This document shows positions 1 through 46,858 of a DNA stretch of 46,858 bases, piece after piece. Origin of the DNA: Candidatus Uhrbacteria bacterium (GTDB lineage Bacteria > Patescibacteriota > Patescibacteriia > UBA9934 > GWF2-40-263); contig JACQWJ010000025.1 of NCBI GenBank assembly GCA_016209325.1, positions 1 through 46,858 of the forward strand, written 5' to 3'. A program made the position numbers and the translations under genes. Numbering within the stretch: position 1 is the stretch's first letter; every line of letters starts with the position of its first letter. The notes beneath the pieces are model-generated. The model searched no databases. It was not told the origin of the DNA and was given only the letters and a program-made list of their open reading frames with translations.

Positions 1-114
1 CCGGCGTACCCTCCCGTTCACGGACTGCGAGGTCCCGTTCAAACACCTGAATGGAAAATGCACCTTGGAGATGACGATCCGCGACGGATCGCCGTGGCCG
101 TCGATTCTTGGAAT

Positions 115-204
115 TCAGGAGCCAGAAAATGAACGGTGACCGATTTCTATGCAGGCCACCACTACGGCAACCAGCACCCAAAAGACAATTTTAGCGAACG
201 GCAT
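115..204 (-). CDS. putative 29-aa membrane microprotein (MPFAKIVFWVLVAVVVACIEIGHRSFSGS)
   Basis: ATG at 204..202 (complement) preceded by a strong SD (GGAAAGGAGGGCACAATG on the minus strand); single hydrophobic segment; TGA at 115-117. Confidence 0.4.
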   Translation of the reverse strand: MPFAKIVFWVLVAVVVACIEIGHRSFSGS

Positions 205-358
205 TGTGCCCTCCTTTCCAGTCGTGGGAAAAAATCAACAAAAGACACAAAACGGTATAATAGGATTAGCATATTTTCATAAGTTTGTCAAATAGTAAAA
301 ACAAAAAAACATCAGCATTTCTGCCAAGGCTTTTTTGAAACGGATCCTTCGACCTTGT

Positions 359-742
359 TTACGCGCTTGGGAATGGCTGCATGGAGAGAATACGGTTGGC
401 GTCGGATCCGGAAATGACTTGCTGTTGTTTCAGGCAATCTACGACGGCTACGACTTTGTCATCTTCTTTGCGTATGAGCATGACGATATCTCCCCGCATG
501 TCTTCCAAATCCTTTTTCGTGGCGAGGGGTTCAATGGCTTTGGCAAGCTCATGTTTGAGTTCATCTTTTGTCACCATGACGGACTTTATAGACGTGATCT
601 CGGATTTCATGGACGTGATTTCGGATTCGATTTTTTCAAATCGTTTATCCACATGCGTGGAAAACGTATTCAGTACATCAAGAACTTCATGTACGGATTC
701 GAGAACTTCGATGGTGGTCGGTTCCCCGTTGATTTTGCCCAT
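359..742 (-). CDS. hypothetical coiled-coil protein
   Basis: 127-aa ORF with heptad-like IESEITSMKSEITSIKS; the overlapping plus-strand ORFs look like its antisense shadow. Confidence 0.6.
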   Translation of the reverse strand: MGKINGEPTTIEVLESVHEVLDVLNTFSTHVDKRFEKIESEITSMKSEITSIKSVMVTKDELKHELAKAIEPLATKKDLEDMRGDIVMLIRKEDDKVVAVVDCLKQQQVISGSDANRILSMQPFPSA

Positions 743-822
743 AGGAACGCAAAGAGAAAAATTAAAACGGGGGAGACTGTAATTACGATAGCAGGATCAC
801 AGAAAAAATCAAGATGTGGGAA

Positions 823-2661
823 TTACAGCTCCACCTTCCCAAGCCCCTTTGCCATGATGTCTTGAGGCAGATTCGTCGTTACAGCAGCTCCAGAGGCAGT
901 TACAACTGCTCCCGTAAACTCGTCCGTCGCCGTGAGGCGAACGTCCGTTAGGATCGTGGGGGTCGTTCCGACTTGGGTTTCCGAGGGCGTGATGCCTACT
1001 TCGAAGGCGACGCCGATAATCTTTGAGCCGGGAGGGAATGTCGGTGTCAGGCGAGACGCCGTCCAGGTGATCGTGTTCGTCGCGGCGTCGTAGGTGATGG
1101 GGTCACCTTGCGAGACCGTCTGGCGTCCCGTGAAGCGCGCGCCGGCCGGGAGGTGGCCCGTCAGCTTCACGTTCGTGAGCGCGTTCGTGGTGCCGCTCAG
1201 GTTCCAGAACACCCAGTACTTTGTTTCCTCCCCGACGAGCGGGGGCAGGGGGCCGCGGCCGAGTTGGTCACCCTGTTCCGACGTATAGCGCCCGAACGAG
1301 CGCAGGACGGCCGGTGACGTCACCTTTGTTGAGACGGAAGACCCGTAGCTCGTGACCTGCTGCTGTTCCTCGCCCGCGTCCCCCAGCTTGTAGGTTCCAC
1401 GGCTCCGGGTGCTGATTTCGAAATTTTCGTAAGTGCTGGTCGAGCTTTGGGAAATGGAGGCTTTGATCGGCACACGAATTTCCACCTCGCCGCTCGCGCC
1501 CGCGTCGACGGTCCCGACGGAAACCGGCGCGACCGATCCGGCAAACGGGCTTGTCGCTTCAAGCGCGATCGCTAATTCCTCCACGGGAGTTTCGCCCGTG
1601 TTTTCGTAGCGGACGACGGTTTCCATGTATCCCCCAGGCCGCGCGGCGCCGCTCGTCACGCTATGGCTGAGACGGATCTGGGGCTGGACGATCGAGACCG
1701 TCGTTTCGAGCGTCTCCTGACGGTAAAAGACGTCTCCAAAGGCGAAGGATGGGTGAAAGACGAAGGTTGCGGACTCGGTGCCTTCCCGTAGGACGCCGGA
1801 AAATTCAACCACGCCTTCGGTTCCAGCCTTCACATCCGGCATGTGCCATTTTCCCTCCCGGAGGGGCAGGGAAGCGGAAGTGAAGCGGAATCCTTCGGGC
1901 CAAACGGGTTCGATCGCGATTTCGGGGAAGTCGATCGTCCCCGTGTTTTTATAGGCGATGGAGCCGGGCATCGGCTGGGACGCCACAAGGCGTTCGGGCA
2001 GGTTCAGCTCGAGCGCTAACGTCGAGCGCGCGGGGGAAAACGCGTGCGCGCTCACCTTCTGGCCCGGCTTGCCCTTTGTTCCCCGCGTGAACGTCAAGAT
2101 GCTTGTGAAGGCCTGTTCGCCGCCGACGTCGCCGAACATGACGCCCTCGATGCGTACGGTTCCCACGGCGCCGGGTTCGAGCGTTCCGAGGGCGATGACT
2201 TCGCCCTCCTCGGCCGGTTGCTCGTTTCCTTCGATGTGCTGGAGGAGGAAGTGATCGGGGAACCCGACCCGCACCCGCGCATGTTCCAGAGTTTTGCCTG
2301 TCCCGTTGGTGTAGCGCATCACAAGGGTCGAGGGCGCGCCGCTCACGATTTCACGGGGCGCCACGTCCGCCTCGAACAGGATCTTGTCCTCGAAGGCGGG
2401 CGCCTTGTAGAGGAAGAAGAACAGGGCTGCTCCTGCGAGTCCGAGGGCGATACCCACGAGAAGGAGATCAAACGCGAACAAGAGCTTCGCGAAGCGATAT
2501 TTGCCCCGATATTTTTTTTCAAAGTGTCGGAAGAAGGGCAGGAGGAGCATCGAGCCCGGATGGCTCGCCAGGCACACGGCCTGTTCCACGACTCCGTGGG
2601 CCGGATCGCTCTTCTGGCAGGTCAGTCCGTGCTTGATTTCGTCTTTGAGGTTTTCTGACAT
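823..2661 (-). CDS. membrane-anchored protein with DUF11-like / beta-sandwich repeats
   Basis: 612-aa ORF; cytoplasmic N-terminus, one TM segment (FDLLLVGIALGLAGAALFFFLY), then repeated segments such as YxNTGxxxxxE and GxVxxGxxGxVEI. Confidence 0.75.
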   Translation of the reverse strand: MSENLKDEIKHGLTCQKSDPAHGVVEQAVCLASHPGSMLLLPFFRHFEKKYRGKYRFAKLLFAFDLLLVGIALGLAGAALFFFLYKAPAFEDKILFEADVAPREIVSGAPSTLVMRYTNGTGKTLEHARVRVGFPDHFLLQHIEGNEQPAEEGEVIALGTLEPGAVGTVRIEGVMFGDVGGEQAFTSILTFTRGTKGKPGQKVSAHAFSPARSTLALELNLPERLVASQPMPGSIAYKNTGTIDFPEIAIEPVWPEGFRFTSASLPLREGKWHMPDVKAGTEGVVEFSGVLREGTESATFVFHPSFAFGDVFYRQETLETTVSIVQPQIRLSHSVTSGAARPGGYMETVVRYENTGETPVEELAIALEATSPFAGSVAPVSVGTVDAGASGEVEIRVPIKASISQSSTSTYENFEISTRSRGTYKLGDAGEEQQQVTSYGSSVSTKVTSPAVLRSFGRYTSEQGDQLGRGPLPPLVGEETKYWVFWNLSGTTNALTNVKLTGHLPAGARFTGRQTVSQGDPITYDAATNTITWTASRLTPTFPPGSKIIGVAFEVGITPSETQVGTTPTILTDVRLTATDEFTGAVVTASGAAVTTNLPQDIMAKGLGKVEL

Positions 2662-2677
2662 ACGAAGTTATGAAATC

Positions 2678-2811
2678 GGCGGCAACCCCCTGTAAGTCCC
2701 CCTTGGGAAGGGGGACACGCGTTTCTATTCCTGGTTCCCCTCCTTACCAAGGAGGGGCTAGGGGAGGTTGCCGGTGTTCTTGCTGAGGGGAGGTTAGGAG
2801 GGGTTGCCGCC
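2678..2811. repeat. composite GC-rich palindromic repeat bounded by GGCGGCAACCCC / GGGGTTGCCGCC
   Basis: Terminal inverted repeats at 2678-2690 and 2800-2811; internal hairpins GTCCCCCTTgggAAGGGGGAC (2697-2717) and CCCCTCCTTaccAAGGAGGGG (2737-2757). Confidence 0.85.
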
Positions 2812-2835
2812 GTTCGAGTTCCCGTGCATCGTACG

Positions 2836-4917
2836 TCAGAACAACGAAAACGTGAACACTTCCGCCGACTGGCCGAGGATCTCATCCTTGCCGTCGCTGT
2901 CCACGTCCGCGGCGCTCACGTCCACGCCCCGGTTGTCCGTCGTCTCGAAGGCGAAGAAGTCCCGCACGAGCTTGCCGTCCTTTTGGAAGATTTTGACATG
3001 CGGCCCGCCGCCATTGCCGGGTCCTGTGATGATCTCGTCCTTGCCGTCGCCGTCGACGTCGCCGGCCGCCACGCGCACGCCGCCGCGAAACTTTTCGTCA
3101 TAAGCGAAGAAGCCTGGGTTGATCACCTTCCCGTCCTTGTTGAAGACGCGCACATGCGGCCCGCCGCCGGATCCCGCGCCCGCGATGATCTCGTTGACGT
3201 TGTCCCCGTTCAGGTCGCCGATCGCCACGGAGACGCCGCCCCGGAATCCCGTGTCATAGGCGAAGAACCCGGGGTGGATAAGCACGCCGTTTTTATTAAA
3301 AATACGAATCTGAGGTCCGCCGCCGTTTTTTGTCCCCGTCACGATCTCGATGGTGCCGTCGTTTTCGAGGTCACCAACGGCGATGTTGATGCCGGACTTG
3401 TAGGCGGGCCCGTAAGGTTCGAAGGTCGCCGAGAGCGCGCCCGTGTCCGCGTATATGAAGACAGCCGTATCGTTCGCGACTACGGTCTCCAAGGTTCCGT
3501 CCCCGTTCAGGTCCTCGTGCACGACCCGTTGGCCCCCGTGGTAGGCCGACTCATAGGCGAAGAAGCCGGTCCGTTTGGCCTTGCCGGAGGAACCGTCAAA
3601 AATGCGGGTGAAGGCCCCGTTCAGGAAGACTGCGTTTTGGATGCTCTCGATCGGGCGCAGGAGCACGAGCCCGTCTTTGGGATCTAAGGTGACGCGGGAG
3701 ACGATCGCGCCGTTATTGACCGTCGGGTCCTGGCTGCCGTGGAGTTTTTCGTACTCGCCGTCCAGGCGTACGGTCTGGGTGGAGGCGGTCGCGTTCACGA
3801 GCACCTTGCCGTTCACGAAGTCACGTCCCCAGACGCTGTCTCGTATCTGGGGCTGAACGTGAACGGCCGAGATGGTCTGATTGCCCTTGAGCAGGTCCTC
3901 TGGCTGTCCCTTGGGTTCGCCAAGATAGGCGTTATACTCGTCATAGACCCAGGTTTGGTTGTGGCTCTCGGTGCCATGGTCAAACGAGAAGTATCCGCTT
4001 CCAAGAAGCGTCGAGCCGATCCCGAAGCGCACCTGGCGATAGTCGGTCCTGTTTCCCGTGTTGTTGGTGTTTCCGTTCAGGATGAAGACGGGATCGTACC
4101 CGACCTTGTTTTCGAGGCCGAGGTAGCGACTCATGACCGTGGCCCACGAGCCGTCCGCTTCCCACGGAGTGGGGAACGACTCGAACATGCGTCCGTTCAC
4201 GTACGGCTGGAAGGCATCGTTCGAGCTTCCGTTTGTGATGATGATCGTGTCTGGTCCTACCTTGGCGCGGGTCTGGGAAAAGAGGTTCGCGTATCCGTTC
4301 CGCCAGTTTGTGTCCGCGACCCCCGCCTCGTCGGCCGCGCCGTCGCGGTTGGTGTCGACGGGGCCCACCCAAGAGATGGAGTCGCTCACCTCGTCGTAAA
4401 ACACGCCGTCCCAGAGACCGGTCGACAGCACATTGCTCGCGACGAACCCCGCGAGGTAGTCGGTCCATCCGCTGTTCAGGTTGAGCGCGGACGTGCTTGG
4501 CCAGATGTTTTGGACGTTTCCGTCCGGGCCGCGCAGCCACCATCCCTCCTCAATGCCCTTGCGGAGCTGCAGGTGCAGGGCGTCGGACCAGTAGAGGTTG
4601 TTGTAGCTCACGCTCGGCACGTAGGCGAGAATGAGAATGTCGGGATTCCGCCGGCGGGCTTCCTCGAAGAAGGGACGATTGAAGATCTGGGCCTCGGCGG
4701 GAAGCACAAGGAGATCCGATTTCGTGAGGACGTCAATAACCGCCGGATCCTCAAGGGTCTTTCCGGACAGGAGGAAGTAGTTGGCGGTCCGGACGAACTT
4801 GTCGGACGGCGTGCCGGCCGCCGCCGCTCCGAGAGGGAGCAGCAGGCTGACCGTGGCGCCGATGGCAAGAAGACGTTTGATCACAAAGCAATGGTTATGA
4901 GTCCGTCTCTTCCTCAT
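2836..4917 (-). CDS. secreted glycosidase-like (GHL15-like) protein with C-terminal FG-GAP/VCBS repeats
   Basis: Start refined to MRKRRTHNHCF..., overlapping the upstream gene's stop; signal peptide LLAIGATVSLLLPLGAAAA; N-terminal fold with LILAYVPSVSYNN and WDGVFYDEVSD; C-terminal repeats GFFAYDxxFRGGVxVAxGDxxGDxxxEIIxGxGxGGGPxVxxFxKDG. Confidence 0.7.
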   Translation of the reverse strand: MRKRRTHNHCFVIKRLLAIGATVSLLLPLGAAAAGTPSDKFVRTANYFLLSGKTLEDPAVIDVLTKSDLLVLPAEAQIFNRPFFEEARRRNPDILILAYVPSVSYNNLYWSDALHLQLRKGIEEGWWLRGPDGNVQNIWPSTSALNLNSGWTDYLAGFVASNVLSTGLWDGVFYDEVSDSISWVGPVDTNRDGAADEAGVADTNWRNGYANLFSQTRAKVGPDTIIITNGSSNDAFQPYVNGRMFESFPTPWEADGSWATVMSRYLGLENKVGYDPVFILNGNTNNTGNRTDYRQVRFGIGSTLLGSGYFSFDHGTESHNQTWVYDEYNAYLGEPKGQPEDLLKGNQTISAVHVQPQIRDSVWGRDFVNGKVLVNATASTQTVRLDGEYEKLHGSQDPTVNNGAIVSRVTLDPKDGLVLLRPIESIQNAVFLNGAFTRIFDGSSGKAKRTGFFAYESAYHGGQRVVHEDLNGDGTLETVVANDTAVFIYADTGALSATFEPYGPAYKSGINIAVGDLENDGTIEIVTGTKNGGGPQIRIFNKNGVLIHPGFFAYDTGFRGGVSVAIGDLNGDNVNEIIAGAGSGGGPHVRVFNKDGKVINPGFFAYDEKFRGGVRVAAGDVDGDGKDEIITGPGNGGGPHVKIFQKDGKLVRDFFAFETTDNRGVDVSAADVDSDGKDEILGQSAEVFTFSLF

Positions 4918-5195
4918 TCTTTGGTGAACAGCTTGGGGTTGGGGGAGAATAGCTTGTTCTTGATCTTCCATTGGGCTACATATTGACCGATGCCGTCCTT
5001 GTCCCGCTTGTGCCTAGCGGTCGTACTTGTCTGAGACCATTTGAGCAGGGATTCAAAGTTGATTTTATACCTTCCTTGTACCACGACGTAGGTCAGCTGT
5101 TGATTTGTGATGAGACGACGGATCGTTCGTTGGCTTACACCAAACAAGCGTGCTCCCTCCGATACGGATAAACGGATGATGTTGGTTATGTTCAT
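4914..5195 (-). CDS. excisionase/MerR-like helix-turn-helix DNA-binding protein
   Basis: SVSEGARLFGVSQRTIRRLITNQQLTYVVVQGRYKI resembles an HTH_17/MerR-type module; ATGA overlap with the downstream gene. Confidence 0.65.
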   Translation of the reverse strand: MNITNIIRLSVSEGARLFGVSQRTIRRLITNQQLTYVVVQGRYKINFESLLKWSQTSTTARHKRDKDGIGQYVAQWKIKNKLFSPNPKLFTKE

Positions 5196-5279
5196 AAGAT
5201 TTTGTCTACACCAGAGTAGCCAATTCTGTTTATTTTGTCAATAGATATTGATTCTTTTTCTGTAATCTGATACCTTTCC

Positions 5280-5885
5280 GTGTCGTTTTTAAGGCAGTTT
5301 AGCAAAATCAGAGAGTATGGTGTAATACCTTCCGTATTTATAACGACCTTGTGTGTGAGGAAACTCCAGGAACAACTACTGCTCCACCGCATACGGACTG
5401 CCAGAGATGAACAGGCATTCGCTGTCTTACACGAGTGCCATGTTTCTTCCTTGCGCCGTTTTCTTAACCTGAAGCTGCCAACGCCGCATGATGCGGATGA
5501 CGCTGTTTCGACCGTCTTCCTGCGACTGTGGAATTACCTCACGGACACGAAGGTTGAAAGCGTTTCTGGTCTTCTATTCACGATCGCTCGCGGCGTTGTG
5601 GCAGAATTCTATCGTCAGCGTAAGCCCGAACTCGTTGAACTTCCGTCCATGGACGAGTTTCCTGAACTGCATTCAGCATCCGTTCGTCAGACAGGGGAAG
5701 TCGCTCTTGTCCGTCGCGCCCTTGCCCACCTGAATGAAGACGAACAACAGGTAATCACCCTCCGATTTTTTGAGGGGTATTCCGTTCGCGAACTCGCTTT
5801 CCATTTTCAAAAGACGGAAAACGCCACTCGTGTGATGCTGCATCGGGCGCTGAAGTCGTTGCGCCGCATCTTTGACCCCCTATGA
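5280..5885 (+). CDS. ECF-type RNA polymerase sigma factor
   Basis: Sigma region 2 (DADDAVSTVFLRLWNYL) and region 4 (LNEDEQQVITLRFFEGYSVRELAFHFQKTENATRVMLHRALKSLRR). The start may be an internal GTG/TTG. Confidence 0.85.
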   Translation: MSFLRQFSKIREYGVIPSVFITTLCVRKLQEQLLLHRIRTARDEQAFAVLHECHVSSLRRFLNLKLPTPHDADDAVSTVFLRLWNYLTDTKVESVSGLLFTIARGVVAEFYRQRKPELVELPSMDEFPELHSASVRQTGEVALVRRALAHLNEDEQQVITLRFFEGYSVRELAFHFQKTENATRVMLHRALKSLRRIFDPL

Positions 5886-7045
5886 ATCAAAAAGACATTA
5901 TTGCGCTCTTGGAACGTGTGAAAGACGCTCCCGAATTGGGAGGCGGATTCGGCCGTCCCGAGATTGAAGCGCATTGGATCCAGCTTGCCAAACGTCTTGG
6001 CTTTTCCCACAGGACCCTGCGGCCGGCCGCTTTGTCTTGGAGAGATTATGTTTCGTATTTCAGTTCGACGTTCGCCTACGGCCTCCTGCGTCCGATGAGC
6101 GTCGGCATCTCCGCGTTCCTCCTCGCCTTTACCGGATGGGTCGCGACCGTCAACGCCTCGTTCGCGAGCGTTCCAGGCGACTTCCTCTATCCGGTCAAGC
6201 TCGCGACCGAACGCGTCCAACTCCTCCCCTGGCTCTCGAGCGACGAGCAGCGCATGCGTCTACATGCCGAATTCGCCAGCCGGCGTCTGGAGGAAGTCAT
6301 GGAGATCGCCGGCTCCGAACGTTCCGGCAAGGAGGTGCGGGTCCGTGAAGCGGTCGAAAGCTTCAAACACGAGATCGCCTCGATCAGCGCGGAATTGGAG
6401 ACAGTGACGACGAATCGTCCCGAGACGGTCGTCCAGATGGCCCGGGACGTCGACCGCAAGGTTGGAGAATACACTGCCGTCCTCGACCAGTCCCAAACCG
6501 ATCCATCCCTTGATGCTCACCGCCAGCAGGTCGAAGAGGTACGGACCATCGTCGAAGATGCTAAACAGCAGATTACCGAAACGTTTGTCTCAAACCACGA
6601 GACTGCCGAGGAGGAACAGACGACGCGCTACCTCCAATCCGCCTTCCAGCAGGATTTGGCCGACATCCGCCAGCGCATCAGCCAAAGCGAGGATCGCCTC
6701 CAGGCCGTCGAACGTGTGCTCTCGGCCCGGCCGGCGCTGGACGCGGAGGGCGCCCCGTACCATTCGGACATCGAAAACGTCCGCCACATCTTGGTCGGGT
6801 TCGATGGACCGTTGCGCGAGACGATGGACGCCTTTGCGGCCGGCGGATTCCGCCTCGTCCTCGACACCGTCAACGCGTTAAAGGCGGATTTGAACGAAGT
6901 GGAGCACACGATCGCTTCCATGGAAATCGACTTGACGACCAAGATCCAAGAAGAAGACCGGGTGGAATCGGCCGTCTCCCCGGAGGTGGGCGAGTCGACG
7001 GCGGAATCCCAGAACGGTTCCGTTTCTGCCGATTCCGTTCCGTAA
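5882..7045 (+). CDS. transmembrane putative anti-sigma protein with DUF5667-like ectodomain
   Basis: ATGA overlap with the sigma gene; cytoplasmic N-terminus, TM (VGISAFLLAFTGWVATV), then FASVPGDFLYPVKLATERVQLL typical of DUF5667; coiled-coil C-terminus. Confidence 0.7.
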   Translation: MNQKDIIALLERVKDAPELGGGFGRPEIEAHWIQLAKRLGFSHRTLRPAALSWRDYVSYFSSTFAYGLLRPMSVGISAFLLAFTGWVATVNASFASVPGDFLYPVKLATERVQLLPWLSSDEQRMRLHAEFASRRLEEVMEIAGSERSGKEVRVREAVESFKHEIASISAELETVTTNRPETVVQMARDVDRKVGEYTAVLDQSQTDPSLDAHRQQVEEVRTIVEDAKQQITETFVSNHETAEEEQTTRYLQSAFQQDLADIRQRISQSEDRLQAVERVLSARPALDAEGAPYHSDIENVRHILVGFDGPLRETMDAFAAGGFRLVLDTVNALKADLNEVEHTIASMEIDLTTKIQEEDRVESAVSPEVGESTAESQNGSVSADSVP

Positions 7046-7066
7046 TCCGCACAGGGATCTGGCGTT

Positions 7067-7130
7067 TCTCTGCGAGGACTTCCCGCCCGAAGGCGGAAGC
7101 GAGTCCCGGCAGAGAGACGTCAGCGTCTCT
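7067..7130 (+). promoter_or_regulatory. two adjacent, partly overlapping hairpins upstream of the S-layer-like gene
   Basis: TCTCTGC-GA-GGACT..CCGCC-CGAA-GGCGG..AGTCC-CG-GCAGAGA (7067-7115) and AGAGACG-TCAG-CGTCTCT (7113-7130). Confidence 0.55.
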
Positions 7131-7250
7131 CACGTCCGTTTCGCGCGCAGCTGAAAGGTTGATCCGCCTCAGGCGGAGTTGCGCACACCCTGTTTCTTAA
7201 AGGTTCATGCCGGCCTTGGGCATACAAAACAAGCAAGGCACTACACTCCT

Positions 7251-10200
7251 ATGACAGACGCGTTTAAACTCGGGAAGCGGGCACTCACGTCGTTCGTGGC
7301 CCTGGCGACGATCATTTCGTCGATCGGGATCTCGGCCCTCGTGGCTCCGCTCCAGGTCCGCGCGGCTTCGGCCGGCGACCTGATCAAGGGCACTACGCTC
7401 GCCACCCTGTACTACTACGCTGCGGACGGCAAGCGCTACACCTTCCCGAACGAAAAGACCTTCTCCACCTGGTACACTAACTTCAACGGCGTGAAGACGA
7501 TTTCCGACAGCGAACTGGCCGCCATTCCCTTGGCCGGCAACATCGTCTACCGCCCCGGCGTCCGCTGGATCAAGATCCAGAGCGATCCCAAGACCTACGC
7601 CGTGACCCCCCAGGGCAAGATCCGCTGGATCGAGTCCGAGGCGGTCGCCGTCGGCTTGGCGGGTTCCGACTGGAACACCATGATCGACGACGTCGCGGAC
7701 ACTTTCTTCGTCGACTACGCCCTCGGTTCCTCCCTCATGTCGGCCGCCGACGCCTTCAACGGCGCCCTCGTCACCATGAGCGGAACGAACTACCTGGTTT
7801 GGAACGGTCAAAAGCGCATGGTGACCTCGGAAGGCTCCAGCGCCAACTGGTTCCAGACTCGGGCTTGGCTTGACGGAACAGGCATCACGCTCGCCGGCCT
7901 CTCGGCCGGTTCGGACGTGACCGCCAAGGAATCCACCCTGACCGACGTCGCCCAGCTCGGGCAGACGGTCACTGGCGGCCTCTCGGTCAGCCTTGCTTCC
8001 GACACCCCGGCTTCAGCCACCATCCCGCAGGGCGCCGCTTCGGTTCCCTTCCTGAAGGTAAAGCTCATGGCCACTTCGGGTGACGTGACCATCGACCAGC
8101 TTGAGTTCAAGCTCGGCGGCGTGGGCGCGGTTTCGAACTTCGGCGACACCTACCTCTACAACGGGGACGTGCGCTGGACGGACGGCCGCTCCATCAACTC
8201 CTCGAGCCGTGTGGTGACGTTCGGCGCCTTGAACCTCAAGCTCAAGAGTGGCGAGACCAGCTACCTCACGCTCCGTGGTGACATCTCGACCACCGCCGTC
8301 GGCAGCGACACGGCGAACTTCTCGCTCGTGTCCACCAGCTCGGTGTCCGGCACGGCGACGGTTTCCGGCAACTTCCCGGTCACGGGCAACACCATGACCT
8401 TCTCGGAGACGGACGCTGGCACGCTCGTGGTTGACGCCTCGGGCAGCATCACCGATCCCACGATCGGCGAGGGCGACGCCACGATCGCCAAGTTCACCCT
8501 GGAAGCCGATGACGAGGATGCCTCAGTCGAGCGCATCACCCTCAACGTGGATGACGCTGGCGACCACAGCGACTTCAAGCTCTGGAAGAGCACCACGTTG
8601 TTGGCTTCTGGAACCGTCTCTAGCGACCTCGTGACCTTCGTCCTGAGCAGCCCGCTCAAGATCGACGAGGGCAACACGGAAACGCTGAAGGTGTCCGCGG
8701 ACATCGGCGGCGAATCCAACGACGTGGTCGCGATTGCGGTCGAGGAAGAGGCTGACGTTCTCGCCATAGGCGGTGACTTCGGCTTCAACATGTCGATTGA
8801 CATCACGGGCTACGATGAGACGGGAACCACCGCCTGCGCCACGAGCGCCGACGACTGCTCCCGGAGCGAAATCATCGGCGGCGAACTCACGTTCGCCTTC
8901 AACGGCCCGTCGTCCGACGACGTGTGTATCGACTGTAACGAGGAAGTCTTCTTCAAGTTCAAGTTGACCGCGGAGAACTGGACCGAAGTCAAGGAAATCC
9001 AGGTCCAGGTCGAGTGCGTTGCGGGTTCCGCTTCCGGCTGCGACGACGCAGCTGACAACGGGGACCTCTACAACGACGCGGCCGACGAGCCCAACCTCCA
9101 GGACATCAAGATCCGCAAAGTCGACAGCGGAACCACTTGGATGGGACCGGAAGAGCTTGACGACTCCGACGACACGCTCCAAACGCTGACGTTCAGTGAT
9201 GACCAAGTCATGACGGCTGGCACGACGCTCGACCTCGAGATCACCGCCGACGTCAACACCGATGCCATCGATGCCGACATCTACCAGTTCACCATCCTGA
9301 CCGATCAGGTGGTGGCCGAGGATGCCAACGGCGACGAACTGACGGCCGGCGAGGACATCATCCCGAGCGCGGACCTCGCGGGCAACGACTTCACGCTGAC
9401 CGACGCCGAAGTGACGGTGGACCTTTCGAGTCCGCCCTCCAGTGGCACCTACGTGAAGGGCGCCTCCAACGTTTCGGTGGTCGGCTTCACGTTTGACGCC
9501 GGCGATTCGTCCGACATCCTGATCGAAGAAGTCACCTTCGGCGCCATGGGCGACGACGACGGCTCCTTCACGGACGTCGACGAGGACCTCGACGTGGGCG
9601 ACTTCGTCCAGTCCTGCAGCATCTACGACAACGAGTCGGGCGCGCTCATTGACGGACCCGAGTCCGTGACGAGCGATGACGAAGTGCAGTTCGACAGCTT
9701 CAGCTGGACCATTGAGGCCGGCGAGAGCGACAAGCTGCTCCTCAAGTGCAACTTCGCCAACGTTGACAACGCCAGCGACACCAACGATGCGTTCGCCTTC
9801 TTCATCGCCTCTGCCGACGACATCGTCGCGCAGGATGAGGACGGCGACGAGATCGATGCCACCTTGGGCGACGACAACACCGACGGTGAAGTGGCGATCG
9901 CCATCACCGACGGCGGCACGCTCGCGATCAGCCAGGACGGTTCGACGGCCAAGTCGACCATCATCCTTGGCTCCTCGACTGGCGTGGCCATCTCCAAGTT
10001 CAAGTTCTCGGCGACCGACGAGCCGCAGATCGTGAAAACCATCAGCCTGCGCAACTGTGTGACGAGCGCGGTTGATGCCAACGACGACTGCGACGGCGAA
10101 GGTGACGAGACCGAAGGCGATGACGACATCGCCGCCAACGTGAAGGTCAGCTACCTCGACAAGGCCGGTGCCACCAAGACCAAGACAGGCTTCCTGTCGG

Positions 10201-11063
10201 GCGGCATGGTCACGTTCGAGAACCTCGACTTCTACGTTCCGACGAGCGGCACCCGCGTGCTCACCGTGACGGCGGACACGAACTCCGTGTCTTCCACTGG
10301 TGCGACCTCGGGCAGCGAATTCCAGCTCAACTTCGACGCTGAGACCACCGGAACCGCCGAATTCGAGGCGGTCGGTGAGGCTTCCGGCGAGAAGCTGACG
10401 GAGGCCGACGTGGACACCTACGTCTTGGGCAACAAGATGGAGATCCGCAAGACCAAGCTCACTATCGACAAGGCTTCCGGCAGCCCGTCGGGCGCCAGCG
10501 TCCCGGGCCTCTCCGAAGTCTTCCGCTTCAACGTCACGGCCGATTCCCGCGGATTCGTGCAGCTGAATGAGGTGATGTTCAAGGTCACCTCGACCGACGG
10601 CGTCGATTCCGACTGGAACACTTGCGCCAACATCGGCGTGGCTGGTGATTGGGAGCTCTACGACATCAACGACTCCTCCGAGAAGCTTGATGACGCAACC
10701 GACTACACGTTCCGTGAGTCCGACGGCTCCGCTTGCGAAGCCGGCGACGACCTCGCCTACGTGCACATCAACTTTGAGGGCAGCGCGACCAACCCGGCCG
10801 AGGAAATCGGCGCGGGCGAGACCAAGACCTACATCCTCCGCGCCGACACCACGGGTGCCGACACGAGCGAGGACGACTCGTTCCGCATCGACATTCCGGA
10901 CGAGTCCGAAGTTGACGCGCTCGCGACCTCGCTTGACGCGATCAGCTGGGAGGACGACGTCGAAGGCGCCGGTGCCGGTGCCGACGACGACGACGACTTC
11001 GGCGACATTGACGGCGAGTACGTGAAGAACTTGCCGGTCACCGGAGGCACCCTCGTGTACTAA
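7251..11063 (+). CDS. large acidic S-layer-like surface protein
   Basis: ORF 7179-11063 with the likely start at ATG 7251 (MTDAFKLGKRALTSFVALATIISSIGISALVAPLQVRAASAG, signal peptide); very D/E-rich repeated beta-sandwich segments; ends KNLPVTGGTLVY. Confidence 0.8.
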   Translation: MTDAFKLGKRALTSFVALATIISSIGISALVAPLQVRAASAGDLIKGTTLATLYYYAADGKRYTFPNEKTFSTWYTNFNGVKTISDSELAAIPLAGNIVYRPGVRWIKIQSDPKTYAVTPQGKIRWIESEAVAVGLAGSDWNTMIDDVADTFFVDYALGSSLMSAADAFNGALVTMSGTNYLVWNGQKRMVTSEGSSANWFQTRAWLDGTGITLAGLSAGSDVTAKESTLTDVAQLGQTVTGGLSVSLASDTPASATIPQGAASVPFLKVKLMATSGDVTIDQLEFKLGGVGAVSNFGDTYLYNGDVRWTDGRSINSSSRVVTFGALNLKLKSGETSYLTLRGDISTTAVGSDTANFSLVSTSSVSGTATVSGNFPVTGNTMTFSETDAGTLVVDASGSITDPTIGEGDATIAKFTLEADDEDASVERITLNVDDAGDHSDFKLWKSTTLLASGTVSSDLVTFVLSSPLKIDEGNTETLKVSADIGGESNDVVAIAVEEEADVLAIGGDFGFNMSIDITGYDETGTTACATSADDCSRSEIIGGELTFAFNGPSSDDVCIDCNEEVFFKFKLTAENWTEVKEIQVQVECVAGSASGCDDAADNGDLYNDAADEPNLQDIKIRKVDSGTTWMGPEELDDSDDTLQTLTFSDDQVMTAGTTLDLEITADVNTDAIDADIYQFTILTDQVVAEDANGDELTAGEDIIPSADLAGNDFTLTDAEVTVDLSSPPSSGTYVKGASNVSVVGFTFDAGDSSDILIEEVTFGAMGDDDGSFTDVDEDLDVGDFVQSCSIYDNESGALIDGPESVTSDDEVQFDSFSWTIEAGESDKLLLKCNFANVDNASDTNDAFAFFIASADDIVAQDEDGDEIDATLGDDNTDGEVAIAITDGGTLAISQDGSTAKSTIILGSSTGVAISKFKFSATDEPQIVKTISLRNCVTSAVDANDDCDGEGDETEGDDDIAANVKVSYLDKAGATKTKTGFLSGGMVTFENLDFYVPTSGTRVLTVTADTNSVSSTGATSGSEFQLNFDAETTGTAEFEAVGEASGEKLTEADVDTYVLGNKMEIRKTKLTIDKASGSPSGASVPGLSEVFRFNVTADSRGFVQLNEVMFKVTSTDGVDSDWNTCANIGVAGDWELYDINDSSEKLDDATDYTFRESDGSACEAGDDLAYVHINFEGSATNPAEEIGAGETKTYILRADTTGADTSEDDSFRIDIPDESEVDALATSLDAISWEDDVEGAGAGADDDDDFGDIDGEYVKNLPVTGGTLVY

Positions 11064-11088
11064 GCTTCGGCTTAGACGCGACCCGAAG

Positions 11089-11117
11089 GTATGGGCGGGT
11101 CTCAGACCCGCCCATAC
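11089..11117. repeat. near-perfect short palindrome (GTATGGGCGGGTCT-C-AGACCCGCCCATAC)
   Basis: 14-nt arms around one nucleotide, directly read. Confidence 0.8.
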
Positions 11118-11186
11118 CCCACAAGCCCGTCCGTTCCTGTGGCTCCATGGCTTTGGCCCATGGGAATCGGATGGGGAAGACGACAA

Positions 11187-11222
11187 AAAACCGCCCTCGT
11201 TTGCGAGGGCGGTTTTGGTTTT
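11187..11222. terminator. rho-independent terminator between convergent genes
   Basis: AAAACCGCCCTCG-TTTG-CGAGGGCGGTTTT followed by GGTTTTTT; lies between the + S-layer-like gene and the - pseudouridine synthase gene. Confidence 0.85.
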
Positions 11223-11924
11223 TTACGCAAGCGCCTTCATCAACCTCTCTTCTTCCTCCGGCGTCAGGTGCCGCCACGCGCCCGGGGGCAGGTTGTCGAG
11301 TGTGATGTGCATGACGCGGATGCGCTTCAGGGCTTTGACCTCGTACCCAAGCGTTTCGCACATGCGGCGGATCTGGCGGTTGCGCCCTTCCACGAGCACG
11401 ATCGAGAACAGGTCGGTTCCCATGCGGGCCACCCGTGCCGGGAGAGTCTTCCGTCCGTCGAACACCACCCCTTCCGCCATGTGTCGAAGAAACGTCTGGT
11501 TGAGCGGCCGGGCGAGGCGTACCACGTACTCCTTTTCGTGCCGCCCTTCCGACCGGAGGATGCGGTTGACGATGTCGCCGTCATTCGTGAGCAGGATGAG
11601 CCCAGAGGAGGCCACGTCCAAGCGCCCGATATGGAACAGGCGTTCGGGATAGCCGACCGCCTCGATGATATTGTCCCGGGCGTTCGGGTCCCCCGTGCAG
11701 ATAATCCCGACCGGCTTGTGGTATGCCAGATAGACGCGTCTGGACGGTTGTTTTGAAACGCGTTGACCGTTCACCATGATCGTCTCGTTGCCTTGCACTT
11801 TTTCCCCTAGTCCCACCGCGCGTCCATCCACCCGCACCTTTCCAGCTTCAATCAGTCGGTCCGCTTCACGTCGTGAACAGACGCCGGATGACACCAGGAA
11901 TTTGTTGAGGCGAACGGGTTCCAT
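11223..11924 (-). CDS. pseudouridine synthase, RsuA/RluB/RluF family
   Basis: S4-like N-terminus MEPVRLNKFLVSSGVCSRREADRLIEAGKVRVDG; catalytic motif FHIGRLDVASSGLILLTNDGD; EGRNRQIRRMCETLGYEV. Confidence 0.92.
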   Translation of the reverse strand: MEPVRLNKFLVSSGVCSRREADRLIEAGKVRVDGRAVGLGEKVQGNETIMVNGQRVSKQPSRRVYLAYHKPVGIICTGDPNARDNIIEAVGYPERLFHIGRLDVASSGLILLTNDGDIVNRILRSEGRHEKEYVVRLARPLNQTFLRHMAEGVVFDGRKTLPARVARMGTDLFSIVLVEGRNRQIRRMCETLGYEVKALKRIRVMHITLDNLPPGAWRHLTPEEEERLMKALA

Positions 11925-11962
11925 GTGAGTGAGTATGTTACACTGGATGGTAAACGCGTTTT

Positions 11963-12355
11963 ATGGGAAAGGCAATCCGCAACCGCTCGATGATGTTTCT
12001 GCCGCTGGCCGTGTGCGCGGCGACGGTGCTTGTCGTCTTTCTACGCGGACCGGAAGAGATTCGCGTGGAAAGAGAGGTTCAGAAACTGATGCAGGAGCTT
12101 CTCGCCCATCCTCCCATTGGCGCGGTAGGGTATCACGTCACCGCAGCCATGTCCACGCAGCTCAACGATTTCGTGCTTGTCGACGAAGAAGCGGGGAGGG
12201 GAGGATGCGCCGGCCGCTTTCAGCACGGCACGCGCCAACAAGCCACCTGGGCTGATGCCCACATCGGCACCGAAGTGTCTTCTGCTCTATTGCGCGTCCA
12301 GGTGTTGTGGGAAATCGACGCGGATGGCTGTCCGTCCGGCCAAACGGTGCGTTAA
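11963..12355 (+). CDS. hypothetical membrane-anchored/secreted protein
   Basis: N-terminal hydrophobic segment MMFLPLAVCAATVLVVFL; no family recognised. Confidence 0.5.
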   Translation: MGKAIRNRSMMFLPLAVCAATVLVVFLRGPEEIRVEREVQKLMQELLAHPPIGAVGYHVTAAMSTQLNDFVLVDEEAGRGGCAGRFQHGTRQQATWADAHIGTEVSSALLRVQVLWEIDADGCPSGQTVR

Positions 12356-12361
12356 GCGGCG

Positions 12362-12390
12362 TTGCCACGTGTTTGCCGCTTTGATACACT
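12362..12390 (+). promoter_or_regulatory. sigma70-type promoter TTGCCA-N17-TACACT
   Basis: -35 at 12362-12367, -10 at 12385-12390, 17-nt spacer, upstream of the 12437 CDS. Confidence 0.55.
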
Positions 12391-12436
12391 GACTCCGATA
12401 ACATGTTCATTTTTGTTCCTTAGCTGGAAGGAGGAT

Positions 12437-12787
12437 ATGCCAAAGAAAGCCAAGGCCGCGCGTGCGGCAACGACGGAACCGATCATTAAGCCTGTCGTTC
12501 GACGTCGTGCCGTGTCCGTCGCGCGCGGCAAGAAGAAGGCCCGCCCCGTTTCGCCGGTTTCCAAAACCGTGGTGCGCAAAAAGCGCCTGGCTCCCGTTCT
12601 GAAAGCGGAAGCCGCTCCGGCCGTGCATGCAGAGCCGAAGAAACCGACGCCGGTTTCGACCGCCGCCGCTCCCCATTGCGCGGAATGCCAGTTCATTCCG
12701 CTCGGGTCCGCCGTCATGGTAGCCGTGCTCTCCGGCCTAGTCGTTGCTCTGTCCATGTGTCTTATGCAAGCCATGTTGTTCCTATGA
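12437..12787 (+). CDS. small Lys/Arg/Ala/Pro-rich protein with C-terminal TM segment
   Basis: AAGGAGG SD just upstream of ATG 12437; histone-H1-like basic tail MPKKAKAARAATTEPIIKPVVRRRAVSVARGKKKARP...; C-terminal hydrophobic AVMVAVLSGLVVALSMCLMQAMLFL. Confidence 0.65.
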   Translation: MPKKAKAARAATTEPIIKPVVRRRAVSVARGKKKARPVSPVSKTVVRKKRLAPVLKAEAAPAVHAEPKKPTPVSTAAAPHCAECQFIPLGSAVMVAVLSGLVVALSMCLMQAMLFL

Positions 12788-12788
12788 T

Positions 12789-12917
12789 GGGACCTCTGCA
12801 AAAGTGCGTCTTTTCGTCTCACGGGCACCCGTTGACCCCGCTCAACGTAGTGTCTACTACGTCTCGCGGGGCTCAACAGCCCGTTCAACGAAAATCCATC
12901 CCTTTTTCAGAGGTCCC
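12789..12917. mobile_element. MITE-like element with 16-bp imperfect TIRs (GGGACCTCTGCAAAAG / CTTTTTCAGAGGTCCC) and GAT flanks
   Basis: TIRs at 12789-12804 and 12902-12917 with one mismatch; nested internal inverted repeats (TTTTCGT/ACGAAAA, ACGGGC/GCCCGT, GTTGA/TCAAC, CCCCGC/GCGGGG, ACGTAGT/ACTACGT); GAT on both sides (12786-12788 and 12918-12920). Confidence 0.75.
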
Positions 12918-12918
12918 G

Positions 12919-13554
12919 ATGAAATTCCGTTTTCTCGTCGGAGGACTTTTCCTGTTCCTCATCCTGGCCGGGGCCGGCTGCTCGGGCGCGTCCGAGCCGG
13001 CGTCCGATCCCACGACAAACAGTAACTCATCCGGCGCTGCCGCCTCCAACGCACCGACCAGTATGCAAAATCCCTCCGCGCCCGCTGCCTCGTTCGTCGG
13101 CGTCCTGCCGGCAGAGAAGATCCAGAACAAGGTGATTCGCATCAAGACCGCCAAAGGAGACGTGACGTTCGAGTTGTTTCCGGACACCGCGCCGCTCGCC
13201 GTCTCGAACCTCGTGGCGCTCGCGGAAGCCGGGTTTTACGACGGCCTGGTTTTCCACCGCCGCGAGGAAGGGTTCGTGATCCAAGGTGGCGACCCGCTCG
13301 GCAACGGCCGCGGCGGTCCCGGCTACACCTTCGCGGACGAGCTGAAGGACGAGTACGCCTACCAGCGCGGCATCGTGGCCATGGCCAACCGCGGCCCGGA
13401 CACGAACGGCTCCCAGTTTTTCATCATGCTCGCCGATACACCTCTCCCCAAGAGCTACACGATCTTCGGTAGGGTCGTGGAAGGCATGGAGGCCGTCGAC
13501 CAGATCAAGGTCGGAGACGAGATGATCGAAGTGAGGGTCGAGGAGAAGCCATAG
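12919..13554 (+). CDS. peptidyl-prolyl cis-trans isomerase, cyclophilin type, predicted lipoprotein
   Basis: Signal with lipobox MKFRFLVGGLFLFLILAGAGC; cyclophilin motifs FHRREEGFVIQGGDPLGNGRGGPGY and GSQFFIMLADTPLPKSYTIFGRVVEGMEAVDQI. Confidence 0.93.
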   Translation: MKFRFLVGGLFLFLILAGAGCSGASEPASDPTTNSNSSGAAASNAPTSMQNPSAPAASFVGVLPAEKIQNKVIRIKTAKGDVTFELFPDTAPLAVSNLVALAEAGFYDGLVFHRREEGFVIQGGDPLGNGRGGPGYTFADELKDEYAYQRGIVAMANRGPDTNGSQFFIMLADTPLPKSYTIFGRVVEGMEAVDQIKVGDEMIEVRVEEKP

Positions 13555-13573
13555 AAATTTGCAAAGACGCGGG

Positions 13574-13600
13574 AAAGCAAGATGAACAATCTTGCTTTTC
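13574..13600 (+). terminator. rho-independent terminator after the cyclophilin gene
   Basis: AAAGCAAGAT-GAACA-ATCTTGCTTTT, 10-bp perfect stem 20 nt after the stop. Confidence 0.7.
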
Positions 13601-13904
13601 GGTTGAATAGAAAAGAGCCCCGAGGACAGGGCTTCAGAGGATATGCAATTCGTATCGAACGTTCATGCGGTATCCAAGGTAGTTCAAGATATCTTGGACG
13701 GCATGCTTGTACGCAAACTTTCTCCCGACGGCTCGTCCCCCATCTTCCCGATCCGTGCTTACCGTGAACAGTATGACCCGCGGTTCGTTTCCAGACTATT
13801 CGTTTACGACGAACAGAAGACTCAAAAAGAGTTGTGAGTTCATCAAATGCCTCTGTATAGACATTACACTCCACAATCGGACTGAATTGTCGTATAATGA
13901 AAGA

Positions 13905-14066
13905 ATGAAAAAGACTAAACTTAGCAATAAACAAGAATCAGAATTACGTGGTGTTGTCTCTCTCAAGAACACTCAAGCCATGAAAGATTTCGTCAAATAT
14001 TTAAACACGAACCGATTTAATTATTCTTTACTCGGATTTCATTGTCAGTCCAGTTGTGAAGTGTGA
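13905..14066 (+). CDS. hypothetical 53-aa protein
   Basis: MKKTKLSNKQESELRGVVSLKNTQAMKDFVKYLNTNRFNYSLLGFHCQSSCEV; consensus TATAAT at 13893-13898. Confidence 0.35.
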   Translation: MKKTKLSNKQESELRGVVSLKNTQAMKDFVKYLNTNRFNYSLLGFHCQSSCEV

Positions 14067-14102
14067 GTTCTATAGTGGGTTAAATTGTTCTCGCCATTTT
14101 CT

Positions 14103-14465
14103 ATGCCTTCACTCAGTCATGTCAGGCGACCCTCTCCGGAACATGTTCAGCCTCCTCAGGAATTCCGCTTGAGTCCTGAGGAAGGAATCTTTTTTGGGAG
14201 CAAAGTACAAGCGGATTATTTAAAACATCGGGGGTTTTACGATGCAACTGATCCTTTGAGGCAACTCAAAATGAACGTGTGGCTGGAGCATTACGGACTT
14301 AGGTTTCGGGAGTTGTGGAATGCAAACACGAACGAACTGAAACAGAACGCTATTTTGGCTTCCCAAGGAGGAAAGTCATGGGATGATGTCTATAGGCAAA
14401 TCGAAGACTTGTTGAAGGACTCGAAGGATGCATTTGAGGCATGGGTTAGGGAACAAGCTCACTGA
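14103..14465 (+). CDS. hypothetical protein
   Basis: 120-aa ORF from ATG 14103 (MPSLSHVRRPSPEHVQPPQEFRLSPEEGIFFGSK...), no family recognised. Confidence 0.5.
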   Translation: MPSLSHVRRPSPEHVQPPQEFRLSPEEGIFFGSKVQADYLKHRGFYDATDPLRQLKMNVWLEHYGLRFRELWNANTNELKQNAILASQGGKSWDDVYRQIEDLLKDSKDAFEAWVREQAH

Positions 14466-14816
14466 TTGCGTACCAAGATGGGTATGTTGAAAAGAGGTGT
14501 GCTGCGTCCCCCGCTCAAAGACCCGCTCGCGGGAGCGGAACTCGATCCGAACCTGCCTGCTGTCGACCTGCATGGTCTCTCGAGTGACCAGGCTCTGTGC
14601 GAGCTCGACGCGTTCCTCCACCGCGCCTACGTTGGGGGTATTCCCGCAGCGCGCATCATCTACGGACGAGGAACGGGTCGCCTCCTGGCGGCCGTTTCGC
14701 ATTTCCTGCGGACGCATCCTTTGGTAGAGTACGCCCGAGGATCGGATCAGCCCGCGGAAATCGGCGGCGTGACCTACGTCCTCCTGGTCCGCGCCTTTCC
14801 TGAGAGCCTTCATTGA
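14466..14816 (+). CDS. Smr-domain protein
   Basis: LPAVDLHGLSSDQALCELDAFLHRAYVGGIPAARIIYGRGTGRLLAAVSHFLRTHPLV matches the Smr LDLHG...HGxGxG pattern (here YGRGTG). Confidence 0.85.
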   Translation: MRTKMGMLKRGVLRPPLKDPLAGAELDPNLPAVDLHGLSSDQALCELDAFLHRAYVGGIPAARIIYGRGTGRLLAAVSHFLRTHPLVEYARGSDQPAEIGGVTYVLLVRAFPESLH

Positions 14817-14825
14817 TTTTCTCTA

Positions 14826-15256
14826 TGTATCTCCAAAGCGTCGACTTCAAGTCGAACGGTTCCATCCCTGTCCTCCATACGTGCGACGGCGCCAGCGTGT
14901 CGCCGCATTTAGAATGGGGAGGCCTGCCCAAGGGAACCCAAAGCCTGGCCGTCAGCTGCTTCGATCCCGATTCTCCGAGTGGCACATTCGCCCATTGGCT
15001 GATTGTGAACATTCCTCCGACGCTTCCCGAAGTCGCCCAGGGCGGAAGAACAGGCGGGCAGGAGCTGGTTAACGACTTCGGTGCCCGGGGGTACGGCGGC
15101 CCATGCCCGCCCAAGGGGACGCATCGGTACGTGTTCACTCTGTACGCTCTCGACGTCGAGCGTCTGGAAGGCGTCACACGCGAGAGGTTCGCCGAACACG
15201 TCGAGAAGCATGTCATTGAGCGAACAGAACTTATCGGCAAGTACCGCCGTAAATAA
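14826..15256 (+). CDS. PEBP / YbhB-YbcL family protein
   Basis: HTCDGASVSPHLEW, CFDPDSPSGTFAHWLIVNIP, NDFGARGYGGPCPPKGTHRYVFTLYALD are family motifs. The start could also be 14813. Confidence 0.92.
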
Positions 15257-15262
15257 GCCCCT

Positions 15263-15940
15263 ATGCCTTTCGTCCATAACGCCGCGTCATCGTTGGTTTT
15301 TTCCTTGAACCGTTTACTCCATCCGGTTGTTTACATGCATTTTCGCGTCCATTGGGTCGCAGGCGTGGACGTGCTGTCGGACCACCCTTTGGTTCAAAAG
15401 GCCTACCGCCGCGCGCGCAAGCTGCACGCGGGTCAGCAACGCAAGGACGAAGTGACGCCGTTCATCGTCCACCCAGTTCGCGTCGCGCTCATCCTGCAGG
15501 AGGCCGGATCGGTTCCGGAGGTCGTCGCTGCGGCGCTGCTCCACGATACCGTCGAGGACACGTCATACACCCCCGACCGCCTGCGTCGGGATTTTGGGGA
15601 AATGATCCATGGCATTGTCCTGGCATGTACCGAAGATCAGGGTATTCCGGATTGGCGCTCCCGCAAGGAACGCCTTCTGGCTCAGGTGCGGGGAGCCTCG
15701 GATGAAGCACGTCTCTTGAAGGCCGCCGATGTGCTGGCCAACATGCGTAATCTCCTCGATGGTTTGCGTGTGACAAACGGGGCGTTTTGGGCCAAGTTTC
15801 TGGGGCAGCCCGAAGATTATCTTTGGTATTACCGTCAGGTCTACGATATCGCCTCCGACATCCTGCCCAACCCCATGCGGTCGGATTTTCTCCAAGGCAT
15901 TCAGGAGCTGGAAAGTGCAATGCGCGTTTCGGACCTTTGA
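15263..15940 (+). CDS. HD-domain (p)ppGpp hydrolase-like protein (RelA/SpoT HD domain)
   Basis: ARKLHAGQQRKDEVTPFIVHPVRVALIL...VVAAALLHDTVEDTSYTPDRLRRDFGEMIHGIVLACTED; no synthetase domain. Confidence 0.85.
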   Translation: MPFVHNAASSLVFSLNRLLHPVVYMHFRVHWVAGVDVLSDHPLVQKAYRRARKLHAGQQRKDEVTPFIVHPVRVALILQEAGSVPEVVAAALLHDTVEDTSYTPDRLRRDFGEMIHGIVLACTEDQGIPDWRSRKERLLAQVRGASDEARLLKAADVLANMRNLLDGLRVTNGAFWAKFLGQPEDYLWYYRQVYDIASDILPNPMRSDFLQGIQELESAMRVSDL

Positions 15941-16054
15941 TGGCAAGGCGTTTGTGTTAGGACGGCGTTTTGTAACATCTCTTCCCCTGCGTAACGGAAC
16001 GAGTCGTTTTTTCGTTTGAACAAAGGACGTCTTTTCGTGGATTTATCTTTTCTT

Positions 16055-18340
16055 ATGTCTGTCTTGCATCCCGCACGTCCTTCCATGTTCGTTGTTTCCG
16101 CCGTCCTGTTCATCCTGGCGTCCGTCTGTGCGGCTGTTCCGGTCCATGCCGCCGGTTGGGCAGCCCAGGAATCCCCGACCGGTCGTAACTTGTATGCGAT
16201 TGACATTTCCGAATCCGTCGGCTATGCCGTCGGGCAAAGCGGCGTCATCGCCTATACGAAGGATGGGGGGAAGAATTGGGAAACGGGAAAAAGCTCCGTC
16301 CGCGATGACCTGTACGGCGTCGCGTTCATGGGTTCCAAGACGGGCGTGGCGGTCGGGGACGCGGGGACCATCCTACGGACCGAGAACAGTGGCTCTTCCT
16401 GGACGGAAATCGCCGTTGCTGGCCTTTCGGAAGATCTCCGGGCCGTGCGCATGGCCACGTCGTCGGCTGGCTACGCGGTCGGGGAAGGCGGTCTCATCCT
16501 GAAGACCGAGGACGGCGGGAAGACATGGAAGGAGCAGGACGTGTCCACGGACGAGGACCTGTTCGATGTCACGGCGCCTCGTTCGGACGCTTCGCGCGTC
16601 TGGGCCGTCGGGCGCAACGGCACGATCGTCGCCACAGCGGACGGCGGCAAGACTTGGAAGCTGCAGAAATCGGGGACCTCTCAGGACCTGTATGCCGCAT
16701 CCGCGCCTACGTCCTCCGCCGTCTGGGCGGCGGGCGAAGGCGACCAAATCCTCAAGTCGTCCGACGGCGGATCGACCTGGTCCGAATTTGATGCGGACGG
16801 CCTGTCTTCCGGGGAAGACGTCAACGACGTGACCTTTCTTTCTTCCTCCAAGGGGATGCTCGAAGGAAGCGAGGGTACGCATCTCCAGACGGACGACGGC
16901 GGGAAGACATGGGAAGAGGTGGAGATTGACGACGGTCCCGTGTTCCAGCGCGCGACCTATGCCGCGGAAGACCTTCGCTGGGCCGTGGGCGAGGAAGGCG
17001 CCATCTACCGCTATGACGCCGAATCTCCGTCCAAGCCCGGAAATTTCGCCCTTACGGACGCGTCCTTGACGACCGATGACGAGCCTGTCTTTACCTGGTC
17101 CGCCTCGACCGACGGTGAGTCAGCTATTGAGACCTACGAATTCAAGCTGGACTCTGCGTCCTATAAGGACATTGGAAACAAGACGAGCTACGCGGTTTCC
17201 GAGCTGGAAGCGGGTTTCCACACGGCCCGCGTTCGGGCTGTCGACCGGGCTGGCAACGCGGGCGAAGAAGCGAAGCTTACGTTTACTGTCTCGTCTTCCG
17301 CTTCCGGAAACGTCTCGGTATCCGACGTTTCCCCGACCTCGGCCAAGCTCAAGGTCGCGACGACGTTTTCGGTTAGGCCCAAGGGGTTCGGATCCGGGCT
17401 TTCCTGCCGCCTTACCATTGACGACAAGGACGTTGGGGCAATGGAGGATGAGAAGAATTCGGACCTGTTCAGCCTGTCGCACACCTTTTTCGCCGTCGGA
17501 ACCTACAAGCTGCAGGTTTTCTGCAAGGATAACGGCGGCCACAAGGCTTCCAGCTCGGTTGAGCGGGTGACTGTCAGCTCTTCGGACGCTGCGGCGCCGA
17601 GCGTGAGCGCTGTCACGCCATCGACGGCGGTGAAGGGGGTTGCCGTGACGTTGTCCGCCGACGTTTCCGACAACGTGAAAGTCGCGTCCTGCAGCCTGTA
17701 CCTGGACGGAAAGAACACCGCGGCCATGGCCGTCGCTTCCGGCCGTGCGACCGTCAAGCAGACATTTCAAACCGCGGGTTCCTATGTCGTTTACGCGCGC
17801 TGCGCGGACGCGAACGGGAACGCCGCGAACGGGCCGTCTTCCTCCCTCGCCGTCCTCGCGTCCTCGACTAACGCCGCCCCCGGGGACTTGCTCAAGATGG
17901 GCTGCGGCGCGAATGTGGAGGTCAACGATCCCTGCACGGCCGTCTACTTCTACGGTCCCGACGGCAAGCGCCACGCGTTTCCGAACGAGCGCGTCTTCAG
18001 CGCCTGGTACAAGAATTTCGACGGCTTGGTCATCGTCACGTCCGACGTCATGGCCTCCATCCCCCTCGGACGGAACGTCACCCAGCCTCCGGGAAAGCGT
18101 CTGGTCAAGTTCTGGTCCCAGAATACGGTGTACGCCCTGACGCGCGGCGGCGTCCTGCGCCCGATCGCGAACGGCGACATCGCGGCCGCCCTGTACGGCT
18201 CCTCCTGGCCGGAGCTCATCGACGACGTGAACGACGTCTTCTTCGGCAATTACAAGGTCGGGGAAGTGATTGACAGTTCCAAGGACTACGACCGCAAGGT
18301 GGAGGAGAAGTCAGTTAGCGGCCTTGGGGACAATTTTTAA
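16055..18340 (+). CDS. secreted YCF48/BNR beta-propeller protein with Ig-like domains and a C-terminal envelope domain
   Basis: ORF 16016-18340; signal peptide MFVVSAVLFILASVCAAVPVHA; repeats of WxxGxxGTIxxTxDGGKTWxxQxSG; C-terminal GDLLKMG...DGKRHAFPNERVFSAWYKNFDG shared with the S-layer-like protein. Confidence 0.8.
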   Translation: MSVLHPARPSMFVVSAVLFILASVCAAVPVHAAGWAAQESPTGRNLYAIDISESVGYAVGQSGVIAYTKDGGKNWETGKSSVRDDLYGVAFMGSKTGVAVGDAGTILRTENSGSSWTEIAVAGLSEDLRAVRMATSSAGYAVGEGGLILKTEDGGKTWKEQDVSTDEDLFDVTAPRSDASRVWAVGRNGTIVATADGGKTWKLQKSGTSQDLYAASAPTSSAVWAAGEGDQILKSSDGGSTWSEFDADGLSSGEDVNDVTFLSSSKGMLEGSEGTHLQTDDGGKTWEEVEIDDGPVFQRATYAAEDLRWAVGEEGAIYRYDAESPSKPGNFALTDASLTTDDEPVFTWSASTDGESAIETYEFKLDSASYKDIGNKTSYAVSELEAGFHTARVRAVDRAGNAGEEAKLTFTVSSSASGNVSVSDVSPTSAKLKVATTFSVRPKGFGSGLSCRLTIDDKDVGAMEDEKNSDLFSLSHTFFAVGTYKLQVFCKDNGGHKASSSVERVTVSSSDAAAPSVSAVTPSTAVKGVAVTLSADVSDNVKVASCSLYLDGKNTAAMAVASGRATVKQTFQTAGSYVVYARCADANGNAANGPSSSLAVLASSTNAAPGDLLKMGCGANVEVNDPCTAVYFYGPDGKRHAFPNERVFSAWYKNFDGLVIVTSDVMASIPLGRNVTQPPGKRLVKFWSQNTVYALTRGGVLRPIANGDIAAALYGSSWPELIDDVNDVFFGNYKVGEVIDSSKDYDRKVEEKSVSGLGDNF

Positions 18341-18518
18341 TCTGTTGATCGGAAGCGGTGTCAGCGCGAGTACCGTTTTTCCGTTTCCAACGCCATGCCC
18401 CCATGTGTTTCTCACGCTTGTTCCCCCATTCTTTTTTTGGTATGCTACCTCCGTTACTTGTACGTTCAGACAAAAATTGTCCGTTTAACGTCTGCCTATG
18501 ATCGAAGGAGGAACCTCG

Positions 18519-18734
18519 TTGGATTTCATTTCCGCTCATCCCGAAGCGTCTCCCGACGCCGAGCGCGTCCGCACGGAGATGGAAGAGGCGCTGGCGGAAG
18601 TCTTGGATACAGGCGTTTTCGGATCCCCCGAACACCGCGTCGCGGCCTGTCTTGGCTCGCTGTGCCTTGATTTGCCCCGTTGCGACAGCGTCCTGGATAC
18701 CCTGTTTCCCGTTCCCGGTGCCGCGCATGCGTGA
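18519..18734 (+). CDS. hypothetical protein
   Basis: TTG start at 18519 preceded by AGGAGG (GAAGGAGGAACCTCGTTG); C-terminus overlaps the next ATG. Confidence 0.5.
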   Translation: MDFISAHPEASPDAERVRTEMEEALAEVLDTGVFGSPEHRVAACLGSLCLDLPRCDSVLDTLFPVPGAAHA

Positions 18735-19032
18735 AGATATGGTTGAACATGATTCCACGGAGACACAGCGACTTCTCGTCATTTTTGAACGCCTTCAGGT
18801 CGGAGAAGGGACGCGCGGGGAGATGCTGGCCTTTTATCATCAATTGTCGCCTCCCAAGCAGGAACGCGTTTTACGCGTCCTGGAAGCGGAGGATCCGGAC
18901 ATCGCACGGCTCATCGTCGCGACAGTCCCAAAAATGCGAGCCGTGTTGGAGGGGAGGGGTACATCCCCCCGCACGTTCGTCCAGTCGGTCATGACTGTCT
19001 TGAAAAATCTAACACCGCATCGCGATGTCTGA
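18727..19032 (+). CDS. hypothetical helical protein
   Basis: MREDMVEHDSTETQRLLVIFERLQVGEGTRGEMLAFYHQLSPPKQERVLRVLEAEDPD; start overlaps the preceding ORF. Confidence 0.55.
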   Translation: MREDMVEHDSTETQRLLVIFERLQVGEGTRGEMLAFYHQLSPPKQERVLRVLEAEDPDIARLIVATVPKMRAVLEGRGTSPRTFVQSVMTVLKNLTPHRDV

Positions 19033-19038
19033 CGCCTT

Positions 19039-19548
19039 ATGCCCAATACCTGCCTGTTTATCGGACGCTTCCAGCCATTCCACAATGGCCACCTCATCGT
19101 GCTGAAAGGTATGGTGAAGCTGTGCAAAAGGATCGTGATTGGTATCGGCAGTCCGCATGAGTCCGGTACGGCTGAGAGCCCGTTTTCCTCCGCGGAACGG
19201 CACGACATGATCCAACGCGCGCTCCAGGGTGTGGACCTCATCCCCCTCCACGACATCAGTCTCGTCGACATGCCGGATGGAGAGGACGACGCCGCATGGG
19301 CCAAACGCTGCCTCGAGCTCGCCGGCGGCGACGTCGCCAAGGTCTGGACGGGAAACGCCTGGACTCAGAAGAGTTTTGAAGCGATCAACGTTCCGGTTCA
19401 GGCCATAAAGGAAGTCCCCGGCATTAGTGCCACCGAAGTCCGCCGTCGTATGACTGCGGGGGAGGATTGGAAAAAACTGGTCCCCCCGGAAGTCGCGGAA
19501 TTCATTGCCTCGGTTGAAGGTGTCGAGCGGATGCAGAAGTTTGGTTAG
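19039..19548 (+). CDS. nadM: nicotinamide-nucleotide adenylyltransferase-like nucleotidyltransferase
   Basis: GRFQPFHNGHLIVLKGM (HxGH motif), SAERHDMIQRAL, GISATEVRRRM. Confidence 0.8.
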   Translation: MPNTCLFIGRFQPFHNGHLIVLKGMVKLCKRIVIGIGSPHESGTAESPFSSAERHDMIQRALQGVDLIPLHDISLVDMPDGEDDAAWAKRCLELAGGDVAKVWTGNAWTQKSFEAINVPVQAIKEVPGISATEVRRRMTAGEDWKKLVPPEVAEFIASVEGVERMQKFG

Positions 19549-19648
19549 ACCTCTTTTCGGGACCGTGTTACGATTTGCGTACAATTACCCTGATCCCACC
19601 CCCTAGAGACCTGGTCTTTTGGGGACGTTGCGTTTTCATGGATATGTT

Positions 19649-21787
19649 ATGCCTTTCCAGCTTACATCCGACTACCAGCCTGCCGGAGACCAGCCCAAGG
19701 CCATTCGGGAATTGACTGAAGGGCTTCAGGCCGGCGCGCGGCACCAGACCCTGCTTGGCGTGACCGGGTCGGGCAAGACCTTCACCATGGCGAACGTGAT
19801 TCAGCATATCCAGCGACCCACGCTCGTGATCGCGCACAACAAGACGCTCGCTGCCCAGCTGTGTAACGAGTTTCGGGAATTCTTTCCCCACAACGCGGTT
19901 GAGTACTTCGTCAGCTATTACGACTACTACCAGCCCGAGGCCTACCTGCCGCGCACGGACACCTACATTGAAAAGGAGGCCATGATCAACCAGGAGATCG
20001 ATCGGCTGCGCCACGCCGCCACTCAGGCGCTCCTGTCCCGCGAGGACGTCATCATCGTCTCTTCCGTTTCCTGCATCTACGGCTTGGGCTCTCCGAAAGA
20101 ATACGAGGCAACCGTGCTTCATTTGACCGTCGGGGACGCCGGCGTCACGCGCGAGGAAGTCCTCCACCGGCTGGTCGACATGCAGTTCGAGCGCACCACG
20201 GCCGACGTGGAGCGCGGCCATTTCCGCGCCCGCGGCGACGTGATCGAGGTCATGCCCGTCAACGAGGAGCGGCTGTACCGCATTCAGTTCGACGGCGGCC
20301 GGATCGGCGGCATCCAGCTTCTGGACGGGGTTTCGCGTCGGGAATGGGAACGCCCCCGCGACGTCTGGATCTTTCCGGCCAAGCATTACGTGGTCTCGCC
20401 ACTTCTGAAGGATCAGGCGCTCCGCAACATCGAGCGGGAGCTCGGGGAGCAGCTGGCGCAGTTCGACGCCGAGGGGAAGCTCCTTGAGGCCGAGCGCCTG
20501 AAGCGCCGTACGCGCTACGACCTCGAGATGATCCGCGAGGTGGGTTCCTGCAACGGCATCGAGAACTATTCGCGCCACTTCGACGGCCGCGCGATGGGCG
20601 ATCCGCCGTTCACGCTTCTCGACTACTTTCCGAAGGATTTCGTCGCCATGATCGACGAGTCGCATGTGACGATTCCGCAGGTCGGCGGCATGTACGAGGG
20701 GGACCAGGCGCGCAAGCGGACGCTGGTCGAGCACGGGTTCCGCCTGCCGTCCGCCCGTGACAACCGCCCGCTTACCTTCGCCGAGTTTGAGGCGCGCGTC
20801 GGCCGCGTGATTTTCACGAGCGCCACCCCGGGCCCGTATGAGCGCGCGAAGAGTTCGCGTGTCGTCGAGCAGAACATCCGCCCCACGGGCCTGGTCGATC
20901 CGGAAATCGACGTGCGCCCCGTGACTCCCGGCAAACCCCCTCTTGGCTCCCCCTTGATAAGGGGGGGAAACGCGATTTCCCCCCTGCCCGAGGGGGGGCA
21001 AGGGGGGGTGGGAGCCTGGGGTCAAGTCGACGACCTGATCGGCGAGATCAAGGACCGCGTCGCGAGGAACGAGCGGACCCTCGTGACGACGCTCACGAAG
21101 AAGATGGCCGAGGACCTGTCCGAGTTCCTGCGCGAGCAGGGCGTGAAGGTCCAGAACCTCCATTCGGACGTCGAAACCCTCGACCGCAGCACCAATCTGA
21201 CCGAGTTCCGCAAGGGAACCTACGACGTCCTCGTCGGCGTAAACCTGCTGCGCGAAGGTTTGGACCTGCCGGAAGTCACCTTGGTCGCCATTCTCGACGC
21301 GGACAAGGAAGGGTTCCTGCGCTCCGAGACGTCGCTCATCCAGACCATCGGCCGCGCGGCGCGCAACGTCCTCGGCCGGGTCATCCTGTACGCCGACAAC
21401 GTGACGGGGTCGCTGGAGCGCGCGTTACGCGAAACCAACCGTCGTCGCGAGATCCAGCTCGCCTACAACAAGGAACACGGCATCACGCCGAAGACCGTCG
21501 AGAAGAAAATCAGCGACATTCGCGATATGTTCGGCGGGCAAGGGGAATCGACGACCGAACAGATTCTCAAACTCGAGCTCACTGCGGACACGCGCGAGAT
21601 CGAGGAGGTCATCCGGTCCAAGGAATACGACATGAAGGAGGCGGCACGGCATCTCGACTTCGAGACCGCCGCCATCCTGCGCGACGAGATCGCGCTCCTG
21701 CAAAAAGAGTTGGATCAGAAGACGAAAAAATCCACGGTGCCGAAGAAGCGGAAGAAAGACGTACCTTCGGATTCATTGGATGCATGA
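19649..21787 (+). CDS. uvrB: UvrABC system protein B
   Basis: MPFQLTSDYQPAGDQPKAIRELTEGL, GVTGSGKTFTMANVI, YFVSYYDYYQPEAYLPRTDTYIEKE, VNLLREGLDLPEVTLVAILDADKEGFLRS, C-terminal UVR motif. Start refined to ATG 19649. Confidence 0.97.
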   Translation: MPFQLTSDYQPAGDQPKAIRELTEGLQAGARHQTLLGVTGSGKTFTMANVIQHIQRPTLVIAHNKTLAAQLCNEFREFFPHNAVEYFVSYYDYYQPEAYLPRTDTYIEKEAMINQEIDRLRHAATQALLSREDVIIVSSVSCIYGLGSPKEYEATVLHLTVGDAGVTREEVLHRLVDMQFERTTADVERGHFRARGDVIEVMPVNEERLYRIQFDGGRIGGIQLLDGVSRREWERPRDVWIFPAKHYVVSPLLKDQALRNIERELGEQLAQFDAEGKLLEAERLKRRTRYDLEMIREVGSCNGIENYSRHFDGRAMGDPPFTLLDYFPKDFVAMIDESHVTIPQVGGMYEGDQARKRTLVEHGFRLPSARDNRPLTFAEFEARVGRVIFTSATPGPYERAKSSRVVEQNIRPTGLVDPEIDVRPVTPGKPPLGSPLIRGGNAISPLPEGGQGGVGAWGQVDDLIGEIKDRVARNERTLVTTLTKKMAEDLSEFLREQGVKVQNLHSDVETLDRSTNLTEFRKGTYDVLVGVNLLREGLDLPEVTLVAILDADKEGFLRSETSLIQTIGRAARNVLGRVILYADNVTGSLERALRETNRRREIQLAYNKEHGITPKTVEKKISDIRDMFGGQGESTTEQILKLELTADTREIEEVIRSKEYDMKEAARHLDFETAAILRDEIALLQKELDQKTKKSTVPKKRKKDVPSDSLDA
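20921..21019 (+). repeat. 99-nt in-frame GC-rich palindromic repeat insertion within uvrB
   Basis: 33 codons (VTPGKPPLGSPLIRGGNAISPLPEGGQGGVGAW) between the conserved ...EIDVRP and GQVDDLIGEI; contains CCCCCTTgatAAGGGGG and CCCCCC...GGGGGG palindromes. Confidence 0.85.
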
Positions 21788-21794
21788 TGTTCCT

Positions 21795-21923
21795 TGAGAC
21801 TGTAGAAAAATGAAAAACATGGGGCTCTTTTATCACTTTTGACTTTTTCACTGCGCAAATACGGCCTTGTATTCTGTTGATTCCGCAGAATGTCATTTCG
21901 AAAAATATTTTTCTACAGTCTCA
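21795..21923. mobile_element. 129-bp MITE-like element with 17-bp perfect terminal inverted repeats
   Basis: TGAGACTGTAGAAAAAT (21795-21811) / ATTTTTCTACAGTCTCA (21907-21923); no coding capacity; no clear TSD seen. Confidence 0.7.
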
Positions 21924-22000
21924 CGGTAAAAATTCACTCCAAACCAAACCCCGCCAATCCCGAGGAAGGTCTGGATGGCGGGGCGGCTGGTCCCGGGATT

Positions 22001-22074
22001 TGGACCTGACGGGATTTGAACCCGTAATTTCCGTTGTCAACGCGGACGAAGTTGCCAGTTACTTCCACAGGCCC
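22001..22074 (-). tRNA. tRNA-like gene, possibly tRNA-Val(GAC), with irregular anticodon arm
   Basis: Minus strand GGGCCTG TG GAAG TAACTGGCAA CTTC ... ACGGG TTCAAAT CCCGT CAGGTCC A: 7-bp acceptor with one G-U, D-arm with GG, perfect T-arm; the anticodon region TCCGCGTTGACAACGGA pairs imperfectly; no encoded CCA. Confidence 0.6.
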
Positions 22075-22240
22075 GAGTCCTTCCCGGGGCGAATAAACAA
22101 AAAGATCCCTCGCCTGTATGGGGGAGGAATCTATTTGTGACAACGGGAACAAATTCCATGTGGAACTTCGTCCGCTTAAACCTATTGCACCATAAAGAAA
22201 TGCGTTTGTCAATCCTCCAGCTGTTGAAAAATCACGCGAT

Positions 22241-24901
22241 ATGCAAAATAACATCGTTATCAAGGGCGCACGGGAGCACAATTTGAAGAACATCACCCTC
22301 GAGTTGCCCCGGAACAAGCTCATCTGCTTTACCGGCCTCTCCGGCTCGGGGAAGTCGAGTTTGGCGTTCGACACGATTTTCGCCGAGGGACAGCGGCGCT
22401 ACATCGAGTCCTTGTCGGCGTACGCCCGCCAGTTTTTGGGACAGATGGAGAAGCCGGACGTGGACGAGATTGAGGGATTGTCGCCCGCCATCTCGATCGA
22501 CCAGAAGGTGCACTCCGCCAATCCGCGCTCGACTGTGGCCACGATCACGGAGATTTACGACTACCTGCGGGTCCTGTTCGCCCGGGTAGGCAAGCCCCAC
22601 TGCCCGACGTGCAAGCAGGAGATCAAGAAGCTCACGAACGAGGAGATGGTGGATGTGGTCTTGAAAAGGGTTGAAAAGGGACAGGGAGGGAAAGGGGGCG
22701 AGGGAGGAGAAGGTGGATCGAAGAGGAAAAAGAACGAAAGTCCTACGGTAAAGATTTTAGCCCCCGTCGTTCGCGGGCGGAAGGGCGAGTACTATCAGTT
22801 GCTGTACGACCTTTACAACTCCGGCTTCGCCCGCGTGCGCATCGACGGGAAGGAGTACGCTCTGAACGAGCAGATCAAGCTCGGGCGCTACCAACAGCAC
22901 ACGATCGAGGTGGTCGTGGACACGATTCCGGCAAAGAGTCTTCTCCCCCTTACCAATGGGGAGCTAGAGGGGGTTGCCTCCGACACGCGTCAGCGTCTGG
23001 CTGAAGGGCTCGAGACGGCCGTGGAGAAGGGGAATGATGTTGCGATCATCGTCTATCCGGACGGAAGTGAGCAGCCGCTGTCTTCCAAATTCAGCTGCCC
23101 GAACGACGGCTTCTCGTTTCCCGAAATCGAGCCGCGGCTCTTCTCGTTCAACTCGCCCTACGGCGCCTGCCCCGCCTGCCATGGGTTGGGAACAGCGGAC
23201 CTCTTCAGCGAGGACATGTGCCAGACGTGCCAAGGCGACCGGCTGCGTCCAGAAGCGCTGCATGTGTGGCTGCCGGCATGGGACACGCAAGACTCCCTCC
23301 ACGCAGGACCTCCCCTTAACCCCTCCTTGGTAAGGAGGGGAAATACGCCGGGTCTGTCGATCGTCGACCTGTCGTCCATGTCGATCGAGCGCGCTGCCGA
23401 CTACTTCCTGACGGTCGAGATGACCGAGCGTCAGCGGGAGATCGCGGGACCGGCCCTGAAGGAGATCCTGAACCGGCTCCAGTTCATGCTCGACGTCGGG
23501 CTCCACTACCTCACGCTCCGGCGCATGGCCGGCAGCCTGTCGGGGGGCGAGGCGCAGCGCATCCGCCTCGCGTCCCAGGTCGGCTCGCGGCTCGTCGGTG
23601 CCCTGTACGTGCTCGACGAGCCCACGATCGGCCTCCACCAGCGCGACAACGACCGCCTTATCCAGACCTTGACGGAATTGCGCGACTTGGGGAATACAGT
23701 GATCGTGGTCGAGCACGACGAGGACACGATCCGTGCGTCCGACTACATGGTCGAGATCGGTCCCGGTGCCGGCGTTCACGGGGGGCAGGTCGTCGCGGCC
23801 GGTCCGGTGCCGAAGGTATTCGACGCGCCCGGATCGATGACGGGCGCGTACATGCGCGGCGACCGGAAGATTCCCGTGCCAGAAAAGCGGCGCGCCGTCG
23901 GAAGCGACGCGATCAAGGTCCGTGGCGCGTCCGAGAACAACTTGAAGAACGTCGACGTCGATATTCCGCTCCGCCGGTTCGTGTGCGTGACGGGCGTTTC
24001 CGGCTCCGGCAAGTCGACCCTTGCCTACGACACCATGTATAAGGAGCTGTCCCGCCGTCTGTACGGGTCCAAGGCCGTGCCGGGGAAGCACAAGGCGGTC
24101 CTCGGGGCCGAGTACGTCGACAAGGCCATCCTGATCGACCAGTCCCCGATCGGTCGCACGTCCCGCAGCAACCCTGCGACCTACACAGGCGCCTGGGGGC
24201 CCATCCGCGAAATGTTTTCCGCCACGGCCGAAGCGCGCTACCGTGGCTACAAGCCGGGACGCTTCAGCTTCAACGTGCCAGGTGGACGCTGCGAGAACTG
24301 CGAGGGGCACGGGACCATCGCCATCGAGATGCACTTCCTGCCGACCGTGCACGTCACATGCGACGTGTGCAAGGGAAAGCGTTTTGACCGCGAAACGTTA
24401 GAGATCGAGTACAAGGAAAAGAATGTTTTTCAAGTTCTTGAAATGACCGTTGAAGAATCCGCGGCATTCTTCAAAGATATCCCATTTGTGTCTGACAAGA
24501 TGGAGACCCTGAACCGGGTCGGGCTCGGCTATCTCAAGCTCGGCCAGCCGGCTCCCACCCTTTCGGGCGGGGAAGCGCAGCGCGTGAAGCTTTCGTCGGA
24601 GCTATCCAAGCGTTCCACGGGTCGAACACTCTATTTGCTCGACGAGCCGACGACCGGCCTGCACTTCGCCGACATCGAGCAGCTCCTGAAGGTCCTGCAC
24701 GCGCTCGTTGACCACGGCAATTCCGTCATTGTGATCGAGCACAACTTGGACGTGATCAAGACCGCGGATTGGCTCATCGACCTCGGTCCGGAGGGCGGGG
24801 ACAAGGGCGGGGAGATCGTGTGCGTGGGTACGCCTGAGGACATCGCGCGCAACGCGAAGAGCCATACGGGTCACTACCTCCGACGCATGCTCAAAGCCTG
24901 A
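22241..24901 (+). CDS. uvrA: UvrABC system protein A
   Basis: [112 protein letters not shown]. Confidence 0.97.
22935..22982 (+). repeat. GC-rich palindromic repeat inserted in frame in uvrA (copy 1)
   Basis: CTCCCCCTTACCAATGGGGAGCTAGAGGGGGTTGCCTCCG, encoding [15 protein letters not shown]. Confidence 0.75.
23303..23350 (+). repeat. GC-rich palindromic repeat inserted in frame in uvrA (copy 2)
   Basis: CCTCCCCTTAACCCCTCCTTGGTAAGGAGGGG, encoding [13 protein letters not shown]; its 21-bp core equals the reverse complement of 2737-2757. Confidence 0.8.
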
Positions 24902-24919
24902 AGATTTATTCGTATCTGA

Positions 24920-25387
24920 ATGCCATGCGGTATGGGTTCTCCTAAAGAGCGATTTAAAATGATTCCGGCCGTCTACGTTCTTCTGGCGAGAGAAGGAAAG
25001 GTCCTCCTCATTCGCCGTTTCCAGACCGGCTATTGCGACGGCATGTACACCCTGCCGTCGGGCCATGTGGACGGCGGCGAGTCACTCGTCACCGCCGCAG
25101 TTCGGGAGGCTGCAGAAGAGGTGGGGGTTCGGATCCGTCCGGACCTCATGCGCCTCAGCCATGTCCGCCATCGAAACGCGGAAGACGGCGAACGTCTCGA
25201 TTTCTTTTTCGTGGCAAAATCATGGGAGGGGGAACCGACCAATGCCGAGCCTCACAAATGCGACACATTGCGCTGGGAACAGCTTCAAAACCTTCCAGCG
25301 AACACGCTACCGCATGTTCGTGAAGTGATTACGGCTATTGGGCACGGGGAAACGTATTCAGACGAGGGATTCCACACGTCCGCTTGA
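24920..25387 (+). CDS. NUDIX hydrolase
   Basis: LPSGHVDGGESLVTAAVREAAEEVGVRI matches the Nudix box. The start may be ATG 24959. Confidence 0.92.
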   Translation: MPCGMGSPKERFKMIPAVYVLLAREGKVLLIRRFQTGYCDGMYTLPSGHVDGGESLVTAAVREAAEEVGVRIRPDLMRLSHVRHRNAEDGERLDFFFVAKSWEGEPTNAEPHKCDTLRWEQLQNLPANTLPHVREVITAIGHGETYSDEGFHTSA

Positions 25388-25414
25388 AGTTGTTGGATTT
25401 TTTTACCGCAATCC

Positions 25415-26794
25415 ATGATTCCACCAGCGATCAAAGTCAAAAATAACGAGCTTCCCGACAACTCCGGGGTTTACTTTTATTACGACGCCGGCGGAACCCT
25501 GCTGTATGTCGGCAAAGCCACTTCGCTTCGGAAGCGGGTCGGGTCCTACTTTTTCAAGGCGCATGACAATCGGATCGCGGACTTGGTCCGCAACATCGTT
25601 TTCATCGACTATATCGAGACGCCGACGGTGATCGAGGCGCTCGTGCTTGAGGCCAATCAGATCAAGGCGCTCCGGCCGAAGTACAACATTCTGCAACGCG
25701 ACGACAAGAGTTTCCTCTATCTCGCGGTCACGAACGACCCGTATCCGAAGCCGCTCCTGATGCGCGGTCTCGACCTGGAGCGTTTGGGCGTCGATCCGTT
25801 CGACCGCACGCTGTCGCCCCGCGCCCGCAAGCTGTTCCTGGCCGTGTTCGGACCCTATACGAGCGGATCTTCGCTCCGTCGCGCGCTCGAGTTCATCCGC
25901 AAGGCGATTCCGTGGAGCACGTGCGATCCACCGGAGGCAACCCCCTCCACCTCCCCCTTCGTAAGGGGGAGAGTTGCCCGTCCCTGCTTCAACGTCCATA
26001 TCCGCCTGTGTCCCGGAGTGTGTGCCGGCAAGATCAGCCGGGAGGACTACCGTAAGATCATTCGTCAGCTCATTCTCTTTTTTGAGGGCAAGAAGGCACA
26101 ACTCGTGCGTCAGATGAAAAAAGAGATGGAAGCTGCGTCCAAAGCCCAGCGGTTTGAAGAGGCCAGCCGCTTGCGCAACACCATCTTCGCCCTGGAGCAC
26201 ATCCAGGACGTGGCCCTCGTCATGCGCGACGATGTCGAGCTGCCCTTCAGTCGTACGCCGGAGGAAGGGATCGATTTGAATGGCCGCATTGAAGCGTATG
26301 ACATCAGTAATATTTCCGGAACGTCCGCCGTCGGTTCGATGGTTGTCTTCCAAGAGGGAAAGCCTGCCAAGGACCAATATCGAAAATTCAAAATCAAGAC
26401 CGTCCGCGGCTCCGATGACTTTGCGATGATGGAAGAAGTCATGCGCCGCCGCCTGGCGCGTGCGAAGCATTTTCCAAATGCCTGGCCGCTTCCGGTCCTC
26501 ATGGTCATCGACGGCGGGGAAGGGCAGGTCAGTCACGTCCAGGAAGTTTTGAATGAGATGGAAATCAAACTTCCGATCGTCGGCCTAGCAAAGGGGTTCG
26601 ACCGCAAGCAGGACCGCCTGGTCTTCGACCGGACCGACCCGGAACTCGTCCGCGTCGCCACCCGCGGCAAGGAGCTGTTCCAGCAGGCCCGCGACGAGGC
26701 GCACCGCTTCGCGGTCGCGTACCATCGCAAGGTGCGAGCCAAGGCATTTCTTCCAAAACACAAAAAGAGATATCATGGAGTGAATCCTCTATGA
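25415..26794 (+). CDS. uvrC: UvrABC system protein C
   Basis: LPDNSGVYFYYDAGGTLLYVGKATSLRKRVGSYF (GIY-YIG), RPCFNVHIRLCPGVCAG, FEEASRLRNTI (UVR), MEEVMRRRLAR, PVLMVIDGGEGQV. Confidence 0.95.
   Translation: MIPPAIKVKNNELPDNSGVYFYYDAGGTLLYVGKATSLRKRVGSYFFKAHDNRIADLVRNIVFIDYIETPTVIEALVLEANQIKALRPKYNILQRDDKSFLYLAVTNDPYPKPLLMRGLDLERLGVDPFDRTLSPRARKLFLAVFGPYTSGSSLRRALEFIRKAIPWSTCDPPEATPSTSPFVRGRVARPCFNVHIRLCPGVCAGKISREDYRKIIRQLILFFEGKKAQLVRQMKKEMEAASKAQRFEEASRLRNTIFALEHIQDVALVMRDDVELPFSRTPEEGIDLNGRIEAYDISNISGTSAVGSMVVFQEGKPAKDQYRKFKIKTVRGSDDFAMMEEVMRRRLARAKHFPNAWPLPVLMVIDGGEGQVSHVQEVLNEMEIKLPIVGLAKGFDRKQDRLVFDRTDPELVRVATRGKELFQQARDEAHRFAVAYHRKVRAKAFLPKHKKRYHGVNPL
25932..25980 (+). repeat. GC-rich palindromic repeat inserted in frame in uvrC
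   Basis: CGGAGGCAACCCCCTCCACCTCCCCCTTCGTAAGGGGGAGAGTTGCCCG between the conserved Cys and RPC of the zinc-ligand-like segment. Confidence 0.8.
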
Positions 26795-27030
26795 AATTAT
26801 CCATCCCCGAACTTCTGGGCTGGTACGGCGTCGTCGCGATTCTGCTCGCGTACGTCCTCCTCACTTTTTCCGTTCTCGAATCCCAGAGCCTCGCATACCA
26901 TCTCCTGAACGCGAGCGGGGCGGTGGGGATCGTCGTTGATGCGGTGCATCAAAAAAACTGGCAGCCTGCAGTCCTGAACATCATCTGGCTCGTGATCGCC
27001 GCCATCGCGGTCGGGAGGATTGTGTTTTAA
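26791..27030 (+). CDS. small two/three-TM protein (CBU_0592-like)
   Basis: ATGA overlap with uvrC; LLGWYGVVAILLAYVLLTFSVLESQSLAYHLLNASGAVGIVVDAVHQKNWQPAVLNIIWLVIAAIA. Confidence 0.7.
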   Translation: MKLSIPELLGWYGVVAILLAYVLLTFSVLESQSLAYHLLNASGAVGIVVDAVHQKNWQPAVLNIIWLVIAAIAVGRIVF

Positions 27031-27037
27031 TACAGCC

Positions 27038-27134
27038 TTGTCATCCCGAGCTCGGCGCCCGGCGAAGCCGGGTCCGCCTTTGGCGGAAGGGATCTACCCC
27101 GCTTAGATCCTTCCCGAGACAGTCAGGATGACAA
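27038..27134. repeat. REP-like imperfect palindrome TTGTCATCC...GGATGACAA
   Basis: Terminal arms at 27038-27046 and 27126-27134; internal GGATCT/AGATCC and TCCGCCTTTGGCGGA; intergenic. Confidence 0.75.
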
Positions 27135-27161
27135 ACAAGTATTTTTTGAGGATTTTCGCGT

Positions 27162-37300: not shown

Positions 37301-37353
37301 TTGACGTGCGGGAATAGGTGGCATAAAATGGGTCCAGGTGGAAAAAAGTGGGG
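37301..37353 (+). promoter_or_regulatory. mraZ promoter (TTGACG-N17-TAAAAT) overlapped by four 10-bp-spaced TGG(G) boxes
   Basis: -35 at 37301-37306, -10 at 37324-37329; TGG(G) starting at 37319, 37329, 37339 and 37349. Confidence 0.8.
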
Positions 37354-37427
37354 ATTGGATCGCGAGATCCGATGCTCACTTTTGTTTCATCAAAGGAGCT
37401 TTCACCCTTCACGTCGGAGACACAGCC

Positions 37428-37859
37428 ATGTTCATCGGTGAGTACGCCCACACGGTTGATGAGAAGGGTCGCCTGGCGATCCCGATCAAGTTCCGCGCCG
37501 ACCTCAAGGAGGGTGCCGTGATCACCCGAGGTCTGGACGCGTCTCTTTTCCTGTTCCCCAAGGAGGAGTGGGACAAGCTGGCCACGAAGCTGGCCAATTT
37601 GCCCCTGGGGCAGTCCAATTCGCGCGCCTTCGCCCGGCTCATGCTTGCGGGCGCGATGGAAGCGGAGTTGGACAAGCAGGGAAGGGTCGTGCTCCCGGAA
37701 TACCTGCGGACGTACGCCGGTCTCCAGAAGAACGTGACGGTCGCGGGCCTGTACACCCGGATGGAAATCTGGGACAGCCAGCAGTGGGAGCACTATAAGA
37801 AGACGGCCGAGGAAGACGCCGAGCGCATCGCCGAGCAGCTGGCCGAACTGGGAGTGTAG
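37428..37859 (+). CDS. mraZ: transcriptional regulator MraZ
   Basis: MFIGEYAHTVDEKGRLAIPIKFRADL and AELDKQGRVVLPEYLRTYAGLQKNVTVAGLYTRMEIWD (two AbrB-like repeats). Confidence 0.96.
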   Translation: MFIGEYAHTVDEKGRLAIPIKFRADLKEGAVITRGLDASLFLFPKEEWDKLATKLANLPLGQSNSRAFARLMLAGAMEAELDKQGRVVLPEYLRTYAGLQKNVTVAGLYTRMEIWDSQQWEHYKKTAEEDAERIAEQLAELGV

Positions 37860-37861
37860 CT

Positions 37862-38746
37862 ATGGCGGAGTTCTGCCATGTCCCCGTTCTGACGTCGGAA
37901 ACGTTGCACTTCCTCGATCCGAAGCCGGGAGAGCGGTTCATCGATGCCACCGTGGGGCAAGGAGGGCACGCCGAACAGATCCTCTCGCGCATCCTGCCGG
38001 GCGGCCGTCTGCTCGCGATCGACCGGGACGCGACGAACCTTGATACGGCGCGGCGACGGCTTGAGCGGTTCGGGGACCCGGCCACCTTCGTCCGCGATTC
38101 CTACGAGCGCCTCGCGCACCATGCGATGGTCGAGGGATTCGAGGCTGCCGACGGTATTTTGCTCGACGTCGGGTTCTCGTCGGTCCACGTGGAAGATCCG
38201 GAGCGAGGCTTCTCCTTTCAAGCCGAAGGTCCGCTCGACATGCGCTACGACACGGGGCAGGAGCTGATGGCCGCCCAGATCGTCAACGCATGGACCAAAG
38301 AAGAGTTGGTGCGCCTGTTCCGCGTCTACGGCGAGGAACCTCAAGCCTTGCGCATCGCCGAAGCGATCATCCAACGCCGTCGTAAGGGGGCTCCGTTCCG
38401 TACGACGACCGATTTGGCGGAAACAATTGCGGGTACCGTCCCGCGCCGGGGAAGGATTCATCCCGCCACGCGTGTCTTTCAAGCCCTGCGCATCGCGGTC
38501 AATGGAGAATTGGATGCTCTGCAAGCGGTCCTCCCTCAGGCAGTCGGCCTGCTCAGGCCCGGAGGCCGTCTCGTCGTCATCTCTTTCCATTCGTTGGAGG
38601 ATCGGATCGTAAAGCGGTTCTTCAAGTATGCGTCAGGAGCGGAACTCCGTATTCTCACAAAGCGCGTTGTCACCCCGACCGAAGACGAAATCAAAAAAAA
38701 TGCTCGCGCCCGCAGCGCCAAGCTGCGAGCTGCAGAACGTATGTAA
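37862..38746 (+). CDS. rsmH: 16S rRNA (cytosine(1402)-N(4))-methyltransferase
   Basis: HVPVLTSETLHFLDPKPGERFIDATVGQGGHAEQIL, LDVGFSSVHVEDPERGFSFQAEGPLDMRYD, VISFHSLEDRIVKRFF. Confidence 0.96.
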   Translation: MAEFCHVPVLTSETLHFLDPKPGERFIDATVGQGGHAEQILSRILPGGRLLAIDRDATNLDTARRRLERFGDPATFVRDSYERLAHHAMVEGFEAADGILLDVGFSSVHVEDPERGFSFQAEGPLDMRYDTGQELMAAQIVNAWTKEELVRLFRVYGEEPQALRIAEAIIQRRRKGAPFRTTTDLAETIAGTVPRRGRIHPATRVFQALRIAVNGELDALQAVLPQAVGLLRPGGRLVVISFHSLEDRIVKRFFKYASGAELRILTKRVVTPTEDEIKKNARARSAKLRAAERM

Positions 38747-38815
38747 CGCTTCCAGACGGAATCCATGATCCCAACCCTGTTGAGACCCTGGCTTCCGGAC
38801 CGGAAACGTCGCCCT

Positions 38816-39169
38816 ATGTCGAAATTCTCGCAAACCCTGTTTTCCTCCGCGCGCAAGACCCGGTCCGCATTTTCCTGGATGGGAAGTCATGTCGCGCTGT
38901 TAAACGTGACGATGGTTTTTCTGGTGACGGTCTTGGCGTTGTGCCAAGTCGTGCAGGCCAACCAGGCCGCGACCAAGGGCTACCGCATCCGGGATTTGGA
39001 AACCAAGATCAGCAGTCTGAAGCTCGAGACCCAGCAGCTGGAGCTGTCCATCGCCGAGACGCGCTCCCTGGCCGCCGTCACGCGTAACGTCCAGATGCTC
39101 GGCATGGTAAAGGCCGGTGTGCCCGCATACGTGCGTAGCGCCCCGGCGGTCGTCACGTATAATCGTTGA
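38816..39169 (+). CDS. FtsL-like single-TM coiled-coil protein
   Basis: Follows rsmH; TM NVTMVFLVTVLALCQVVQAN then IRDLETKISSLKLETQQLELSIAETRS. Start refined to 38816. Confidence 0.6.
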   Translation: MSKFSQTLFSSARKTRSAFSWMGSHVALLNVTMVFLVTVLALCQVVQANQAATKGYRIRDLETKISSLKLETQQLELSIAETRSLAAVTRNVQMLGMVKAGVPAYVRSAPAVVTYNR

Positions 39170-39306
39170 ACCAACAGATCGTTTCAGGAGGGATCCTTCC
39201 TTCCCGCAACGTTTGAGAAAAACCAAGATAAAATGAAATGGGAAACGGGCCCGTGGTTTTGATATGGGTTCGTTTTCTTGTATTGTTGGGTTGGTTCGAT
39301 CGACCT

Positions 39307-40437
39307 ATGTTTCAACTGCTAACAACCTGCGGCAAGGCGCGGCAGGGCAGGCTTTCGACGCCCCATGGCGACGTGGAGACGCCCATGTTCATGCCGATTG
39401 CCACCAAGGGTGCTGTGAAGACGCTGTCCTCGGAGGACATGCGCGCACTCGGCGCCCAGATTCTCCTTTCGAACACGTACCACCTGCTGCTGCGTCCGGG
39501 GTTGGCGGCCATGGAACGGCTTGGTGGACTTCATCGCTTCATGGAATGGAACGGTCCCATTCTGACCGACAGCGGCGGATACCAGGTCTTCAGCCTCGCG
39601 CGCCTTAACAAGACGACCGAAGAAGGTGTTCTGTTTCAGTCTCATATCGACGGATCGCGGATCCTCCTCACGCCGGAGCTATCCATGGGCATGCAGCGTG
39701 CCATCGGTTCGGACATCGCCATGCTGTTTGACGATGTGGCGGCTGGCGATTCCACCCGTGAGCGTTACGAGCAAGCGATGGACCGCTCGCTGCGCTGGGC
39801 AGCCCGCTGTCGCTCGGCCTTCGACGCGGGAGCGGACGCGCCGGCATCGGCGGTCCGGCGGCAGCTGTTCGGCATTGTCCAGGGCGGTGTGCACGAGGAC
39901 TTGCGCGCGCGTTCCGCCGACGGCCTCCGCAGCATCGGGTTTGACGGCTATGCCATCGGTGGCCTGTCGGTTGGCGAACCGCGGGAAGACAGCTATCGCA
40001 TCGCGGACTTCGTGTGCGGCCGACTGCCCGAGGACAAACCTCGTTACTTCATGGGTGGCGGTATGCCGGAGGAGATCGTCCATTATGTCCGTTCTGGCGT
40101 CGACCTGTTCGACTGCGTCCTGCCCACCCGCAACGCCCGCCACGGGACGCTGTTCGTTTGGAATCTCGATCCGGAAGCCTGGCATCCCGTGCGCGAGCCG
40201 GAACATGCGGACTTTTATCGCCGCCTGCACATCACGAACGAGGCCTGCGCGTTCGCGGACGAGCCGGTTGATTCGCACTGCGGCTGCTCGGCGTGTCGGA
40301 CCGTTTCGCGTGCATATCTTCGTCACCTGTTCCAGTCGGGAGAGCTGCTCGGGATGCGGCTCGCGACGATCCATAACTTGCACTTCTACCTGCGTCTCAT
40401 GGAGTGCATCCGGGTCGACATCTCCCCGTCCGCCTGA
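39307..40437 (+). CDS. tgt: queuine tRNA-ribosyltransferase
   Basis: TPMFMPIATKGAVKTLSSEDM, NTYHLLLRPG, ILTDSGGYQVFSLA, GIVQGGVHEDLRARSADGL, ALGGLSVGE-like YAIGGLSVGEP. Start refined to 39307. Confidence 0.96.
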   Translation: MFQLLTTCGKARQGRLSTPHGDVETPMFMPIATKGAVKTLSSEDMRALGAQILLSNTYHLLLRPGLAAMERLGGLHRFMEWNGPILTDSGGYQVFSLARLNKTTEEGVLFQSHIDGSRILLTPELSMGMQRAIGSDIAMLFDDVAAGDSTRERYEQAMDRSLRWAARCRSAFDAGADAPASAVRRQLFGIVQGGVHEDLRARSADGLRSIGFDGYAIGGLSVGEPREDSYRIADFVCGRLPEDKPRYFMGGGMPEEIVHYVRSGVDLFDCVLPTRNARHGTLFVWNLDPEAWHPVREPEHADFYRRLHITNEACAFADEPVDSHCGCSACRTVSRAYLRHLFQSGELLGMRLATIHNLHFYLRLMECIRVDISPSA

Positions 40438-40461
40438 CGCGCGCAATGGTCCCATGTTTGC

Positions 40462-40467
40462 TATACT
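40462..40467 (+). promoter_or_regulatory. extended -10 promoter element TGCTATACT
   Basis: TATACT at 40462-40467 preceded by TGC, 9 nt before the ATG at 40477. Confidence 0.4.
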
Positions 40468-40476
40468 GGGGAAGAT

Positions 40477-40863
40477 ATGACGTCGTCGACACCGCTTCTG
40501 GCCGCGAGGTATTTTTTCGGGGATCTCATCCTCGACGCCTTGGCGTTTCCGTTTTGGTGGTATGGGAAGGGTTTCCTGCGTATCATGTCCTGGGCACGCC
40601 GCGCGCTCGTCCGCCGCTGGGAAGGACTGGGACTGGGCGTGTGGATCAAAAATTTGTTCGTCCCCATGTACGGAGCGACCGACCTGGCCGGGAAGCTCAT
40701 TAGTTTTTTTCTACGGCTCGCGATCATCTGTCTGCGGGGAATCGCCTGGGCGGTTTGGGCGTGCTGCGTCGCATGTGCCGTCGGTCTGTATCTCGTCGCG
40801 TTGCCTCTTACGATTGTTGGCTTCGTTTTTCACCTCCTGGCTCTTCTCTCTCTTTTTGGGTAA
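40477..40863 (+). CDS. small multi-TM protein upstream of the ClpC-like ATPase
   Basis: 128 aa with hydrophobic segments near the N-terminus and C-terminus; 7 nt before the next start codon. Confidence 0.65.
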   Translation: MTSSTPLLAARYFFGDLILDALAFPFWWYGKGFLRIMSWARRALVRRWEGLGLGVWIKNLFVPMYGATDLAGKLISFFLRLAIICLRGIAWAVWACCVACAVGLYLVALPLTIVGFVFHLLALLSLFG

Positions 40864-40870
40864 GGAAGCT

Positions 40871-43531
40871 ATGGCATTCTGGTCCAAGCGCAAGCAGGAA
40901 GAACTCGCTTTGACATCCGTTTTCATTGACGGTGTCGCCTACGTGTGGGACGAATCCATGGGAATCGCCACTCGTTCGGTCGTCCACCTGCGCCAGCGGG
41001 CCCGAAAGGCCGGCGACCTGCTCGTCCTCGCGGCCGGCCTGACATCTTTCCTCGGGTTCGGGACGTACACCTTTTTTCTTTCCGATGACGGCCGCCTGTG
41101 GAGCCGCGCGTTTTGGCTGGAGACGAACGTGCCCGCCCTCGCCTTCTTTTTTGCCGCCGCGTGCGGATGTTTTCTCTGCTACCGCTTTGCCCACGCCTCG
41201 GACGGGCACGCGTCCCTTCCTAGGCGTCCCTACGGGGCGCCGATTCCGGACGTCGTACCTTTAGATCCTTCCATGCGCAAGCGAGTTTCTGTCGCCCGCG
41301 TGCTCGATTACGAAGCCGGACAGGCTGTAGAGGAAGCCTATGCGCTCGCCGAACGTTTCGGCCACGGGAACGTGGAACCCCTCCATCTTTTTTTAGGATG
41401 CCTTGGTTCCGAGCAGGCCGGCATTGCGTTTGGGAGACTCGGCATCCGCTTTGATGCCATGCAGGAATCCGTCAACCGGCATTTGTCTGAGCTTCCGCAA
41501 GCTCCCAAAACCCGCATGGGGTCAGCCGGCGTCGAAGTCATGCTCGCGGCTTGCGTCCAAGCGTACGCACAGGGACGCCTCCATGTGTCCATCCTCGAAG
41601 TCTTTCAGGAATCGTATCGTCGGGAACCGTACTTGCGCGAACTGCTCGAAAGCAGAGAGGTCAGCCCGGAGTGCTTCGACAATGTCGTCGAATGGCTACG
41701 TATTAATGAACGCCTGCGCGAACGGTATGCCACGTTCCGCCGCGCGGCCCTGCACAAGCCGGTCGGCGCCATGAACCGTTCTATGACCTCGGTCGCCACC
41801 CCGCTCCTCGACCAGTTGTCTCTGGATCTGACGACGGAAGCCGTGTATGGCCGTCTGCCGCTCCTCGTCGGTCGCGAACGGGAGATGGAGGAGGTCTTCC
41901 GGGTCCTTGAGGGAGGCATGCAGCAAGTCCTCCTCGTCGGTCCGCCCGGGGTCGGGAAAGACGCTCTTTTGGCGGGCATCGCTGAACGGATGGTGGAGGA
42001 ACGGGTTCCGGCCATGCTTCAAGACAAGCGTCTGGTCGTCCTGTCCGTCCCCGCGCTCGTGTCCGGTCTGGGTCCTGCCGAAGCTCAGGAGCGGCTCATG
42101 GCCGTGCTGGCCGAGATCGCCCGCGGAGCCAACGTTATTCTCGCCATTCCGAACATTGAACAGCTGGCCCAGGCGTCCGGAGGAGAGGGAGGAACGGACC
42201 TCCTCGTGATCCTGGCGGACGCGCTGGCCCGAGGCATCGTTCCTGTCGTCGCGACCACCACTCCCGAGGCCTATGCGGATGTCCTGGAGGCTTCCCCCGC
42301 AGGGCAGTCCTTTCAGCGGATTGACGTCCGGGAACCGGACGCGAGCGTTGCTGTGCAGATCCTGGAAAGCAAGAGCGCGGCTCTGGAAAACGAGCATGGG
42401 GTGGTGTTTTCCTTTGAGGCGCTGGAGACGGCTGTGACCCTGTCCGACCGCTATATGCACGAGCGTTACCTGCCAGAAAAGGCGATCGAAGTGGCGCGCG
42501 AGGCCGCCATCGATGCTCGCAAAATGAAGGGTGCACACACCCTCGTGCGCGGGGAGGACGTCGCCCGCATTCTGGCGGCGAAGACGGGCATTCCGCTCAC
42601 GCGCGTTGACGAGGACGAACGCGACAAGCTGCTCCACCTCGAAGAGCGCATGCATGGGCGCGTCATCGGCCAGGACGAGGCGGTGCGCGCGGTCGCGGCT
42701 GCCCTCCGGCGTGCCCGCGCGGAGCTGCGCAACGAGCACCGGCCGATCGCGAACTTTCTGTTTCTTGGCCCTTCCGGCGTGGGAAAGACCGAGCTCGCGA
42801 AGACGGTTGCCGAGGCTTACTTCGGAGACACCCAGGCCCTGCTCCGCTTTGACATGTCCGAGTACCAGGACCCGGCGAGCGTCTACCGCCTCATCGGACG
42901 CGCCGGCATGCGCGAAGGGGGACTCCTGACCGAGGCTGTGCGCCGCCAGCCGTTCTCGATTGTCCTCCTTGATGAGCTTGAGAAGGCCCATCCCGACATT
43001 TTGAATCTTTTCCTCCAGGTCATGGAGGACGGACGCCTGACCGATTCCGCCGGCCGCACGGTCGACTTCACGAGTGCGATCGTCATTGCCACCTCGAACG
43101 CCGGCACCGGCTACATCCAGGAAGCCGTGAAAGTCGGCACCCCGGCCGAACAGATGAAGACCCGCCTTTTCGAGGAAGAGCTCCGCGGCGTCTACCGCCC
43201 TGAGTTCCTGAACCGCTTTGACGGGATCATCGTGTTCACGCCGCTCACCGAGGACCAGGTCCTTCAGATTGCCTACCTCCTCCTCGGCCAGGTGACCGAA
43301 CGTCTGGAAGCCAAGGGCATCCACTTCCGCGCGGACGACACGGCCGTGGCCGCTCTCGCGCACAAGGGGTATGATCCCTTGTTCGGCGCCCGGCCGCTCC
43401 GCCGCCTCATCCAGGAGGAGGTCGACAACGCGATTGCCGAAGCCCTGCTCGATGGCAAGGCGGAGCGACGTGACACGCTTATTCTCCATTCCGAGGGGAA
43501 GGTCGAGATTCAGAAGGCGGCCGCGCTATGA
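40871..43531 (+). CDS. membrane-anchored ClpC/ClpA-like AAA+ ATPase with degenerate D1
   Basis: ATG 40871 (MAFWSKRKQEELALTSVFIDG); two predicted TM segments; Clp-N-like domain (LDYEAGQAVEEAYALAERFGHGNVEPLHLFLGCL); D2 intact Walker A/B (GPSGVGKTELAKTVAEAYFG, SIVLLDELEKAHPD). Confidence 0.85.
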   Translation: MAFWSKRKQEELALTSVFIDGVAYVWDESMGIATRSVVHLRQRARKAGDLLVLAAGLTSFLGFGTYTFFLSDDGRLWSRAFWLETNVPALAFFFAAACGCFLCYRFAHASDGHASLPRRPYGAPIPDVVPLDPSMRKRVSVARVLDYEAGQAVEEAYALAERFGHGNVEPLHLFLGCLGSEQAGIAFGRLGIRFDAMQESVNRHLSELPQAPKTRMGSAGVEVMLAACVQAYAQGRLHVSILEVFQESYRREPYLRELLESREVSPECFDNVVEWLRINERLRERYATFRRAALHKPVGAMNRSMTSVATPLLDQLSLDLTTEAVYGRLPLLVGREREMEEVFRVLEGGMQQVLLVGPPGVGKDALLAGIAERMVEERVPAMLQDKRLVVLSVPALVSGLGPAEAQERLMAVLAEIARGANVILAIPNIEQLAQASGGEGGTDLLVILADALARGIVPVVATTTPEAYADVLEASPAGQSFQRIDVREPDASVAVQILESKSAALENEHGVVFSFEALETAVTLSDRYMHERYLPEKAIEVAREAAIDARKMKGAHTLVRGEDVARILAAKTGIPLTRVDEDERDKLLHLEERMHGRVIGQDEAVRAVAAALRRARAELRNEHRPIANFLFLGPSGVGKTELAKTVAEAYFGDTQALLRFDMSEYQDPASVYRLIGRAGMREGGLLTEAVRRQPFSIVLLDELEKAHPDILNLFLQVMEDGRLTDSAGRTVDFTSAIVIATSNAGTGYIQEAVKVGTPAEQMKTRLFEEELRGVYRPEFLNRFDGIIVFTPLTEDQVLQIAYLLLGQVTERLEAKGIHFRADDTAVAALAHKGYDPLFGARPLRRLIQEEVDNAIAEALLDGKAERRDTLILHSEGKVEIQKAAAL

Positions 43532-44619
43532 CGCTCGTGATCCCGCCCGCCGCTTCACATGCGCTCCTGGTTGCTCCCTGGGGAATCCTCGCGTTTTGCG
43601 CGAGTCTTCTTCTGACGCTTCTGATCCGCCGCACCTCGCGTCGCATCGGTCTCGTCGACCAGCCGGACGAACCGCGGAGAATCCATGTGCGTCCCGTTCC
43701 GCTCGGCGGAGGCATTGCCATCTTTTTTGCGCTTGTGGTCGGCATGGTTGCGGTCATGGCGAGCACGGACGTGTTGACGCGCGGGGAAATAACACGCGGC
43801 CATTACGTTGGGTTCCTTCTAGGAGGTTTTGTCCTCATTGTTGGCGGATGGATCGACGACCGATTCCGCTTGCCCCCCCGCCTCTCTTTCGTCGCTCCCG
43901 TGATCGCTGCGGCCTGCGCGATCGCCGGGGGGATCGAAGTAGACAAACTCACGAATCCCTTCGGAGGCGCGTTCATCCTGCCGTCGTGGCAGTCGGACAT
44001 GCTTGTGTTCGCTTGGCTGCTCGTCGTCATGTATACGACGAAGCTCCTTGATGGCCTCGACGGCTTAGCAACTGGCATCTCCGCGATCGGCTCAGGCATG
44101 GTCATGCTCCTGGCATTGACTGCGGCGTATTACCAGCCGGACGTCGCTGTTCTGTCCGCGATCGCGCTCGGAGCCCTCCTCGGCTTTCTTCTCTTCAACT
44201 TCCACCCCGCCTCGATCTTTCTCGGGGAAGGAGGAAGCACATTCGTCGGCTACCTGGTAGGCGTGCTTGCCGTCATCTCCGGCGGAAAGGTGGCGACGGC
44301 CCTCCTTGTCCTCGGTATTCCGCTCCTCGACGTTGTCTGGATCATCCTCCGGCGCTGGCGCCAGGGCGGTCCGTCTGCGGTGTTCCGAGGCGACAAGAGG
44401 CATCTACACCACCGCCTCCTCGACCTCGGCTGGTCGCAGCGCCAGGTGGTTATGGCGTACTATGTTCTTGCAGCTGTGTTCGGCATTTCCGCCCTCTTTC
44501 TCCAAAGTCGTGAAAAGGTGTTTGCACTCGGAGTGCTGGTTTTACTTATGGGGCTCGGAGCCTTGTTGCTCATATGGAAGGAACAGACGGCGGTGGCCAA
44601 ACCGTCAAGCAATCCATGA
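43528..44619 (+). CDS. MraY/WecA-like glycosyl-phosphate transferase (GT family 4)
   Basis: IRRTSRRIGLVDQPDEPRRIHVRPVPLGGGIAIFF, GGWIDDRF, TTKLLDGLDGLATGISAIGS, FLGEGGSTFVGYLVGVLAV, DKRHLHHRLLDLGWSQRQVV. Confidence 0.92.
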   Translation: MTLVIPPAASHALLVAPWGILAFCASLLLTLLIRRTSRRIGLVDQPDEPRRIHVRPVPLGGGIAIFFALVVGMVAVMASTDVLTRGEITRGHYVGFLLGGFVLIVGGWIDDRFRLPPRLSFVAPVIAAACAIAGGIEVDKLTNPFGGAFILPSWQSDMLVFAWLLVVMYTTKLLDGLDGLATGISAIGSGMVMLLALTAAYYQPDVAVLSAIALGALLGFLLFNFHPASIFLGEGGSTFVGYLVGVLAVISGGKVATALLVLGIPLLDVVWIILRRWRQGGPSAVFRGDKRHLHHRLLDLGWSQRQVVMAYYVLAAVFGISALFLQSREKVFALGVLVLLMGLGALLLIWKEQTAVAKPSSNP

Positions 44620-45089
44620 AACGTCAGGCGTTTCTGGCTCGGACGTTTTTAATCGTCATTGTGTTCGGTATGGCGATTGTCGGTTTTTTTTTCTGTGTGG
44701 AATTTATCCGTCGATTTCCCCAAGCGTCGATCACGTTTCTTGACGGAACCCGTGTTCTCGTTGAGGTCGTCAAGACGCCCGAAGCACAGGCACAGGGTCT
44801 GTCTGGGCGCGCCTTGCTGTCGGAAAACGACGGCATGCTTTTCGTCTACGACGAGCCGCAGGAAGTCGGTATTTGGATGAAGGATATGCGTTTTCCGATC
44901 GACATCCTGTGGATTCGAAACAATCGCATCGTCCATATCGTTGAGAACGCGTCGGTTCCCATTCCAGGCCAACCGATTCCCTCGTTTCGCCCGTCCGCAG
45001 AGGCGACGGAAGTCTTGGAACTCCGGGCAGGGTTTGCGAAAGCGCATACCCTGAACATCGGGGACCCCGTTTTCATGGATATTCCCTAG
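44616..45089 (+). CDS. DUF192-family membrane-anchored protein
   Basis: VEVVKTPEAQAQGLSGRALLSENDGMLFVYDEPQEVGIWMKDMRFPIDILWIRNNRIVHI; N-terminal TM. Confidence 0.88.
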   Translation: MKRQAFLARTFLIVIVFGMAIVGFFFCVEFIRRFPQASITFLDGTRVLVEVVKTPEAQAQGLSGRALLSENDGMLFVYDEPQEVGIWMKDMRFPIDILWIRNNRIVHIVENASVPIPGQPIPSFRPSAEATEVLELRAGFAKAHTLNIGDPVFMDIP

Positions 45090-45128
45090 GTGCGGAGGGT
45101 TATCCTCTTGTGGGAGAAGGCCCCAATG

Positions 45129-45145
45129 TTGAGACTGTAGAAAAA
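45129..45145. repeat. solo copy of the 17-bp element end TTGAGACTGTAGAAAAA
   Basis: Identical to 21794-21810; the sequence beyond it diverges from the MITE interior. Confidence 0.75.
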
Positions 45146-45213
45146 CTCATAACCCACATGATCTAAACCCGCTCTTTCCCCCTTACACCTATCCACGCTC
45201 AAACACCCTCCTG

Positions 45214-46125
45214 ATGATTCTTGGCTCAACCGCCAAACTTGAGAACGATCATCGAGGAGAAAACGTGAGACGAGGACTCAGGACGCGGGTCGAAATGGGT
45301 CTCTGGCCTGGGGTCGCCCCGCTCGGGTATCTCGATCAAAAGCTCATGGATAAAAAGTGTCAGAAGATACTCGATCCAGTACGCGCGCCGATTGTGAAAC
45401 AGATGTTTGAGAAGGTGGCGTACGAAAAGTGGAGTGGTCACAAGGTTTACAACTGGCTCAAGCATGAACTCAACTTCAAAACCAAGGGCAACAAACCCTT
45501 AACGCTCAGTGGTGTTTACCGAACGTTTGAAAATTCCTTCTACTACGGGATGTACGAGTATCCGAGAAATAGTGGAAATTGGTATACGGGAAAGCATGAG
45601 CCGATCGTCACCAAGGAGCTGTACGAACAAGCCCAAAACCAGCTCAGGCGCGACCAGATCGTGCGGGAAAACAAAGAGTTCGCCTTCACGAAGTTGTTCA
45701 CGTGTGGACTGTGTGGCTCGGGGGTATCGGCGGAAGAGAAGTACAAACAACGCAAAGACGGTGGACATACGCGATATGTCTACTACGGATGTACGCGTGC
45801 GAGGGATCGCCATTGCAAAAATTCGTACATCAGGGAAGAAGAGTTGATTGTGGAGCTATTGAAAATTTTCGATCAGATCAACATCAACGAACTTGGGATG
45901 AAAGCAAAACTTCAGGAGGAGATAAAACGTTTCAGTCGATTTGAGAAGTTGTTCCGCGGCAGAAATTCAATTCCCGATGGCGTGACGGAGGACATGGATA
46001 TCCGCGCTTATGCGAAATACCTGATGCGCGAGGGAACCGTGTCGGAGAAACGGGAGCTCCTCGGAAATCTGAGAAGCCGACTGGTTTATCAAGATAAACA
46101 CGTTTCACTCCTTCAGGAAGCGTGA
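45214..46125 (+). pseudogene. large serine recombinase fragment lacking the N-terminal catalytic domain
   Basis: LENDHRGENVRRGLRTRVEMGLWPGVAPLGYL (Recombinase domain) and CGLCGSGVSAEEK...YYGCTRARDRHCKNSYIREEEL (zinc beta-ribbon); no resolvase domain; the upstream frame closes at 45130 (TGA). Confidence 0.7.
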
Positions 46126-46427
46126 TCGGATTCCAGGGGTGCCTTTTTGCAAGAGAGGAACACTCGGGGGAAAAAATTTGCGCGTACGACAAAACGACCC
46201 ATTGCTGAGTCGTTTTGTGTTCGTGCCGAAGCCCTATGGGTTGCCCCATCACCATAGGCGAACGGGTTGCCTCCGATAAGACCCCTGCATGGCGGTGTCT
46301 GTGGGTTTAGTACCAAGTTTGCTCGGTTCTTTGAAGGGGTTTTCGATGATTTATTGGATGGCGATTTTGAGGCATGTAGGTCGGGATGTTTCAGTAAAAA
46401 ATGATCAACACACATCACCAAGAATAA

Positions 46428-46858: not shown

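Follow-up and report, generated by a model that had tools for sequence, protein, structure and literature searches.

The window, i.e. the whole stretch of 46,858 nucleotides that was analysed, carries the genes of the three excinuclease subunits UvrB, UvrA and UvrC on its forward strand, and each of them contains at least one in-frame copy of a repeat that is dispersed over this Candidatus Uhrbacteria genome (Table 1). Between uvrB and uvrA lies a tRNA-Ser gene on the opposite strand, adjoined by a short inverted repeat. An ECF sigma factor frame is followed by a very long frame and by an AmmeMemoSam_B/MEMO1-like frame.

Table 1. Positions of the uvr genes, the repeat copies and neighbouring features in the window.
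Feature	Position	Strand	Remarks
Full-length intergenic repeat copy	2677..2776	+	A second partial right end follows, to about 2812
uvrB	19619..21787	+	722 aa; helicase motifs intact
Repeat in uvrB	20929..21013	+	85 nt; near-full-length inverted doublet; in frame
Inverted repeat	21792-21811 / 21907-21926		20 nt; adjoins tRNA-Ser gene
tRNA-Ser (TGA) gene	22001-22074	-	Strand opposite to uvrB and uvrA
uvrA	22241..24901	+	886 aa; both Walker A and signature motifs intact
G/A-rich low-complexity insert in third UvrA loop	22675..22735 (about)	+	Not the repeat of the window
Repeat copy in uvrA	22935..22985	-	Opposite orientation; loop after IEVVVDTI; in frame
Repeat fragment (half-unit) in uvrA	23301..23345	-	Upstream of SIVDLS; in frame
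uvrC	25415..26794	+	459 aa; carries the repeat in frame; NCBIfam uvrC match
Repeat copy in uvrC	25932..25980	+	49 nt; head GGAGGCAACCCCCT, hairpin CTCCCCCTTCGTAAGGGGGAG and closing arm GTTGCC
ECF sigma factor frame	27162-27884
Long frame	27897-33185	+	1762 aa; no NCBIfam match
AmmeMemoSam_B / MEMO1-like frame	33188-35062		After the 1762-aa frame

In-frame repeats in the three excinuclease subunits

The preliminary description of this DNA had placed a repeat in uvrC between a cysteine and an RPC motif, and it is indeed found there. The DNA of this copy reads CGGAGGCAACCCCCTCCACCTCCCCCTTCGTAAGGGGGAGAGTTGCCCG and is translated in context as WSTC-DPPEATPSTSPFVRGRVA-RPCFN, which leaves the frame intact. 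The resulting peptide, PEATPSTSPFVRGRVA, stands between the first cysteine (WSTC) and RPC and separates cysteines 1 and 2 of the four-cysteine motif, the remaining ones following as C-x7-C-x3-C. We take these four cysteines to be the ligands of an iron-sulfur cluster; no structure covering this region of UvrC was present among the solved-structure matches. UvrC is described as containing an iron-sulfur cluster (Silva 2020, as cited in PMC11138216).

With 359 bits against a cut-off of 285 for the NCBIfam uvrC profile, the frame belongs to the UvrC family. It exhibits the four-cysteine motif, and its GIY-YIG and RNase-H-like nuclease motifs are both intact. The loop between cysteines 1 and 2 comprises 18 residues, compared with 4-9 in 26 of 30 relatives (median 9); three other relatives exhibit loops of 15, 30 and 35 residues, the sequence of which differs from the repeat of the window. 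The net gain of UvrC is 9 residues, compared with a unit of 43-49 nt. Since the insert lengths are not those expected if a single unit had simply been added, one has to suppose that the inserts were trimmed afterwards. Taken by itself, the uvrC copy folds only moderately (z = -2.8). UvrC is about 440-475 residues long in most relatives, and the usual C-terminal helix-hairpin-helix (HhH) seems to be absent, also from the uvrC of the window. In the relative G027 (L355), a scaffold gap (NN) is located near the loop between cysteines 1 and 2, and a repeat at this place may have broken the assembly. A truly split uvrC was considered for G027 and G023 and rejected, the former having this scaffold gap and the latter a small internal defect.

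In alignments to solved structures, the UvrB insert lies in an inter-domain linker, between the counterparts of residues V427 and G429 of 9gy7 (UvrB). An example of the predicted peptides that span the inserts of UvrB and UvrC is GGNAISPLPEGGQGGVGAWGQVDDLIGEIK. In UvrA, a third long insert consists of low-complexity DNA and is no copy of the repeat; relatives have other repeats in this loop. The catalytic motifs and the reading frames of UvrA, UvrB and UvrC are intact in the window, and the claim that all three subunits are invaded holds, with copies in frame twice in uvrA and also in uvrB and uvrC.

The repeats could have been mis-joined into the uvr genes during metagenome assembly, since the 37 contigs of the genome amount to 89% completeness and some of them do break at repeats (contig C29, for example, ends within one). 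Such an artefact is nevertheless extremely unlikely: it would require the assembly to have joined repeats in frame four times independently, in three genes and each time with the flanks intact, the copies are diverged rather than identical, and many independent assemblies exhibit similar in-frame inserts.

The repeat family and its distribution

The full unit of about 100 nt is made of two inverted half-units, each comprising a head, GGCAACCC, and a GC-rich hairpin. The genome harbours 11 long copies, in which two inner hairpins are enclosed by the ends GGCAACC...GGTTGCC. The fold of the full-length unit is a branched hairpin (z = -5.6 compared with shuffled sequences). In all 11 units, the left half is similar to the reverse complement of the right half (z of 3.4-6.4); the unit can thus be described as an inverted doublet of a head-plus-hairpin half-unit, which is REPIN-like. 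Solitary half-units also exist, in uvrC and in other Uhrbacteria. Some short units are devoid of stop codons in all six frames, and being both GC-rich and stop-poor, the repeat is readable in several frames.

The family combines traits of several known classes. Like REPs, it consists of many dispersed copies of a short hairpin (about 32 places); like REPINs, it has inverted half-units that form one hairpin; like MITEs, it has terminal inverted repeats (GGCAACC...GGTTGCC); and like RPEs, it is found as a palindromic repeat in frame within conserved protein genes (uvrA, uvrB, uvrC, queA and mnmA here, and tgt, lgt, comF and uvrA elsewhere). The terminal GTAG/CGTC tetranucleotide of the REP superfamily is absent beside the hairpin, where the head GGCAACCC is conserved. 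Inspection of eight full-length intergenic copies, the exact ends of which are uncertain, revealed no evident target-site duplication, and a search for known structured RNAs in Rfam gave no match on the repeats, its only match being a tRNA.

This architecture of inverted doublets and singlets (halves similar at z 3.4-6.4) would fit a REPIN in the strict sense, i.e. a repeat whose movement depends on a REP-associated tyrosine transposase (RAYT) acting in trans, and the genome does contain a RAYT-like gene (C4:19721). This gene carries a different palindrome, CGACCATCCCT, and the hairpin is absent from 20 sampled Y1 transposase regions. No half-units flank a RAYT gene in these 20 regions, which come from this incomplete genome and related ones, and another genome, G018, has repeat matches and no Y1 transposase match. 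We consider mobilisation by a RAYT rather unlikely; it would be compatible with the tolerance of particular loops, which is discussed below. The palindrome of the RAYT-like gene (L401, G000:C4:18200-21500, around 1696-2079), AGGGATGGTCG / CGACCATCCCT, lies partly within the frame and may represent a second family of repeats in this genome. Two IS200-like transposase frames (G000:C11:18842-19042 and C24:1-189) are cut at contig ends; they probably belong to an insertion sequence present in multiple copies, at which the assembly broke.

A census of the whole 766-kb genome was made with a covariance model and a search for the hairpin pattern. The core pattern matched 34+36 times (70), compared with 3+2 times (5) for a reversed-pattern control. 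The repeat occupies about 32 places, most of them intergenic. About six copies are intragenic: two in uvrA and one each in uvrB, uvrC, queA (C7:23883-23979) and mnmA (C32:46715), and in the latter two genes the Pfam matches resume on either side of the repeat. The census may miss degenerate copies; E was as high as 0.5 for the uvrA copy at 22935.

The uvr coding sequence, 6.2 kb in total, accounts for four of the about six intragenic copies, and these four lie within 5 kb. The probability of at least 4/6 intragenic copies falling in uvr is 1e-7, and that of at least 4/33 places is 1.5e-4, both values being post hoc and uncorrected. The preliminary description had allowed for chance arising from a high repeat density, and had proposed to compare the density within coding sequences genome-wide with that in the cluster. 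In this genome, the only intragenic copies outside uvr are those of queA and mnmA, and chance does not account for about 32 places in 766 kb of which about six are intragenic and four are in uvr. The presence of the repeat in uvrABC is real and goes beyond chance.

A search of 84,980 species genomes for the exact core pattern yielded 27 stretches. Almost all of them belong to records of Candidatus Uhrbacteria, the others being named Patescibacteria or plain bacterium. Spread by phages was rejected, as there was no exact core match among 2.9 million viral contigs. In other assemblies, the family is present in frame in uvrA, tgt, lgt, comF, a glycosyltransferase gene, a DUF4015 protein, a TIGR00375 protein and an rRNA methyltransferase-like frame. 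The uvrA of the assembly SI037_bin110 (L307) carries the same family through an independent insertion. The queA of this genome (G000:C7:23883-23979) and the tgt of another assembly (L317:6990-7034) are two steps of the queuosine pathway with in-frame repeats. In the sister genome G001, the covariance model gave no match at E 0.01, and its uvr genes, spread over three contigs, have no repeat insert.

Use of the same loops in related genomes

We compared 22 uvr clusters, with loop positions given as core column numbers and the genome of the window named G000. Inserts of at least 8 residues are observed in UvrA, UvrB and UvrC of G000, G011 and G022, and short inserts in all three subunits of G004. 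G012 exhibits inserts in UvrA and UvrC, its uvrB being cut by a contig end. Columns 148, 221 and 325 of UvrA and column 429 of UvrB are each re-used by at least three genomes, and UvrB 167 and UvrC 181 also receive inserts in relatives. The inserted DNA differs from one genome to another: palindromes of the type GGGACTAAAGTCCC in G011, palindromes of the type CGGCGCTCGG in G012 and GGGAACA tandem repeats in G022. Sampling of 36-60 kb in each of G003, G011 and G022 showed that their inserts recur at other places of their own genomes. In the uvrA of G023 (L354), loop 148 contains a strongly palindromic insert (z about -6), which starts with TCATTGCGAGCG and has the core GAAGCAATCTC; this type of palindrome is presumably of a kind found in many bacterial genomes.

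Relatives carry unrelated repeats in these same loops, which therefore seem to serve as landing sites again and again and not by accident in a single genome. The main evidence is the difference in inserted DNA at re-used loops, which suggests that the loops and not the repeat define the sites. The same evidence bears on a sequence-directed or regional hotspot, in which the uvr cluster would draw insertions through its DNA sequence or structure; a regional hotspot was among the causes offered in the preliminary description. Four copies inside 5 kb, and the independent insertion of the same family in the uvrA of SI037_bin110 (L307), would fit such a hotspot. However, the same protein loops take unrelated repeats in relatives, simple tandem ones included, repeat inserts are absent from the uvr genes of G001, which are distributed over three contigs, and neither a shared target sequence nor a target duplication was found. 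A hotspot in general is very unlikely, and a purely regional one is unlikely in view of G001 and of the other repeat families at the same loops.

Inserts were also counted in control proteins. GyrA and ClpB, described as tight proteins, exhibit no inserts, TopA exhibits few, and ValS several, some of similar peptides such as SVPPLPEGGPGGV. In four repeat-rich genomes, which were picked for their uvr inserts, 27 inserts were counted in 7,384 residues of Uvr proteins versus 8 in 12,616 residues of controls (p = 1.5e-6). In the other 18 genomes, no difference is observed (0.47 versus 0.50 inserts per 1000 residues), and a general enrichment of uvr relative to the controls, affecting every genome, was rejected, since none is seen outside the four repeat-rich ones. 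The control comparison indicates that the uvr genes are not a unique target but are rather among the tolerant ones.

The inserts could also have been kept by selection for weakened repair, if insertions in uvr lowered excision repair and thereby produced mutators or spared hairpin DNA. In several phyla, a conspicuous share of the genes tagged by REPs are repair genes (PMC3733652), uvrABC holds four of the about six intragenic copies here, and the repeat-rich G000, G011 and G022 have inserts in all three subunits. Nevertheless, the three subunits of the window keep their frames and catalytic motifs, the inserts sit in linkers or variable loops, and ValS, queA, tgt, mnmA and lgt carry inserts as well, so this selection seems unlikely. 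A broader version, in which hairpin repeats convergently and selectively invade excision-repair genes across bacterial phyla and weakened UvrABC favours their spread, is quite unlikely. It would rest on the proposal that a partial weakening of UvrABC favours repeats because hairpin or cruciform intermediates are substrates of excision repair. If it were true, repeats would expand as a consequence of the invasion of uvr, which would then be more than a tolerated result of that expansion.

The uvrABC inserts are best explained, with a probability of roughly 0.7, by the tolerance of particular loops combined with an active repeat family. A non-autonomous, hairpin-forming dispersed repeat of Candidatus Uhrbacteria would spread through the genome, probably by transposition, and an intragenic copy would survive only when the frame is kept and the site is a surface loop or a linker. 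UvrA, UvrB and UvrC would each own such loops, which would repeatedly take the repeat family that is currently active in the lineage. The excinuclease subunits would remain functional as a result, each insert adding roughly 8-25 residues, and the insert-bearing Uvr proteins are predicted to be made and active. Of the reasons proposed in the preliminary description, tolerance by the Uvr proteins is supported for particular loops, given that relatives re-use the same ones; tolerance, rather than targeting or benefit, probably explains the pattern.

Comparison with known repeat systems

In 2013, REP repeats located within genes were described as affecting repair genes, including uvrA and uvrB, with striking frequency, and a fortuitous targeting of these was called difficult to believe (PMC3733652). 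A mutator effect was speculated for REPs in the UvrABCD and RecBCD genes, the choice between accident and mutators being left open (PMC3733652). Like the present repeat, these GTAG/CGTC REPs are short palindromes, either single or paired as inverted dimers, which lie within repair genes including uvrA and uvrB, and one uvrA contains two inserts (PMC3733652). They differ from it in their head, which is GGCAACCC here, and in phylum, which is Patescibacteria here. In contrast to the REPs, all three subunits of one cluster are affected here, and the loops are re-used by unrelated repeats in relatives.

With regard to the RPEs of Rickettsia, excinuclease subunit C and tRNA ribosyltransferase-isomerase (QueA) are listed among the genes that carry them (PMC3767692). 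RPE-4/6/7 are palindromes of about 70-190 nt in frame within exposed regions of housekeeping genes (PMC3767692; review PMC10969869). As here, uvrC and queA are both targets, and different RPE groups occur at the same gene. The positions of the Rickettsia inserts are largely inherited, whereas a sister genome without inserts exists here. The two were compared by description, and no sequence relation is claimed, the exact core of the present repeat being found only in Patescibacteria-type records.

REPINs (PMC3116915) likewise consist of inverted half-units that make one large hairpin, plus singlets. In contrast to the present repeat, for which no RAYT link was found, they are extragenic and RAYT-linked. 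MITEs are similarly small and non-coding, with terminal inverted repeats and many copies; they differ from the present repeat, for which neither a target-site duplication nor an autonomous partner was observed. A literature search restricted to open-licence papers returned no report of such elements in Patescibacteria.

REP-type repeats have already been described inside uvr genes of other phyla, so the phenomenon itself is known and the repeat family behind it is new. Also new are the phylum, the presence of inserts in all three subunits and the convergence of different repeats on the same loops. An unrelated repeat family in an unrelated phylum has had the same effect as the REPs of 2013, on the three excinuclease subunits together, and repeats add peptide to core enzymes in the small genomes of Patescibacteria. 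The other repeats found in the same loops of relatives constitute a natural series of replicates, which could separate tolerance, targeting and benefit.
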